Under the pieces are notes generated by a model. That model was not told the origin of the DNA and did no database searches. It saw only the letters and a list, made by a program, of their open reading frames with translations. This document shows, piece after piece, positions 1-64,000 of a stretch of 64,000 nt of DNA (positions are counted from its first letter, which is position 1; each line of letters begins with the position of its first letter). This DNA is from Opitutales bacterium (lineage in GTDB: Bacteria > Verrucomicrobiota > Verrucomicrobiia > Opitutales > JABSRG01): assembly GCA_028280845.1 (NCBI GenBank), contig JANQKZ010000045.1:62001-126000 (forward strand). Reading direction: 5' to 3'. The translations under genes and the position numbers were made by a program.

Positions 1-48
1 CCACAGGCCGGCCTTGCCCTTTTGATATACAACCCTCACCGTTCCCCC

Positions 49-1062
49 ATGACAGCTTCTCATTCCCCTGCTTCCCTTTGGCGTGGCAGAGGCCTCCTCC
101 TCGCGCTTCCCTTGTTTCTCATCCTGTCCCTCACCGGGCGTGCCGAGACCCTCAATCTCGTTTCGGACATCTGGCCGCCATTTACCAACCATAGTGATCA
201 ACCCCGCTTCGCCATCGTTCTGGTTCTCAATGCACTACAACGTGCCGGCTTCGAGGGGAAACCAGTTATCGTTGAAGATTGGCAAGGCGCAATCGACCAA
301 ATTGCCATGGGCAAATATGAGGGGAGTGCAGCGCTCTGGTTTACTGAGGAGAGGGAGCAATTCCTCCAGTTTTCCAACCCCTACCTGGAAAACCGACTGG
401 TCCTGGTAGGGCCAAGTGGCGCCAACGTCAATACATCCCGTTTCGAAGAGCTTGCCGGCAAACGGATCGCCATCGTCGGCAGCTATGCATACGGCGATGA
501 AGTTCAGGCCGCATCCGATGTAGATTGGGTGACCGGGAAAAACGACCAGGACAACCTGGAAAAGCTGCTAAAAGGCGAGGTCGATTATATGCTGGCAGAC
601 GAACTACTTATGCAAGTTGTGCTCGAAAATCAAAGCGAGGAAGCCAACCGCTATCTCGCAGTCGGCACCACTCCCCTTCTCACCCGAAAACTCTACTTTG
701 CCCTCAACAAATCGGTTACTAATGCCGACGGCATTATTGAAGGGTTCAATCAGGCTATTCAATCCATGATCGCAGATGGGACTTACAATCGCATTCTACA
801 GCTCAGCTGGATCCGCGCAGATGTTGATGGGGATGGCCGCCTCGAATTGGTTGCTGCCGGTGACCGCATGGGGGGATTTGCTCCCAGTCGAGCTTATTCG
901 ATCCCCATGCCCGCATCCGCGAAACAGTCCAGTGGTGTGGAGCGTTATTGGATCGGAGGTCGACTTTATGAATCCTGGGAAGACGTTCCTGACGACCACA
1001 AAGAGGATCGCTACGTCACCCGTGCCTCGACCGGAGTTGGCTTGCTGGAATTCAGGTTTTAA
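49..1062 (+). CDS. Periplasmic solute-binding protein, SBP_bac_3 type, with DxDGDG tail
   Basis: Predicted secreted receptor of the SBP_bac_3 fold, the family that binds amino acids or similar small solutes for ABC importers. A Sec signal occupies about residues 1-32 (hydrophobic LLLALPLFLILSLTG, cleavage near GRA/ET). The binding fold follows at about 34-260, with typical segments DIWPPFTNHSD, GKYEGSAALWFTEERE, FSNPYLENRLVLV and GKRIAIVGSYAYGD. An in-frame TTG at 22 would add nine residues, but ATG 49 places the signal peptide properly. The last 75 residues are unusual for the family: they begin with RADVDGDGRLEL, an EF-hand/dockerin-like calcium loop, and end in an aromatic, acidic tail. 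No permease or ATPase lies beside it, so the solute and the transporter are unknown; it could also act as a sensor. Confidence 0.8.
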   Translation: MTASHSPASLWRGRGLLLALPLFLILSLTGRAETLNLVSDIWPPFTNHSDQPRFAIVLVLNALQRAGFEGKPVIVEDWQGAIDQIAMGKYEGSAALWFTEEREQFLQFSNPYLENRLVLVGPSGANVNTSRFEELAGKRIAIVGSYAYGDEVQAASDVDWVTGKNDQDNLEKLLKGEVDYMLADELLMQVVLENQSEEANRYLAVGTTPLLTRKLYFALNKSVTNADGIIEGFNQAIQSMIADGTYNRILQLSWIRADVDGDGRLELVAAGDRMGGFAPSRAYSIPMPASAKQSSGVERYWIGGRLYESWEDVPDDHKEDRYVTRASTGVGLLEFRF

Positions 1063-1316
1063 AGCACTCACCCCAAAAGTGTAGCCCACCCGTGAGGCTA
1101 TTTCTTGCAGAGTGTTTTATTTAGATTTTGCAGCTAGGAAATTAGATTCCTGCGCGAATTTTACCTGCAATTCATCGTTCAGGAAATCTTCTCCCACATT
1201 TTAGGATCTTTTGCTTGCGGAAGGCCAAACCGGTCGGGCAAAACTATCTATTTTACATGCAGGGAATCCCCTCTGTCATATATCCTACCTAACCCATTCA
1301 TTCCCTATTCTTTTCC
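1063..1316. other. Intergenic region, no gene seen
   Basis: These 254 bases separate the binding-protein gene from the isomerase-oxidoreductase fusion. They are AT-richer than the flanking genes. I see no open frame with coding character, no strong inverted repeat and no tRNA-like fold. The stretch presumably holds the promoter of the downstream gene. Confidence 0.5.
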
Positions 1317-3245
1317 ATGAATACTATCTCCTTTATGTCTGCTAATTTTGTTGCACGCCAGATCGACTATCATATGTCGGACGGCTGGATGCAGGGAGAC
1401 GATGCCACCAACACATGGTTCGCTCCGTTAGCCACCTTTGAGGAGCGTTTGGATGAGATGTTGGGGGAAGTCGCTGACTTGGGCTTTAGGGCAATCGATA
1501 TCTGGTCCGCTCACCTGAATTATCAATGGGCGACCCCCGCTCATATCGCGATCGCAAAAAAGCTATTGGAGACGCATGAGCTCCTGCCGGTTAGCTACGC
1601 TGGTGGCTTTGGGGAAACACCAGCTGAGTTGGAGGCTGCATGCAGGTTGTGCCGTGAGCTGGAAATACCCGTCTTGGGAGGAAGTATGCCCTTGCTCCAG
1701 AGCGACCGTGAGACCGCAGTCTCCATTTTACGCAAGCATGGGCTACAGTATGGATTTGAGAATCACCCGGAGGCTACCCCGGAGGAAGTATTGGCCAAAC
1801 TGGGAGAAGGCGATGAAGACGTCATCGGAGTTGCCCTGGATACGGGCTGGTTTGCTACCCAGGGCTTTGATGCCCTTGAGGCCTTGAAACAATTGGCGCC
1901 CCGCTTGAAACACTTTCATCTCAAAGACATTAAAGCCCCCCGCGAAGAGAAAACGGGGTATATGTTTATCGACATGGGTCATGAAACCTGTGCCCTTGGG
2001 GATGGGATCACCCCGGTTGAAGCCTGTGCAAAAATCCTTCCCGAGTTAGGTTACCGTGGAGCCATCGCCATCGAACATGAACCTGAGGAATATGATCCAC
2101 GTGAAGACTGCAAGCTCTCCCTGGAGCGTTTGAAGGTGTGGCTGAAAGACGGGGTGGACGCTCTGATCCCTGAAAACCCACTTGGCGTAGTCATCGTCGG
2201 CTGCGGCAATATCTCTGCCGCTTACGCCCGCGAGATCTTAACCTATCCTCATATCAAGTTCCTCGGAGCCCAGGATCTCGATCTGTCGCGATCCGAAGCG
2301 CTCGTCAAGGAATACGGGGGTAAGGTCTACCCGACCCTGGAAGACGTGCTTGCTGATCAGCAGGTTGAAGTCGTGGTGAACCTTACCATTCACCATGCTC
2401 ATGTGGAAGTGATTACCAAATGTCTCGAAGCCGGTAAGCATGTTCACTCAGAGAAACCTCTGGCCAACAGCTATGAAGACGCCAAAGGCTTGGTGGACTT
2501 GGCTAAGGAAAAAGGGTTACGCCTGAGTTGTGCTCCTACCACTTGGTTGGGAGAAGCCCAACTCACCGCCTGGAAGATGGTGCGTGAAGGCAAGATTGGC
2601 ACCCCTCGCGTTGCTTATGCTGAGGTGAACTGGGGTCGGATTGAATCCTGGCACCCGAATCCAGGCCCATTCTACGCCGTCGGTCCGGTCTTTGACGTAG
2701 CCGTTTATCCGCTGACCTTACTGTCGACATGGTTTGGCCCTGCCAAGCGGGTAGTCGCGGGGGGCGGAGTGGTCCATCCCAATCGTCAGACCTCTGATGG
2801 AACTCCTTTTACGATTGAACAACCGGAGTGGTCCACGGCCATTGTTGAATTTGAGGACGGAGTCCAGGCGCGAATTACCTCGAGCTTTTACACGGGGTGG
2901 AACACTAGACAGCACGGCCTCGAGCTCCACGGAGATGAGGCCATGATCGCCCTCGATCGTTGGGATGTATTTGATACGGGAGTCTACTACGCTCCCATTC
3001 ACCAAAGGGGATTCCACGAGAAGGTACCTTTGCTCCGACCCGCCTTTCACGGTATTGAATTTGCCCGAGGCCTGAGTGATCTCGCTATTGCGCTTCGCGA
3101 AGACCGCCCTCACCGGACCACGGGTGATCAAGCAGCTCACGTAGTCGAAATCATGCAGGCCGTTCATAAAAGTCTGGCTTCCGGAACAAGCGTCAACCTC
3201 ATATCGACCTTCAATCGTCCCACACCGCTCCCCTGGGCGGAGTGA
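1317..3245 (+). CDS. Bifunctional sugar isomerase/epimerase - Gfo/Idh/MocA oxidoreductase fusion
   Basis: Two normally separate catabolic enzymes in one 642-residue chain. Residues about 1-280 form a xylose-isomerase-like TIM barrel (AP_endonuc_2 superfamily). The usual metal-site acids and histidines are visible in FENHPEA, ALDTGW, HFHLKDI and AIEHEPEE. Residues about 285-640 are a Gfo/Idh/MocA dehydrogenase with a Rossmann segment VVIVGCGNISAAYA and the family EKP motif in HSEKPLANSYEDA near residue 380. There is no signal peptide, so the protein should be cytoplasmic. Fusion means consecutive oxidation and isomerisation (or C-C/C-O cleavage) of one sugar intermediate is likely. The exact substrate cannot be read from sequence. 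ATG 1317 is the first start and gives a clean TIM-barrel beginning. Confidence 0.88.
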   Translation: MNTISFMSANFVARQIDYHMSDGWMQGDDATNTWFAPLATFEERLDEMLGEVADLGFRAIDIWSAHLNYQWATPAHIAIAKKLLETHELLPVSYAGGFGETPAELEAACRLCRELEIPVLGGSMPLLQSDRETAVSILRKHGLQYGFENHPEATPEEVLAKLGEGDEDVIGVALDTGWFATQGFDALEALKQLAPRLKHFHLKDIKAPREEKTGYMFIDMGHETCALGDGITPVEACAKILPELGYRGAIAIEHEPEEYDPREDCKLSLERLKVWLKDGVDALIPENPLGVVIVGCGNISAAYAREILTYPHIKFLGAQDLDLSRSEALVKEYGGKVYPTLEDVLADQQVEVVVNLTIHHAHVEVITKCLEAGKHVHSEKPLANSYEDAKGLVDLAKEKGLRLSCAPTTWLGEAQLTAWKMVREGKIGTPRVAYAEVNWGRIESWHPNPGPFYAVGPVFDVAVYPLTLLSTWFGPAKRVVAGGGVVHPNRQTSDGTPFTIEQPEWSTAIVEFEDGVQARITSSFYTGWNTRQHGLELHGDEAMIALDRWDVFDTGVYYAPIHQRGFHEKVPLLRPAFHGIEFARGLSDLAIALREDRPHRTTGDQAAHVVEIMQAVHKSLASGTSVNLISTFNRPTPLPWAE

Positions 3246-3315
3246 TGGTACCGGAGGGCCGATACCCTTTCCCCGAAGACCTGCTTGTAAGGAAAAGTCT
3301 GCCCCTTACTCAACA

Positions 3316-3336
3316 GGCGACTACGTTTGAGTCGCC
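3316..3336. terminator. 7-bp perfect hairpin after the fusion gene
   Basis: GGCGACT (3316-3322) and AGTCGCC (3330-3336) pair perfectly across a 7-base loop. The hairpin lies 70 bases after the stop of the upstream gene and 30 bases before the next start. There is no U-tract, so it may be an imperfect terminator, an mRNA 3' stabiliser, or an operator for the deacetylase gene. Confidence 0.35.
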
Positions 3337-3366
3337 ACTGGTTTCGTCAGGGGCAATACTGCGTGC

Positions 3367-4224
3367 ATGAATCGGCTGCCCCTCATCATCTGCCTCACCC
3401 TGACGATTATTCTCACCAGTTTCACTCACGCCGCCCCTCCGCGCCTCATCATCCGAGCCGACGACATTGGCTCCACGCATGGAAGCAACATCGGGTGCAT
3501 GGAGGCCTACAAAAATGGAATAGCTACCACAGTAGAAATCATGGTGCCCGGCCCCTGGTTTTTGCAAGCTGTGGAGATGCTCAAATCGACCCCGGACTAT
3601 GATGTGGGCGTCCACCTCGTACTCACGAGCGAGTGGGAACACGTGAAATGGCGGCCCATCAGCGATGCCAGATCTATCGTCGATCGGAATGGATACTTTT
3701 TTCCCATGATCTGGCCAAATGATAACTTCGGCCCCGACCAGGCGCTCAAGGAACAAAGCTGGACCCTGGACGACATCGAAAAAGAGTTTCGCGCGCAGAT
3801 TGAGATGGCAGTCGAACATCTGCCTCACGTTACCCATCTCACCGGCCACATGGGCTGCGCCCATATGGACCCTAAGGTAAAAACCCTCGTCGATAGACTG
3901 GCGGTCGAATACGGTTTGGATATCGATCCTAGTGACTACGGAGTCCAGGGAATACGGTTGAAAAGTAAGGGCAATTCGCTCACCGAGCGCCTGGAACAGT
4001 TCATTGCGCTGCTAAACACGCTCGAAGACGACCAGATTTACATGTTTGTCGAACATCCCGGCACGGACTCTCCGGAAATGCAGGACGTGGGACATGTTGG
4101 CTACGAGAATGTAGCCCGGGACCGACAGTGGGTTACAGACATATTCACTCATCCCCAAGTAAAGAACACCATCAAGCAGCGGGGAATCGAGCTAATCTCC
4201 TATCAGGATTTGGAGAGAAACTAG
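3367..4224 (+). CDS. Secreted ChbG/YdjC-like carbohydrate deacetylase
   Basis: Member of the YdjC/ChbG fold, metal-dependent deacetylases of N-acetylated saccharides. A Sec signal covers residues 1-22 (MNRLPLIICLTLTIILTSFTHA). The mature part begins with the metal-binding segment RADDIGSTHGSN, in which the Asp pair is the hallmark. GVHLVLTSEW and the histidine-rich THLTGHMGCAHMDPK supply further expected ligands. The length of 285 residues is normal. Export is less common in this family than a cytoplasmic location, and suggests it acts on oligosaccharides in the periplasm, in keeping with the secreted glycan-active enzymes nearby. The substrate is not determinable from sequence. Confidence 0.82.
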   Translation: MNRLPLIICLTLTIILTSFTHAAPPRLIIRADDIGSTHGSNIGCMEAYKNGIATTVEIMVPGPWFLQAVEMLKSTPDYDVGVHLVLTSEWEHVKWRPISDARSIVDRNGYFFPMIWPNDNFGPDQALKEQSWTLDDIEKEFRAQIEMAVEHLPHVTHLTGHMGCAHMDPKVKTLVDRLAVEYGLDIDPSDYGVQGIRLKSKGNSLTERLEQFIALLNTLEDDQIYMFVEHPGTDSPEMQDVGHVGYENVARDRQWVTDIFTHPQVKNTIKQRGIELISYQDLERN

Positions 4225-4338
4225 AATAGTCGTTCGCAGAAAATATAAATGAATTCCTCATTCCTGAGAGTAGAGCCTTGCTATGCCCATCGCGAATGAA
4301 ATATAAAGCAGCCTCACCGCTCTCCGCTCTCCTCTAGT

Positions 4339-5058
4339 TTGAAACTCCTCGTCGTATCTGACCTGCACTTCAGCCTTCCTCAGTTGGACTGGTTGGTGAA
4401 AACGGCTGAACACTTTGATGCCGTTGTAATTGCCGGAGACCTCTTAGATATCGCGGGGCACCTCGATCTCGACTCACAAATTGTGATTGTTCAGAAGTAT
4501 TTGGAAAAATTGTCTGCCGATCGCCCGCTCTTTGTCTGTTCAGGTAATCACGATGGAGACATTCAGATAGAGGCGAAAGAGTTTGTCGCTGCCTGGTTGA
4601 AAGAGGCAAAGACCCCAAGCATCATCGTGGATGGACAAACCCACCAGCTCAAGAACCGGTGGATCACTGTGCTTCCCTGGTGGGATGGCCCGGTGACTCG
4701 ACTCGAGATGGAGAGCTTTCTGGAGCAAGAGTCCCGACAAATTGAGGGAAAATGGATCTGGCTCCATCATGCCCCACCCGACCAATCACCTATTAGCTGG
4801 ACCGGAAAGAAAGATGCGGGCGACCCCTTCCTTCGTGGCCTCCTCGACAAATATAATCCTGACCTCGTGTTCTGCGGCCACATCCACAGCTCCCCTTTCC
4901 GGAACGGCGGATCCTGGAATGATCAAATTGGCCAGACTCACCTGTTTAACGGCGGCCGTCAGATCGGTGATATGCCCGCCCACATTTCGGTCGATCTAAA
5001 TTCATGCCAAGCCACTTGGGTGTCCCTGGCCGGCATGGAAACCGTCGAGTTGAGTTAA
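4339..5058 (+). CDS. Calcineurin-like metallophosphoesterase
   Basis: All signature blocks of the binuclear-metal phosphoesterase fold are present in order: VVSDLHFS (residues about 5-12), VVIAGDLLD, VCSGNHDGD, WLHHAPP and FCGHIHSSPF. The Asp, Asn and His metal ligands are intact. A UAG stop lies directly before TTG 4339, and the first metal-binding Asp falls within ten residues of it. TTG is therefore the only credible start. The protein has no signal peptide and is predicted cytosolic. Its last four bases overlap the 3' end of the convergent cyclic-nucleotide-binding gene. The substrate is unknown. Confidence 0.88.
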   Translation: MKLLVVSDLHFSLPQLDWLVKTAEHFDAVVIAGDLLDIAGHLDLDSQIVIVQKYLEKLSADRPLFVCSGNHDGDIQIEAKEFVAAWLKEAKTPSIIVDGQTHQLKNRWITVLPWWDGPVTRLEMESFLEQESRQIEGKWIWLHHAPPDQSPISWTGKKDAGDPFLRGLLDKYNPDLVFCGHIHSSPFRNGGSWNDQIGQTHLFNGGRQIGDMPAHISVDLNSCQATWVSLAGMETVELS

Positions 5059-5549
5059 CGCTCTCCCGGAATCGGAGGATTCGTTTCCGATGGAATAGGG
5101 CGACTCGGAATATCGCGGGGTTGCCGGTTGACCAAGGCTTTCAGGATTTCGTCGATCATACCAAAGTGGTCGGTCCGATCAGCAAACTGTCGTTTGATTT
5201 CTACAAGATACTTGCTGAGCGCATTCAATCGATGGGCTAACACCTCACTGATATAGAGTAGCAATTCAGGTTGCTCCCTGAGGAAGGAATCCAGATTTTC
5301 CGCGTACCGGAAGCTGCAGGAGGTTTTCGCCTGAACGGTTCCCATCGGAAGCGTCTTTAAGAGATAGGACATTTCTCCAAAAATGGCCCCAGGCTCATGG
5401 ATCTCCGTGATCGTTATCCCGTCTCGAAGCACTTCTACCGTTCCCTCTATAAGGAAATACAAACCGCCATCATCCTTCCCCTGCTCAATCAGCACCTCAT
5501 TAGCAGCTTTTTCGACGATCGGTAACCGTTCGAGAATTGATTTATCCAT
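5055..5549 (-). CDS. Orphan cyclic-nucleotide-binding domain protein
   Basis: 164-residue protein consisting mainly of one cNMP-binding (CRP-type) beta-barrel. The segment GGLYFLIEGTVEVLRDG and the phosphate-binding cassette GAIFGEMSYLLKTLPMGTV are clear. The Arg that normally contacts the cyclic phosphate near the end of the cassette is not obvious (LPMGTV in place of the usual RxAT/S pattern), so ligand binding may be altered or lost. The C-terminal 45 residues form a helical tail without a recognisable helix-turn-helix. This is not a complete CRP/FNR regulator; it is more likely a sensory or scaffold subunit. Its start lies about 60 bases from a 38-bp palindrome at 5614-5651. Confidence 0.82.
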   Translation of the reverse strand: MDKSILERLPIVEKAANEVLIEQGKDDGGLYFLIEGTVEVLRDGITITEIHEPGAIFGEMSYLLKTLPMGTVQAKTSCSFRYAENLDSFLREQPELLLYISEVLAHRLNALSKYLVEIKRQFADRTDHFGMIDEILKALVNRQPRDIPSRPIPSETNPPIPGER

Positions 5550-5613
5550 AAACCCTCTCTAGCAGATCGCGCGCCGATTCCCAAAATCTTTCCCAACCCT
5601 CCATCCCTCCCCA

Positions 5614-5651
5614 GTGTCAATACACAGTGTATATACACAGCGTATTGACAC
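5614..5651. repeat. 38-bp near-perfect palindrome
   Basis: Two 19-base arms (5614-5632 and 5633-5651) are inverted copies matching at 17 of 19 positions with no spacer. The centre is the perfect 12-mer GTGTATATACAC, and each arm begins with GTGTCAATAC. It lies 62 bases upstream of the cyclic-nucleotide-binding gene and 60 bases after the stop of the Tat oxidoreductase gene. No U-tract follows on either strand. It could be an operator or a cruciform/mRNA hairpin. Confidence 0.7.
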
Positions 5652-5711
5652 CCCGACAAAGAATAAGATAGGGATAGGCTTCGGTAAGTGGAAAGATTTG
5701 AGCGATGCGCT

Positions 5712-7061
5712 CTAGACTGACCACCCGGGGCGGTATTCTTCCTTCACGTAGGCATTGAGCTCGGGCCGGTTGGTAATCTTGCCCTGTCGAGCACTCCATT
5801 CGATTCGGCCACCAAACCGCTGGGCCAACACGCCGAGCAGGGCGACTTCTGTCAGCCGGGCGGCATAGTCAAAGTTGGACCCGGGCGTGGGGCCATCTCC
5901 TTTAACGGCAGCTATGAACTCAGCAAAGGGCCCGTCAAACTCCACCCGCGGATACTTTACCGGGGGCTCTCCGCCGCGGCGGAAGTTCCGCATGTCATCA
6001 ATGTTAACCAGCCTGGGGTTGTTGGATCGCTCATCCAGGAAGAGATTTAATTGGTCACCATAGAAAATCGATCCTCGTTGCGGAACCTTCCCATAACTCC
6101 AATTATCCGGAATGTTCGGTTTGAGCCCTCCATCATGCCAATAAAGGTCGCAGGGTGGCAGGCCACCACGAGATCCAAAATGCCAACGCACCACCGAACG
6201 GTCAGGAATCATGCTCGGGTCATTACCCAAGTCTTTTGTGATCAGTTCCACGTATTCGACGTCGTAAAGGCTCAATGCCCACACCGGTCCGTCACAGGTA
6301 TGGCAAAACCAATCCCCCAACATGCCCGTTCCAATATCCCAAAAGCTCCGCCATCGGAGCGGATGGTAGTAGCTGCTGAATTCCATTGCAGGCCGAGGGC
6401 CAAGCCATAGGTCCCAATCCAGGGTGGCGGGAACGGCTTCGGGCTCCAGGGGGAAAGACTCCGGTTTCTGGAACCATCGATTGCCCCAGCTGGGGCCGCC
6501 TTCCCATGAGTGAACCTCCCGAACGTTCCCAATCACACCCGCTTCTAACCATTCACGGCATCTGCGAATGCCATCGTAGGTATGACCCTGATTAGCCATG
6601 TTGGTGACCAGGCCTTTCTCCTTAGCCAGGGATCGCAAGCTCCTGGCCTCCCAAATAGTCCGGGTAAGTGGTTTCTGAGTGCAGACGTGCTTGCCGTGTT
6701 CAAGAGCCCACGACGTGGCGGTATAGTGGGTATGGTCGGGGGTCGACACACACACCGCGTCGATCTCGTCCGCCATCTGGTCGAACATTTTACGAAAATC
6801 ACTAAAGACCTTCGCTCCCCTGGCTTGCGGATATTTCTCCTTGGCCTCGTCCAGGTAAACCGAGTCTACGTCACAGAGGGCCACCCAGTTATCGTTGGGC
6901 ACCCCTTCGTAGGCCATCTTGGCGATATTACCAGCCCCAATAAAGGCCACATTCAACTTGCTACTTGCGGAAGGACCGGCCTGACCGACGGAAAACAAGG
7001 GCAGCACAGCAGAACCTCCGGCCACGGCCAGGGAGTTTTTCACAAAGGTACGTCGTTTCAT
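5712..7061 (-). CDS. Tat-exported Gfo/Idh/MocA oxidoreductase
   Basis: NAD(P)-dependent sugar-type oxidoreductase of the Gfo/Idh/MocA family, about 449 residues. The N-terminus is a twin-arginine signal (MKRRTFVKNSLAVAGGSA) ending near VGQA. The enzyme is therefore probably folded with cofactor in the cytoplasm and then exported. The Rossmann motif is VAFIGAGNIAKMAY, and the EKP-like element appears as CTQKPLTRT. This Q-K-P variant is common in the exported subgroup, and the Lys is retained. The C-terminal half carries the usual alpha/beta dimer domain with TGMLGDWFCHTCDGP. ATG 7061 is preferred over the TTG six bases upstream because it starts the Tat motif. It is the second gene after GH95 (93-base gap), likely co-transcribed. 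Confidence 0.88.
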   Translation of the reverse strand: MKRRTFVKNSLAVAGGSAVLPLFSVGQAGPSASSKLNVAFIGAGNIAKMAYEGVPNDNWVALCDVDSVYLDEAKEKYPQARGAKVFSDFRKMFDQMADEIDAVCVSTPDHTHYTATSWALEHGKHVCTQKPLTRTIWEARSLRSLAKEKGLVTNMANQGHTYDGIRRCREWLEAGVIGNVREVHSWEGGPSWGNRWFQKPESFPLEPEAVPATLDWDLWLGPRPAMEFSSYYHPLRWRSFWDIGTGMLGDWFCHTCDGPVWALSLYDVEYVELITKDLGNDPSMIPDRSVVRWHFGSRGGLPPCDLYWHDGGLKPNIPDNWSYGKVPQRGSIFYGDQLNLFLDERSNNPRLVNIDDMRNFRRGGEPPVKYPRVEFDGPFAEFIAAVKGDGPTPGSNFDYAARLTEVALLGVLAQRFGGRIEWSARQGKITNRPELNAYVKEEYRPGWSV

Positions 7062-7160
7062 AATCAATGGATAACAGAAAGCCTGATCATTAGCTGCGTT
7101 CCCATCATGGCCAGAGAAAAGGACCCAACGTTCAGACCCGCCAGTAACGATTAAAGGATT

Positions 7161-9590
7161 CTAAGGCCAAACGATTTTTATCCGGTTCTGTCGGTTCATG
7201 CGAACCCGCCTGTCCTTCAGATAAATGGGGGGGACCTTCTCTACACCCTCCGGCACGGTGATGGTGGCTCGAAGCAACTCCCCTCCCCTCCATTCGATGT
7301 CAAATGTAAATCCTCCCCTGCCCTTCAGGCCGCGGATCACTCCTTGGGGAAAAGCATCGGGCAACGCTGGAAGCAGATAAATTTCTCCCATATGGGTCTG
7401 TAGGAGCATCTCTCCAATCAACCCGGGTATAGCCGCTGAGCCATCCAATTGGAAGTGCAAGTATAGGTCGTCTTCGATCAAGAAGTCCTTCCCTTGTTCC
7501 CAATGGTAATCAGCATGCTGAAAGGTTAGTCCGTTTTCGAAACCTTGCTCGGTAAGCAGCCCCGACAAGATTTTAAAGGAACGATTTCCATCCATCAGTC
7601 GGGCCCAACACCACATGCGATGCGCCCGCGACCAATTGCCCCCAGCGGCCAGTTCTTGATCCATAAACCGCCCATCCCCACGCATGTTCAACGATACCTC
7701 AGCCGCCTTCGCCAATCCCGGTGTCTTCAGGGGGTGGATCTGGGTTCCAGGACTGATCGCATAGAGGTGCCCAATGTGCCGATGGCGCCCATCTGGATGA
7801 TCTATATCATCGAACCACTCCTGCAACTGTCCATGCTGGCCAACCCGCATAGGGAGCAAACCCAACCGCTTCAATTCAAGATCATCGGCAAAAGCCTCAT
7901 CGCCCAGCAATCGGGCTGCTGTGGCGGTTTCCGTAAAGAGGCCGTGGATCATTTGAATATCCTGATAAACACCCGGTAAGCTGTAATGATACTGATCACT
8001 CTTTAAATCGAAAAAAGCCGGATTCAGCCCTTCCTCTGTCATCAGGGCACCGTGCTCGGCTGATACCGACGGGGCGGTGATGTAATGCACCCCAAAGGGG
8101 ACCAGGTTTTCCAGCCAGAATTGCGATGCTTCCTTCATCAGGGGATAAGCCTGCTCTTCCAGGTAGCCCATATCCCCTGTATAGAGAAAATAATCCCAAA
8201 GGTGCTGGCAGTGCCAGGCCGCGCCGACTGGGTACATGCCCCAGCGAATCCCCCCATACGGTGCCGCGTGACCCCAGATGTTTCCAGTCGTATGGCTCAC
8301 CCATCCTCCCGTACCATATACTCGCTGTGCGACCTCTCGGCCGGAATGTGCGAGATCTTCGATCCAATCGAGGTAGGGTTCGTGGCATTCATTGAGGTCC
8401 ATCGAACCACAGGACCAGTATATCTCCTGCAAATTAATATTGCTCTGATAGTTCCCCGACCAGGGTGCCACTTTAAAGGCATTCCACGCTCCCTGAAGGT
8501 TTGCCGGCAATGCTCCCGGCCTGGACGCACTGATAATCATATAGCGGCCGAGGTTGAAAGCCAGTTCCATGTAGCCCCGATCCGGTTTTCCCGCCCGAAG
8601 CCGGGTAAACCGTTCATTGGTGGGAAGGCGCAAGGTTTCTTCATTTCCCCTGAGGTCGAGATAAACCCGATCATACAGTTCGCGGTAATCCTCGACATGC
8701 CGTTCCCGCAGTTGATCAAACCCCATCGCATCCGCAACGTCCAGGACACGTTTTACCACCGTGCCCGGCGGCTCCCCCCTATAGTCCGGATAACGCATCG
8801 CGTAATCCGTTGAGATGGTAAGAAAGAGATCAACCGTATCGGCGCCTTCGACCTTTAACCAGTCAGCCCCGGAAGTCACCTCTCCTCCTACCGGTTTTAC
8901 CAGAACTGAAAGGACGTAGGGACGTTTACTCCCATCGACGGTTCCTCGCACTGTAAACCTGCCATTATGAATGGTGACTTCCGCCATCTCCTGCATGATT
9001 TCAGTTGATAGAGTAAATCCCACAGCCGCTTCATGGTCTGAGGCAAGGTGCATACCCAGGACCCGATCCGGGTAGGAACAGAAGTATTCGCGGGAAAACC
9101 TGATGCCCCCTTTACGATAACGCACTCGCCCAATGGACTGTTGCAGGTCCAATTCGCGAACGTAATCGGTCACCCCTTCCCCGTCCGGATGAATCTCCAA
9201 ATACAAATTTCCCAGGGAAGAAAAATGGCCGAAATTCTCCCCAGTTCCAAACACGGAAGAGACAATGAGTTCATCCGCCGCCTGGGCCTCCCCCGCAACT
9301 ACCAGCTCACGGATCTTTGGAATCGTTTCTTTTGCTTCAGGATTTACTCCAACCGACTCCCAATCACCCATCGCCGGTTTACCAGCCCAAATGCTCTTTT
9401 CGGTTAAGGCGAACTGCTCCCTTCCAACCCCCCCGAAAAAGGAAGCGCCCATGTATCCATTCCCCAAATGCAGCGCTTGGCTATTCCAATAAGTTGCCGG
9501 ATAAGTATACCAGAGACGGTGATTCTTGAACCCGGACCAGCATGGATTCAAGAGAACCAGGCTAAGCAAGCTAAATAGAAACCGTTTCAT
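7161..9590 (-). CDS. GH95-family glycoside hydrolase (alpha-L-fucosidase/galactosidase type)
   Basis: 809-residue secreted enzyme, full length for GH95, whose members remove terminal alpha-L-fucose or alpha-L-galactose. A Sec signal (MKRFLFSLLSLVLLNPCWSG) precedes the N-terminal beta-sandwich with WNSQALHLGNGYMGASFFGG. The catalytic (alpha/alpha)6 barrel contains NLQGAWNAF and SNINLQEIYW near residue 383, the Asn pair of the active site. GGWVSHTTGNIWGHAAP follows, then SVSAEHG near residue 507 (the general-acid Glu) and FQLDGSAA near residue 715 (the conserved Asp). Some normally invariant neighbours differ: SAEHG for SPEN, and DGSAA for DGNFG. Specificity may therefore deviate from classical 1,2-fucosidases. 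It is the probable first gene of a two-gene unit with the Tat oxidoreductase. Confidence 0.9.
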   Translation of the reverse strand: MKRFLFSLLSLVLLNPCWSGFKNHRLWYTYPATYWNSQALHLGNGYMGASFFGGVGREQFALTEKSIWAGKPAMGDWESVGVNPEAKETIPKIRELVVAGEAQAADELIVSSVFGTGENFGHFSSLGNLYLEIHPDGEGVTDYVRELDLQQSIGRVRYRKGGIRFSREYFCSYPDRVLGMHLASDHEAAVGFTLSTEIMQEMAEVTIHNGRFTVRGTVDGSKRPYVLSVLVKPVGGEVTSGADWLKVEGADTVDLFLTISTDYAMRYPDYRGEPPGTVVKRVLDVADAMGFDQLRERHVEDYRELYDRVYLDLRGNEETLRLPTNERFTRLRAGKPDRGYMELAFNLGRYMIISASRPGALPANLQGAWNAFKVAPWSGNYQSNINLQEIYWSCGSMDLNECHEPYLDWIEDLAHSGREVAQRVYGTGGWVSHTTGNIWGHAAPYGGIRWGMYPVGAAWHCQHLWDYFLYTGDMGYLEEQAYPLMKEASQFWLENLVPFGVHYITAPSVSAEHGALMTEEGLNPAFFDLKSDQYHYSLPGVYQDIQMIHGLFTETATAARLLGDEAFADDLELKRLGLLPMRVGQHGQLQEWFDDIDHPDGRHRHIGHLYAISPGTQIHPLKTPGLAKAAEVSLNMRGDGRFMDQELAAGGNWSRAHRMWCWARLMDGNRSFKILSGLLTEQGFENGLTFQHADYHWEQGKDFLIEDDLYLHFQLDGSAAIPGLIGEMLLQTHMGEIYLLPALPDAFPQGVIRGLKGRGGFTFDIEWRGGELLRATITVPEGVEKVPPIYLKDRRVRMNRQNRIKIVWP

Positions 9591-9732
9591 CTACACAGGA
9601 TGCAATTATCAGGAGACAGATCCAACCTTCGTCTCATGGATGTTGAAAGGAAACCCCTTGGAAAACGCACACCATGGAAAAAACGGTTCCAGAAGATTTG
9701 ATTAATTTCAAACCATCCAAATATTAGTCATT

Positions 9733-10728
9733 ATGCGTCTCATACTCATTGCCCTCTTTCCGATTTTAACCCTCTCCCTTTTTAGTGAACGACCCACGGT
9801 CGGATCCATTCTTTCCCATGATCCCGCCTTCGATGCCTTGATCGCGCCCGGCACACCGATCGAAGTGATCACATCCGGCTTCACCTGGGCGGAGGGACCG
9901 GTATGGGACCGCGAACATGACAGGTTGCTCTGGTCAGACGTCCCGACCAACACCATCTATCAATGGAAGAAGGGAGGCGAGGGTCACACCGTCTTCATGA
10001 AACCCTCCGGGTTTACCGGCATCCTTGATGGAAACTATGAACAGGGCTCCAACGGCCTAACTTTTAATCACGATGGACACCTCCTGCTCTGCGAACACGG
10101 GGACCGCAGAGTCGCCGTTCTCACCCCCGATGGCGGGAAAATGACCCTGGCCGACCACTACGACGGGATGCGCTTCAATAGCCCCAATGACCTTCACGTC
10201 GCCTCTGATGGCAGCATCTATTTCACCGATCCCCCCTACGGCCTGAGAAAGGGAGCGAACGACCCACTCCGTGAAACCCCATGGTTTGGAGTGTATCGAC
10301 TCTCCCCGGACGGCACCGTCACCCTGCTCTCCAAGGAGTGTGAACGTCCTAATGGCGTCGCCCTCTCACCCGATGAAAAAACCCTCTACGTCGCCCAATC
10401 GCATCGCCCTGAGCCGCACATTTTTGCCTGGGATATCAAGCCAGACGGCTCCCTGGGCCCACGCCGCACCCTCTACGATGCTTCCAAGGAGGCGGAGCAG
10501 TATCGGGGCATGCCAGACGGGCTCAAAACCGACAAGGATGGGAATATCTGGACCACGGGTCCGGGTGGCGTGCTCGTCATCTCCCCGGAAGGCAAATTGC
10601 TGGGCCATATCCTCACCGGCCACGCAACCGCGAATTGCAACTGGGGGGAGGATGGGAGCGTCCTTTACATGACAGCCGACCATTACGTCCTTCGCATACA
10701 GACCCTCACCAAGGGGGATGGTTGGTAA
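9733..10728 (+). CDS. Secreted SMP-30/gluconolactonase family protein
   Basis: Six-bladed beta-propeller lactonase of the SMP-30/LRE family, 331 residues, with an N-terminal Sec signal (MRLILIALFPILTLSLFSE). Metal ligands expected for the family are present: Glu in FTWAEGPVWD, Asn in FNSPNDLHVA near residue 148, and Asp in RPNGVALSPDEKT and MPDGLKTDKDGN. The family opens aldonolactones, a product of sugar oxidation at C1. This fits a neighbourhood rich in exported sugar oxidoreductases. The gene is divergent from the GH95 gene across a 142-base gap. It could also act on other lactones or esters. Confidence 0.87.
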   Translation: MRLILIALFPILTLSLFSERPTVGSILSHDPAFDALIAPGTPIEVITSGFTWAEGPVWDREHDRLLWSDVPTNTIYQWKKGGEGHTVFMKPSGFTGILDGNYEQGSNGLTFNHDGHLLLCEHGDRRVAVLTPDGGKMTLADHYDGMRFNSPNDLHVASDGSIYFTDPPYGLRKGANDPLRETPWFGVYRLSPDGTVTLLSKECERPNGVALSPDEKTLYVAQSHRPEPHIFAWDIKPDGSLGPRRTLYDASKEAEQYRGMPDGLKTDKDGNIWTTGPGGVLVISPEGKLLGHILTGHATANCNWGEDGSVLYMTADHYVLRIQTLTKGDGW

Positions 10729-10958
10729 CCCAAATCCATCATTGAGCACGATGCGCTTCCGGCTCGAAGTGCTCCATCTCAACCGCCATTGCTATCCGAG
10801 GCCCAAGTGGTTCGAACCGGAGGGTGAATGGTTGCTTCTCCAAAATGGCTTCGAAGACAGCACAATATCCTATATGGGCTTAAAATTACCGCCGGAAGTC
10901 TTGGCCATGAACGAGAGACAACATTCCCGGAAATTTCAGATGGACAGCAATTCCAACT

Positions 10959-11978
10959 CTAGAAGCAACTGTAATCCGATCGCCGATCGGTGGAACCGCA
11001 GATCACCAGGTTGTTCGTACCGGCATCACGCCGATCGGTAAAAGCACGAACCTTTATGGAGGCCCTCGAAATCTCCCCATTTAGAGTCATACCCTTATCC
11101 CATAAACTCACCAGAACCGCATTGGGGTTTTCTATATCGCAGCCATCAATAAAGATATTGGAAGTATACCGCCCCTGCCGGCCGGATATGATCGCATTGT
11201 CCGAGTTGGGTCGCCCCCCATCCCCAAGAATGGTGAGATTCTCAAAACGGGTGGTCGCGACCGAGTCCTTGTCGCCCCACCCCAACTGAATCGGCACAGA
11301 ATTCCGGATCATCTTAATGGTGCAGTTCTTCACCGTATAATCGAAGTAGGCTTTGAACACATCGTCCCCGCACTCAAAATAACAGTCTTCCACCGTAGAG
11401 CCATCGCCTCCGACAAATCCATCGCTGTGGTTCTGGGCCCCGCCACGGTCATCAATCAGGTCACACCCCTTCATATGGATGACCGTCCCATACCCGCGCA
11501 CAAAGTAGGAAAAGGGGTTCAGCAGGGTCAGATTCCCGAGATGCATCACCCCTCCTAGATTCTCAATCTGGCTGTAATACCATTCGCGCAAGGGAAGGCC
11601 GCCCGGGTTGACGTCGGCCCAACGCTGCAGGGGGGTCCCATAGATGACTGACGTGTTTCGGTCTTCGCCTTCAATCCGAATATCCGCCTGTGCATGAAAG
11701 GCCCCTGTCACCTGGACCCCTTCACCAATGAACACCCGCTTTACCTCTTTCGGGATCAACCAATAGTGCTGCTTCTGGTTCTGTTCAAGGTTCGTCCCGT
11801 CTCCCACTTTCTCGGGAAAGGAAATCGTCCCGCTGCTCACAAATGTCACCACCCCCTCGGTGGCATCCCAGGCCAGACGCCCATCATAACACGCCTGCAA
11901 CCGCGAAACCGATTGCCCATGCAGGGAACCGCCGATGAGAGCGACCCCGAACCACACCCCGGCCAACGCCCGCCACAT
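10959..11978 (-). CDS. Secreted right-handed beta-helix protein (polysaccharide-active, GH28/GH49-like)
   Basis: About 339 residues with a Sec signal (MWRALAGVWFGVALIGGSLHGQS). The mature sequence has the short repeated strands of a parallel beta-helix. Segments such as IRIEGEDRNTSVIYGTP, HSDGFVGGDGSTVEDCYF and ECGDDVFKAYFDYTVKNCTI resemble the DG/DD-containing active-site rungs of GH28 and GH49 enzymes. The acidic pair in CGDD is a candidate catalytic site. The gene is the last of a five-gene minus-strand operon. Its ATG overlaps the stop of the preceding cytochrome-like gene (TGATG), implying translational coupling. An in-frame TTG three bases upstream is less likely. Substrate and exact family are uncertain. 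Confidence 0.75.
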   Translation of the reverse strand: MWRALAGVWFGVALIGGSLHGQSVSRLQACYDGRLAWDATEGVVTFVSSGTISFPEKVGDGTNLEQNQKQHYWLIPKEVKRVFIGEGVQVTGAFHAQADIRIEGEDRNTSVIYGTPLQRWADVNPGGLPLREWYYSQIENLGGVMHLGNLTLLNPFSYFVRGYGTVIHMKGCDLIDDRGGAQNHSDGFVGGDGSTVEDCYFECGDDVFKAYFDYTVKNCTIKMIRNSVPIQLGWGDKDSVATTRFENLTILGDGGRPNSDNAIISGRQGRYTSNIFIDGCDIENPNAVLVSLWDKGMTLNGEISRASIKVRAFTDRRDAGTNNLVICGSTDRRSDYSCF

Positions 11979-12451
11979 CAATGATCCTCCGGGGGGCGAA
12001 ACTCCCCATGGCTCATTTTGCGATGTTCGTCCAGCTGCGCGATCAAGGCATTGGCCTTCGCATTGTCGTCCGCCTTAAAGGCGGCGTGCAACTCTTTGAG
12101 CGAAGCCATAAAGACCCCCATCTCCCGGAGGTAGGCTTCGACAAACGCGTCGCGATCCGCTTCCAGCACATCCTCCGTCATCATGGGGACATACTCCATG
12201 GATTTTTCCACGTGGACCAGGATGGTCTCTACAATTTTGGCAGTATCGGCATTATTTTCCGGCTTGCGTGCCCCGCGTTTTACTTGGCGCCATGCTTTTC
12301 CGATGGCGCTCATTTCGTCCTCCAGGGGGGTGTGCTCGTGCCCTTCCCCAACTACGCCTTCGTTATCATGATTATCGGCGGAATACCCGGTGCCGAGGGA
12401 TAGCAAGAAAATGAAAATACAAGTGAGGGATGGTGGCAGAACTTTATTCAT
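11978..12451 (-). CDS. Cytochrome b562-like four-helix protein
   Basis: 157-residue exported protein with a signal peptide at residues 1-24 (MNKVLPPSLTCIFIFLLSLG). The mature part is a predicted four-helix bundle. It begins TPLEDEMSAIGKAWRQV and ends ALIAQLDEHRKMSHGEF. These match the two haem-ligand segments of cytochrome b562, Met in the first helix (residue 47) and His near the C-terminus (residue 148). If haem is bound, this is a soluble periplasmic electron carrier. A leading His/Glu-rich stretch (residues 26-40) is unusual. The gene lies within an operon of ThuA, Gfo/Idh/MocA and HEAT genes. ATG 12451 starts the signal peptide; upstream codons add a non-signal leader. Confidence 0.75.
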   Translation of the reverse strand: MNKVLPPSLTCIFIFLLSLGTGYSADNHDNEGVVGEGHEHTPLEDEMSAIGKAWRQVKRGARKPENNADTAKIVETILVHVEKSMEYVPMMTEDVLEADRDAFVEAYLREMGVFMASLKELHAAFKADDNAKANALIAQLDEHRKMSHGEFRPPEDH

Positions 12452-12517
12452 AACTGGCGTTTGCATAAGCTGGGAAGGAAGTCCCGGCAAGCTCCTTCCT
12501 CTACCAATTGACTGGGA

Positions 12518-13756
12518 TCAGGAATCTGCAGTCGGCGTCCCGCCCTCGACTACCCTTGCCATGAGGCCATTCAGCCGCCCACGGCTCTCTTCCGATCCCG
12601 CTGCCATCCGATGGGATTCCAGAATTTCAAGGGCCGGCCCGGGATCGGCCTGGCGCAAGATGATTCGATAAGCTGTCCGCTGCCAGTCACTCGCATCAGA
12701 AGAGTCCTCCGTGGATAGCCAATGCTCCACAACCTGACCCAATTCCGTCAGCGGGGCCACATAGCCCAGGGCGCGGCGAGCTTCCCTTCCGATGATTCCA
12801 GATTCGCGGCCCAGAGCCAACAAGGGCTCAACCGCTGCCGGGTCGGCCCTCCCCCCCAAGGCACGGATGACTTCCGCCTGCACGACCTGCCCAGCGACGG
12901 GTTCTGCCAGCCGGTTTCTCAAAAATGCATCCACCGCTGGATTATTCATCCGGACTAAGGCTGCCCGCGCCGCCTTCTGCCGGGAAGATTCGTCCGAGGT
13001 CGCCAGGACCAGTAAAGGATCTACATGCTCCACCTCACCAAACTCACCCGCAGCCCAGATGGCCACATCGGTGAGCACCGATGGTTCCGCTCCGAGGATT
13101 TGGGATAGGACTGGCAGTATGGAAGGATCCCGCTTATAGGCCGCGATGGTCAGGACTTGAATCTGCTCCCGGTCGGTCAACGTAGACTGCTGGAGAAGCT
13201 GGGCTCCCAATCCCAGGCCAGTATCCACCTGCGCGCTCAACTGTATCACCATCTGCCTGGTATCGCCCTTCGATTCCCTGACCTCCTCCAGAATCCAACT
13301 CATCGGGTGAGCGACCAACTGCACTTTGAGCAACAGGGCTCCCTTCTGAACAGGTGCATGCGTGATGGGCGACTCGAGCAGCCAATCCACCAGAGGCGTG
13401 GCTTCTGCCAGGTGTCCCGATCGAATCAATAATTGGGCGGCCCGCAGCATCGCATGATCCCGCGGCGTGGGATAACGAAAATCTGGTTGCTCCGTCCGCC
13501 TCAGGATTTCCTCAGCTGCAGCTGGGGTTCCGATTTCCCCCAGGGCATGCAAGGCGGCCAGCGCATAATCATGAACAGGATCATCCAGCAACGGTATGAG
13601 CAGGGAAACGACCTCCGCGTTACCGGGTTGCCCCTGGCTTTGGATAAAGGCCAGCTTCTGGGCATAAGGGGCATCGGGCAGGGCTCGTGAAGACTCACCG
13701 CGCAGAGTCGCCCAGCACAACAGCAGGCACAGGGGGATAAGCCATCGATAGATCAT
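12518..13756 (-). CDS. Secreted HEAT-repeat protein
   Basis: About 412 residues with a signal peptide (MIYRWLIPLCLLLCWATLRG) and then paired helices of HEAT/PBS-lyase type, e.g. LLIPLLDDPVHDYALAALHA, DVAIWAAGEFGEVEHVDPLL and EVIRALGGRADPAAVEPLLA. Such solenoids bind partner proteins and in Verrucomicrobiota/Planctomycetota are often joined to sugar-dehydrogenase/cytochrome modules. This one sits between a Tat oxidoreductase and a cytochrome b562-like gene. The start ATG overlaps the stop of the upstream oxidoreductase (ATGA, 4 bases), a sign of coupled translation. No catalytic motif is seen; a docking or assembly role is inferred from context only. Confidence 0.8.
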   Translation of the reverse strand: MIYRWLIPLCLLLCWATLRGESSRALPDAPYAQKLAFIQSQGQPGNAEVVSLLIPLLDDPVHDYALAALHALGEIGTPAAAEEILRRTEQPDFRYPTPRDHAMLRAAQLLIRSGHLAEATPLVDWLLESPITHAPVQKGALLLKVQLVAHPMSWILEEVRESKGDTRQMVIQLSAQVDTGLGLGAQLLQQSTLTDREQIQVLTIAAYKRDPSILPVLSQILGAEPSVLTDVAIWAAGEFGEVEHVDPLLVLATSDESSRQKAARAALVRMNNPAVDAFLRNRLAEPVAGQVVQAEVIRALGGRADPAAVEPLLALGRESGIIGREARRALGYVAPLTELGQVVEHWLSTEDSSDASDWQRTAYRIILRQADPGPALEILESHRMAAGSEESRGRLNGLMARVVEGGTPTADS

Positions 13757-15069
13757 AGCGTCCACGGGCTCCGCATAGGGCGACTCAACAGGGCGTTCGC
13801 TTCCGCATCATTAATAAAGGCCTCCTGGTCATTATCCCAATACAGTCTACGCCCTAACTGGCAGGCAATTTCGGCTTGCTGGCAAACGAGCTCAGACTTT
13901 ACCCCGGGACCTACCGGACAGATCGTAGGAGTGCCGTTTCGAACCGCATCCAAAAAGTTTCTCCAGTGATTGGGGCTCACCGGCAGACGAATATCGGATG
14001 GCAGTATCGGGGTCCGGATGAGCGACTTGGGCTCAGAGTCGATGTAGCCTCGAGCCACATAGACCCAGCCTTCAGACCCCTCGAAGAGCACGCCCATGGA
14101 ATTCGGGGCATTAAGCTGGGGCACCTTCTCACGCCCTTTGATGTGATCGACGTGGAGCACAGTTAAGCCATTAGGGTACGTGTGCTCCACCTCGAAGTAC
14201 TGAAAGGTGTCGTACAGGCCTTCGGCTGGTCTTTGACCCCAACCTTCTACCGCTACGGGTCCGGCATCATCCGCATCCATGGCCCATTGGGCGATATCTA
14301 CATGGTGGATCCCCCAGGCTCCGCTTAAGCATCCCAGGGAATAATCACGGATCAGCGTCCAATTTCGTGTGCACCGCAGGGTGGTATAGGGGGCAATAGG
14401 CGAAGGTCCCAGCCAGAGATCATAATCCAGCTCCTCCGGAACGGGCTCAACCGGCTGCGGGCCTACCTCCACGTAACTGGCGGATCCGATAACGATGCGC
14501 TTGGGTTCACCCAGGTAATGGTTCCTGAACAATTCCACCACATAGCGAAACCGTGCATCCGACCGTTGCTGGGTCCCGAACTGGAACGTCACACCATAGC
14601 GGTTGATACAATCGCGCATCGCCTTCGCCTCCTCCGCCGTCAGGCTCATTGGTTTCTCATAGTACATGGCCTTCCCCTGCCGGGCGGCTTCCATGCCCAT
14701 GAGCACATGCCAATAGTCGGGAGTCGAGATGCAAACAGCATCAATATCGGGGCGGGCAAGCAATACCCGGAAATCATTATAGGTCGCGCAGCTGTCATCC
14801 CCGTATTGCGCATCGACTCGGGCTTTTGCCGCCTGCCGCTTAGATTCGAAGACATCGCATACCGCGACCACTCGCACATCATCCAGGGCCACACAACGCT
14901 TCAGGTGGTTCGTTCCCATCCCCCCCACACCAATAAATCCCATATTGATTTTGCTATTGTGAAAGGTAGACCCGGCCTGCCCCCACACTTTGGATGGGAT
15001 AATAGTAGGGGCAAGGGCCGCCCCGCCGACTCCGGCCGCACTAGTTTTGAGAAAATTTCGGCGCTTCAT
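13753..15069 (-). CDS. Tat-exported Gfo/Idh/MocA oxidoreductase
   Basis: About 438 residues with a strong twin-arginine signal (MKRRNFLKTSAAGVGGAALA). The Rossmann motif is MGFIGVGGMGTNHLKR, and the catalytic-lysine motif is YYEKPMSLTAEEA near residue 145. The C-terminal domain carries GCLSGAWGIHHVDIAQW, typical of the exported subgroup. The NAD(P)-bound enzyme probably oxidises a sugar or glycoside hydroxyl in the periplasm; how the cofactor is reoxidised there is the open question. The gene is second in the operon. Its start overlaps the upstream ThuA-isomerase gene by 29 bases and its stop overlaps the HEAT gene by 4. ATG 15069 begins the Tat motif and is preferred over an upstream TTG. 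Confidence 0.9.
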   Translation of the reverse strand: MKRRNFLKTSAAGVGGAALAPTIIPSKVWGQAGSTFHNSKINMGFIGVGGMGTNHLKRCVALDDVRVVAVCDVFESKRQAAKARVDAQYGDDSCATYNDFRVLLARPDIDAVCISTPDYWHVLMGMEAARQGKAMYYEKPMSLTAEEAKAMRDCINRYGVTFQFGTQQRSDARFRYVVELFRNHYLGEPKRIVIGSASYVEVGPQPVEPVPEELDYDLWLGPSPIAPYTTLRCTRNWTLIRDYSLGCLSGAWGIHHVDIAQWAMDADDAGPVAVEGWGQRPAEGLYDTFQYFEVEHTYPNGLTVLHVDHIKGREKVPQLNAPNSMGVLFEGSEGWVYVARGYIDSEPKSLIRTPILPSDIRLPVSPNHWRNFLDAVRNGTPTICPVGPGVKSELVCQQAEIACQLGRRLYWDNDQEAFINDAEANALLSRPMRSPWTL

Positions 15070-16813
15070 TGGCGGCAATTATCAGGCTTTGCTGGTTGAA
15101 ATAGGAAATGGACTGGCGAATGGCCGGCATCGACTTATCCCATTCGTAGGAATATTCCAGGCCGAACATCACCGGTTCGATCCCTCGCTTCGTCATATAA
15201 GCCAGGATACCATCCAGGTTCACCACTCCAGTTCCCCAGGGCACATCATGTCCCTCTGCCGTCAATGCACTTTGATCGTGCATTTGAACGGTGATGACCC
15301 GGTCGCCCAGGGTCTTGATGGCTTCATAGGGATCGATCCCCTCCTTCGCCCAATGCCCGAAATCACAGGCAGCCCCAATCAAGGGACTTCGGCCTTCACA
15401 GAGCTCAACTATTCTTTCCGGATACATGTAGACCGGCGACAGACGCTCACCATGGTTATGGATGGCCACCTTGATATTATACTCCACGCAGAGTCGCTCG
15501 ATTAAATCCAGGTCCTCCACCTTGGGTTCCGAGATAAAAGTCTCGATGCCCATCTCTTTTCCGAATTCAAAAATTTTGCGGCACTCCGCCTCATCTCCCG
15601 GGAGATCGAATACGAAATAGGTCAACAGGCTCATCCCTTCATCCGCCAGTTTTTCCCGGATGGCTCGGCGCTCTTCCGATGTAAGCTTATAATCAAAAGG
15701 TTTATCGATTTCCTTACTGACAGGCTGCACGTTCAAGCCACCGACATAGGCCAAGCCAAGTGCACTGGTTTTCTCAACAACATCAAAGAATGTGTCGTTC
15801 TTAAAGGTGTAAGCCTCGATGCCAAACCGCCACCCCAGGTTTTCCTGGGCTTCGACCGCAGGCGTTACCTTGCTGCTCGGAATGGTCGGTCCATCCAAAT
15901 CTCCCATCGCAAATTGGAGCCCATCCAGCATGTGGCGAATCAGAGGCGGATTCCAAAAAATATGCTCATTATGCCCAAGGGACGTATAAAATACCCGACC
16001 GCGGCCATACCGTTTCACCCAGCTCATGGCGAAATCCTGGTCTGCCATCCGCTCTGGCAGCATGCGCCGCTCCGGATTCATATCCGTCAATCGGGGGTCG
16101 ATGCTCAACACGACCCGGTTCCGGTCTCTCGAATACGGATCAGTGAACTGAAACACTTCATCACTCACATCGATATGGGCCCTGCCAAACACTCTGGAGA
16201 TCGGGTGCTCCGGCTCGTCCACTTTCAGGGTGATCCAGTCATAGGCCTTCCACGGGTGTCCCCCGCTTTCAAATCCGCCTAACATGACACCGAATTGAGG
16301 AAAAAAATCGTAGCGCGGCCATTGGCAGAAGGTGGCCCCAGCCGCATGAATCCCGACGAATCCTCCACCCTGGGTCACATAATCCAGCAAGTCGTTGCGA
16401 AGCTGCTCATCCTCCGTCAATACACCAGCGGTATTATTAAAGACCACCGCATCAAATTGATCCAAGTAATCCTTCTTAAAGACCGCGGGATCCCTGCTGA
16501 AGAACACCTCGTAAGCCCCCGACTTCTCCCCCATGACCTGAAACATGTAGTTTCCGTAGGGAATAGAAGGGTGGCCCGGGCGGACCTCTTTGCCCGTTAA
16601 ATGCAAATTAAAGATCAGGACCTTGCGGGGAGCTTGTGGCCTGGCCGATAAAGTGTCAGGAGTAGCTCGCTCGATCCGCTCGCGATCCACAGCCGGGATC
16701 GAAACAAAAGAATCGTCGGGTAAAATTGGCCCTTGTTTTTGGCCAAAGGTCACGGCGGCGGACACCAGAGAAAAACAGGTGGCCCAGGTGAATAATGGAA
16801 TAAAGTGCTTCAT
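15041..16813 (-). CDS. Secreted ThuA - sugar isomerase/epimerase fusion
   Basis: About 590 residues with a Sec signal (MKHFIPLFTWATCFSLVSAA). Residues about 45-265 are a ThuA/trehalose-utilisation domain, a class-I glutamine-amidotransferase-like fold, with NLHLTGKEVRPGHPS, LDYVTQGGGFVGIHAAGATF and RVFYTSLGHNEHIFW. Residues about 305-575 are a xylose-isomerase-like TIM barrel with IEAYTFKNDTFFDVV, KVAIHNHGER, GAACDFGHW and VITVQMHDQS containing the metal-ligand acids and histidines. ThuA-type proteins are linked to 3-keto-sugar metabolism, so the fusion plausibly processes the product of the co-operonic oxidoreductase. This is the promoter-proximal gene. ATG 16834 would add seven residues ahead of the signal peptide and is a possible alternative. 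Confidence 0.85.
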   Translation of the reverse strand: MKHFIPLFTWATCFSLVSAAVTFGQKQGPILPDDSFVSIPAVDRERIERATPDTLSARPQAPRKVLIFNLHLTGKEVRPGHPSIPYGNYMFQVMGEKSGAYEVFFSRDPAVFKKDYLDQFDAVVFNNTAGVLTEDEQLRNDLLDYVTQGGGFVGIHAAGATFCQWPRYDFFPQFGVMLGGFESGGHPWKAYDWITLKVDEPEHPISRVFGRAHIDVSDEVFQFTDPYSRDRNRVVLSIDPRLTDMNPERRMLPERMADQDFAMSWVKRYGRGRVFYTSLGHNEHIFWNPPLIRHMLDGLQFAMGDLDGPTIPSSKVTPAVEAQENLGWRFGIEAYTFKNDTFFDVVEKTSALGLAYVGGLNVQPVSKEIDKPFDYKLTSEERRAIREKLADEGMSLLTYFVFDLPGDEAECRKIFEFGKEMGIETFISEPKVEDLDLIERLCVEYNIKVAIHNHGERLSPVYMYPERIVELCEGRSPLIGAACDFGHWAKEGIDPYEAIKTLGDRVITVQMHDQSALTAEGHDVPWGTGVVNLDGILAYMTKRGIEPVMFGLEYSYEWDKSMPAIRQSISYFNQQSLIIAANEAPKFSQN

Positions 16814-16923
16814 TGTAGGGGTAACGGTATCCATCCTGTTCCGGAAAAGTGGGTTCGTTCAACAGGATTTGGCCTGACAGTTGAGTAGGTGGCATCGCCC
16901 GATCTCCCATCCGCCGTAAAATC

Positions 16924-16945
16924 GGATTGAAACCTCTTTCAATCC
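16924..16945. promoter_or_regulatory. Perfect 9-4-9 palindrome, operator candidate
   Basis: GGATTGAAA (16924-16932) and TTTCAATCC (16937-16945) are exact inverted copies separated by CCTC. The element lies 29 bases before the ATG of the Sec-exported oxidoreductase and 110 bases upstream of the divergent ThuA operon. It could thus control both. The TTGAAA/TTTCAA arms resemble LacI-type operators, but the four-base centre is atypical. Confidence 0.55.
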
Positions 16946-16974
16946 TTGAAGTCTAGAATTCAATTCCCCTCATC

Positions 16975-18102
16975 ATGCTTCGTTTTATTATCCTGTCTGC
17001 TTCCCTGGTGCTCCCCGCGTTATCACTCTGCGCTGCCCCACCCCAGCCTCCACCCGTGCGCATAGCGGTTGTTGGTCTGACCCATACCCATGTCCATTGG
17101 ATCCTGGGCCGCCCAACCCGTGGGGATATTGAAATCGTTGGAATTTACGAACCCAACCGAGACCTCGCTCAACGCTATGCGGACCTCCATGGCTACAACA
17201 TGGATCTCGTCTACGACGATCTCGACCTCATGCTCGACACGGTTCAACCGGATGGAGTCACCGCTTTCAACCCCATCTTTGATCATTTGGAGACCGTGCG
17301 CAAAGCGGCCCCTCGGGGAATCCATGTCATGGTAGAAAAACCCCTCGCGGTGAACCTCGACCATGCTCGAAAAATGGAAGCCCTCGCCCAGAAGCACGAT
17401 ATCCATTTACTGACCAATTACGAAACCACCTGGTACGGGACCACCCACGAGTCTTACCGGCTGGTTCACCTGGATGGGGAAATCGGACCAATCCGGAAGA
17501 TTGTCGTCCACGATGGACACCAGGGGCCTGCCGAAATCGGGGTCAACCAAGAGTTTCTAGACTGGTTAACTGACCCGAAGCTGAACGGGGGCGGGGCCCT
17601 GATCGATTTCGGGTGCTATGGGGCCAACCTGGTGACCTGGCTCATGAAAGGGGAGCGCCCCATCACTGTTACCGGGGTGACTCAAACCATAAAACCCGAC
17701 ATCTATCCCGAGGTGGATGATGAGGCGACCATCATCCTCACCTATCCTGACGCCCAGGCTATCATCCAGGCATCGTGGAACTGGCCGAGGAGCCGCAAAG
17801 ATATGGCCGTGTATGGAAGGGATGGGTACATCGTCACCCAGGATGCCACCCGCATGATTTACCGCCCCCACCGCGACAGCCCGGAGGAGCATCTCGTGGC
17901 CTATCCACCTGACAATCCCCGGGATGATCCCTTCGCCATGTTTGCCGCGGTCATCCGTGGAGAGCTTATCCTTGAACCCATGGCTCTCTCCAGCCTCGAG
18001 AACAACATGATTGTCATGGAGATCCTTCAAGCCGCGAAAGACTCCGCGCAAAAAGGCCGCACCCTTACGCTCCCCGAAGGCGAAAAACGTGTCTCCTGGT
18101 AA
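16975..18102 (+). CDS. Sec-exported Gfo/Idh/MocA-like protein with altered nucleotide motif
   Basis: 375 residues. An N-terminal Sec, not Tat, signal (MLRFIILSASLVLPALSLCA) leads into a Gfo/Idh/MocA fold. In the dinucleotide loop the usual GxGxxG is replaced by VVGLTHTHVHWIL, which loses the second and third glycines and gains three histidines. The catalytic-lysine motif VEKPLAVNL (residue about 123) and GGGALIDFGCYGANL are intact. Export in unfolded form and a non-standard cofactor loop suggest the protein does not work as a simple NAD(P) dehydrogenase. It may bind the cofactor differently, use a metal, or act as a lectin/lyase. It is divergent from the ThuA operon and shares its regulatory region. 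Confidence 0.82.
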   Translation: MLRFIILSASLVLPALSLCAAPPQPPPVRIAVVGLTHTHVHWILGRPTRGDIEIVGIYEPNRDLAQRYADLHGYNMDLVYDDLDLMLDTVQPDGVTAFNPIFDHLETVRKAAPRGIHVMVEKPLAVNLDHARKMEALAQKHDIHLLTNYETTWYGTTHESYRLVHLDGEIGPIRKIVVHDGHQGPAEIGVNQEFLDWLTDPKLNGGGALIDFGCYGANLVTWLMKGERPITVTGVTQTIKPDIYPEVDDEATIILTYPDAQAIIQASWNWPRSRKDMAVYGRDGYIVTQDATRMIYRPHRDSPEEHLVAYPPDNPRDDPFAMFAAVIRGELILEPMALSSLENNMIVMEILQAAKDSAQKGRTLTLPEGEKRVSW

Positions 18103-18241
18103 CCCCGCCCTCTCACTCAATGAGATTTCAGATAGGAGGCATTGGTTTTCATAAATAATGTATCCAGGAATAAATCTTCACCACTCATCGACCATCTACA
18201 CTCGATTTCCGCCCATCGCCCACTGCACTTCTAAACCTCCC

Positions 18242-19756
18242 TTACTCCACCTCAACCACAATTCGTCGGTAATCATACAAAGGAGCGATTGCACTTCCAT
18301 CCCTCACCTCAAGAATGATATGTATTGAGGTGCCAGCGGCATTTTCCGGGACCGAAAGTTCAGACGACGGGCCCGTCTTTGCAGATAATTCCACAGGCCC
18401 GGGATAGCTCCCGGCCTCCCGATATTGCCACCAGTGGATGCTGATTGGATCCCCGTCCGGATCGGAACTTCCTGAAGCATCAAACCTTAGGCTGCTTCCA
18501 GGCACCGCCTCGACCACGAGGATAGAATCACTGCCATCGCCCCATATCACCGCTTGGGGAGAATGATTCGTTTCCTCCACCGCTCCTCGGCACCAGTCCA
18601 TCCGGCACACAAAATCATTGAGAAAGGCCTGCCGCCACCGAAACACCGGGGCAAATTCCGGGTTAAATCGCTTGCCTGTCTCGGGTTCCACCCAGTCGTC
18701 TGCAGCTTCCCCTCGCATGTAGAAAGGGAGAAATTGATCTTCGTCCTTTTTTACGCTCTGGTGTTTGGACCAGATATTGACTTGAGGCTCTGCCGTGTAA
18801 CGCCCGCTCCACCCACCCCACTCCGGATGGTCTATATCAGATAAGCCTCGATTGATCAGGCAGAGCCAGGGTATGGTGCCTCCACCTTCCATAAACGAGA
18901 TGCCTCCGCGTGGAAATTGGCGTAGCGGATAATAGGCCCCAAAAGGCCCGTGATTACCGATCACATGTTCAAGGAGCCACTGGTGTTGGCCAATGCCATT
19001 ATAGGCATAAGGCTTCCAGGTGTAGGGACCCAGGTCGGTTCGCTCACCTTTATTATCAAACCCTCCATCCCCGCCGGGCCCGCCATAACAGTAGGCCTGG
19101 TAATTACTGCGAACCCAGTGGATTCCCGGAAACTCGTGGCATATCCAGGCGCCGGCATTATCCTGAGCTCCATTTTCAAACACACGCAACTTGGCCACAA
19201 AGGCAGCCAGGACTTCCTCCGAAACCGTCTCCCTCAGATCAAAAAGCGCTTGAGCCAGGGTGTTGGATCCTGCATTCACCACCACGTATAGCGGCCGCGG
19301 ATCATCGGCCAATCCTCGTTCAATCAGCAGCTGGGAACCCGGACTCGCCTTGCCGGATCCCACATCCTGAATTCCATAACGACGTTGGCCTGTGCGGACT
19401 AGCGATCGCAAAAAGGCAGGTTCCGGGTACAATGGGTCATGCTTCTGCAGGTTTTCATAAACCTTTTCATATCCCTCGATCAGATGGTAAAACAACTCTG
19501 GGTATAGCTTTTGTTTTTCGGGACGAGGAGAATCCGGGTTCAAAAATTTTCCAGTCACCGCCACAAGGCCTTCGAGATCAAATTCATTCGAGCACATGAG
19601 CATATGCATCATCTGCTGCTCCTCATCGGGTTCATTCCCCATATCAGCCAGGATAAAGAGGCGGCCGCGTGTATCGGCAATGGTTTTAAAGTCCGGGGCG
19701 GCGGAAGCGGTGGCAACAGAGGCAACCAGGAACCAAAGGTATGGTAAGGTTTTCAT
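18242..19756 (-). CDS. Sde182-type DUF1593 nucleoside-hydrolase-like protein
   Basis: About 504 residues with a signal peptide (MKTLPYLWFLVASVATASA). The nucleoside-hydrolase-like domain of the Sde182 family (DUF1593) starts with RLFILADMGNEPDEEQQMMH, whose Asp/Asn/Glu cluster corresponds to the metal-binding loop of nucleoside hydrolases. It runs to about residue 400, including HLIEGYEKVYENL, YVVVNAGSNTLAQAL and HGPFGAYYPL. The C-terminal ~100 residues form a PKD-like beta domain (RFDASGSSDPDGDPISIHWW), the Sde182 C-terminal module. Homologues have been linked to cellulose binding. The true activity is not established, and a role in polysaccharide use is inferred from neighbours. ATG 19756 is chosen because it begins the signal peptide. 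Confidence 0.85.
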   Translation of the reverse strand: MKTLPYLWFLVASVATASAAPDFKTIADTRGRLFILADMGNEPDEEQQMMHMLMCSNEFDLEGLVAVTGKFLNPDSPRPEKQKLYPELFYHLIEGYEKVYENLQKHDPLYPEPAFLRSLVRTGQRRYGIQDVGSGKASPGSQLLIERGLADDPRPLYVVVNAGSNTLAQALFDLRETVSEEVLAAFVAKLRVFENGAQDNAGAWICHEFPGIHWVRSNYQAYCYGGPGGDGGFDNKGERTDLGPYTWKPYAYNGIGQHQWLLEHVIGNHGPFGAYYPLRQFPRGGISFMEGGGTIPWLCLINRGLSDIDHPEWGGWSGRYTAEPQVNIWSKHQSVKKDEDQFLPFYMRGEAADDWVEPETGKRFNPEFAPVFRWRQAFLNDFVCRMDWCRGAVEETNHSPQAVIWGDGSDSILVVEAVPGSSLRFDASGSSDPDGDPISIHWWQYREAGSYPGPVELSAKTGPSSELSVPENAAGTSIHIILEVRDGSAIAPLYDYRRIVVEVE

Positions 19757-20093
19757 GGGGTAACAGATCAAACTCACTGTAATTCGAACGAATTGGATCG
19801 AGAAGCGACCAGCCTCTTGCCGGTAATGCCCTGGCGCAGTTGTGACGAAGCCAGCAGAGCAGATGTAAACTCCTCCCAGATTCGGATAACTGTCCCATTG
19901 AGACACTTTGACAAACCGAACACCTTGGAAAAGGAGGGAGCGAAACCATAAAAAGCTAAGCGTATTCTGGCAATTCGAGAACTACCCGGTATGGTCCCTC
20001 ATCAAAATCCCACCTCCCGCTTCCTCTTATTCTCCATAACCAGAGGAACCGGCAGTCACTCTCCAGGTTTCCACATATCAACCCACTTAAACT
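19757..20093. other. Divergent intergenic region, no gene seen
   Basis: These 337 bases lie between the divergent Sde182-type and acetyltransferase genes. No frame shows coding character. A TTGACA-like hexamer occurs near 19909, but no matching -10 element is convincing. No strong inverted repeat was found. Confidence 0.45.
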
Positions 20094-20636
20094 GTGATCG
20101 AAATCACTTCCCCCGATGGGCTCCCTCTGCATCTCACCATCCTATCCCGAGAGGATGGTCACCGGCTAGGGGCCTTTTTTGAAGCCCTCTCGCCGGAGAC
20201 CCGCCAGCGGTATGGCCCCCATCCGCTAACGGTCAATTACGCTCAGTTCCTCTGCCAGCGAGGGGAGCAGGACACATCGGTTCGACTCATCCTCCTCCAT
20301 TCCCATCAGGTGGTGGGTTACTTTCTGTTCGAGCGTCCCATCCAGGGGAAGGAAGTGGAGCGTTATCAGACCTATGGAATAGCCCTGGGCGCCCATGACT
20401 ACAGTTTCGCTCCCGTCATAGCTGACTCACACCAAAGTAAAGGAATCGCGACGCAGGTCATGCCATTCCTGATTCAAGCACTCAAAACCCGAAATGCTCG
20501 ACGCCTCATCCTCATGTGGGGAACTCAAGCCACCAACCTCCGCGCCCGTCGCCTCTACGAAAGCGCCGGGTTCCAGGAGATCGGCCGCTTCCATACTGAA
20601 GTCGAAAACATAGACATGCTGCTCCAACTGGTTTAA
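20094..20636 (+). CDS. GNAT-family N-acetyltransferase
   Basis: 180-residue cytosolic acetyltransferase-like protein. The acetyl-CoA pyrophosphate loop is DSHQSKGIATQVMPFLI (motif A, Q/RxxGxG/A type). The following strand-helix ARRLILMWGTQATNLRARRL and RRLYESAGFQEIGRF complete the GNAT core. The beginning IEITSPDGLPLHLTIL is the usual first strand. GTG 20094 is the start; no in-frame ATG fits, and the first strand begins immediately after it. The substrate could be a small amine, antibiotic or protein N-terminus; sequence alone does not decide. It lies 76 bases upstream of a lipoprotein gene on the same strand. Confidence 0.85.
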   Translation: MIEITSPDGLPLHLTILSREDGHRLGAFFEALSPETRQRYGPHPLTVNYAQFLCQRGEQDTSVRLILLHSHQVVGYFLFERPIQGKEVERYQTYGIALGAHDYSFAPVIADSHQSKGIATQVMPFLIQALKTRNARRLILMWGTQATNLRARRLYESAGFQEIGRFHTEVENIDMLLQLV

Positions 20637-20712
20637 GCGTCATGCCTTTTATACTCGAAACCGCCACCCGAATCCGGTTGCGGAAAGGGGCAAATCGCCC
20701 TATGCTCAATTT

Positions 20713-21465
20713 ATGTTCAGGATAAAATCTACCCCCTTTGTTTTACCCCTGATTTGGACCCTCCTGTATCTCTTGCTCACAGGATGCCAGACCGATGATA
20801 TCATCGCGCATCCGGTGATCGCCGCTAACCAGGAGCCTGCCATCTTAGGCGAGGATCAGGGAGTCAAATCTTTCGGCGCGCAACAAAACGTAAGTGTCTT
20901 CCCCATCGCACGGGAAAAAGGTTACATGGATATTCTCATTCTGGCTGAAAATCACGGCAGCGATCCTATTTACTTCGGTCGCCAGAATATTGTATTCCGG
21001 GACCAGGAGGGGGCTCCCCTAGAGGCCCCCGAGTTGACTCAAGTCCTCATCGACCTTCGCCAGGAAGCCATCCGCAAGGCGGAGGCTCTCATCGCCCAAG
21101 CCCGCAAAGGATCCGGAACGGCCGAGGTCAATATGGAGGACGAGGTGTTCTGGGATGCTCAGCGTATGCGAAAACAAAGCACTCATACGACCAACATCCG
21201 CCCGGAGGACATTGCGATGATTCAGACGGTGGACCCCCAGAAGAAACTGGATGCCCAAATTCAAGCCCTCACCGTGGAATATGAGGACCGCATGGCCCGG
21301 CTCAAAGAAACCTGGTTGGAGGAGGGTCAGATAGCAGACCAAGACTATTACCAGGGCATCATTCGCGCCGAGTTCCCGGAAGAATCCGTCAGTTCCATCG
21401 TATTGGATATTACCCTTGGGGCCGAATCCCACCAGGTTGAGCTTCGCCTCGACCCAAAGGCCTGA
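20713..21465 (+). CDS. Hypothetical lipoprotein
   Basis: 250 residues. The N-terminus is a type II signal with lipobox LLTGC (Cys 25), so the mature protein should be lipid-anchored. The body contains a beta-rich part (GYMDILILAENHGSDPIYFG, residues about 75-95) and a charged helical stretch (DLRQEAIRKAEALIAQARKG, then IQALTVEYEDRMARLKETW). It ends in a beta strand pair, VSSIVLDITLGAESHQVELR. I do not recognise the family. The arrangement resembles small beta-sandwich lipoproteins with an inserted coiled coil. Its neighbours give no functional clue. Confidence 0.75.
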   Translation: MFRIKSTPFVLPLIWTLLYLLLTGCQTDDIIAHPVIAANQEPAILGEDQGVKSFGAQQNVSVFPIAREKGYMDILILAENHGSDPIYFGRQNIVFRDQEGAPLEAPELTQVLIDLRQEAIRKAEALIAQARKGSGTAEVNMEDEVFWDAQRMRKQSTHTTNIRPEDIAMIQTVDPQKKLDAQIQALTVEYEDRMARLKETWLEEGQIADQDYYQGIIRAEFPEESVSSIVLDITLGAESHQVELRLDPKA

Positions 21466-21497
21466 AGTCATATCCAGATGAATTTTGTTTCCGCCGG

Positions 21498-21743
21498 CTA
21501 TCCGACTAAAACAAAGATCATAATCAGGGTAAGTGAAAGGGGTAAAAGGAGTATGCAAATCGCTAACCACGGTCCTGCCCGATGCGCCATATTCAAAGTC
21601 CATCCCAAGCCCTGATCCGCCCTTTTCGGTACCCAAAGCCTGTCGTCCTTTTTGCTGAAATAGATCCCAAGGATACCTCCACTCCAGTTATTGGAATTAT
21701 TCCACTCTTCCTCGTTAGCACCTTTCTGGTCTGAATCGTCCAC
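21498..21743 (-). CDS. Small DUF5808-like membrane protein
   Basis: 81 residues from a GTG start. The segment NNWSGGILGIYFSKKDDRLW continues as VPKRADQGLGWTLNMAH. It matches the pattern of DUF5808 (W-x-G-G, a Y/F-rich strand, DDxRLxVPKR, GxGWTLNxA) as I remember it. A single strong membrane helix follows (GPWLAICILLLPLSLTLIMI). The acidic N-terminus should face the cytoplasm. The motif falls in a region with no other gene, between two convergently ending genes, which supports it being real. The function of the family is unknown. Confidence 0.65.
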   Translation of the reverse strand: MDDSDQKGANEEEWNNSNNWSGGILGIYFSKKDDRLWVPKRADQGLGWTLNMAHRAGPWLAICILLLPLSLTLIMIFVLVG

Positions 21744-21780
21744 TCGATATAAGATTTAAAGTGGAATGAGGCTTCGACGT

Positions 21781-23025
21781 TCAAAACATGTCCATCCGCT
21801 TGGCAAGCAGACTGCCCTTCACATCTTCCTCCACCGGGGCGGAATGAATGATATCGGTCAACCGCCGATGCCAGGCAACATCCCGCCACATGCCCACAAA
21901 CTGGGGCCCACAGAAATTACTCGTGGAGATGGACAGCCAGCGGCCCGTTTGAGCCGCCTCCTCAGTACCGAGAGCGCAGAGTTCTTTCACATAACCCCAA
22001 TCCAACCCCGGCCAATCCCGGTAATCCACGATTCCCCAACATTCGGTGGTCACCAGTGCCTGGCCGAGATCGCGTGACCAGCGAGCCGCGTGATCAATCA
22101 TACCCTTCAACCCGTTTACCCAGTAAGCCTCCCGGGCACGGAAAGCTGGTTCTCCCTTCAAAGCGAGGCGTTGAAAGCTGTCGAAAACAAAGCGGTCCCA
22201 CTCCCATTCTACCTCCTCGTAAAACTCGTTATTATTGTATTGAGTCATCCAGATATGGGGCTCCAGGAAATCCAGCATATCGAAGCGCCCCTTATCATGA
22301 AGGTGGTCATGCATCTCACCCGTAAATGAAAAAGTGTATGGAATTTCTGGATACGCCGCTTTGAGGATCTTGATAGACCTGCGCATCCAGTCCTTTGATT
22401 TATCCGTCTGCCACTCGGACCAAATCGCCTCGGGAGGATCATTTTCGAAGAAGGGACACCAGAAGGGTCCTGTCCATTCATTGCAGAGATCCACATAGAG
22501 CACCGTATTCAGGAGCCCCGCGGCATCAATGGAGCGCAGCGTAGCCAACCAGGCTTCTCCCAGCTTCTCCGGCGTAGTCAGTCGCATTCGCAGGTCTTCT
22601 TTGTCCTCGCGAAACCAGGAGGACAGTCCGACACGAATATTGTATTCCTTACACTTGGCCAAAAAGGCATTCAGGTTGGGTTGAACCTGCACATCAATGA
22701 TTCCAGGACTTCCCCATTCTTGGACCTGCCAATGCGGAACCAGGGTGTAAGTGGCCTCTGGATCATGGTAAATGAGGTGTGGAAATGCGTCGATTCGAAT
22801 GGAATCGTATCCCCGCTCGACCAACTCACCCAACGCTTGATCCAAATCCTCGTAACCGGCCCCGGCCCATTTACGCTCTAGCCAGGAGAACTCCCACATC
22901 GCGATGGCCAGGGGATAGGTTTGAGTTGCTGCTTGGGGGAGCTGAGCATGCAAGTCGCGAGTGCTGGCTTCCACACCGCCAACCACCATTCCAGTGGCAG
23001 CACACAAAAAGTTTCTACGCTTCAT
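21781..23025 (-). CDS. Tat-exported clan GH-A (cellulase-like) glycoside hydrolase
   Basis: About 414 residues. The twin-arginine start MKRRNFLCAATGMVVGG is followed by an (alpha/beta)8 barrel of cellulase-like type: DSIRIDAFPHLIYHD, EYNIRVGLSSWFRED, and YVDLCNEWTGPFW near residue 180, where Glu after Asn is the expected acid/base. LVTTECWGI near residue 327 carries the expected nucleophile Glu. Spacing of the two Glu residues fits clan GH-A. I cannot assign a CAZy family; GH5-related 'cellulase-like' proteins of Verrucomicrobiota are the closest I recall. ATG 23025 starts the Tat motif; upstream in-frame codons add a leader that would mask it. Confidence 0.78.
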   Translation of the reverse strand: MKRRNFLCAATGMVVGGVEASTRDLHAQLPQAATQTYPLAIAMWEFSWLERKWAGAGYEDLDQALGELVERGYDSIRIDAFPHLIYHDPEATYTLVPHWQVQEWGSPGIIDVQVQPNLNAFLAKCKEYNIRVGLSSWFREDKEDLRMRLTTPEKLGEAWLATLRSIDAAGLLNTVLYVDLCNEWTGPFWCPFFENDPPEAIWSEWQTDKSKDWMRRSIKILKAAYPEIPYTFSFTGEMHDHLHDKGRFDMLDFLEPHIWMTQYNNNEFYEEVEWEWDRFVFDSFQRLALKGEPAFRAREAYWVNGLKGMIDHAARWSRDLGQALVTTECWGIVDYRDWPGLDWGYVKELCALGTEEAAQTGRWLSISTSNFCGPQFVGMWRDVAWHRRLTDIIHSAPVEEDVKGSLLAKRMDMF

Positions 23026-23100
23026 GCCCCTTAAGATAACGGGCAGCACCGATGAGAACAACTGTTTCCCGCCCAACGTCGAGCAGCAGTCTGCGAGGAG

Positions 23101-24735
23101 TTATCGCAACGCGCGCTGAGCCCAGGCGGCGACCACCTGAGCCACGTATTCAGTATCTGCCTTGCGCGTCAGCAAGTGATCCGCCGAGCCCAGAGAAATG
23201 AACGACTTCGGGTGTCGAAGGGCACTGAAGATCTCACCTGCATTGTCGATCGGAACTACAGTATCTCCCGGGGCATGCAGTAGGAGAAACTCCATATCGC
23301 TGAGGCCCTTCAAGGCCTCGCGGTGACAGTAGGTCTTGAAGTCGTCAAGGAACCGCTTCCCGATAACAAAAGTCCGCCCGGCCAGGTCGACCTCAGCCGC
23401 TCCGGACGTTTCTATCGTTTCCAGATGGTTCTCAAACAGGTGGGTGACATGGCCGGGATCCGAGGGAGCCGCGATCGTCACCACTGCCTTGACCCCTTTT
23501 AGAATGGACGCCGCTCCAAGGGCAGCGGCACCTCCGAGGGAGTGCCCGATCAAGAGCTGAGGCGACCTAAAATGCTCGGTCAACCAGGTCGCTCCAGCCC
23601 TCAGATCATGAAGGTTCGTTACAAATGAAGAATCCTTAAAGGCTCCATCCGATTGACCAATACCCGCAAAATCAATCCGCAAGGTGGCAATTCCTTCTCT
23701 GGCCAGACCTTGAGTGATCCGTTTTTCGGGAAAAAAGTCTTTTCCACAGGTAAAACAATGAGCAAATAAGGCAAAAGCCTTGGGAGACTGTTCCGGCATT
23801 TCCAAGACACCGGAAATCCTCCCCGAGGGACCAGAAAACTCGACGGCATTGGACGCTGGCTTCACCTCAAGGCTCGAGGTCACTTGGCCGGTCGGGTTCA
23901 ACTCTGCCATATACCCATCACGAGCTTCAAAGAGAACGGCCAATAACATGGCGCGAGCCGAAGTATCCCCACCAGCCAGCCCATTATCACTGATAGCCGA
24001 AGGAAAATCGGCTTTGGGCCGTAGCGCAAAATATAAGGTCAGGGGAAAAGCTTCGGGGAGGTGGCAAGTGAGTCCCATGCTATTGGATACCTTTCGGAAA
24101 TCATCGGGATCGGCCAGCTTGGCGGATTCCAGGAAGTTGACCACCTCCAGATCAGGGTAATCCCCCTCCGCTGCGGCCAGGTCGAGGGCAGCTGCCATAT
24201 CATGACCGCGCTTTATCGCGTGCACCGCCCGCACAAAGAACTCGGCCGCATCCGACACACCGGGATCCCCGTGTGTCAATGCAGTCTGCGCCCGGGCAGC
24301 TTGGACAGCCTCATTCAACGGCAAACCAAGATCCAGAATCGGACCAAGGCGCGAGGCTCCCGCTAAATCATTTGAAGCAGAGGAGCGACCCCCTTGTTGT
24401 TCCAAAGTCTTCGAGCTCGCCCCATCCAGATACCCATCATACGCCTTCATGTGGTCCACCCAATCTGAACGCCACCGGTCCGGATCAAACCCACCATGGC
24501 GACTGATCGACTCCTGCAGCATCCGGGTCTGGTCCCCATAATGGGTATTTTGTCCAGCCTTGCGGTTCGGGTGGTAAGAGCTAGCCGGATCTGTAGGCTC
24601 TGTGATTCCTTTCGGATACAGTCGCTCCAGTTTGTCCTGGTTGTAGACCCAGTGAGAACCCAGGGAAAGGGCGTCCGCCCAGATGGAGGCAGCTCCAAAT
24701 GAACTTAAATTCTTGGGGGTGTCGGTCATCGCCAT
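23101..24735 (-). CDS. ADP-ribosylglycohydrolase-like - alpha/beta hydrolase fusion
   Basis: 544 residues, no signal peptide. Residues about 1-270 belong to the ADP-ribosylglycohydrolase / J1-crystallin superfamily: ASIWADALSLGSHWVYN, THYGDQTRMLQESI, SNDLAGASRLGPIL and QTALTHGDPGVSDAAEFF. The classic (ADP-ribosyl)hydrolase DxDT metal motif near the C-terminal side is not seen, placing it nearer to J1-crystallin-like members. Residues about 290-544 are an alpha/beta hydrolase with oxyanion strand FALFAHCFTCGKD, nucleophile elbow IGHSLGG (Ser near residue 398), and late LLHAPGDTVVPIDNA and SADHLL giving the Asp and His. The second half resembles the hydrolase found joined to OsmC in other proteins. 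The substrate is unknown. ATG 24735 or 24729 are both possible. Confidence 0.82.
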   Translation of the reverse strand: MAMTDTPKNLSSFGAASIWADALSLGSHWVYNQDKLERLYPKGITEPTDPASSYHPNRKAGQNTHYGDQTRMLQESISRHGGFDPDRWRSDWVDHMKAYDGYLDGASSKTLEQQGGRSSASNDLAGASRLGPILDLGLPLNEAVQAARAQTALTHGDPGVSDAAEFFVRAVHAIKRGHDMAAALDLAAAEGDYPDLEVVNFLESAKLADPDDFRKVSNSMGLTCHLPEAFPLTLYFALRPKADFPSAISDNGLAGGDTSARAMLLAVLFEARDGYMAELNPTGQVTSSLEVKPASNAVEFSGPSGRISGVLEMPEQSPKAFALFAHCFTCGKDFFPEKRITQGLAREGIATLRIDFAGIGQSDGAFKDSSFVTNLHDLRAGATWLTEHFRSPQLLIGHSLGGAAALGAASILKGVKAVVTIAAPSDPGHVTHLFENHLETIETSGAAEVDLAGRTFVIGKRFLDDFKTYCHREALKGLSDMEFLLLHAPGDTVVPIDNAGEIFSALRHPKSFISLGSADHLLTRKADTEYVAQVVAAWAQRALR

Positions 24736-24934
24736 GTCAGTATGAGGAGCAGAAGTTGGGCATTATTTCCTCCAGCCAGCGGGAGGATGACCGTTCACTT
24801 TTCAAATCGCCCTATCGACTTTTTTCCGGGTTGTCCCGTCCAAGCAGCCATGCTCTATCCGGATTCTCGCATGCTTATCCATCGGCTGACAAACCTGCTT
24901 GGTAGTTGCACTATAAACGGATAAAGTCCCTATC

Positions 24935-25219
24935 TCATTCTGCAAGAATGAGATCAATCAGCTCATTCACTGTATGATGCGCTTCGAGAGGGTGCCGAAG
25001 CGGCAACTCAGGGTGCAACTCATAATGATTCTGCCGACCCTCCCGTTCGCGCTGTAGGTAGCCAGCTTCTTCCAAGTCGGCCACAATTCGCTGTACCGCC
25101 CGCTCTGTGATTCCCACCTGCTGAGCAACTTCCCGAAGGGGCTGATCAGGGCTCTTCGCCAGACAGATCATCACATGGGCGTGGTTCGTAAAAAAAGTCC
25201 AATGATGCGGAGCTTTCAT
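24935..25219 (-). CDS. Winged helix-turn-helix transcriptional regulator
   Basis: 94-residue MarR/ArsR-like winged-helix protein. The segment [20 protein letters not shown], then [18 protein letters not shown], is a textbook HTH with recognition helix. The wing follows as [15 protein letters not shown]. The opening [17 protein letters not shown] is characteristic of a small stand-alone regulator family I recall from many genomes. It is transcribed divergently from the stress-protein/Mrp operon, 39 bases from a perfect palindrome at 25259-25272. It is therefore the leading candidate for the factor that recognises that site, presumably with autoregulation. No sensor domain is present, so any signal must act on the DNA-binding domain itself or be indirect. 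Confidence 0.88.
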
Positions 25220-25258
25220 TCCTAATACCCTTAATCACTTTTCCTGAAAAGTAAATAG

Positions 25259-25272
25259 CGAAAACTTTTTCG
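25259..25272. promoter_or_regulatory. Operator-like palindrome CGAAAA-N2-TTTTCG, site 1
   Basis: CGAAAACTTTTTCG is a perfect 6-2-6 palindrome, followed at once by CGAAATTT. It sits 39 bases from the start of the winged-helix regulator and 58 bases before the universal stress protein start. It could thus control both directions. The same core recurs at 32006-32019 (identical on the minus strand) and 49228-49241 (one centre base different). Confidence 0.7.
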
Positions 25273-25330
25273 CGAAATTTCAGTCGTTTCCACTTGCCAA
25301 ATTTGATTACGACATTTTTTTCGGCATTAA

Positions 25331-26239
25331 ATGAAGCGATATAAAAAGCTCCTTGTTCCCTTGAGTCTTCAAGCCGGGGATAGCATCGCCATCAAATGGG
25401 CTGCCAAAATATCACACCTTGCCGAAAGCCAGGAAGTCTTGTTCTGCCACAATCTGGAACTGCCTGAACTGCCTGAGACTGCCTTAGAGAAGTATCCATG
25501 GTTGAAAGCTCCTTTAGATAGTCAGGTTTCAGACCAAATGGAAAAACTGGTTGATGCCCACTGGAATGGACGGGAGGAAGCCCACCTGGATTACCTTGTC
25601 ACCAGCAAATCAAGCGCTGTTTTTTCCATCCTCGAGGCCGTGCTGGACCAGGAGACAGACTTGGTTGTGGTCAGCCAACAATCGTTTGGACGAGACCTCC
25701 CCATTCGGCTGGCAAGAAAAGCGCCTTGCTCAGTCATGGCCCTCCCGGATCAAGAAGAGATTGCCCTCAACCACATCATGGTGCCGACCGATTTCTCTAC
25801 CTACTCGGAGGCCGCCCTAGACGTCGGCTTAGCCTTTGCCGAAGCTGAGGGATTGGCTCAATTGGATAGTGTCCATATCTTCAATCTGGGCAATTTCTCA
25901 CACCGCGTCACCCTTCCTGAAAAAGATCTGATCCAGATGGAAGAGGATTTCGTGGAAGGCAAACACCAAAAGTATCTGGAACAGCAAAATTTGCGGGGCT
26001 TGGATGTGCGCCCCTTCGAAATTTTTCATAATTTAATCGGGGCGGGCATCTTCATGCACGCCCGGGAGAAGGAAGCCGATCTCATTGTAGCCGGCTGTCG
26101 AGGACGCAACACGGTGACCTCTCTCCTGCTGGGTAGCAATGCCGAGGAACTCCTGCGACAAGCGCGAGTGCCGGTTATTGCCGCAAAGCAGAAAGGGACG
26201 GGCCAGGGTCTACTCGAAGCCATGTTAAACCCTGAGTAA
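25331..26239 (+). CDS. Tandem universal stress protein (UspA family)
   Basis: 302 residues comprising two UspA domains. Domain 1 (about 1-145) begins KRYKKLLVPLSLQAGDSIA but lacks the full ATP-binding GxxGx9GS signature. Domain 2 (about 148-295) begins HIMVPTDFSTYSEAALDVGL and has GCRGRNTVTSLLLGSNAEEL, which fits the ATP-binding pattern. The pairing of a degenerate and an intact domain is common in tandem USPs. It is the first gene of the Mrp transcription unit, with 11 bases to mrpA, and lies directly downstream of palindrome site 1. A regulatory partnership with the antiporter is inferred from this linkage only. Confidence 0.88.
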   Translation: MKRYKKLLVPLSLQAGDSIAIKWAAKISHLAESQEVLFCHNLELPELPETALEKYPWLKAPLDSQVSDQMEKLVDAHWNGREEAHLDYLVTSKSSAVFSILEAVLDQETDLVVVSQQSFGRDLPIRLARKAPCSVMALPDQEEIALNHIMVPTDFSTYSEAALDVGLAFAEAEGLAQLDSVHIFNLGNFSHRVTLPEKDLIQMEEDFVEGKHQKYLEQQNLRGLDVRPFEIFHNLIGAGIFMHAREKEADLIVAGCRGRNTVTSLLLGSNAEELLRQARVPVIAAKQKGTGQGLLEAMLNPE

Positions 26240-26250
26240 GACCTCCTCCT

Positions 26251-28584
26251 ATGTGGCTTGTAGCTGTAGTTATCGTACCCCTGGTCGCTGCATTAGGGGC
26301 GGGTTTCATCGGGCGAATTCCCCGCTCGGCGCGACCAGGGGTACTCTTTCTTCCAGCCTTTCTGGCTTGGATCGGATTACTTGTCTGCGGAATTTCTGCA
26401 TTCCAGGGCAACCTGCCTACTGCGTTTTCCCTGGCCTGGTTCCCTCAATTAGAAGTCAACCTGGACTTTAATCTCACAGGCCTGGGATGGCTGCTGGGTC
26501 TTTTAATCACAGGTATTGGCTCCCTCATCCTCCTCTATGCCGGGGGCTATATGGGGGGAGCTAAACAGGAAGCGCGCCTTTACGCCTATCTCTACCTCTT
26601 CATGTTTGCCATGCTTGGGTTGGCGTTTTCCGACAACTTAATTCTGACCTTTGTCTTTTGGGAACTGACCAGCGTTGTCTCCTATCTGCTCATCAGCTTT
26701 AAACATGAGTATGCAGAGGCCAGGCGCAATGCGCTCCAGGGCCTGCTGATTACCGGGTTGGGCGGAATGGCCCTCATGGCCGGATTCATTCTCCTCGCCT
26801 CAGCGACCGGGACCTGGCGCATTTCTGAGTTAGCCCTGTTGGGAGACCAAGTGGTCCAGCATCCGCACTACATCGGCATCCTCACTCTTGTTCTTCTCGG
26901 TGCCTTCACGAAGTCTGCGCAGTTTCCTTTTCACGTCTGGTTACCCAACGCGATGTCGGCTCCCACACCGGTCAGTGCCTATCTGCACTCGGCCACCATG
27001 GTGAAAGCCGGAGTGTTTCTCCTCGCGCTCTTCACGCCTATCCTGGGTCAAACCCCGGCCTGGACCTGGACCCTATCCCTCGTGGGCGGAATTACCTTTC
27101 TGCACGGATGTATCCTCGGCCTCCTCCACCAGGATCTGAAAAAAATCCTGGCCGGAACGACTATTGCTGTTCTCGGGATGCTTGTCTTCCTTTTAGGACT
27201 CGGCACTGACAAAGCCTTCCATGCCGCCATCCTCCTGCTGCTTGCCCACGCCTTTTACAAGGCGTCCCTTTTTATGATGGCTGGCAATGTGGATCAGGCC
27301 ACAGGAACCCGGGACCTGCGTCGACTCCAGGGCTTGCGCCGACTCATGCCATGGACCGCTCTAACCGCCGGCCTGGCCGCCTTCTCCAAAATGGGGCTCC
27401 CCCCCTTTTGGGGATTCATCGGCAAAGAATACGCTTACAAGGCGGGATTGGATACGGCAGTTCCAATCTGGGGCACCGGCACCCTCCTCCTTGGCAGCCT
27501 GCTTCTCTTCGCCATTGCCGTCAAAGTCGCCATCATCCCGTTCTGGACGAAGCCGGCGGCAACATCTGCCGAATCCAAGGTCTCCGAGGTCAAGCTGACC
27601 ATGCGATGGCCTCCCCTCACCCTTGCCATGCTCGGGTTGCTAACCGGGTTGGCGCCGAGCTTTTTGCAATTCCCCGTCGACAAGGCCGTCGCGACCATCA
27701 CCAACGCCCCCTTTGAAGCCAGCATCTACCTATGGCAGGGCTTTAACCTGCCCCTTCTCCTCAGCGGCCTTACGGTTCTTGGAGGCCTCGCCTTTTTTGG
27801 TCTTACCCGCAGCCCGCTGTTAAATAGGCTAGCCTTCAAGCCATTGGCCGATAGCATCTACGACATTTGCCTCAAGGGCGTCCTTGATACGGCAAAGCAC
27901 ACCACAAAGACCCTACAGTCGGGCTATCTTCGGAACTACCTGCTCATCATTCTGGCTTCTACCTTCGTCCTTGTCTTTTATAAGCTCTACCGCTTCGGTG
28001 GCTGGCCTTCCCTCGACTGGAGCGGAGCCGGTCAGCCCCTTATCCTGGGGGTTCTCCTGCTCATGGTGATTGCCATCTGGTCGGCTACCACGGCTCACTC
28101 CCGGTTGGTAGCCCTGATCTCCCTGGGCAGCCTGGGGTATGGGGTCGCCCTGATCTTCGCCTTCTTCGGGGCCCCTGATCTGGCCATCACACAAATCTTG
28201 GTCGAAACCTTAACGGTCGTTCTCTTTGCCTGGGTCATCGCCAAGCTTCCCGATTACCACCCGCTTTCGTCGCAACGCTCCCGCTGGATTGACGCCGGCA
28301 TCAGCTTGACTGCGGGGGCCATGCTCACTGTCCTCGTCCTCAAAGCGCAAATCATTGAGCTCGGCCCCAGGATATCTGAGTTGATGGTCGACTGGAGCCT
28401 TCCTCAGGCTTTCGGAGCAAATGTGGTGAATGTTATCCTGGTCGATTTTCGCGCGCTCGACACATTCGGGGAAGTCATCGTCATTGCCATAGCAGCTCTG
28501 GGGGTCTGGGCCCTCCTGACCCGCCCCTATCAGCCCAAGCCGAAACCGGCATCCAACCCAAACCCAAGCAAGAAGGAGTCCTGA
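26251..28584 (+). CDS. mrpA: Na+/H+ antiporter Mrp complex subunit A
   Basis: 777-residue polytopic membrane protein, the largest subunit of the multi-subunit cation/proton antiporter and homologous to NuoL. The antiporter core motif FTKSAQFPFHVWLPNAMSAP (near residue 220) followed by VSAYLHSATMVKAG contains the key Lys/His of the proton path. YKASLFMMAGNVDQATGTRD follows. The C-terminal extension carries GAPDLAITQILVETLTVVLF (DUF4040) and an MbhE-like end, ILVDFRALDTFGEVIVIAI. All domains expected for a full MrpA are present, although it is at the short end of the length range. It is followed by mrpB after three bases. It needs subunits B-G to work. Confidence 0.93.
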   Translation: MWLVAVVIVPLVAALGAGFIGRIPRSARPGVLFLPAFLAWIGLLVCGISAFQGNLPTAFSLAWFPQLEVNLDFNLTGLGWLLGLLITGIGSLILLYAGGYMGGAKQEARLYAYLYLFMFAMLGLAFSDNLILTFVFWELTSVVSYLLISFKHEYAEARRNALQGLLITGLGGMALMAGFILLASATGTWRISELALLGDQVVQHPHYIGILTLVLLGAFTKSAQFPFHVWLPNAMSAPTPVSAYLHSATMVKAGVFLLALFTPILGQTPAWTWTLSLVGGITFLHGCILGLLHQDLKKILAGTTIAVLGMLVFLLGLGTDKAFHAAILLLLAHAFYKASLFMMAGNVDQATGTRDLRRLQGLRRLMPWTALTAGLAAFSKMGLPPFWGFIGKEYAYKAGLDTAVPIWGTGTLLLGSLLLFAIAVKVAIIPFWTKPAATSAESKVSEVKLTMRWPPLTLAMLGLLTGLAPSFLQFPVDKAVATITNAPFEASIYLWQGFNLPLLLSGLTVLGGLAFFGLTRSPLLNRLAFKPLADSIYDICLKGVLDTAKHTTKTLQSGYLRNYLLIILASTFVLVFYKLYRFGGWPSLDWSGAGQPLILGVLLLMVIAIWSATTAHSRLVALISLGSLGYGVALIFAFFGAPDLAITQILVETLTVVLFAWVIAKLPDYHPLSSQRSRWIDAGISLTAGAMLTVLVLKAQIIELGPRISELMVDWSLPQAFGANVVNVILVDFRALDTFGEVIVIAIAALGVWALLTRPYQPKPKPASNPNPSKKES

Positions 28585-28587
28585 GCT

Positions 28588-29010
28588 ATGCCCGCAGCCC
28601 CATTACTTCAAATTGCGACCCGCTACCTGGCCCCCATCCTGGCAGTCCTCTCCCTCCTGGTTCTCTACCGTGGACACAATCTCCCGGGAGGCGGATTTAT
28701 TGGCGGACTCCTGCTCGCAGCCGCCATCCTTCTGGTCGCGATTGCCGAGGGATGGGATGTCGTCAACAAGAAGCTTCCGGTAGATCCCCTTACCCTCCTC
28801 ACCCTTGGTCTGGGCATAGCCCTGCTCAGCGGCCTGCCCAGCCTGTTCTTTGGCCAGCCCTATTTGACTGGCCAGTGGCTACCCGGTCTCGAACTCCCCA
28901 TAATCGGGAAGGTGAAACTGGGGACGCCCATTGTCTTCGACCTCGGAGTCTACTTCGCCGTCACCGGTTTCACCCTGAAATGCGCCAACGCCTTTGCTGA
29001 AGAATCCTGA
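28588..29010 (+). CDS. mrpB: Na+/H+ antiporter Mrp complex subunit B
   Basis: 140-residue MnhB-domain membrane protein with about four membrane helices. The family hallmark RGHNLPGGGFIGGLLLAA is at residues about 27-45. The C-terminus GTPIVFDLGVYFAVTGF is also typical of MnhB. It starts three bases after mrpA and ends one base before mrpC, consistent with stoichiometric translation of the complex. Confidence 0.93.
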   Translation: MPAAPLLQIATRYLAPILAVLSLLVLYRGHNLPGGGFIGGLLLAAAILLVAIAEGWDVVNKKLPVDPLTLLTLGLGIALLSGLPSLFFGQPYLTGQWLPGLELPIIGKVKLGTPIVFDLGVYFAVTGFTLKCANAFAEES

Positions 29011-29011
29011 C

Positions 29012-29365
29012 ATGGAAACCTTAATTGCCATCCTCATCGGAACCCTCTTTGCCGGAGGTATTTACTGCATGTTACGCCGCAGTATCATGAAGGTCGTCAT
29101 CGGCCTCATGCTCCTCAGCCAGGCAGCCAACTTGCTTGTGTTTACCTCTGGCGGCCTGACTGCCCAGGGACCGGTCTTTCTCTCATCAGCCGAAACCGGC
29201 TCCACCCTTGCTCAAGCTGACCCCCTCCCTCAGGCCCTCGTCCTCACCGCCATTGTGATTGGCTTCGGGGTCATTATTTTTTCCCTTTCACTGCTCCTCA
29301 AGGCTCATCAGGCCGTCGGCAGTGACGACATCAACGCCTTTAACAAGACGGACCAGGTATCATGA
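29012..29365 (+). CDS. mrpC: Na+/H+ antiporter Mrp complex subunit C
   Basis: 118-residue NuoK-like subunit with three predicted membrane helices. Motifs typical for MrpC are CMLRRSIMKVVIGLMLLSQA, NLLVFTSGG and DPLPQALVLTAIVIGFGVII. ATG 29012 is chosen; the frame stays open further upstream, but that would overlap mrpB. The last four bases overlap the mrpD start (ATGA). Confidence 0.92.
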   Translation: METLIAILIGTLFAGGIYCMLRRSIMKVVIGLMLLSQAANLLVFTSGGLTAQGPVFLSSAETGSTLAQADPLPQALVLTAIVIGFGVIIFSLSLLLKAHQAVGSDDINAFNKTDQVS

Positions 29366-30879
29366 TCTGGACCTTGGCTCCCATCCTGATTCCCCTCACC
29401 TCGGCCCTCCTCGCGATGGCCGCCCGAGGGCATCCCCATATGGTCCGAGCAATCGGGGTGACGGGTGCTATCCTCCTCTGCGGGGCTGGCTTTGGCCTCC
29501 TATGGGCAGTAGAGAACCAGGGCGTCATCGTCCTGCAGGCCGGTAACTGGCCTGCGCCGGTAGGCATCAGTCTGGTGGCGGACCTGCTCAGCGCACTGAT
29601 GGTTACGATTACGGGAATCATCAGCCTGGCGGTAGCCATCTACTCCCTCCGCGACGTCAACCGGAACCTCCTCAAGTCGCATTACTTTGCGCTCTTCCAC
29701 TTCCTTCTCCTCGGGGTAAACGGGGCGTTTCTGACCGGAGATCTCTTCAACCTCTTCGTCTGGTTTGAAGTGATGCTCCTGTCGTCCTTCGTTCTCATCA
29801 CCATGGAAGGCAAACGGCAGCAATTGGAGGGAGGAGTCAAATACCTGGTTATCAATCTGGTCGCTTCGGCCTTATTCCTCAGCGGAATTGGAATTCTGTA
29901 TGGAAAACTCGGCACGCTGAATATGGCCGACATCGCACTCCGTCTTGCCAATACCCCCGACGCCTTTCTCATCAATAGCAGTTCCATCCTCCTTCTGGTC
30001 GCCTTCGCCATCAAGGCGGGCATGTTTCCTTTCTTCTTCTGGTTACCCGCCTCCTACCATACACCGCAGGTAGCTATTTCCGCCCTCTTTGCCGGGCTGC
30101 TCACCAAGGTCGGGGTATATGCCCTTATCCGATCCTACACCCTGCTTTTCAATTCCCAGTTTGCTGTTATGCAGGACGTACTCATCGTCCTTGCAGGTGC
30201 CACGATGATCACTGGTGTCTTTGGAGCAGCCACGCAATTTGAAATTCGCAAGATCCTCTCCTTTCATATCGTCAGCCAGATCGGGTATATGATCATGGGG
30301 CTGGCTATTGGAAGTGCCCTGGCCCTGGCCGCTGCCGTCTTCTATATTCTGCACCACATCATCGTTAAAACGAACCTCTTCCTCGTGGGAGGACTCATCA
30401 TGCGTAAATGTGGTACCAGCGATCTCGCTCGTACGGGCGGTCTCTACAAGTGGGCCCCCGGGTTGGCCCTCCTCTTTTTTATTCCGGCTTTCTCCCTCGG
30501 AGGTATTCCTCCACTGTCGGGATTCTGGGCTAAGTTCTCCGTCATCCAGGCCGGGCTTGAGGCTGAGCATTACGCCCTCGTCGCCGCCGCCCTGCTCGTT
30601 GGTGTGCTAACCCTTTATTCGATGATCAAGATCTGGGCGGAAGCCTTTTTGAAGGCAAAGCCGATGGATAGTCGTGCGCCTGCAGAGAATGCTCCTGGCC
30701 CCAATCTCCACTGGACCCTGGTCGTCCCCTGCGTCATCCTGGCCCTGCTGACCGTCTGGATCGGCCTGGCCGGAGCCCCTCTGCTCAACCTTGCTCTGGC
30801 TACCAGCGAACAGCTGTTAAACCCGGAAATTTATATCGAAGCCGTCCTCAACCCGCCCATCGCCCACTATGAAAAATAG
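29362..30879 (+). CDS. mrpD: Na+/H+ antiporter Mrp complex subunit D
   Basis: 505-residue NuoM/N-like proton-translocating subunit with some 14 membrane helices. Diagnostic segments are LFVWFEVMLLSSFVLI with its conserved Glu (the TM5 proton residue), AIKAGMFPFFFWLPASYHTP with Lys, and HIVSQIGYMIMGLAIG. The Glu and Lys positions indicate a functional channel. It overlaps mrpC by four bases and mrpE by eleven, so translation is coupled. Confidence 0.93.
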   Translation: MIWTLAPILIPLTSALLAMAARGHPHMVRAIGVTGAILLCGAGFGLLWAVENQGVIVLQAGNWPAPVGISLVADLLSALMVTITGIISLAVAIYSLRDVNRNLLKSHYFALFHFLLLGVNGAFLTGDLFNLFVWFEVMLLSSFVLITMEGKRQQLEGGVKYLVINLVASALFLSGIGILYGKLGTLNMADIALRLANTPDAFLINSSSILLLVAFAIKAGMFPFFFWLPASYHTPQVAISALFAGLLTKVGVYALIRSYTLLFNSQFAVMQDVLIVLAGATMITGVFGAATQFEIRKILSFHIVSQIGYMIMGLAIGSALALAAAVFYILHHIIVKTNLFLVGGLIMRKCGTSDLARTGGLYKWAPGLALLFFIPAFSLGGIPPLSGFWAKFSVIQAGLEAEHYALVAAALLVGVLTLYSMIKIWAEAFLKAKPMDSRAPAENAPGPNLHWTLVVPCVILALLTVWIGLAGAPLLNLALATSEQLLNPEIYIEAVLNPPIAHYEK

Positions 30880-31204
30880 ACTCGTATTATGGATCAGACG
30901 AGCCGAGTTTGCCGCCTTCTATCTCCGGGAGATAGTGGCCTCGAACTTGAAGGTGGCCTTCGACGTCTTGACTCCCAAACACCGTATGAAACCCGCCATG
31001 CTGTCGCTCGACGTCGAAGGGCTAACGGATCGCCAGCTCCTCGCCATGGCAAATCTCCTGACGATGACCCCGGGCACGCTCAGTGTGGATGTTTCCCCCG
31101 ACCGCCGGTTTCTCCTGGTTCACGCCATGTATGTCGACCGACCGGAAAATGCAGCCTGGCGCTTGGAGTATGAATTTAAAAAGAGGATCTGCCATGTATT
31201 CTGA
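30869..31204 (+). CDS. mrpE: Na+/H+ antiporter Mrp complex subunit E, short form
   Basis: 111-residue MnhE protein. The conserved C-terminal soluble part is present: YLREIVASNLKVAFDVLTP, LANLLTMTPGTLSVDVSP and LLVHAMYVDRPENA. Compared with the roughly 160-residue Bacillus protein, the two N-terminal membrane helices appear to be missing. Only one weakly hydrophobic helix remains near the start. No upstream in-frame extension could supply them, because the frame runs inside mrpD. Whether the short form is typical for this lineage I cannot say from sequence alone. Confidence 0.88.
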   Translation: MKNRLVLWIRRAEFAAFYLREIVASNLKVAFDVLTPKHRMKPAMLSLDVEGLTDRQLLAMANLLTMTPGTLSVDVSPDRRFLLVHAMYVDRPENAAWRLEYEFKKRICHVF

Positions 31205-31484
31205 GCCATTCTTTATTCCAGCATGGGTACTGTGGACCTGCCAGGTCGTCCTCGGTGCTTCCATCGTTTTGACCATGATCCGGGTTATCCTCGGACCCAG
31301 CACCCCCGACCGCCTCCTTGCCCTGGACCTGCTGGCCTCCCTCACCATGGGACAGGCCATCCTCCTCGTCTTCATGAGTCAGTTTATCTCCTACCTGGAT
31401 ATTGCCTCGGCCATCGCCGTCGTCAGCTTCCTCGCCACGGTGGCCTTTTCCCGTTATCTGGAAAAACAGGAGAAGCCCATATGA
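31194..31484 (+). CDS. mrpF: Na+/H+ antiporter Mrp complex subunit F
   Basis: 96-residue MnhF subunit with three predicted membrane helices. IRVILGPSTPDRLLALDLLA is the family signature around residues 29-48, and YLDIASAIAVVSFLATVAFS forms the last helix. It starts inside the last codons of mrpE (11-base overlap) and overlaps mrpG by four bases. Confidence 0.92.
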   Translation: MYSEPFFIPAWVLWTCQVVLGASIVLTMIRVILGPSTPDRLLALDLLASLTMGQAILLVFMSQFISYLDIASAIAVVSFLATVAFSRYLEKQEKPI

Positions 31485-31864
31485 TTGTCGTCGCCTCCTT
31501 CTTTCTCCTTGCCGGTGTAGGATTTTCACTCATCGCAGCCATCGGTGTTCTGCGCATGCCGGACGTCTACTGCCGCATGCATGCCGCCACCAAGGCCGGC
31601 GCTTTTGGCGCGTGTCTCATGATCCTGAGCCTGTTGGTGGCCCAACCCTCCCTCCGGCTTTTTATCCAGGGTTTCCTCCTCATCGCCTTCTTCTACCTCA
31701 CCGCCCCCGTTGCCGCGCAAATGCTGGGGCGGGTAGCCATCCTCAGGAAGATCCCCCTCTGGCAGCCTCAGGAATCCCGGGAAAGGCAAGAAGACGCGGA
31801 CCCCTTCAGCGCCCATCGGTCCGCTTCAAATCCAGTTTCTCCCAGGAAAATGCCGGGGCATTAA
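31481..31864 (+). CDS. mrpG: Na+/H+ antiporter Mrp complex subunit G
   Basis: 127-residue MnhG subunit. IGVLRMPDVYCRMHAATKAG is the defining motif, followed by a long hydrophobic pair ending LLIAFFYLTAPVAAQMLG. The C-terminal 30 residues form a polar tail beyond the usual end. It is the last gene of the unit. No clear terminator hairpin follows before the SbtA-like gene, so read-through is possible. Confidence 0.9.
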   Translation: MIVVASFFLLAGVGFSLIAAIGVLRMPDVYCRMHAATKAGAFGACLMILSLLVAQPSLRLFIQGFLLIAFFYLTAPVAAQMLGRVAILRKIPLWQPQESRERQEDADPFSAHRSASNPVSPRKMPGH

Positions 31865-32005
31865 TTGTCAGCTCCTTCTACCCGGTAGCAGTGCAGGGGG
31901 CACGCATAAAGGGATCCATCGATTTCGGACCCATGGTTTCCACTACCTCGCGGGTTTGCCCAGATACGTAATTCCCCCATCTCTGATTTTACGAAACTAA
32001 AATAC

Positions 32006-32019
32006 CGAAAAAGTTTTCG
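32006..32019. promoter_or_regulatory. Operator-like palindrome CGAAAA-N2-TTTTCG, site 2
   Basis: CGAAAAAGTTTTCG, which on the minus strand reads exactly as site 1 (CGAAAACTTTTTCG). The symmetry extends outward as AAAATAC on the left and GTATTTT on the right, overlapping the core by one base on the right. It lies 119 bases before the start of the SbtA-like transporter gene. Confidence 0.7.
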
Positions 32020-32107
32020 TATTTTTATCTTGCGGTATTTAATTCGCGACATTCATTTCGTATGTAAATCTGCCGCACTACAGCTACAACAGTTTATCAT
32101 GAACCTG

Positions 32108-32122
32108 CAGGGCTTCGCCCTG
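32108..32122 (+). promoter_or_regulatory. Stable stem-loop just before the SbtA start
   Basis: CAGGGC (32108-32113) pairs perfectly with GCCCTG (32117-32122) across the loop TTC. It is only 16 bases upstream of the transporter ATG, so in the mRNA it would stand next to the ribosome entry site. No Shine-Dalgarno sequence is visible between hairpin and ATG. A role in translational control is possible. Confidence 0.4.
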
Positions 32123-32138
32123 TACTCAAATTCCAGTT

Positions 32139-33104
32139 ATGGACCAAATCGCCCTATTAGGATCCAATCTGATCAGTCCGCCTATAATCGCATTTGCCAC
32201 TGGCCTTGCCGCTGTCTGGGCTAAAAGCGATCTTAAATTCCCCGCTCAGATTTATCAGGGCCTGACTATTTACCTGCTCATTTCGATTGGATACAAGGGA
32301 GGAAGTTCCCTGGCCGTCACGGGCATGGGTCCCCTTATGTTGCCTCTGGGAGCCACCCTTTTCATAGGGAGTGCGATTCCGGTCACCGTGTTTTTCATCA
32401 CGCGAACATTTCTGAAGTTCAATTCTCCCGATTCCGCCGCCATGGCAGCCCACTATGGGTCCGTCTCGGCGGTGACCTTTATGGTCTGCCTGGCCTTCCT
32501 GGACCATTTAAAGGTCGGCTATGAGGCGTTCATGCCGGCCGTCATGGCCGCCATGGAAATCCCAGCCATCTTCGTCGCCCTCCTTCTGGCCAAAACCCAA
32601 ACCAAACGCGATCCAATTCCCTTTCACAAGGCTTTCCGTGAAATTCTGACCGGGAAGAGCCTCATTCTACTTGGCTGCGGATTAGCCGCCGGCATCGTGG
32701 CGGGAACTGATGGACGGGCGCGCCTCGACCCCTTCCTTGTCGCCCCATTCTACGGAGCGCTCATGCTCTTCCTCCTGGAAATGGGACTGGTTGCCGGAGA
32801 AAAACTCAAGGATGCCCGGGAAGCCGGTTGGCCACTCATCCTATTTGCCATCGTTGCTCCGGTTGTGCAGGGAGCGTTCGGCCTGCTCCTTGGCTATGCA
32901 ATTCAACTATCCCAGGGCGGAGCCGTGGTCTTTGCAGTCCTGGCCGCCAGTGCATCCTACATTGCCGCACCGGCCGCCGTCCGTGTCGCCCTGCCACAGG
33001 CCAACCCGGGTTACTACGTAACGGCGTCCCTCGGGATTACTTTCCCCTTCAACCTTACCCTGGGAATCCCTTTGCTATATGGCCTTAGCTTCCTTCTCTA
33101 CTGA
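32139..33104 (+). CDS. SbtA-type sodium-dependent bicarbonate transporter
   Basis: 321-residue membrane permease of the SbtA (DUF897) family, which imports HCO3- with Na+. Family signatures are IYLLISIGYKGGSSLA (residues about 43-58), MAAHYGSVSAVTFMVCLAFL (about 105-125), MEIPAIFVALLLA, and the C-terminal SYIAAPAAVRVALPQANPG followed by SLGITFPFNLTLGIPLLYG. About ten membrane helices are predicted. In cyanobacteria SbtA works with the PII-like SbtB, but no SbtB-like gene is adjacent here. Position beside the Mrp sodium antiporter makes sense, because Mrp would maintain the Na+ gradient used by this symporter. In a heterotroph it may feed anaplerotic carboxylases or buffer internal pH. Confidence 0.9.
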   Translation: MDQIALLGSNLISPPIIAFATGLAAVWAKSDLKFPAQIYQGLTIYLLISIGYKGGSSLAVTGMGPLMLPLGATLFIGSAIPVTVFFITRTFLKFNSPDSAAMAAHYGSVSAVTFMVCLAFLDHLKVGYEAFMPAVMAAMEIPAIFVALLLAKTQTKRDPIPFHKAFREILTGKSLILLGCGLAAGIVAGTDGRARLDPFLVAPFYGALMLFLLEMGLVAGEKLKDAREAGWPLILFAIVAPVVQGAFGLLLGYAIQLSQGGAVVFAVLAASASYIAAPAAVRVALPQANPGYYVTASLGITFPFNLTLGIPLLYGLSFLLY

Positions 33105-33302
33105 GGCTACCTCAACTACATGGAGTCGCGATGACCAAAGACTCCCCGGCTACCTTCCATAGCTCCCCCCGGAATAGGCAACCTGCGCGATGTGCTGATG
33201 CGCAATCGATTCAGCCACAACAGAAGTTGGCCGGCAGAGGAGGGATACCTACCTGCCTGGCAATTGAATCTCAGGCAGTAAATTCACCCCACCTCTCATC
33301 AC

Positions 33303-33330
33303 CAGGCCACAAGACACTAGACACCAGAGC
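33303..33330. repeat. Heptanucleotide array, four units
   Basis: Four consecutive 7-mers: CAGGCCA, CAAGACA, CTAGACA and CCAGAGC. They share the pattern C-N-A/G-G-A/C-C-A with the arrays at 34281-34308 and 62007-62069. They lie in the 249-base gap (33105-33353) upstream of the aldo/keto reductase gene, where no gene is seen. Confidence 0.55.
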
Positions 33331-33353
33331 TGCTCCCTCCGATACTCCTCGCC

Positions 33354-34271
33354 ATGCAAGTGTGCACGATAGGACAAACCGACTTGGAAACCTCACGACT
33401 GGTTTACGGCTGCATGCGAATTGCCGGAGATCATTCACCGGCCGCACGGGAGAAAGGAAAAACGGCTATTCGGGCTGCTCTCGACGCGGGCTACAACCAC
33501 TTTGACCATGCCGATATTTATGGAGAAGGCAGCTGCGAACAGCTATTTGGGGAGATTTTAAAAGAATCCCCTTCACTAAGAGACCAGATGATCCTGACCA
33601 GCAAGTGTGGGATCTTCTTTAAGGATCGACCGAATCCCGGGGATCCTGGACGCTATGATTTCACCCAGCAACACATTCTGGAATCAGTAGAGGGTATCCT
33701 GGGCCGCCTGGGGGTGGAATACATCGATATGCTCCTCCTTCATAGGCCGGACTACCTGATGAATCCGGCCGAGGTCTCGGAAATCCTGCTGATACTTCAG
33801 GATCAGGGGAAAGTGAAACATTTTGGGGTGAGTAATTTCAGCCCCTCCCAGGTCAGTCTGCTTCAGTCGGTGTTTCCCCAGCCCCTCCATGTGAACCAGG
33901 TCGAAGTCAACATTCACCACATCGCTCCCTTAACTGACGGCACCCTCGACCAATGCATGGAATATGGTATGAGTCCCCAAGCCTGGTGCCCCCTCGGCGG
34001 CGTGGTCTACCCCGCTTGGGGAACGACCTTCTCCGAGGAAGACGACGCTCGCATCAAAGAGGAATTCGATCGCCAAGCGAAAAAGTATGAGACTGAGCCC
34101 TGGATCATTATGCTCGCATGGATCCTGATGCACCCCTCCCACATCCTCCCCATCATCGGGTCCACCACCCCATCCCGTATTGCTGCCGCCAAGGCCGCCC
34201 TCGACCTGGAGTACGATCGCAAGGATTGGTATCACCTTCTGGAAGCCCGCAATGGCCATCCTGCCCCCTGA
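33354..34271 (+). CDS. Aldo/keto reductase
   Basis: 305-residue NADPH-dependent aldo/keto reductase with a TIM barrel, closest in pattern to the YdhF-type bacterial members. The catalytic tetrad is complete: Asp and Tyr in NHFDHADIYGEG, Lys in ILTSKCGIFF, and His in DMLLLHRPDYLM. Cofactor-binding residues appear in KHFGVSNFSPSQ and LPIIGSTTPSRIAAAKAAL. It reduces a carbonyl to an alcohol; in this setting the substrate may be a keto-sugar, but that is inference. No signal peptide, so cytosolic. It starts at ATG 33354. Confidence 0.92.
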   Translation: MQVCTIGQTDLETSRLVYGCMRIAGDHSPAAREKGKTAIRAALDAGYNHFDHADIYGEGSCEQLFGEILKESPSLRDQMILTSKCGIFFKDRPNPGDPGRYDFTQQHILESVEGILGRLGVEYIDMLLLHRPDYLMNPAEVSEILLILQDQGKVKHFGVSNFSPSQVSLLQSVFPQPLHVNQVEVNIHHIAPLTDGTLDQCMEYGMSPQAWCPLGGVVYPAWGTTFSEEDDARIKEEFDRQAKKYETEPWIIMLAWILMHPSHILPIIGSTTPSRIAAAKAALDLEYDRKDWYHLLEARNGHPAP

Positions 34272-34280
34272 TGAAGAACA

Positions 34281-34308
34281 CCAGACACTAGACCCCAGTC
34301 ACTAGATA
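34281..34308. repeat. Heptanucleotide array, four units
   Basis: Four consecutive 7-mers, CCAGACA, CTAGACC, CCAGTCA and CTAGATA, fill most of the 49-base gap between the aldo/keto reductase and the next gene. They belong to the same sequence family as the larger array at 62007-62069. Confidence 0.6.
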
Positions 34309-34320
34309 CTCCCCCAGTCC

Positions 34321-34863
34321 ATGAGGCTCCTCCACCTGACTCTCCCGCCCATCCTCCTGCCCTTCGCTATCCTAATGGCGACCCTTCCCCCTGAGAGCCA
34401 TCGGTTGAAAGCAGATCACCTTCCTACACCATTTTCGGCCGAGGAAATCCGGGCCGCGAGTCCCCCGGGACATGTTACCCGCTTTCTCACCCTTCAACCC
34501 GGACAGGAACCGATAGTCATGGTCACCACCTTTCTCGAAGGGCCGGAAGGCAAAGCCACCTTTCGGATCGAATACCTGAATGAAACGGGAGAACCCGTAC
34601 AGCCTGCTCACGAAGGCACGACCACCTGGGAGGAATTGCAGAACCATGCATCCTATCCCGCTGCCGAGACCACGGTAGAGGAGGCCACCATCGAGATCGA
34701 AGGGACAAGCTATTCCTGCTGGTTTTATAACCGGACCCAAACCCAGGAGCAAAATACGGTGATCACCAAAGCCTACTTTTCCAAAGACCACCCGGGCCCC
34801 CCGATCAAAATGGTCATGACTCTAAACGATCAGCCCCTCTTTGAGATGACGCTCATCCCCTGA
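34321..34863 (+). CDS. Hypothetical secreted protein
   Basis: 180 residues with a likely signal peptide (MRLLHLTLPPILLPFAILMA). The remainder is beta-rich and acidic: VTRFLTLQPGQEPIVMVTTF, KATFRIEYLNETGEPV, TSYSCWFYNRT and IKMVMTLNDQPLFEMTLIP. I recognise no family. Regularly spaced polar strands suggest a small beta-sandwich or barrel. It is followed, 107 bases later, by a sulfatase gene on the same strand, so co-expression is possible. No catalytic motif is seen. Confidence 0.7.
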   Translation: MRLLHLTLPPILLPFAILMATLPPESHRLKADHLPTPFSAEEIRAASPPGHVTRFLTLQPGQEPIVMVTTFLEGPEGKATFRIEYLNETGEPVQPAHEGTTTWEELQNHASYPAAETTVEEATIEIEGTSYSCWFYNRTQTQEQNTVITKAYFSKDHPGPPIKMVMTLNDQPLFEMTLIP

Positions 34864-34970
34864 TCCCGGCGGGGGGATTCCGGATTAGAAATCCACTTCA
34901 CCTCTCCCTCTCTCCCAACATTGAGCCCTGATCCCTTGCAGGAGCCCCCGTGCATTGCAATGGTTTCCTT

Positions 34971-36446
34971 ATGCCCAGAAGCCTGCCCCATCTCCTTTTC
35001 CTGCTAAGCTTCACCGCCTGGAGTTCACTGCTCGGCTCAACTCTACCCGAGGTGAGCCCGACACCTCCAAATATCATCCTGCTCCTGGCCGACGACCTCG
35101 GCTATAACGACCTGTCCAGCTACCGGAAAACCCATCCCTCGACCGCTGAGAGCCCACCCACCGCTCAGACTCCCCACATCGACAGCATAGGGCGGGACGG
35201 TATTCGTTTTACCGACTTCTATTGCGGGGCAGCCGTGTGTTCTCCTTCCCGGGCAGCATTGATCTCAGGCCGTAACAGCACCCGCCTGGGCATCTATAAT
35301 TGGATCCCACCGGCGGGTAGCCGCGTTCACCTCAGGGATTCTGAAATTACCATCGCAGAACTCTTGAAATCCGTGGGATACCAAACCGGACACTTCGGAA
35401 AATGGCACTTGTCATCCGATGGCATGGGGCACCCCAGCCCGAACGAACAGGGCTTCGACACGGCCTTTTACACCTTCAACAATGCGGACCCGACTCACGA
35501 GAATCCCATCAATTTCATGCTCAACGGAGACCCGGTTGGTCCCCTCGAGGGCTACTCTGCCCAGCTCGTCATAGATCAGGCCCTCCAGTGGTTGGACACG
35601 CTTCACGAGGATGCACCCCCTTTTTTCCTAAATATCTGGTTTCACGAACCTCATAAGCAATGGGCGGCTCCCCCGGAGCTGACCGCACGCCATCCACGGC
35701 ACCCGAAATACTTCGGTTGTATCGAAAACATGGATCAGGCGGTCGGCCGTCTGCTCCAATTCCTGGAATCCAATGGGCTCGAAGACAATACGCTAATCCT
35801 TTTTACCTCCGACAACGGTGCAGATGTCCTCCATTCCAACCTACCCCTGCGCGGAGAAAAGTGCTTCAACCTCGAGGGCGGAATCCGCGTCCCTTTCCTC
35901 CTCAGATGGACCAACCAAGTGGCGCCCGGACAGGTCTCTCCCACTGTTGCCAGCTTTTGTGATATCCTCCCCACCCTCGCTGCCCTTGCACGAACGGCAC
36001 CTCCCAACGATCGGGCGATCGACGGTACTGACTTATCTGCCGTCTTCCGTGGGCAGACCCTGGAGCAGAGCCGGGATCAACCCGTTTTCTTTTTCCGGTA
36101 TTTTCATGATCCGGTCTGTATGCTGCGTGAAGGCGATTGGATCCTCCTCGGGTGGGAAAACCCACCATTCCCTATTCTACCGGACTACAACCAGGGAAAA
36201 CTCGCCAACCTTAAACCGGCGGCAGACGAGCCACCTTGGTCTCAATGGGGATTCCAGGCAGGCCACGAAACCTATATCCAAAACCAGAAACTCAATCACT
36301 TTCAGCTTTTCCATATCCGCAAGGACATTGCACAGGAAAATGACTTGGCCGCCCAACACCCAGAAAAAGTCGATCGCATGCGGAAGACTATGCTAGCCCT
36401 CCATCGGGAGATGATCGACGAGGCCGGGTTCTGGTATCCCCAATAA
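34971..36446 (+). CDS. Secreted sulfatase (type I, formylglycine)
   Basis: About 491 residues, normal for the S1 sulfatase family, with a Sec signal (MPRSLPHLLFLLSFTAWSSL). Active-site elements are NIILLLADDLGYNDL with the calcium-binding Asp pair, VCSPSRAALISGRN with Cys (near residue 90) for conversion to formylglycine, HFGKWHLS, and LFTSDNGADVLHSNLPLRG. The CSPSR consensus is perfect. It removes sulfate from a carbohydrate or other ester; marine sulfated polysaccharide is the likely target from context. ATG 34971 starts the signal peptide; GTG 34950 is a longer alternative. No sulfatase-maturing enzyme is encoded in this window. Confidence 0.92.
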   Translation: MPRSLPHLLFLLSFTAWSSLLGSTLPEVSPTPPNIILLLADDLGYNDLSSYRKTHPSTAESPPTAQTPHIDSIGRDGIRFTDFYCGAAVCSPSRAALISGRNSTRLGIYNWIPPAGSRVHLRDSEITIAELLKSVGYQTGHFGKWHLSSDGMGHPSPNEQGFDTAFYTFNNADPTHENPINFMLNGDPVGPLEGYSAQLVIDQALQWLDTLHEDAPPFFLNIWFHEPHKQWAAPPELTARHPRHPKYFGCIENMDQAVGRLLQFLESNGLEDNTLILFTSDNGADVLHSNLPLRGEKCFNLEGGIRVPFLLRWTNQVAPGQVSPTVASFCDILPTLAALARTAPPNDRAIDGTDLSAVFRGQTLEQSRDQPVFFFRYFHDPVCMLREGDWILLGWENPPFPILPDYNQGKLANLKPAADEPPWSQWGFQAGHETYIQNQKLNHFQLFHIRKDIAQENDLAAQHPEKVDRMRKTMLALHREMIDEAGFWYPQ

Positions 36447-36465
36447 AAACTCCCGCCACTCCCAA

Positions 36466-36481
36466 CTCGATAAATATCGAG
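36466..36481. terminator. Hairpin after the sulfatase gene
   Basis: CTCGAT and ATCGAG pair perfectly around an AAAT loop, 19 bases after the sulfatase stop. No U-tract follows directly, so this may be a weak or factor-dependent terminator. Confidence 0.3.
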
Positions 36482-36616
36482 ATTCCCCGACCAGAAGGCT
36501 CACACAATAAATCAAACCTTCCGACTAATCCTACCGGGCAATACCGGTTAGGTAGAACCTTCTCCAAGTGTTTTTTTATAGATCTGAAGTGGAAGTTTAG
36601 CTATGAAGGTTAAAGA

Positions 36617-39600
36617 GTGATCGGAGGATTCAAACTGCCATTACGTAACTTAAGCATATTGATTGCCCTCGCCGGATTGTTAGGTTGGGTGCTGGTGTAT
36701 CAGTTCCAGGATGGAACCCCTCCCCCTTCGCCAGCCACCCCCTCTACTCCCCAACTAGGCCCCTCAAAGGCGAGCTCGGAAGACAAGGACCGGAGCCCAC
36801 CCGGCCAAGCCGAAGCAGACGTGCCAGCTAAACCATGGGCTGATGCTACACTCGTTGATGAGTCCATAACGATCACCACTCCTGGGAATCGCGAGATAAA
36901 GCTCACTTGGAAAACTTCTGGGAAATATCCCCTCATACGGCAGGAAATTAAGGAAACCTGGAACACAAAAACTGATCGATGGGAGACAACAGTAACTACC
37001 AATCGGGTGGCTGACCATCTCATCGCTGTACTTCCAAAGTCGGGGGGAGCTTCCCTCCCTTCCACATTTCGAAAGGAAGCGGTATCCGAAAAGCTAAGAA
37101 TCTTCCGAATTATTCCCACCCCGCCGCGGGTCCTTGAGCAGGATGATTTGGAATCTCTCAGTAGGCTATTAGGTGCTGATTCAGTGATAGAATGGGACCC
37201 TGTTTACGAAAAACACATCGTCAATGATCCACAATACGGACTCTCCTGGCATCTCAAATGGGTCGGAGCAGAAAATGCATGGAGCACTCAGACCAGTGCG
37301 TCTTCCCAAAAAATAGCTGTTATCGATTCCGGTTTGGACCTTCAACATCCTGAACTAGTCGAGAATTTGTGGGTCAATGAATCGGAAATCCCTGATAACG
37401 GGATCGATGATGATGGGAATGGCTATATTGATGATATCCACGGGTATGATTTCGTTAATAGAGATGCCACTCCTCAAGATATAGATGGTCACGGTACAGC
37501 CATGGCCGGAATCATTGGAGGGGTCTCGAATAATGAGATGGGCACAGTGGGAATCACTTGGGAGTGCCAGCTTATGGCAATTCAATATCTGGATGATTTT
37601 GGTCGAGGCTACTCAACCGATGCGATCCCTGCAATCGAATACGCCGCGGACCAGGGAGCCAGTGTGATTAATGCCAGTTGGGGTAGTAGTCTTTATTCCG
37701 AAGCTTTGAAAGCTGCAATCGAATACGCTGGCGATAGTGGGGCTCTCTTTGTGGCTAGTGCAGGGAACTCCAGCCAGAACAACGACCAGATAAGTAGTTA
37801 TCCAAGCGGCTATGACGACCCCAGAATTCTGTCTGTCGCGAGTCTGAACCAGGACGGCACCCGTTCCATTTTCTCTAACTTCGGCACTAAGACTGTAGAT
37901 GTAGCAGCTCCAGGGAACTGGATTTATGCCCCTACTGCAAATGCTGAATACTCCGCCCGTCCCGTTTCTGGTACATCCCCTGCCGCGGCAGTTGTTTCCG
38001 GAATAGCTGCTATGATCCGGGAGGCTTATCCCGATTTGGGACCTCTTCAAACTAAAAACCGTATCCTTCGCTACTCTCTGTATTCTATTCTTCTAGAACA
38101 ACAGGTCCTATCGCAGAGTTCAGTCCATCTCTACCGGTCACTGGAAGGGATCGAGTCGAAGTCCATCGAAATTCATTCTATGACCAAGGGCCCAATTCAA
38201 CTGTTCTCCGGAGAAGCCCTCCGGCTACAAGTGACTGCCCAGGGTCCCGGACCACTCTCTTACCAATGGTTAAAGGACGGACAGCCCATCGCAGAAAGCA
38301 CAGAATCATTGCTTCTCCTTGAATCCACCCAGTTATCTGATTCCGGAATTTACCAGGTAGAAGTGAACACCTCCTTCAGTTCACTGCTGTCCCAACCCAT
38401 AACCGTTCATTTTGAGGATCGTGGCCCTGTCATTGAAAGGGGTCCAGGTCCTTTGGTCCGGGAGCAGGGACAGTTTTTGGAATTAGCTTTCGATGTGACC
38501 GGATCTGAGCCCAGAACCTACATATGGTATAAGGATGGGATGCAAATCGGGATCACCCAATCTCCAGTGTGGAAGATGAATTCTGCTCAACCTGAAAATT
38601 CGGGAATCTATATCATGAAGGTGGAGAATGCATTTGGGTCCACAGATTCTTTTGCTGTTTCCGTTTCGGTCCTATCCGCACCCATGGCAAATTGGGAAAG
38701 AGTTAATCCCGCCCTCGAGTCTTCACATTGGACAGACTTGCTATGGGATGGTGAATTCTTTTGTGCCCTATCTCCGGGAGGAAGAATTGGCATGACGAAG
38801 AACGGCGTTGACTGGAACTACCATGACCTGGACAGAACTGATGATTGTATAGGAATCGAATACCATGATGGATTGTGGATTGTTTATGGGGATAGTGCCC
38901 AACTCTACTTTTCCACCGACCGCAATAATTGGACCAAGGTAGAGGATATCCCGGAGCTCCTCACTGAGCCTTCTCATTACTGGCCAAGGATTGAGTCAAT
39001 TGGAGTGACTTCAAATCGGATTGTTTTTAGTGCAGGTGATCTAGTCTACGAAATCGCACGTGAGGCCTCGGGGTTGGGTCCTGTAAAACTTGTGGAACTG
39101 GACGGGCTGGGCCGCAATCCCAGTGTGGTTGCTGGCAACGAAACCCTCATCGTAACAGATGGAGAAGTTCACTTTACCAATACGTATGGCGCGGCGTGGA
39201 CCCGGAGGGAAACGAACATCGGCCGAATCACCTTTGACGGTGAAGTTTTCCTCAATGGAGAAGGATTCACCAGCGTGGATGGTGTTACTTGGAGCAAAAC
39301 CCAGGATAGTGTCTGGATTTACGATAACCCGGTGCGATGGAAAGGTCGTCTCTATCTCTCTGAAGGACAGGAATTGAAGTCACGCGACATTCAACGCGCT
39401 AGCAATACCAATGTTATAATAGAGTTATATCAGCGCCAAATTTCCGGGTTCGCAGGCAATGATAGCATCGCTCTTGCCGTTGGCTCCTTTGGATTTGTGG
39501 CCGTAGGCACCAGCCACGAGGTTGAATCTTGGAGGACTCCGGGAGAACAAATCAGTACCCCCATCCGGGAATTAGCAGCCGGAAATGAATGTTTCCTAGC

Positions 39601-42481
39601 CGTTACCAGAAAGCCTGTTGGCAGTGGGTATGACCTCTGGGTTTCCAGAGACGGGAGAAATTGGGCAGATGCGAACTTCGAGCATGCATACCCCGAAATT
39701 GCCTTTAACGGAGAGGTATTCCTCATGACGGATGGCACCCATACCTTCCGGTCTCATGACGGGGTCAATTGGGTTGTGACCCATAAATTATATCTCAACG
39801 GCCGCTACGACTTTCTGAAGGCCACTGAAGGATTGTTTTGGATTCATTTCGATTCCAGCAGTTCCCTATATGACGACCACTACTATTTCTCACGAGATGG
39901 CACCAATTGGACTCCCGCGAATGCTAACATGGGCGGAGAATTTAAGGTTATCGAACGCCATGGTAGGTATTTCGCGATAGAAGCAAACCTTGAAAACCCG
40001 AAAGCCTTCAATCTGTGGACATCTCAGAATGGAGAAACTTGGGATTTCGCAATAGAATTTACACCATCTGTTGAAACCACCCATGACAACAAATACCTCC
40101 TGAAAGTCATTCAGGCAGATCATGGATACTACTTTATTTATGGATCTGGAGAAGTGCTGTTTACCTTGAACTTTGTGGATTGGACAAAGGTGGCCAACGC
40201 AGGAAGCACCTTACGGTTATCAGAAATTTACAAATTGGATAAGGGTTGGATAGCGCAGGGCGATGGAATTTTTACCTCTCAAAACCAACCTATCTTCTCG
40301 GATCCGGTGTTTCCAAAACCTGAACACTACACCCTGCAAAACCTGGTTATCAATGAATCTGGGGCCCTTTTCTTTACCGCAGATTATCAACTTTTCTTTC
40401 ATCCTTTTCAATCTGGACGTGTTCCCAAGGTCCCCGAGTTGGTGATTGAGGATTTTGACCAGTTGGCAGCAGGAGATTCAGTCCAATTCTCTATCGACCC
40501 CAACACGCTCGATCCTGATATTCGGGAGATCCGCTATTATGTGAACGGAGAATGGGTTGGTTCAGCCTCCCCAGCCTCCCCGCAGCTTTCCTTTATCTTC
40601 AACCAACTCGGCGACATCTCAGCCTACGCTGAAATTGTCAATCGGGCAAACCAAGTCCAGCGATCCAATGTGGTCTCTTTCGCGGTAGACCGACTACAGT
40701 ACACTACCTTGGATTACCCGACAGACCAGATCGGGCGCTATTGGCATCTCATTGGGGGCTTCGTTTGGGATGGAAACTACTGTATTCTGGCAGAGGATCA
40801 GGTCACCGATGAAGTCCTTGTATTCGAGTGGAGCAAGGACGAGTGGATTAAACGTGGCAGTTATCCTTTAGATGGTTATTCCATTGGCTACGGGAAACCA
40901 ACGGTCGTGGGAAATCGTCTTTATTTTGGTATGTATCAGGACTTCCACCCCAAAACCTGGGAGCCTCGAATAGTCTACACAGAAGACTTCCAGACATGGA
41001 CCCAATTTCCCGTCATAAATGGGAGCGCGTATTTTGGTTTTCAGGATTACTTGTATTTCCAGAGTTCTTCAGATTCCTACGAAATTTCCAGGACACGAGA
41101 TGGAATTAATATTGAAGGGCCTCTTCCCTATCCCGAGCCTAGGCATAAATCTGATGATTACCTGGTGCAATTGGATGTTTATACAAACGAATACCGGGTT
41201 TCCTGGGATGGAGAAAACTGGGGGCCTCCTTTTAAACTATACCAGCCAGGAACCAATGAAGAATTTCACGTAACCACCGACTTCACTTGGGATGGAGAGT
41301 ATCTTTATGCCCTGGATGTGGCTTTGCTGAAGAGTCGCGACGGCAACTCCTGGGAACATGTACTCATTCCTGAGGAAGTAATTTCCTCCTATTCAGATAA
41401 GTTCCTAGCTTCAGGCGATATCCTTTTCTTTGTCAGCACCCACCGGGATGGAATGTATGTCAGCATGGATGGTGGAGAAACCATGGGCCATACGAAGGAT
41501 ATACTCTTTCAACACGAAACAGAGATTTTTGAAACCAAAGAAGGGCCCATCATTCACCAAAGTCTGATTGGATATCCGATCCTATTTAAGACCCGTAACG
41601 TTGGAATACAATCAGCTGAAGTTTCTCATGTCACCAGAGTTGACAACGGAAGATTTCGAATCGATGGCCAATTTAATTTGGTGAACATCGGTATGCAGTC
41701 TTTGAACTCCTTCAATGCAATTCGGACAGAAATTGAACTGGAAATACCCGGAACTGGTGAGAGCGATACGTTTGTCGCCCTAGGTCACCTCACCCTGAGG
41801 GAATCTTTAAAACCTGGGGATTTGAAGAAAGTAGTTTTCTCGGTCCTCACAGAAGAAGCCCACAATCCGGGAGAATATCGATTACGCTTGGTATTGGATC
41901 AGGGGACCCATAACGAAACCTTCACCCCATATTTTGATCTCGGCACGAGTGATCCGGTAGCCCTCCAAATTTTAGGCGAGGGAAGAATAGAAAAAACTCA
42001 ATTGAATCCAGACACATACCAGCTCGAAGCCATCGCTGCAGAGGGATACACTTTCACGGGTTGGATTGGAGATAGAATAGCTCAACAGGCTACCATTTCC
42101 CTGCCCACACAGGACTCCATTAGTGTTACGGCCGTCTTTCGCTCAAACACCCAGGTCAATCAACTGAAAGGTACAGAAACAAATTCAGGTTGGTACCGAA
42201 TACCTTGGCTGGGCTATGTCTATTTTGGGGAAGAAAATTGGATTTACCATGAACACCATGGGTGGGGGTGGACCCGGATCCAATCCGAGCGGGGTCTTTG
42301 GTTTTGGGATCCGGACTTGGGTTGGCTTTTCTTTACTAGAGACGGGTATCCTTGGATTTATTGGGAAGCTTCTGATCAATGGATTTATTTCCACGGATTA
42401 GAAGATACAGAATCTGGCAAGGAGCGGGTGTTCTTTGATCAAGCACGAGAAAAGTGGTTTTCTATTCCGTTTCGTTATTAA
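36617..42481 (+). CDS. Giant subtilisin-like serine protease with Ig, Asp-box and W/Y-rich tail
   Basis: 1954 residues. An N-terminal membrane or signal helix (NLSILIALAGLLGWVLVYQF) is followed by a Pro/Ser-rich linker. The S8 peptidase domain spans about 200-490. Its triad is Asp 237 (AVIDSGLDLQHPE), His 292 (DIDGHGTAMAG) and Ser 454 (SGTSPAAAVVSG), with oxyanion Asn in SAGNSSQNND. The Ser motif differs from the usual GTSMAxP. Two Ig-like domains follow (about 520-690, YQWLKDGQPI and YIWYKDGMQI). A very long region then carries recurrent Asp-box-like S/TxDGxNW units (VSRDGRNWAD, RSHDGVNWVV, FSRDGTNWTP), probably beta-propellers. An InlB-type repeat (AAEGYTFTGWIGD) and an aromatic C-terminal module end the protein. 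GTG 36617 is the start. The gene is AT-richer than its neighbours. Confidence 0.88.
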   Translation: MIGGFKLPLRNLSILIALAGLLGWVLVYQFQDGTPPPSPATPSTPQLGPSKASSEDKDRSPPGQAEADVPAKPWADATLVDESITITTPGNREIKLTWKTSGKYPLIRQEIKETWNTKTDRWETTVTTNRVADHLIAVLPKSGGASLPSTFRKEAVSEKLRIFRIIPTPPRVLEQDDLESLSRLLGADSVIEWDPVYEKHIVNDPQYGLSWHLKWVGAENAWSTQTSASSQKIAVIDSGLDLQHPELVENLWVNESEIPDNGIDDDGNGYIDDIHGYDFVNRDATPQDIDGHGTAMAGIIGGVSNNEMGTVGITWECQLMAIQYLDDFGRGYSTDAIPAIEYAADQGASVINASWGSSLYSEALKAAIEYAGDSGALFVASAGNSSQNNDQISSYPSGYDDPRILSVASLNQDGTRSIFSNFGTKTVDVAAPGNWIYAPTANAEYSARPVSGTSPAAAVVSGIAAMIREAYPDLGPLQTKNRILRYSLYSILLEQQVLSQSSVHLYRSLEGIESKSIEIHSMTKGPIQLFSGEALRLQVTAQGPGPLSYQWLKDGQPIAESTESLLLLESTQLSDSGIYQVEVNTSFSSLLSQPITVHFEDRGPVIERGPGPLVREQGQFLELAFDVTGSEPRTYIWYKDGMQIGITQSPVWKMNSAQPENSGIYIMKVENAFGSTDSFAVSVSVLSAPMANWERVNPALESSHWTDLLWDGEFFCALSPGGRIGMTKNGVDWNYHDLDRTDDCIGIEYHDGLWIVYGDSAQLYFSTDRNNWTKVEDIPELLTEPSHYWPRIESIGVTSNRIVFSAGDLVYEIAREASGLGPVKLVELDGLGRNPSVVAGNETLIVTDGEVHFTNTYGAAWTRRETNIGRITFDGEVFLNGEGFTSVDGVTWSKTQDSVWIYDNPVRWKGRLYLSEGQELKSRDIQRASNTNVIIELYQRQISGFAGNDSIALAVGSFGFVAVGTSHEVESWRTPGEQISTPIRELAAGNECFLAVTRKPVGSGYDLWVSRDGRNWADANFEHAYPEIAFNGEVFLMTDGTHTFRSHDGVNWVVTHKLYLNGRYDFLKATEGLFWIHFDSSSSLYDDHYYFSRDGTNWTPANANMGGEFKVIERHGRYFAIEANLENPKAFNLWTSQNGETWDFAIEFTPSVETTHDNKYLLKVIQADHGYYFIYGSGEVLFTLNFVDWTKVANAGSTLRLSEIYKLDKGWIAQGDGIFTSQNQPIFSDPVFPKPEHYTLQNLVINESGALFFTADYQLFFHPFQSGRVPKVPELVIEDFDQLAAGDSVQFSIDPNTLDPDIREIRYYVNGEWVGSASPASPQLSFIFNQLGDISAYAEIVNRANQVQRSNVVSFAVDRLQYTTLDYPTDQIGRYWHLIGGFVWDGNYCILAEDQVTDEVLVFEWSKDEWIKRGSYPLDGYSIGYGKPTVVGNRLYFGMYQDFHPKTWEPRIVYTEDFQTWTQFPVINGSAYFGFQDYLYFQSSSDSYEISRTRDGINIEGPLPYPEPRHKSDDYLVQLDVYTNEYRVSWDGENWGPPFKLYQPGTNEEFHVTTDFTWDGEYLYALDVALLKSRDGNSWEHVLIPEEVISSYSDKFLASGDILFFVSTHRDGMYVSMDGGETMGHTKDILFQHETEIFETKEGPIIHQSLIGYPILFKTRNVGIQSAEVSHVTRVDNGRFRIDGQFNLVNIGMQSLNSFNAIRTEIELEIPGTGESDTFVALGHLTLRESLKPGDLKKVVFSVLTEEAHNPGEYRLRLVLDQGTHNETFTPYFDLGTSDPVALQILGEGRIEKTQLNPDTYQLEAIAAEGYTFTGWIGDRIAQQATISLPTQDSISVTAVFRSNTQVNQLKGTETNSGWYRIPWLGYVYFGEENWIYHEHHGWGWTRIQSERGLWFWDPDLGWLFFTRDGYPWIYWEASDQWIYFHGLEDTESGKERVFFDQAREKWFSIPFRY

Positions 42482-42625
42482 TTCTAAAGTACCTTAAATC
42501 CCAAATCTGAAATCAAGTATGCAGGGGGTCAAAAACAAGATTCCTGCGAATCAATCTCGTGTCCATTTGGGGTTAAGTTCTGCTCGCCCTCAATACCCCA
42601 TGAAACCCACATTTTTCTCTATTCC

Positions 42626-42718
42626 TTACCACTCTCCTTTGGTTTTGCGTCCGCTCCAAACCTTCAGGTTAGCGAGAGCCACTTGGGTGGCGGTCGGGTC
42701 ACCGTAGAGGTCGCGCGA
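42626..42718 (-). pseudogene. Possible 3' remnant of a decayed coding sequence
   Basis: On the minus strand a frame directly after the DUF1080 gene reads RDLYGDPTATQVALANLKVW then SGRKTKGEW and a stop. The composition looks protein-like, and the end resembles the last strand of lectin-like domains. It has no start of its own, and the adjoining DUF1080 gene already has a normal C-terminus in another frame. It may be the tail of a deleted gene; it may also be chance. Confidence 0.25.
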
Positions 42719-42732
42719 ACGCGAACCCCCCC

Positions 42733-43707
42733 TTACAAACGCGGTCGCAACAAGATATTCCGATAATACACTGTCGTGTGGTCGCCTTGCAAAAACAGCG
42801 GCCCGGGGATTGTATCATCCGAATTGATCCCCCCACCCGTGCACCCTTCAAGAGGCTGGTTATCGATCACAACCGTTCCATTTAACGTCACCGTGATGTG
42901 TCGATCAACCAGGGTGATGTTGTAAGTATTCCATTCCCCCTGCCCTTTTGCCGCGTTTACAGAAGGAGCAATTCGTCCGTAAACAGAGCCCACTCCCCCC
43001 GACCGCACCTTGCCGTCTCCACGGTTCAACACTTGAACCTCGTAAGCTCCTCGCAAATAGATTCCACTGTTTCCGCCTTCGGGCAGCATGTACTCAATGG
43101 AGAGTTCAAAGTCCATCCACTCACCGAGGGTGCGGATGTTTCCGAAATCCCCATATCCGCTGTGGTCCTTTTTACTGGATTGGTTGATCAACATTCCATC
43201 CTCAATCCGCCATCCGTTTTCCTTGGTTGAATCTGTAAGCTTCCACGCCTCGATTCCTTCCGCGATCAGATCGATCGGCTCCCCGAAAGTGACTTTGGAC
43301 AGGTCGGGAGCCGGGGGAAGCGGTGGCATCCGTTTGCCTTCCAACAGCAGCTTCGTCTCGGCATCTACCGTTTCATTCATGACGGACAGCAGCAGCATAT
43401 CGTCCTCTATCAGGACTCCATGAATGGGCTGCCGCACCGTAATCTGCGGGTCACGTCCGTACAGTTTCCATTTGAATTCCCGTTGAAACTTGATTTTGCG
43501 GTCGGTCAGTTCCAACACCTCAACCGGGTGTGCCTTTCCGATACTCCACAAAAGCTGTGCCGCTCCGTCTGGATCCACCTTCAACCAAGCGGGATAGCCA
43601 TCCGGCAACTGAAAGGCCCAACTACCTTCCAGGGCACTCGCGTCCAGCCCGCGAATTCCAATAATTAAAAAAACGGAAGTGAGTAATAAGTGGTGGATAA
43701 ATTTCAT
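42733..43707 (-). CDS. Secreted DUF1080 (3-keto-disaccharide hydrolase-like) protein, two-part
   Basis: 324 residues with a signal peptide (MKFIHHLLLTSVFLIIGIRG). An N-terminal beta domain of about 100 residues (LEGSWAFQLPDGYPAWLKVD) precedes the DUF1080 concanavalin-like domain at about 150-324. That domain carries WRIEDGMLINQSSKKDHSGY, GEWMDFELSIEYMLPEGGNS, GIYLRGAYEVQVLNR and WNTYNITLVDRHITVTLNG. DUF1080 members have been associated with hydrolysis of 3-keto-disaccharides made by Gfo/Idh/MocA-type oxidoreductases, several of which are encoded in this window. It is divergent from a second DUF1080 gene. Confidence 0.87.
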   Translation of the reverse strand: MKFIHHLLLTSVFLIIGIRGLDASALEGSWAFQLPDGYPAWLKVDPDGAAQLLWSIGKAHPVEVLELTDRKIKFQREFKWKLYGRDPQITVRQPIHGVLIEDDMLLLSVMNETVDAETKLLLEGKRMPPLPPAPDLSKVTFGEPIDLIAEGIEAWKLTDSTKENGWRIEDGMLINQSSKKDHSGYGDFGNIRTLGEWMDFELSIEYMLPEGGNSGIYLRGAYEVQVLNRGDGKVRSGGVGSVYGRIAPSVNAAKGQGEWNTYNITLVDRHITVTLNGTVVIDNQPLEGCTGGGINSDDTIPGPLFLQGDHTTVYYRNILLRPRL

Positions 43708-43888
43708 CGAATCGGCAATGGCTCAGAGTCCGGCACATGGTTTATACGAACCATGACTAAACGCCAACAAACAAGCAATGAACGTTAAGGATCCATCTTC
43801 GAATCCATTTGTCTCCATTCGTGGGTTATAGAACATTCATAAATGAGTGGTCTTGATACCCGGCTCAACATTCCACTATTCCTTGATC

Positions 43889-44557
43889 ATGAAAATCACT
43901 TTATTGCCCCCGCTTGTCGCCCTTTTGATCACCGCCACCCTGGCCTCTGCCGCCCAGCCCGAAGGTTGGGTTCCCCTATGGAATGGAAAAGATCTTTCAG
44001 ATTTCCACCACTTTAATGGCACTGCCAAATACTGGATCGAAGATGGCGCCATCGTGGGCCAAACACGAGAAGGAAGCCCCAACTCTTTCCTCTGCACCCG
44101 GAAGCGCTATGGAAATTTTGAACTCAAGTTTGAAGTTTTGGTCAATGACTCGTTAAACTCCGGAGTCCAGATTCGCTCCCAGCTAAAACCGGATCTGGAA
44201 GGCGATTATGGTCGGGTTTATGGCCCTCAGGTGGAAATCGAAAGTGGCCCCGGACAGGCAGGCTTTATCTACGGAGAGGCGACTGGCCGCGGTTGGATCT
44301 CAGAAGAGCCCCGGGATAGATCCTACCAACACGATGTTTTTAAGAATAACACCTGGAATGCGTACCACATCATCGCTAAAGGCCCCAACATCAAGGTCTA
44401 TATCAATGGTGAACTCGTGGAAGACCTCATCGATGAGGCTATTTATGAAACCCACCCGGAGGGCTTCATCGGGCTCCAAGTGCACAGCATCCAGAGGGGT
44501 AAAGGGCCCTACGAAGTACGCTGGCGGAACCTCATGATCAAGCCCTTGGATAGCTAG
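43889..44557 (+). CDS. Secreted DUF1080 (3-keto-disaccharide hydrolase-like) protein
   Basis: 222 residues, the usual single-domain size. The signal peptide is MKITLLPPLVALLITATLAS. The domain has the standard features: WVPLWNGKDLSDFHHFNG, WIEDGAIVGQTREGSPNSFL, NFELKFEVLVNDSLNSGVQI and QVEIESGPGQAGFIYGEATG. It ends with RWRNLMIKPL. This is the common form in glycan-catabolic loci, where it probably acts on 3-keto-glycosides or binds sugars in the periplasm. ATG 43889 starts the signal peptide. A large TPR-protein gene follows 56 bases later. Confidence 0.9.
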   Translation: MKITLLPPLVALLITATLASAAQPEGWVPLWNGKDLSDFHHFNGTAKYWIEDGAIVGQTREGSPNSFLCTRKRYGNFELKFEVLVNDSLNSGVQIRSQLKPDLEGDYGRVYGPQVEIESGPGQAGFIYGEATGRGWISEEPRDRSYQHDVFKNNTWNAYHIIAKGPNIKVYINGELVEDLIDEAIYETHPEGFIGLQVHSIQRGKGPYEVRWRNLMIKPLDS

Positions 44558-44579
44558 GCAGCGTCTTTGATTAAACTTT

Positions 44580-44598
44580 ACCCCCTGGGGTGATTTTT
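44580..44598 (+). terminator. Weak hairpin plus U-run between DUF1080 and TPR genes
   Basis: ACCCC and GGGGT (44580-44591) can pair over a very tight centre and are followed by GATTTTT. The position, 22 bases after a stop, fits a terminator. The stem is short and its loop would need to open to four bases, so efficiency should be low. Confidence 0.3.
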
Positions 44599-44613
44599 CC
44601 ATGGTAGCACCCC

Positions 44614-47610
44614 ATGATTTCTGTCCTTCTACCTCTTCGGTTTAAGGCCTTCGCCCCTGTTGGTCTTCTGAGCATTTCATCGCTTTTGCTTTGGCCCAAT
44701 CAGGAGATCCTCAAGCCCCCTCAACTCGGCCCGATTGAAGAAGCAATCTGGAGTGAATTTATCGAGCAGCCGGCACCCGACTACAGGGGGGCGCAAGAGG
44801 CGTTTTTCGAAAAAGCCGATGCTCTCCCAGGCGACAACCTTCCAGCATCCTTCTACGCGGCCTGGGCAGAAGCCCTCGCCGGCAGCGGTAACCTGAGCGA
44901 GGCGGTTAGCCGTTACGACCAGGCCATTCAGTTGGATAGTGAGACCAAGTGGATGCCGCAACGACAAGCGATGTTCAGGATTTTCAACTACGACCTATCC
45001 AACCAGGCGCTCCAGATTGGCCAGGAAATCCTGATCAACAACCCCGACTTTCACTACCTCCGGGAACACCTCATGTGGGCCCTGCTTACCGACAAAAATA
45101 TGCGCCGGACAGGCCAGGCGGCTGCTATGCAGGCTCTCGAGCTATTTCCTCAACGTTCCCAGTACCACTGGGGATTGGCCTATTTCTACTACCAAACCAA
45201 ACGGTTCGAGGACGCCTTGGAAAGCTATAAAAAAGCAGGCGAACTCAGCCTCAACGATAACGCGGGCCTCTTCATCGAAACTGCTTTAACCGAGATGCAG
45301 TTGGGATTTACGGACCAGGCCATTGTGACGGCAAATCGCGGCCTTGTCCTGGATCCTGAATATCTCAACCGACAAATCGCAAACAGCTTTTACGCGCTCG
45401 AATATAACGGCGACGCCGTCCCAGAAGATTTGCCCGATTACTCCCAATTGGCTCTCATTCTGGATCCCGATAATTTCTATGCCCATTTCGCACAACTCCT
45501 GAGTGCGAGGGAGGAAGGGAACCTGGAGCGCATGGGCCAGCTGGTGGAAAGACTCTGGGAAACCGGCCATCGTGAAAACAAGCGCTTCCTGGAGATTGCC
45601 TTGGAACATTATGGCGAGAAGGAGGACACGCAGACGATCCTGGAACTATGTAACCTCCTCGTCGACCAAGAGCCCGACAATACCACCTACCGCTTTACCC
45701 GTGCCCGGGCAAGCGCCGCTCAAAATCAATTCGAACGAGCAATCGCCGACATGGAAGAGATTGCAAGCTTACATGCCAACTTGCCCATTCCCTTCACTAA
45801 GGAAGCATTAGTTTTCTTTGCCAACCTCTTACTCCAGGTTCAGCGGTATGATGAAGCCGGAGACCGTTTTGAAGAGGCCGCGATTTACACCGGTATCCGG
45901 GAAATCAGTTTGTCCCTGCAGGCTGCCCGGGCCTATGGAGCCGGTCAACAATTCGAGAAAGCCCTCGAGGTCTTTGAGGGCATGGAGTCCAGCGTTCTCT
46001 ACACCCCCCAACCCGAAGCCATCCGCCTGAAAGCGAACCTGCTCTTCCAAAAGGGCAATTTCCCGGCTGCCCTCGCCGAAATGGATAAACTGATCCAGAA
46101 AAATCCCGACGACTTATACCTCCAACTGGCCCAGGCTTACATGGCCTTCGAGGGGTTGGGAAGAGAATCGGCCTCCCCCTATATTGAGGCCCTCGAAACT
46201 AAAAGTCCGGAGCTCTTCAAAGCCACCTACAATGAGGGCATCCGCCTTGCACAGGAAAACCAGTTTGAAAATGCCATCATCTTTATGGCCTACACCATTA
46301 TGCTGGAACCGGAAGCCGCCGAACCCTATTACGAACGAGCACTCCTTCATGCCAAACTGGGAGAATACACCAAGGCATTCAACGACTTCGAGCGGGCCTC
46401 CGCCCTGCAGCCCGACAATCTGGATGTCGCATATGCCCTCGCCCAGACCTACGGCATGAGCAGAGAGTATGCAAAGATGGCATCCACCCTCGACCCCCTC
46501 GTCGAGGCCAACCCGCAGGTTCCAGAACTCTGGATCTCACGCGGGCAGGCCTATATCAATTTGAAAGACTGGGCCCGGACCATTCGAGATTTAGAAAAGG
46601 GTCTCGAGCTTGCCCCCGACAATACCAATGCCATCCGCATGTTGACCGAAGCCTATGTTCAACGCGGTGATATCGAGGGCGCCCTTCCGCACGCCACTCG
46701 CCTCGCTGAACTGGATGCATCCCAGTACCAGGTTCATTTTCAGGCCTATCAGCAATACCTCGAGCAGGGCAAACTGCAGGACGCTCTCGCCATGATAACT
46801 ATTTGCTCGCTCCTTCAGCCCAATAGCCCCGAGGCCTGGAACTTTCGAGCAATGCTCCATGCTGAATTGAAACAGATCGACGCTTACAATGCTGCGATGG
46901 ATGAACTGATTCGTCTGTTTCCTGTGGTCCAGAACTGGATGGCCAAAGGCTTTACCAACCTGAACCAGGAAAACTTCGGTCAGTCTGTGTCCGACTTTTC
47001 CGCAGCTATCGATATAGAACCGGACAACAGCACGGCCTACTCCCTACGCTCCCTGGGCTACTTCTATCTGTTCAACCTGCCGAAAGCCCAGGCCGACAAC
47101 CAGAAAGCCCTGGACCTGAACCCCTCGGAATATTGGGGGCACTTTTATGCAGGCCTCTTCCTTCTGGGCCAAAAGGACTTTGCGGGAGCTGCCCGGGCGT
47201 TCCGCCAACAAATCGACGTGGAGGAAGCCAATGCCAATTTTTACACCTACATTTACGGCGCTTACTGCGCAAAGATCGCGAGCGACCCCCTGCTCGCCTC
47301 CACCTTCATCAACAGGCTTATACCCAGAGTCGAGGGTGAAGGCGACCTGGCCTTTGAAATGAATGACATGAAGTCGGCCATTTTCGAGTTAATCACGGGT
47401 CAGGGGGAACCCTCTGCATTGGTAGATTGCCTGGGTGCTGCCCCGGAGGAAGAGCTGATCGCATGGAAAGTTACTTCCAATTTTGTGCTAGCCCTCTACC
47501 ACTTGGCCGAAGGGAACCAGGATCAGGCCTCCAGATATACTGTGAATATCGCCGCAGACCCGAGAAACGCCTCCTTTTTCGAATATCCGGTAGCCCACTT
47601 GTGGTTCTAA
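44614..47610 (+). CDS. Large TPR-repeat protein
   Basis: 998 residues. A single hydrophobic helix near the N-terminus (FAPVGLLSISSLLLW) suggests a membrane anchor or signal. The rest is an almost unbroken array of tetratricopeptide repeats, e.g. LAGSGNLSEAVSRYDQAIQL, YYQTKRFEDALESYKKAGEL, AKLGEYTKAFNDFERASALQ and NLNQENFGQSVSDFSAAIDI. I estimate 15 or more repeats. Such solenoids scaffold protein complexes, often in outer-membrane assembly or polysaccharide export. No enzymatic domain is visible, and the partner is unknown. Confidence 0.88.
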   Translation: MISVLLPLRFKAFAPVGLLSISSLLLWPNQEILKPPQLGPIEEAIWSEFIEQPAPDYRGAQEAFFEKADALPGDNLPASFYAAWAEALAGSGNLSEAVSRYDQAIQLDSETKWMPQRQAMFRIFNYDLSNQALQIGQEILINNPDFHYLREHLMWALLTDKNMRRTGQAAAMQALELFPQRSQYHWGLAYFYYQTKRFEDALESYKKAGELSLNDNAGLFIETALTEMQLGFTDQAIVTANRGLVLDPEYLNRQIANSFYALEYNGDAVPEDLPDYSQLALILDPDNFYAHFAQLLSAREEGNLERMGQLVERLWETGHRENKRFLEIALEHYGEKEDTQTILELCNLLVDQEPDNTTYRFTRARASAAQNQFERAIADMEEIASLHANLPIPFTKEALVFFANLLLQVQRYDEAGDRFEEAAIYTGIREISLSLQAARAYGAGQQFEKALEVFEGMESSVLYTPQPEAIRLKANLLFQKGNFPAALAEMDKLIQKNPDDLYLQLAQAYMAFEGLGRESASPYIEALETKSPELFKATYNEGIRLAQENQFENAIIFMAYTIMLEPEAAEPYYERALLHAKLGEYTKAFNDFERASALQPDNLDVAYALAQTYGMSREYAKMASTLDPLVEANPQVPELWISRGQAYINLKDWARTIRDLEKGLELAPDNTNAIRMLTEAYVQRGDIEGALPHATRLAELDASQYQVHFQAYQQYLEQGKLQDALAMITICSLLQPNSPEAWNFRAMLHAELKQIDAYNAAMDELIRLFPVVQNWMAKGFTNLNQENFGQSVSDFSAAIDIEPDNSTAYSLRSLGYFYLFNLPKAQADNQKALDLNPSEYWGHFYAGLFLLGQKDFAGAARAFRQQIDVEEANANFYTYIYGAYCAKIASDPLLASTFINRLIPRVEGEGDLAFEMNDMKSAIFELITGQGEPSALVDCLGAAPEEELIAWKVTSNFVLALYHLAEGNQDQASRYTVNIAADPRNASFFEYPVAHLWF

Positions 47611-47674
47611 AGCCTCAACGTTTTCAGGAAGGAGGGTTTTACTCCCTAAAGGATCCCTCTAAAAACCCAAGCTT

Positions 47675-49132
47675 ATGGTCCGTACATATCTTCAACGATC
47701 TTACCTGTTCCAAGCCATCATGGGCTTGCTCCTGTGTGCTTTCTTGAAGGCGGCTCCACCCAATTTTGTCATCTTTATTGCAGATGATATCAACTTCAAC
47801 GATTTCGGCTGTACAGGTAATCCCGATGTCCAGACCCCACGGATTGATGCCCTCGCCGCCGCCGGGATACGTTTTGACAATGCCTACCTGACAGCGAGTT
47901 CCTGTAGCGTGAGCCGAAACAGTATCATGACGGGGCGCTACCCCCACAATACCGGCGCAGCCGAGCTTCACACCCAACCACCTATCAATTTCATCGCCTT
48001 CCCCCAATTGCTCAAAGAAGCGGGCTATTACACCGCTCACTCCGGGAAATTTCATATGGGGGACTATGCCAACCGCGCCTTTGATACTATATACCGGTCC
48101 ATGGATGATATCGGAACCAGCGGAATGGAAACCTGGGCAAAAACAGTTCTGGAGCGCCCAAAAGACAAACCATTCTTTTTCTGGTTGGCCGCCCTCGATG
48201 CCCACCGGGCCTGGGGTCCAAACACCTTCGCCGGCACCCATAAGCCAGACACCCTCTCGGTCCCGGATATCTTCGTCGATGCCCCCGACACCAGGAAAGA
48301 CCTCGCTCAGTATTATGATGAAATAAAGCGCTTCGACTTCCACATTGGCATGGTCGTAGAGGCACTCCGGAATCAGGGTGTGCTCGACAATACCTTTATT
48401 CTTGTCATGGCCGACAACGGTCGCCCCTTCCCTCACAGCAAAACCCGCGTTAATGATCGCGGCGTGAAAACACCGTTCATCCTGCATTGGCCAAATGAAA
48501 TAAAAACGGCGACAGTCAGTTCCGCTTTAATCAGCGCCATCGACCTGGCACCCACCATTTTGGACCTGGCGGGAATCTCCCCCCTGGAGCAATTCCAGGG
48601 GCGGTCCTTTCAACCCATAATCGCAGACCCATCCGCCACCTTCCGCACCTTCGCTTTTGCTGAGCAAAACTGGCACGATTACGAAGCCCACCAACGCATG
48701 GTGCGCCACCGGGATTTTCTTTATATCCTGAATAGCCGCACCGAACAGCCCAAGCTCGGTCCCGCTGATGCCGTGGGCAGCCCCACACATGCCGATCTTC
48801 TCGCCGCCCGTGAAAGGGGAACCCTGACCGCAATCCAGGCAGAGGTGTTTGTTGCTCCCCGCCCACGAGAAGAACTCTACGACTTGGCCTTCGATCCGGA
48901 GCAGCGCATCAACCTCGCCTCACATCCGGATTATCATCAAGAGCTTCAGGCCCTCCGGGCCGTGCTCGCCGCATGGCAACACCAAACTGCTGACACTACC
49001 CCAGACACCATAACCCGAGACTGGTACAAGCCCGTGCCCGGATATATCCAAACTGAGCACCACGGCATTCGCGGGGAAATGCCCGGCTCCGCCGCATCCG
49101 CTCACACCGTCAATCACCCCGGCCCATTTTAG
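47675..49132 (+). CDS. Secreted sulfatase with CSVSR active-site variant
   Basis: 485-residue S1-family sulfatase, resembling the heparan N-sulfatase (SGSH-like) branch. A signal helix (LFQAIMGLLLCAFLKAAPP) leads to NFVIFIADDINFNDFGCTGN with the calcium-binding Asp pair. The formylglycine motif reads SSCSVSRNSIMTGRYPHNTG: the normally Pro or Ala at the third position of CxPxR is Val. ESGKFHMG-like (HSGKFHMGDY) and ILVMADNGRPFPHSKTR supply the remaining ligands. The Val may affect recognition by the maturation enzyme. The start ATG 47675 gives a longer n-region; an internal ATG at 47720 would give a shorter signal. Confidence 0.88.
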   Translation: MVRTYLQRSYLFQAIMGLLLCAFLKAAPPNFVIFIADDINFNDFGCTGNPDVQTPRIDALAAAGIRFDNAYLTASSCSVSRNSIMTGRYPHNTGAAELHTQPPINFIAFPQLLKEAGYYTAHSGKFHMGDYANRAFDTIYRSMDDIGTSGMETWAKTVLERPKDKPFFFWLAALDAHRAWGPNTFAGTHKPDTLSVPDIFVDAPDTRKDLAQYYDEIKRFDFHIGMVVEALRNQGVLDNTFILVMADNGRPFPHSKTRVNDRGVKTPFILHWPNEIKTATVSSALISAIDLAPTILDLAGISPLEQFQGRSFQPIIADPSATFRTFAFAEQNWHDYEAHQRMVRHRDFLYILNSRTEQPKLGPADAVGSPTHADLLAARERGTLTAIQAEVFVAPRPREELYDLAFDPEQRINLASHPDYHQELQALRAVLAAWQHQTADTTPDTITRDWYKPVPGYIQTEHHGIRGEMPGSAASAHTVNHPGPF

Positions 49133-49227
49133 TCCCTCGATCCGTTACCAGCGCAGACCGTCCCGATTTCAATTTTGTATGGCGGGAAAGAAACACGTGT
49201 ATCCCTCAATCCTCACGCCTCAAAATA

Positions 49228-49241
49228 CGAAAAGTTTTTCG
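49228..49241. promoter_or_regulatory. Operator-like palindrome CGAAAA-N2-TTTTCG, site 3
   Basis: CGAAAAGTTTTTCG, followed by CGAAAAATTT as at site 1 and preceded by AAAATA as at site 2. It ends 42 bases before the ATG of the DUF533 gene, overlapping the expected promoter. A TTGACA hexamer follows at 49250-49255. Confidence 0.68.
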
Positions 49242-49283
49242 CGAAAAATTTGACATACGCACGGGCTGGGAAAAGTGTTTCTC

Positions 49284-49955
49284 ATGCCTTTGGATAAACT
49301 TTTTTCTGAATTAAAATCGTCCCCCTCTGCTCAGGGGGCGCTGGGGGGAGCCGCCTCCGGGGCGATGGTATCGCTTCTTATGAATAAAAAGGCCCGGAAG
49401 AAAATCGGGTCCAGTGCTGCGGCCGTCGGAGGGATGGCTGCACTGGCTGGCGTAGGTTACCTGGCCTATAAAAAATTCCAAGGAAACACGCAGAACAAAA
49501 GAACTCCGCAGGAAACACCGGCCTCAAACCCGCATAGGGATACAAAATCGCCGAGTTCACCATCGGTCCAACTGCTCGCCCAGGAGGAACCGGCTCCGCG
49601 AGTCAGTGACCGTTTGGGGCTCCTCATGATCAAGGCGATGATCGCCGCGACTTATGCGGACGGCGAAATTGACCCCCAGGAGATGGATGGTCTTTTCGCC
49701 TCGATGGAAAGCGCCAACCTCACCCCGGAAGAAAATCGTGAACTAACCCATGCCTTAAATAACCCGCCCACCCTGGAATCGATTGCACAAGAGGTAGCAA
49801 ACGAGGAAGAAGCGGCCGAAATATACGGGGCCGCCCTCTCCGCCATCGATCCGGACACCCCATCGGAAACCTTTTTCCTCCGCCGTCTGGCCCATGCAAT
49901 GCAGTTAGATGCAGAACTGGTCCAACTGATTCACGCAGAGTCTCAGAGCGTTTGA
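49284..49955 (+). CDS. DUF533 / TerB-like protein
   Basis: 223 residues from ATG 49284 (GTG 49275 would add three). The N-terminal part has a Gly/Ala-rich hydrophobic segment (SPSAQGALGGAASGAMVSLL, then VGGMAALAGVGYLAYKKF), probably membrane-associated. A Pro/Ser linker (about 75-105) leads to a TerB-like helical domain: LGLLMIKAMIAATYADGEID, PQEMDGLFASMESANLTPEE and FFLRRLAHAMQLDAELVQLI. The acidic DGEIDPQE loop is the metal-site-like element of TerB folds. The family (YebE-like) is linked to envelope stress in other bacteria. The palindrome shared with the Mrp/SbtA region lies just upstream. Confidence 0.87.
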   Translation: MPLDKLFSELKSSPSAQGALGGAASGAMVSLLMNKKARKKIGSSAAAVGGMAALAGVGYLAYKKFQGNTQNKRTPQETPASNPHRDTKSPSSPSVQLLAQEEPAPRVSDRLGLLMIKAMIAATYADGEIDPQEMDGLFASMESANLTPEENRELTHALNNPPTLESIAQEVANEEEAAEIYGAALSAIDPDTPSETFFLRRLAHAMQLDAELVQLIHAESQSV

Positions 49956-50155
49956 ATTGAATTAAGCTAAGCAAATTAACACGAGCTGAGACCCCCCACG
50001 TAACCCTCCACAGATTGAACATAGAACAGGCCCCTGTCACCCACAACACGGCCTCTCTGCACGCTGGGTGGTTTTAGGTCTTTACTGTCGTGATAGCTGT
50101 AAAAGATAATCCAATGAGTCCACTCCTACTGCGGATCACTTAACCTTTCCCCAAA

Positions 50156-51133
50156 ATGACAACACTACGATTACCCCACCTTCTCACAGGACTACTGTTC
50201 CATCTGTGCCTCGTTTTTACATCGGCTGGTCCGCTTCCGATCATCATCGATACCGACGCGAATAACGAATTGGATGACCAACATGCTCTCGCCTATGCCG
50301 TCATGAATCCGGATGCCTTCGATATCATTGGGGTCACCGTCAACCGGACCAAAAACGGTGGGGATGTAAAACAGCATATGGAAGAGGCCATCCGGGTCCT
50401 TCTGTTGTGTCGACAGTATCCGGATATCGCCGTCTATCCGGGAGCTTCGGGCACCTACGAAGAAATCCAACCCACTTTAGATCAACTCGTCCACGATGGC
50501 TCGGAAGCGGTGGATTTCATCATCCGTGAAGCGAGGAAACCCCGCCAGGAGCCACTCATCCTGGTCCCCATCGGCAAGTTGACCAACATCACCCTCGCCC
50601 TCGAAAAAGCGCCGGATATTGTGGATAAAGTCAGGGTCGTCTGGCTCGGGTCAAACTTCCCGGATGAGGGAGAATACAACCTGATTAACGACATTTCCGC
50701 CATCAATCCAATGACCCGGACCGGAGTACATCAGGAATGGGTTACTGTGCGATACGGGAAACCATCGGGATCAGACGCCGTCAAGGTCACCCCGGACGAT
50801 ATTCAGTCCCGCATGAAGGGCAAGGGACCTCGGACTGATACTCCAGTCGAAGGGAGGCATGGCGGAACTTTCAGCACCTTCGGAGATTACGCCTTCGATC
50901 TATTTCAAAATATCGAGCTCTATAGCGATCCCCCTTCCCGGGCTCTGTTCGATGTCGTTGCTCTCGCCATTCTCAAGAACCCGGAGTGGGGTCAGGCCAC
51001 CACCATCCCGGCTCCGGTCATTGAAGAAGATGGTTCCTGGGCCCCCCAATACGACCGCAAGCACACCCTGGTCCTTTGGGAGAATTTCGATATCCAAGCC
51101 ATCATCGACGACTTCTTCGGGAGCTTTGAGTAA
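50156..51133 (+). CDS. Secreted nucleoside hydrolase
   Basis: 325 residues of the inosine-uridine-preferring nucleoside hydrolase family with a signal peptide (LPHLLTGLLFHLCLVFTSAG). The calcium-binding motif PIIIDTDANNELDDQHALA is intact in all Asp positions (DTD-x4-DD). IIGVTVNRTKNG, ILVPIGKLTNITLALEKAP and VVWLGSNFPDEGEYNLINDI match further conserved blocks, the last with the substrate-binding Asn/Asp. It cleaves the N-glycosidic bond of nucleosides, here outside the cytoplasm. Exported members may alternatively act on other N- or C-linked ribosides. Confidence 0.88.
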   Translation: MTTLRLPHLLTGLLFHLCLVFTSAGPLPIIIDTDANNELDDQHALAYAVMNPDAFDIIGVTVNRTKNGGDVKQHMEEAIRVLLLCRQYPDIAVYPGASGTYEEIQPTLDQLVHDGSEAVDFIIREARKPRQEPLILVPIGKLTNITLALEKAPDIVDKVRVVWLGSNFPDEGEYNLINDISAINPMTRTGVHQEWVTVRYGKPSGSDAVKVTPDDIQSRMKGKGPRTDTPVEGRHGGTFSTFGDYAFDLFQNIELYSDPPSRALFDVVALAILKNPEWGQATTIPAPVIEEDGSWAPQYDRKHTLVLWENFDIQAIIDDFFGSFE

Positions 51134-51190
51134 GCCGCGTTGCCTGGTCTTCCGGGAATGCAGTAAACGTGGGTAAGGTTACTCCTCGCA

Positions 51191-51246
51191 GTCCACACAA
51201 CTGTCCCAAAAATGGGACTAACGTGGACCGATTGTGAAACACAATC
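51191..51246. promoter_or_regulatory. Nested inverted repeats upstream of the permease gene
   Basis: GTCCAC (51191-51196) pairs with GTGGAC (51223-51228). Inside it GTCCCA (51203-51208) pairs with TGGGAC (51213-51218) around AAAA. Immediately afterwards GATTGTG (51230-51236) pairs with CACAATC (51240-51246) around AAA. All arms match perfectly. The block lies 58 bases after the nucleoside hydrolase stop and 142 bases before the permease start. It could be a multi-site operator or an attenuator. Confidence 0.6.
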
Positions 51247-51388
51247 TGGATCCAGGCTGAAAAAGAAATTATATTTGATTCACAAATCATTGTATTACAA
51301 TGGCTTAACCATAATTAGTTAAGTATTGGTCCGGAAGCGGCTTCAGAGAAGCTACTCATTCCAACCACAACTCACTGTCTCACCCCGA

Positions 51389-53812
51389 ATGCTTCAGGAC
51401 CTGCGCTATGCCGTCCGCCAATTATGGCGGGACAAAAGCTTTGGCATTATTGTCATTCTTACCCTGGGGATGGGCCTCACCGGCTGCATCCTCATTTTTT
51501 CCCTCCTCAATTCGATGATGTTCCGGCCACTCCCCTATGCCCACGGGGATAGCCAATTCCAAATCCGGCAGTTCAACACCGAACGCGGAATGGATACCTG
51601 GTCCGGAATTAGTGGTTCCGACCTCATGGCTATTCGGGAACGTCAGCTGGTATTTACCGATATTGCCGCAACCCGGAATTATAACCACACCGTCCACTGG
51701 GAAGGCTCCAGCGAGGTGGTTTACGCCCATCTCTCTACCCCGAATTACTTTCCCCTCCTCGGGGTTACCCCTGCTTTGGGGGAAATCATAACCCCGGAAA
51801 ATGCCTTTATTGACAACCAGCCAGCCGCTATCCTGACGTGGGGCCTCTGGCAGCGACTGTTCGGAGGAGATCCCAACGTCATCGGGGAAATCGTCACCCT
51901 GGAATCAGGCAGCTGCCGGATTGTGGGAATTCTGCCTGCGAATTTCCGCATCCCCCGTTTTAACGACGGTCCCCTCCTCTTCAAAGCGATCGCGTGGGAA
52001 GAGATCGACCGTCATAACCACAGCAACCGCTTTTATCATGCTATCGGCCCGCTGAGGGATGGGGTAAAACCCGGTCAGGCCACGGCAGACCTGATACGAA
52101 TTGGAGCCACCCTGGAGGACGAGCATCCCAGGTCGAACAAACAGGTGCGGTTTCAGGCCTTACCCCTCCGGCAGGGGCTGACGTTTGGACTGGAGCAGCA
52201 ACTGGTTTTCCTGCTCGTCACGACCTTCCTCCTCCTCGGGATCGGGTGTGTCAATGTAATGAATCTGCTCCTCGCCCGAGGAGTCAAACGCACCAGGGAA
52301 GTGGCTGTTCGCCTGGCTGTCGGAGCACGCAACTACCATATCCTCCGACAACTGGTAACCGAGAACCTGCTTGTCGTCACCTTGGCCGCGATCATGGGCC
52401 TGTTCCTTACCTTTTGGCTTTTACCCCCACTCCTCGTTTCCCTTCAATCCATCCCCGTTTTCCAAAGCTTCGACTTTATCACCGTGGATAGAAACGTGGT
52501 GCTGTTTACCTTTTCAGTAGTCATCGTGATCAGCCTCTTGATCGGGGCCCTGCCCGCTTTGCAAACACGCAATGTCAATGTGGAGACTGCCCTGCGAGAA
52601 GCCTCAGCCCGCAGTATGGGATCTCCCCGAGGTCGGCATATCGGTCAGTTTCTTATCGGGGTTGAAGTCGCATTGTCCGTCGCCCTCCTCATGGGAGCGG
52701 GATTACTTGTCCGTAGTTTCGTCAAAGTAAACCAGGCGGATACAGGCATTGTGACCGAAGAGCTTACGGTGTTTCGCACTGCCCTGGAAAGCGGAGTCGT
52801 CACCGATCCCGTGGCTCGCAATGCGGCCTATGAAGAAATCCGGCAGCTCCTGGAAACCCTTCCTGGGGTCAGGAGTGCCGCCCTCATGAGCGGGGGGATT
52901 CCTAATTCCAGTCAATTCGGGATCCGATTTAAAGGCGCGGAAGAAGCCCTCCCCCTCGAAGAGTCGAAGCGCATTGTCATACCTTGGATTGTTTCGACCG
53001 AATTTTCCGAAACCATGGGCTTATCTCTGCTCCAGGGGCGACTGATCGACAACCGGGACACAGCCAACTCCCCCTTGGTCACCGTCGTCAGCCGAGCCAC
53101 GGCTGATGCATTCTGGCCGGGTGAATCCCCCATCGGTAAGCGAATTCAATGGGACTATCGTGGCACCCCGCAAACCGTTGAAGTCATCGGCGTGGTCAGC
53201 GACATCCTGGCCTCCGGGCCAGCCCCTGAACCTTTGCATTTCGCCCTCCTGCCACACACCCAACAGTTTATCCGCAATTCCAACTTCGTCCTTCGGTCCC
53301 AACACGGGGGAAATATAGCCCAAGAGGCCATCACCGAAGCTATCTGGCAGCGCGACCCCGATGCCTCCCTCTATGGGTTCAGTACCATCCAACAGAATTA
53401 TCGGGATAGCCGGAGCGGCGCACGGCTCATGATGCTTCTCTTCGTATCTCTGGGCGGCACGGCCTTGGTTCTGTGTACTGCTGGAATCTATTCCGTGTTG
53501 TCCTACCTGGTTTCTCAGCGCACCGCCGAGTTTGGCTTGCGTATGGCCCTGGGGGCGAGCCCATCCAAAATCCTGGCTATGGTGCTCAGGCAGGCCCTGT
53601 GGGTCGCAGCCTGGGGCACCGCCATTGGTTGCCTGCTCGGGTTTGCCGGATCGCGGTTTCTCAACATGTTCCTCTTCGAGATCGAGCGAAACGACCCGCT
53701 TACCTATGGAGCCATCATCGTGGGGATATCGCTGTTAACGGTCTTGGCCTGCGGGGTACCCGCTTGGCGAGCCTCCAAAATCAGCCCCATGCAGGCTCTC
53801 CGGACGGACTAG
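51389..53812 (+). CDS. MacB/FtsX-like ABC permease of the orphan duplicated type
   Basis: 807 residues. The opening MLQDLRYAVRQLWRDKSF is diagnostic for the duplicated orphan permeases common in Acidobacteriota and Verrucomicrobiota. It contains two MacB periplasmic domains, each followed by FtsX membrane helices: LGIGCVNVMNLLLARGVKRT and VRLAVGARNYHILRQLVTEN in the first half, and YLVSQRTAEFGLRMALGASP with ILAMVLRQALWVAAWGTAIG in the second. The end PAWRASKISPMQALRTD is standard. No ATPase gene is adjacent. Members are thought to couple ATP use elsewhere to efflux or lipoprotein movement. ATG 51389 is preferred over a TTG at 51326, whose extra 21 residues are not family-like. Confidence 0.9.
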   Translation: MLQDLRYAVRQLWRDKSFGIIVILTLGMGLTGCILIFSLLNSMMFRPLPYAHGDSQFQIRQFNTERGMDTWSGISGSDLMAIRERQLVFTDIAATRNYNHTVHWEGSSEVVYAHLSTPNYFPLLGVTPALGEIITPENAFIDNQPAAILTWGLWQRLFGGDPNVIGEIVTLESGSCRIVGILPANFRIPRFNDGPLLFKAIAWEEIDRHNHSNRFYHAIGPLRDGVKPGQATADLIRIGATLEDEHPRSNKQVRFQALPLRQGLTFGLEQQLVFLLVTTFLLLGIGCVNVMNLLLARGVKRTREVAVRLAVGARNYHILRQLVTENLLVVTLAAIMGLFLTFWLLPPLLVSLQSIPVFQSFDFITVDRNVVLFTFSVVIVISLLIGALPALQTRNVNVETALREASARSMGSPRGRHIGQFLIGVEVALSVALLMGAGLLVRSFVKVNQADTGIVTEELTVFRTALESGVVTDPVARNAAYEEIRQLLETLPGVRSAALMSGGIPNSSQFGIRFKGAEEALPLEESKRIVIPWIVSTEFSETMGLSLLQGRLIDNRDTANSPLVTVVSRATADAFWPGESPIGKRIQWDYRGTPQTVEVIGVVSDILASGPAPEPLHFALLPHTQQFIRNSNFVLRSQHGGNIAQEAITEAIWQRDPDASLYGFSTIQQNYRDSRSGARLMMLLFVSLGGTALVLCTAGIYSVLSYLVSQRTAEFGLRMALGASPSKILAMVLRQALWVAAWGTAIGCLLGFAGSRFLNMFLFEIERNDPLTYGAIIVGISLLTVLACGVPAWRASKISPMQALRTD

Positions 53813-53832
53813 GCAGAGCGGCGTAGAACGGG

Positions 53833-56800
53833 CTAAGACTGTTTAAACCAGGAACGAATCCGCTTCCGCTCGCGATACACGCAGCCAAGCAGAAGCAGAG
53901 CCCCTCCGATATAAGTCGATGGTTCTGGAACAGGCACAATTTCGTTGCCTCGCCACTGGGCCGCAAAGTCGCCGGTTTGCCCGGCTGGGTTCCGAAATAT
54001 GATTTGCCCCAATTGGGTTTCACTGAGCCCTGCGTCAGCAAATAGAATCTGGTCCAGGCCACCTCCTTCAAAGTCACCATTCCAGTTTTCAATGATCAAC
54101 TGGCTACTCCCATCCCAGGCGATCCCTTCACTATCTGAGAATTGAAGGATACTGCCATCTCCAGCTGCCGATCCCATGTCGATGGTGGAGTCGGCTGAGA
54201 GGGTCAGGGTGTCCACAATCTCATTAAAATCATTCAGATTGAGGGTGCCCCCGCTCAGTTCCAGGTCGGTGGAGTTTCCGATCTGGTCGTCCGCGCTGAG
54301 GAATAGGGTCCCACCCTGGACATCCAGGAGCGACCCTTCAATGTTGTTGAGGTTGGAATCCAGCGTCAAATCCCCATCTCCCGCTTTGGTGATTGTACCC
54401 AGATTAATGATACCGGTTCCTGGCACCGAAGAGGTGATCTCGTTCGAGTTCCCATTCCCCACATTCATTGTGATATTGGGCCGGTTCGACACCGCAGGAT
54501 TAGTCACACTGAGGTCACCATCCGTTATCTGAAGCGTCCCGGCCGTCAATTCGGACCCGCCATCCAGGATTGTCGTGGAAGCCAGGGAGGTGACTCCACC
54601 GGAGACCGCTAAAGTTCCGTTGTTGGTCAAGTTGATCTGCCCCACTAGAGAAACCGCCGTGTCGGTTGCCCCACTGATGTTTACCGTGGAGAATGCCCCA
54701 TCCACAGTGAAGGTGTCATTGCTACTGAGCCCAAAACTGTTGGCAACTCCCTCGGATAAGTCGACATTGAGTGTCCCTCCATTGGTTACGCTGTATGTGG
54801 AACCCGTCGTCCCCGTATCAGGCGAGCTGAAGTCTCCGCCTCCGGTTAAGTTGATGGTGCCTCCGGAAACCGTGAGAGAGGATCCACTTTCGACCGTGAT
54901 ATTGTCGCCCACGGTAATGCTAGTGGTCCCCCCGGTGTTGACCAGATTGCCCCCATTGGAAGTATCCCCGAGAAGAAAATCCGCCGCCCCATTGGTGTTG
55001 GAGAGGGTGACGGTGCCGCTGTTATTGGTCAGGGTCACACCCCCGCTCAACTCAATGGTGTTCGCCCCACTCATTGTCGCGGTCAAAGTCGAGCCGGAGT
55101 TTACTGTGATATTACCGGTTCCCAGGTAGTTGTTTCCCCCGGAATCTTCACCCAGAATGAGTGAATCGTTTTGGCTCACCAGGACGTTGCCACTCTCGAC
55201 GATGAGACCCCCGCTAAAATCCGTGTCGTTACTCGCGATGCTCAACGTGCCTCCACCATCAACCGTCAACCCACCGGTCCCGGAAAAGTCTTTCCCGGTA
55301 TCCAGGGCCAAGGTCGTATCACTAGCGATATTGATCGTCGTGTTGACTTGGCCTAAGTCGACGGTCTCCGTTCCTGAGAAAGTCAGAGTGTTGCCGCCGG
55401 TAACGCTAAAGTCTGCGTTAATGTTCAGGCCGTTGGCAATAGTCTGGCTTGCATTGTCAGCATTTAAAGTTCCTCCGTTAATAGTAAGATCGCCGGTCCC
55501 CAAAGCAGCGTTATTGCGAATTCGGAGAGTTCCCTCATTCAGGGTAACCCCACCCGTGAACGTGTTGGCATCGTCCAACCGTAGGATGCCATCGCCATTT
55601 TTCACGATTGCGCCCCCGCCAGAGATCAAAGACCGGATCTGTGTCTGACTCGAACCACTCACGGTGATGTTGTTTCCGTTAGTCGCCAAGGTAGAACTAG
55701 TTCCCCCCAGAATTAAGCCGGTCGTGGCAGAGGAATTATTGATGATTTGCAAATTATCATTCAGCGAAAAATTGATATTCCGATTATTGTTTCCCACCCG
55801 GTTTTGCGCATTGCCGGAAACAATGATGAAAGCATCCGCATCTCCTGTTTGGTCGAATACAAAGGTCCTCGAGACAGAATTCGAACTGGACCGAATCACG
55901 TAATTGTTCCCCGTGGTCTGATTAAAGGTGAGGTTCCCTAAAGTACGGGTGCCTCCATTGTCCCCATTGACATTTACGCTTCCAGCATTGGCATCCAAAT
56001 TGCCAAAGATCACTTTATCCCCGACATTCAAACCCGGCATAGACCCGGCATTCGGATCCCAGTTTGTAAGTTGCGAAGCGGAATCGCCCCAGGCAGAGTT
56101 AGAATCTGCATCCCACTCCGAAAAGTCGGCCAGGGTGGGTACAAGCTCATAGCGACCATCTCCGGTCAGGCGCCATTCTACATCTCCCCACCCGGTAAAA
56201 GTGGTGTTATCTCTGATCGTGTCGCGTACGCCCTGGGTCACGCTGTCATCCACAAAGAAACCCGTCGTCGTGGACGCGGTCGTAATGGTGGCATCGGGAG
56301 TGCCCACCCAATCGTCGATGGTCAAGCTCCCTGCAGTGAGATCGATATCACTGAAGGTAAGCAGCCCTCCCGTTGTGGAATTAAAATCGATCACCCCCGA
56401 GCCGGTGTTGTTGATATCCAGGCTGCCTATGGTATCGCCAAAACCATTGGTGGACAGCGTCCCGTCTCCCAGAGTGATGGACATATTGTCACTGAAGGTA
56501 TTATCCGCTCCAATCGCCACCTCCCCCGCGTTGATGTTCATTACCCCTTCAAAGGTGTTGGCTCCGGAAAAGGTCATCGTGCCTGTCCCATTTTTATTAA
56601 AGATGTCTCCACTGTCCCCGTTCATAGTTCCACTGAAGACCGTGTTGGTATTATCAGAGCCCACCGACAACGTGACATTGGTATTCCCGGCGTTCTCCAT
56701 GGTCAGATTCCCCCCACCTGCCAGCGAAGTAAAGGTGTCACTCCGAATGTTCATATCCAGAGTGGCCCCACTATTGATGATGACCGCGGACTGGTCATTT

Positions 56801-59190
56801 AACCGATTATTTCCCCCCGCGTAACGCAAGGTTCCGGATTCCACGATGGTATCCCCCGTGTAAGCCATCGGATCCTGCCACTCGACAATACCATCTCCCG
56901 TAATGGTGACATTGCCCGTCCCCGTGATTGCTCCATCGATGGAGAGCACGGCTCCGGAGGCAGCTCCGAAAGAGGCTCCGCTGGCTCCCACATCGGCCCC
57001 GGCATCAATTTCATTGGTTCCCGAAGCGGACCATACCGCCGCCTTCCCGGCCACCCCCGAACCGGATACGGTAAAGGCCTCGTCGTCCCCCGTGTTGATA
57101 CCGCCGGAAAGTTCAATCGTGGCTCCGGATTCGACGACCGTCCCGCCAGTGGTATTTCCAAGGGCACCCGCGTTGCTGATACTCAGCGTTCCCTCGGATA
57201 CGGTGGTCACTCCGGAATAGGTGTTATTATTGGACAGGGTCGCCGTGCCTGCACCAGTCTTCGTGACACTGAGTGAGTTGCTGATGACGGAATCGATGTC
57301 CAGATTGGCTCCGGATTGGGAATCCAAAGCCAGGTTGAAACCGCCGCCATTGATACCGCCTGTATCGACGGTCAACCGATCGGCCTGCGAACTGATGGTG
57401 GCATCGCCTGTCAACGTTACCCCGGACTGCCAGGTATTGTCGCCCGAGGTATTGGACAGCGCGCCGACTCCATCCTGACCAGCCCCGGCAATCGTCAGGG
57501 TTTCCCCCGTCCCCACCGTGATCCCATTCGCCAGGGCAAGCGTGCCGCCATCCTGCACCGTCGTACCACCAGCAGTCGTCCCTAGACCTTGGGCATCTTC
57601 AATCTGCAAAATGCCCCCTTCAATGTCGACGGCTCCCGTAAACGTATTTGCCCGGGTAAACCGAGTCGTTCCTATTTCGGTTTTGGAGAGGCTTCCGGAT
57701 CCCGAAATGATTCCACTGACTACGGTCGTTCCCGTATTGCGGAATTCAATATTCTCCGCGTTGCCGATAATATCCCCCCCGATGGTCAGGGTCTGGTCGA
57801 CTAGATTTTGAATCACGGCCTGATCCTTCACATCGATATCCACGTTGATCGTGTGATCGGCATTCCCTGCCGGATTGTTCAATACGCTGATGTAGGCCTT
57901 ATCATTATCGCTCGTGTCCGCATCAAACTGCAGGTTGATTTTCCGGGTCCCCGTATCCCCATTCAGGGTATAGCTGGTCGGCCCGGAAAAGATGAGCGCG
58001 TTATGCGTCTTGTCCGAGCCATCTACCGAAATGGTCTGGGCGGTTTGGGTATTTGTATAATTGTTGGTAAACAACACCGAATCATAATCATCCGGGATCG
58101 CGTCTCCGTCCCAATTGGTCGCCGTGGTCCAACGATTGTCCAGGGAATCATTGTCCCAGAACACAGCGGAATCCCCCGCCGTCGCCGAAACGGATAAGTT
58201 CCGGATTTCATGCACATTAATCGATCCACCCGTGGCAGCTCCAAACCCGATCCGTAACTGGTCCGGCCGGGTGAATCCGGTCGCCGATAGATCCACATCA
58301 AACAGAAAATCTTCGCTCGTCCCAAACCCGTCCGTTAAGTAAACCGAAAGCTGGTTATTGACGTCCAAGAGGATCCTCACGTTCCGATAGTCACCGGCAT
58401 CCTGGTCGGGTCGGGTCGACGTATCGAATGACAAACTGGGAGCCAGATCCGGTATCACGAGCTCGTCAGTGTCCGTATAATCCCGGTCACCGGTTGCCCC
58501 CAAAAGAAGATAAGCGTCCTCTCCCGCTGTTCCCGTCCACCCGTCGATGGCGGCGGGCCCACGCACCACCACCTGGTTTTTGTTCAAGCCGTTAGATATA
58601 TCCACGCTACTGCCAGTCGGATTATTAAGATCATAGGCTCCACTTCGACCTTCGGCGTCGTTAATGAAATTTCCGTATACATCGAGCCCGACACCAAGAT
58701 AGGCCCCGGCCAAACCCGGGTTACTCAATAGCTGGGCATAGCCCAGGGACCCCCCAAATGCTCCTACGTCAAATTCTACTCCAGCATCCCACAGGAATAG
58801 AGTAATTCCGTCGGCAGGATCGCTTCCCCCACCCCACATCGTAAAGTCTACCGAAATTTCGATCTGGTTAGCTGAGGAGGGTATCGGGGTATCCAGGGCC
58901 ACCGCATTGGCCTGGAATCCCGTGGTGGTGGCCAGACGCAACCACCCATCTCCCACTGCATCGATGGTCGACCCGGTTTCCGGATCGGTGGCCTCCGGCG
59001 CCCTTCCCGCCGTCAGGCGTGGCCCTGGGGCGGTTCCATTGACGTCAGAGGTGAACTCCCACCCTGGTGCGCTCGTCCCCGTAAAACTCTCCTCAAACAA
59101 AAACTGCCCGAATATTGGGCAAGGCAAAGCCACCCAGGTTATCACCAGAGCAAATGAAACAACCCTCAGGCAGATAGATTGGCGCCGCAT
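53833..59190 (-). CDS. PEP-CTERM beta-strand-repeat surface protein with lectin-like N-terminus
   Basis: About 1785 residues. The signal peptide (LRVVSFALVITWVALPCPIF) is followed by a concanavalin-like lectin domain at about 30-330: DGITLFLWDAGVEFDVGAFG, NVRILLDVNNQLSVYLTDGF. Then come many autotransporter-associated beta-strand repeats of about 30-60 residues (SGSGSLSKTEIGTTRFTRAN, LSVTKTGAGTATLSNNNTYS, GAIVKNGDGILRLDDANTF), forming a predicted long beta-solenoid. No outer-membrane translocator barrel is present. The protein ends in a PEP-CTERM sorting signal: VPEPSTYIGGALLLLGCV then RERKRIRSW. Export with exosortase-type processing is therefore expected, although no exosortase gene is seen here. 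ATG 59190 begins the signal peptide. Confidence 0.9.
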   Translation of the reverse strand: MRRQSICLRVVSFALVITWVALPCPIFGQFLFEESFTGTSAPGWEFTSDVNGTAPGPRLTAGRAPEATDPETGSTIDAVGDGWLRLATTTGFQANAVALDTPIPSSANQIEISVDFTMWGGGSDPADGITLFLWDAGVEFDVGAFGGSLGYAQLLSNPGLAGAYLGVGLDVYGNFINDAEGRSGAYDLNNPTGSSVDISNGLNKNQVVVRGPAAIDGWTGTAGEDAYLLLGATGDRDYTDTDELVIPDLAPSLSFDTSTRPDQDAGDYRNVRILLDVNNQLSVYLTDGFGTSEDFLFDVDLSATGFTRPDQLRIGFGAATGGSINVHEIRNLSVSATAGDSAVFWDNDSLDNRWTTATNWDGDAIPDDYDSVLFTNNYTNTQTAQTISVDGSDKTHNALIFSGPTSYTLNGDTGTRKINLQFDADTSDNDKAYISVLNNPAGNADHTINVDIDVKDQAVIQNLVDQTLTIGGDIIGNAENIEFRNTGTTVVSGIISGSGSLSKTEIGTTRFTRANTFTGAVDIEGGILQIEDAQGLGTTAGGTTVQDGGTLALANGITVGTGETLTIAGAGQDGVGALSNTSGDNTWQSGVTLTGDATISSQADRLTVDTGGINGGGFNLALDSQSGANLDIDSVISNSLSVTKTGAGTATLSNNNTYSGVTTVSEGTLSISNAGALGNTTGGTVVESGATIELSGGINTGDDEAFTVSGSGVAGKAAVWSASGTNEIDAGADVGASGASFGAASGAVLSIDGAITGTGNVTITGDGIVEWQDPMAYTGDTIVESGTLRYAGGNNRLNDQSAVIINSGATLDMNIRSDTFTSLAGGGNLTMENAGNTNVTLSVGSDNTNTVFSGTMNGDSGDIFNKNGTGTMTFSGANTFEGVMNINAGEVAIGADNTFSDNMSITLGDGTLSTNGFGDTIGSLDINNTGSGVIDFNSTTGGLLTFSDIDLTAGSLTIDDWVGTPDATITTASTTTGFFVDDSVTQGVRDTIRDNTTFTGWGDVEWRLTGDGRYELVPTLADFSEWDADSNSAWGDSASQLTNWDPNAGSMPGLNVGDKVIFGNLDANAGSVNVNGDNGGTRTLGNLTFNQTTGNNYVIRSSSNSVSRTFVFDQTGDADAFIIVSGNAQNRVGNNNRNINFSLNDNLQIINNSSATTGLILGGTSSTLATNGNNITVSGSSQTQIRSLISGGGAIVKNGDGILRLDDANTFTGGVTLNEGTLRIRNNAALGTGDLTINGGTLNADNASQTIANGLNINADFSVTGGNTLTFSGTETVDLGQVNTTINIASDTTLALDTGKDFSGTGGLTVDGGGTLSIASNDTDFSGGLIVESGNVLVSQNDSLILGEDSGGNNYLGTGNITVNSGSTLTATMSGANTIELSGGVTLTNNSGTVTLSNTNGAADFLLGDTSNGGNLVNTGGTTSITVGDNITVESGSSLTVSGGTINLTGGGDFSSPDTGTTGSTYSVTNGGTLNVDLSEGVANSFGLSSNDTFTVDGAFSTVNISGATDTAVSLVGQINLTNNGTLAVSGGVTSLASTTILDGGSELTAGTLQITDGDLSVTNPAVSNRPNITMNVGNGNSNEITSSVPGTGIINLGTITKAGDGDLTLDSNLNNIEGSLLDVQGGTLFLSADDQIGNSTDLELSGGTLNLNDFNEIVDTLTLSADSTIDMGSAAGDGSILQFSDSEGIAWDGSSQLIIENWNGDFEGGGLDQILFADAGLSETQLGQIIFRNPAGQTGDFAAQWRGNEIVPVPEPSTYIGGALLLLGCVYRERKRIRSWFKQS

Positions 59191-59596
59191 AGCGAGTAAT
59201 GGCTCTATTGCCCGAAAATGAGATTTAGCAGACAATGCGGCTTGAATCGGCGTACCTCATAAAAAACTTAGTCATTTGTAGTTTTTTAATGCATTTTTAA
59301 CTTATTTCACATGAGCAGCTTACGGTTCTAAATAAGGAATATACCCTAGAAAATAAAATAAGGTATTCTCCTTATCTCTTTCGTGAAATAATATCAAGCC
59401 ATGAAGGTCTCCCTTTGAGACCGGCATGACCAACCTGAATCTCCCCTGAAAAATATCCTAAGTCTTTATATTATAAAAACTTATATTATATTCTTGCTCG
59501 AATTTCAGGTTCGGCAAACAGGAACTGACCCACCCTGAAGTCACAGCGATTCCCATGAAATAAGAAAATCGTAGCGACCAACGAAGGCCAAATCAC
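59191..59596. other. AT-rich leader region of the PEP-CTERM gene
   Basis: 406 bases between the isocitrate dehydrogenase stop and the PEP-CTERM gene start, both on the minus strand. No gene is seen. The segment is clearly AT-rich. It contains an imperfect inverted repeat (59334-59345 with 59362-59373, 10 of 12 matching) and a direct repeat of TTATATTATA near 59465-59495. Promoter function is likely. Confidence 0.5.
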
Positions 59597-61858
<2,262 letters not shown>

Positions 61859-61878
61859 TCAAGGGTCAATCCTATATG

Positions 61879-61893
61879 ACCCACTAAGTGGGT
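61879..61893. promoter_or_regulatory. Perfect palindrome ACCCACT-A-AGTGGGT
   Basis: Seven-base arms match exactly around a single A. It lies 59 bases upstream of the icd start on the minus strand and directly abuts a heptanucleotide array. It may be an operator for icd or a boundary of the repeat region. Confidence 0.45.
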
Positions 61894-61942
61894 AGTTTTC
61901 AGTTTTCAGACACCAGAACCCAGACTCCAGATCTCAGACATA
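61894..61942. repeat. Heptanucleotide array, seven units
   Basis: Exactly 49 bases divide into seven 7-mers that all begin with AG: AGTTTTC twice, then AGACACC, AGAACCC, AGACTCC, AGATCTC and AGACATA. The invariant AG every seven bases shows the periodicity. Confidence 0.65.
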
Positions 61943-62006
61943 AAAGTCTCCATCCTCCAAACCCACTCTCTTTCCATTTCCTCATCTCTTCCGCTGCTCA
62001 AATCCC

Positions 62007-62069
62007 CTAGACACTAGACACTAGACACTGGACACTGGACACCAGAACTCAAACACCAGAACCCAGATT
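62007..62069. repeat. Heptanucleotide array, nine units
   Basis: Nine 7-mers: CTAGACA three times, CTGGACA twice, CCAGAAC, TCAAACA, CCAGAAC and CCAGATT. This is the clearest example in the window of the repeat family also seen near 33303 and 34281. Confidence 0.75.
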
Positions 62070-62135
62070 GCAAAGATCTCCATCTAAATCCCCCTTACGA
62101 TTTCGCTCTCCCTTTCCCCTTTCCTTTTCTTCAAT

Positions 62136-62171
62136 CGTCATTGCGAGAAGCTAAGCGACGTGGCAATCTCC
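62136..62171. repeat. REP-like element (CATTGCGAG...GCAATCTC type)
   Basis: The sequence CGTCATTGCGAGAAGCTAAG continues as CGACGTGGCAATCTCC. ATTGC and GCAAT form the outer complementary arms. From memory, this closely resembles a short palindromic repeat (CATTGCGAG...GCGACG...GCAATCTC) dispersed in many unrelated bacterial genomes. Only one copy is visible here. Confidence 0.6.
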
Positions 62172-62204
62172 AACCCCCATTTCCACCTTCAGCCCCCTCA
62201 CCAA

Positions 62205-62594
62205 ATGAACCCTTTCAACCTCCGTGCCCTCTGGAAAGGTTTTCGCGGCAACAGCATCACCTTCTCCCTCATCTTTGCCATGGCCATCATGGGGTTTTCC
62301 TTGGCCGGCATCATGCGAGACTCCCTCCGCTCTGTCGGACTGTGGTGGCCCCTCGTTTTCCTGGTTCCCATGGTCGCCGTCGGCTGGCTCGCAAAGAATG
62401 AGCATCAGCTGAAAATCAGAAAGCGCACCCGTACCCTCGCCACCATTCTCCTCATCGCCGGCTCCATCTGGTGCTCCACCATGCTTGGCAAATACGAACA
62501 GCACCTGCGCGAACAATATTCCGATACCATCGAACTCGGCCCCCAATACCAAGAACCGGAGCGTGAACCTGCCCGCCGCGGTCCCAGACGTTAG
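62205..62594 (+). CDS. Small membrane protein, function unknown
   Basis: 129 residues from ATG 62205. Three hydrophobic segments are visible: SITFSLIFAMAIMGFSLAGI, WWPLVFLVPMVAVGWLA and TLATILLIAGSIWCSTMLG. The C-terminus is charged and Pro/Arg-rich (QEPEREPARRGPRR). The frame extends upstream to a GTG at 62160, but that start lies inside the REP-like element, so ATG 62205 is preferred. I recognise no family. Coding character is moderate; it is divergent from icd. Confidence 0.6.
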   Translation: MNPFNLRALWKGFRGNSITFSLIFAMAIMGFSLAGIMRDSLRSVGLWWPLVFLVPMVAVGWLAKNEHQLKIRKRTRTLATILLIAGSIWCSTMLGKYEQHLREQYSDTIELGPQYQEPEREPARRGPRR

Positions 62595-62600
62595 GCCCGT

Positions 62601-62642
62601 AGTCGGGAGTCTGCAGCCGGAGCCCGGTGATCGGAAATCAGG
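62601..62642. repeat. Degenerate heptanucleotide array
   Basis: Six 7-mers of related type, AGTCGGG, AGTCTGC, AGCCGGA, GCCCGGT, GATCGGA and AATCAGG, follow the small membrane-protein gene. Similarity between units is weaker than in the other arrays. Confidence 0.35.
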
Positions 62643-62660
62643 AGGGCCGGGCACCACCCT

Positions 62661-62695
62661 CTCCTCTCACCTCTCACCTCTCTCCTCTCTCCTCT
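62661..62695. repeat. Pyrimidine heptanucleotide array, five units
   Basis: Five 7-mers, CTCCTCT, CACCTCT, CACCTCT, CTCCTCT and CTCCTCT, all pyrimidine apart from one A. The array runs into the stop codon of the convergent nucleoside hydrolase gene. Confidence 0.65.
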
Positions 62696-63605
62696 ACCTG
62701 GGCCGCTGAAAATACGCCCGGGTCTTCTCAAAGAAATCCGCCCGGACCAGGTCCGCATCGATGGTTCGATAAAAAAACACTTCGCGATCTCCATATTCCG
62801 GAGCAGTATGAATCGTTACCTGGGGCGAGCTGTCAGGATGCAACATAGCCCCCACAAGGGCCAGATCCCAGATGTGTCGCGTATACCGCCCTCCATCCAC
62901 GTGCTGATACCATCGGTCCAATAAAAAATCCGTCAACGGATGGTGATCGTTAAACTGCTTTTCTGTCTCCCAGTAATCAAATTCCATCAAGATCGACACC
63001 TGCTTCGGCAACACATGGAGCTCCACTGGCGAGGCAAAGACATGATGCACAGCTTGGATATCCATCATCGCATTGAAATCCAGCGTCGTGATCTGCCCCG
63101 TCTCATAATCCACCGATGATCCAAGCCAATAGACCGCGATTTTGTCCGCGATGCTGGGATCAATCATGAGCGAGGAAGCGACGTTGGTCAGGTTCCCCAT
63201 GGCGATGACAATTAATTTCTCTCCTTCAGGCGTAGCATGGGCGTCTTTGATCAGGCCATAAGCCGCCGCGCTATGTTGGGTCCGGTCGCCCCAGTCATAC
63301 ATACGGGCAATAGCGCCCCGGCGCGTAGGCACCCGGTCCTCTGGCTTCAGATATCCGATCAGCAACTGATTCAGCCGATGACTGTCTTCCATTGAGGTTT
63401 CCGTGGCCCATTGGCTCGTCTGCCAGTGGGTCGCGTGGACTGCGATCACATTCCATTCCGGCTCAATCAGGGCACGGATCACAGCATACAAATCATCCAC
63501 CTCATTCGCCGTATCGGCATCAATAATGATGCGATGCTTTTCGGCAGCACTGACAAAAACAGAAACCAGCAATAAGGGGAGAAGAAGGGGTAGAATTCGG
63601 CGCAT
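62694..63605 (-). CDS. Secreted nucleoside hydrolase
   Basis: 303 residues, inosine-uridine-type nucleoside hydrolase family, with signal peptide MRRILPLLLPLLLVSVFVSA. The metal motif is RIIIDADTANEVDDLYAVI, with DAD in place of DTD; the Asp residues are kept. The blocks LIVIAMGNLTNVASSLMIDP, VYWLGSSVDYETGQITTLDF and RHIWDLALVGAMLHPD follow. The motif NxxxD of the substrate site is recognisable as TTLDFNAMMD, where the usual EFN is replaced by DFN. It probably hydrolyses extracellular nucleosides or related ribosides. It is distinct from the homologue at 50156. Confidence 0.86.
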   Translation of the reverse strand: MRRILPLLLPLLLVSVFVSAAEKHRIIIDADTANEVDDLYAVIRALIEPEWNVIAVHATHWQTSQWATETSMEDSHRLNQLLIGYLKPEDRVPTRRGAIARMYDWGDRTQHSAAAYGLIKDAHATPEGEKLIVIAMGNLTNVASSLMIDPSIADKIAVYWLGSSVDYETGQITTLDFNAMMDIQAVHHVFASPVELHVLPKQVSILMEFDYWETEKQFNDHHPLTDFLLDRWYQHVDGGRYTRHIWDLALVGAMLHPDSSPQVTIHTAPEYGDREVFFYRTIDADLVRADFFEKTRAYFQRPR

Positions 63606-63900
63606 GAAAACAATTTACAGGAGACTGCAAAGCGCGCGAAGGATATTCTCCAGCAGATATCATAGATTGCTTAGCGCGGGCCGGCCCAAACGCTCTGAGC
63701 GGAGTCCGGACCTTCAGTAAAAATTAGAATGATTCCGCAAACGTCATGAACCAACATGGTACCCCAAGACCTCCATTTTGAGATCTTCCGTATCCAAAAA
63801 GTGATTGCTTACCTTTCGACTGCACTACCGCTGACCTGGCTTGACGCCCCCCTCCATACCCTTGGAAATACGCTTAGTTTTCCTTCATTCCATTACGACT
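63606..63900. other. Divergent intergenic region, no gene seen
   Basis: 295 bases between the divergent nucleoside hydrolase and the last gene. No coding frame or strong hairpin is visible. A TTGACG hexamer at 63841-63846 could be a -35 element for the rightward gene, but no good -10 follows. Confidence 0.4.
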
Positions 63901-64000
63901 ATGAGTCCTTCCTTTACCCCATCGATCTCCGCAAGAATTGTTCTAGTTTCACTCTGCTTGGTCCAGCAACTAAGTCTCCCCCTTCAAGCAGCCAAACTCC
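63901..64000 (+). CDS. Start of a secreted protein, cut by the window edge
   Basis: The frame from ATG 63901 stays open for 33 codons to the end of the window. It reads as a signal peptide: MSPSFTPSISARIVLVSLCL, then VQQLSLPLQAAKL, with a plausible cleavage after LQA. Nothing can be said about the mature protein. Confidence 0.55.
   Translation, partial: MSPSFTPSISARIVLVSLCLVQQLSLPLQAAKL

Follow-up and report, generated by a model that had tools for sequence, protein, structure and literature searches.

The window analysed here, a stretch of 64,000 nucleotides (positions 62001-126000 of a contig in an assembly of 4.8 Mb and 62 contigs), carries on its minus strand a run of five genes extending from 16813 down to 10959, and all five open reading frames were recovered when the sequence was checked. 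The genes, whose coordinates are given here from their ATG starts, lie head to tail, and their junctions consist, in order, of an overlap of 29 bases, an overlap of 4 (ATGA), a gap of 66 and an overlap of 1, matching exactly the layout described by an earlier reading of the same DNA made from the letters alone (hereafter the sequence-only reading). That reading had also assigned export signals to all five products, which agrees with the hydrophobic core present at every N terminus (Kyte-Doolittle 15-residue maximum of 1.45 to 2.07) and with the match of the second protein to a Tat-signal profile. Overlaps of such kind are common among co-transcribed genes. The 66-base spacer between the third and fourth genes (12452..12517, minus strand) is the only weak joint of the run and coincides with the point at which synteny with relatives ends; folding of its RNA revealed neither a terminator-like nor an unusual structure, and a promoter and terminator scan of the region gave no signal above chance. 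Because the fourth gene, for a cytochrome b562, lies 66 bases downstream of the third on the same strand, the genes on the two sides of the spacer are probably co-expressed and co-transcribed in this genome. Around the run lie genes of the GH95, gluconolactonase-like and Sde182-like types. Related loci suggest that the bacteria neighbouring the window in sequence are of the Verrucomicrobiota type.

The first gene (15041..16813, minus strand) encodes an exported protein of 590 aa in which a ThuA domain (PF06283, 124 bits) is fused to a xylose-isomerase-like TIM barrel (PF01261, AP_endonuc_2, 53 bits). The solved structures closest to the TIM half in the PDB search were the sugar isomerase-like 3p6l and 4kw2, and the 3-keto-C-glycoside lyase was absent among the PDB matches listed for this half. 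The candidate metal or active-site residues E436, H459, H461, D491, H519 and E560, numbered from the start of the reading frame at 16834 and not from the ATG at 16813, are invariant in 4/4 fusions. The second gene (13753..15069, minus strand) codes for a Gfo/Idh/MocA oxidoreductase of 438 aa, predicted to be exported by Tat, that has both the Rossmann domain PF01408 and the C-terminal domain GFO_IDH_MocA_C2 (PF19051) over cut-off and also carries the EKP motif of this group. E141, K142 and P143 are invariant in 10 homologues, as is the twin-arginine pair of the signal MKRRNFLK, which scores 24.1 bits against a cut-off of 22.7 with PF10518 (TAT_signal). In the PDB it matches best two dehydrogenases, 8tdf and 8tdh, and among NCBIfam models BT_2158_fam (NF058561, glycoside 3-dehydrogenase), where its score of 127 bits falls far short of the 750-bit cut-off, so that by its sequence the protein is a relative of this family and not a member. 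The third gene (12518..13756, minus strand) encodes an exported HEAT-repeat protein of 412 aa (PF13646, HEAT_2, 57 bits).

The fourth gene (11978..12451, minus strand) encodes an exported protein of 157 aa that matches PF07361 (Cytochrom_B562) with 42.3 bits against a curated cut-off of 30. A search of PDB sequences with this protein alone returned no match, while the family was recognised by the Pfam profile and by fold. The AlphaFold model is a four-helix bundle with pLDDT >90 over most of its length, the Foldseek list obtained with it consists mainly of b562 chains and b562 fusions, and in VIA-align residues 41-152 of the model superpose on residues 1-106 of E. coli b562 (256b) over 106 residues with an rmsd of 2.4 and a Z of 13.5, a value close to those reachable by unrelated helical bundles. 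We nevertheless accept the fold assignment because the two proteins stay in register from end to end and because Met 47 and His 148 (counted from the ATG at 12451), whose counterparts in the E. coli protein are Met 7 and His 102 by both the model superposition and the sequence alignment, are invariant in the homologue alignment: the Met in 34/34 rows and the His in 33/33 complete rows, one row being incomplete. The protein resembles E. coli b562 (CybC) in fold, length and both axial ligand positions and differs from it in an identity of about 15% and in a His-rich segment, GEGHEHT, that precedes the bundle in the window protein and in several relatives. Judged from sequence and model, then, the gene belongs to the b562 family and both predicted haem ligands are conserved; the identity proposed by the sequence-only reading, together with the ligand pair on which it had staked that identity, is borne out.

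No Pfam or curated family model matched the fifth gene (10959..11978, minus strand; 339 aa), whose product is, by profile and fold, an exported right-handed beta-helix protein of the GH49 (dextranase/isopullulanase) type. A profile built from this protein and two relatives found the GH49 dextranase 6nzs in the PDB with E 4.5e-10 and the isopullulanase 1wmr with E 3e-4, and the top Foldseek matches were isopullulanase and Dex49A. The candidate catalytic residues D187, D206 and D207 are invariant in 3 relatives and aligned with Asp residues of 6nzs, although the protein is shorter than GH49 enzymes (339 vs about 550-590 aa) and shares only about 15% identity with them. It is thus probably a hydrolase that would supply oligosaccharides, and since this is the best reading of the fifth gene, the locus is not well called non-hydrolytic, as the sequence-only reading had labelled it.

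To which of these genes the term conserved unit applies is indicated by other genomes. A search for the fusion in 372 genomes found it, besides the window's own, in G029, G098, G276 and G313. In G029 (locus L040) the fusion, the Gfo/Idh gene and the HEAT gene follow one another head to tail, and G098 (L041) has the same order for the part of the fusion that its contig covers, the TIM half, and for Gfo/Idh and HEAT; its ThuA half falls beyond the end of the contig. Identity to the window proteins is 60% (G029) and 77% over the visible TIM part (G098) for the fusion, 60-64% for the Gfo/Idh orthologues (60-61% in G029, 64% in G098) and 23-28% for the HEAT proteins. The unit stops at HEAT in both loci, the next gene being one that we take to be CobW-like in L040 and a converging, presumably helicase, gene in L041; neither the b562 nor the GH49-like gene lies beside the cassette (0/2 other cassettes), and the b562 genes of these two genomes are on contigs other than the cassette's. 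The fusions of G276 and G313 (43-45% identity) were rejected as cassettes, with no matching Gfo/Idh or HEAT gene directly beside them, and b562 was found in neither genome. A scan of genome contigs with the ThuA-TIM alignment gave patterns in the ThuA half only, which mark ThuA genes and not close fusions. On this comparison, in which only two other cassettes were found, the conserved unit is the first three genes, whose end the 66-base spacer marks, and the HEAT protein belongs with the enzyme genes by synteny. Thus the first three members of the five-gene synteny envisaged earlier are kept in G029 and G098 and the last two are not. A functional link within the cassette, beyond synteny, is suggested by two further arrangements: ThuA genes stand directly upstream of Gfo/Idh genes (27-105 bases, same strand) at 8/80 ThuA loci from several phyla, with b562 in 0/8 of these, and a separate one-protein fusion of TIM and Gfo/Idh is encoded at 1317-3245 of the window.

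The distribution of b562 follows other lines. With a single-sequence query it was detected in 16/132 genomes of the order, such counts being lower bounds, as illustrated by G163, whose b562 this query missed at E 1e-8 but the Pfam profile detected. Of 31 other b562 loci (usually 8 kb on each side, tblastn at E 1e-5, several stretches being ended by contig ends), none had ThuA, TIM, HEAT or Gfo/Idh genes of the cassette kind beside b562 (0/31), with the exception, at L174, of one distant Gfo/Idh about 6.6 kb away. The gene lies instead, in family f7, beside a NIPSNAP gene and genes that we take to be for P-II and an ammonium transporter; its neighbours are a PSCyt1-DUF1592 gene paired with a DUF1552 gene in G029 and G251 and a PSCyt1-DUF2231 gene in G002, while at most of the 31 loci no c-type cytochrome gene is beside it. 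In seven genomes with the next-nearest Gfo/Idh proteins (46-48%) the curated Pfam profile detected no b562, and the window's own genome holds a single b562 against 29 matches to PF19051 (some genes twice, hence about two dozen genes). A b562 is present somewhere in both of the other cassette genomes (2/2, chance about 0.012), and the window b562 clusters, though weakly, with the G029 protein (86/80). This genome-level co-occurrence, a sample of two, was set aside as evidence of coupling because the b562 of G098 is located in the f7 site, which is common to family members without the cassette and so explains its presence there, and because that of G029 lies beside the DUF1592/DUF1552 pair as in G251. 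The b562 is best read as a periplasmic haem protein of general use in electron transfer, with no obligatory tie to the Gfo/Idh enzyme.

The sequence-only reading began by supposing that a Gfo/Idh enzyme outside the cytoplasm lacks any obvious means of reoxidising its cofactor, a supposition that does not hold in general. Zymomonas GFOR takes its NADP along when Tat exports it (Halbig 1999, as cited in PMC6708511), GH109 enzymes of the Gfo/Idh fold return their NAD through a cycle of oxidation, elimination, hydration and reduction (PMC10755693), and BT2158 acts in the periplasm as a glycoside 3-dehydrogenase (PMC11300592). In Bacteroides thetaiotaomicron a 3-keto-O-glycoside lyase belongs to the known pathway (PMC13273386), and LacABC of Caulobacter, a lactose 3-dehydrogenase, carries out a periplasmic 3-oxidation of sugar (PMC9007349). 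The present locus shares an exported Gfo/Idh oxidoreductase with the BT2158 (BT2156-BT2160) cluster, but it joins ThuA and a TIM barrel in one protein and has a HEAT gene further on, the family score is 127 against 750 bits, and the 3-keto-disaccharide hydrolase domain (PF06439, one of 25 matches to this domain in the genome) lies 26 kb away, outside the run. With the ThuA-ThuB pair of trehalose and disaccharide utilisation it has in common a ThuA domain beside Gfo/Idh, a widespread pairing, and it differs in its ThuA-TIM barrel fusion, in export and in having a HEAT partner. GFOR is likewise a Tat-exported Gfo/Idh protein, which carries NADP; it is matched in sequence by the window enzyme (1ofg, E 4.3e-7) yet distant from it, and it is not known to act with ThuA, TIM or HEAT partners. 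LacABC combines a flavin enzyme of the GMC type with a c-type cytochrome, whereas a search of the five proteins found neither a CxxCH motif nor a GMC domain. Nicotinamide donates a hydride, that is, two electrons, and b562 accepts one electron; a flavin protein that could bridge the two was not found in the five-gene set with Pfam and NCBIfam. Given the precedents and this mismatch without a flavin bridge, a closed redox cycle would be simpler than an outside carrier.

These observations bear directly on the proposal that b562 takes electrons from the reduced nicotinamide of the Gfo/Idh enzyme and passes them on, making the locus an electron-linked system of glycan cleavage. That the genes are same-strand neighbours in one likely operon, that the predicted haem ligands are invariant, that two other cassette genomes own a b562 elsewhere and that the window b562 is weakly closest to the one in a cassette genome (G029) would all be consistent with it. 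Yet linkage of b562 to the cassette occurs in one genome only, the enzymes are missing from the other b562 loci and b562 from the seven genomes with related Gfo/Idh proteins, a hydride would have to be split without a flavin bridge in the set, and Gfo/Idh enzymes known to be exported or redox-neutral function without b562, all of which makes the proposal very improbable. The coupling thus fails the comparison, with relatives carrying fusion, Gfo/Idh and HEAT without an adjacent carrier and b562 standing elsewhere beside unrelated genes. Relatives with the enzyme genes and no neighbouring carrier were the refuting outcome named beforehand, and they were found. A narrower form, in which b562 was recruited in this lineage as a direct or mediated acceptor for a Tat-exported Gfo/Idh sugar dehydrogenase, is a long shot as well. 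If true, it would be the first extracytoplasmic nicotinamide sugar oxidation linked to a haem b carrier and would explain how electrons pass from an exported nicotinamide enzyme to the respiratory chain, and the comparison speaks against it.

Two other accounts leave b562 a different part. It may serve other periplasmic redox partners, such as PSCyt1/DUF1592 c-type cytochromes or a membrane cytochrome, and stand here by chance or through shared regulation; its neighbours in G029, G251 and G002 point that way, but no single partner is general and c-type cytochrome genes are missing beside most of the 31 loci, so that we hold this account as possible though doubtful. The five genes could also form one alpha-glucan pathway, in which the GH49-like protein would cut the polymer, the cassette would oxidise and cleave the oligosaccharides and b562 would participate somehow. 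The one-base overlap of the b562 and GH49-like genes and the nearby GH95, gluconolactonase-like and Sde182-like genes are in keeping with this, as are the GH49-like relatives in G061, which lie within glycan-degradation clusters with sulfatases, one of them following an Sde182-like gene; G061, however, is without b562, and we consider such a pathway rather unlikely.

The explanation that we favour, and think more likely than not, is that an exported three-gene sugar cassette is the functional unit, to which the b562 and GH49-like genes are a lineage-specific addition. The Gfo/Idh protein would most likely leave the cytoplasm via Tat, folded and with its NAD(P) bound, and oxidise a sugar or glycoside at one hydroxyl, probably that of C3 by analogy with BT2158. 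The TIM half, presumably metal-dependent, may then act on the keto sugar by isomerisation or beta-elimination, the ThuA half could assist some step, and the HEAT protein might hold the parts together. The bound cofactor would most simply be recycled by the enzyme itself through reduction of the product or of a second sugar, so that no outside carrier would be needed, and the GH49-like protein, probably a hydrolase and like b562 an addition in this lineage, would supply the oligosaccharide. So read, the cassette joins in one conserved unit three families of exported proteins that abound in these bacteria and are poorly understood, and it offers a clear test case for the roles of the ThuA and HEAT partners.

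The organism's own 4.8 Mb genome has 29 matches to the Gfo/Idh C2 domain, and the 3-keto-disaccharide hydrolase domain is present there roughly two dozen times, in some cases as tandem copies inside a single frame. A second ThuA-type match was found on contig 6 of the same genome (G000, 182506-183357; loci L038 and L042), where the matched stretch contains an in-frame TAA and is adjoined by a further ThuA-like match. Within the window itself, positions 1317-3245 (+) encode a 642-aa fusion protein whose N-terminal part is a xylose-isomerase-like TIM barrel and whose C-terminal part is a Gfo/Idh enzyme; an export signal is not obvious in this protein. Also in the window, an 1800-aa protein (53833-59235, -) carries passenger-associated transport repeats and has a C-terminus that, judged by eye, is PEP-CTERM-like.

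The b562 protein of the window (11978-12451, -) and its relatives at the loci L163, L018, L020, L025, and L028 present a short His-rich segment, GEGHEHT or similar, located in many of the relatives after the signal peptide and before the four-helix bundle. E. coli CybC, in contrast, is devoid of this segment, which possibly binds metal. Regarding the neighbours of b562 elsewhere, NIPSNAP accompanies it within one family (L018, L020, L021, L023, L024, and L029), most members of which also have P-II or ammonium transporter genes at these loci. In two genera, b562 is adjoined by PSCyt1-DUF1592 and DUF1552 genes (L163, 8044-12662; L019, 7957-12463), in gene orientations that differ between the two loci, and this neighbourhood may be a pointer to a redox partner.
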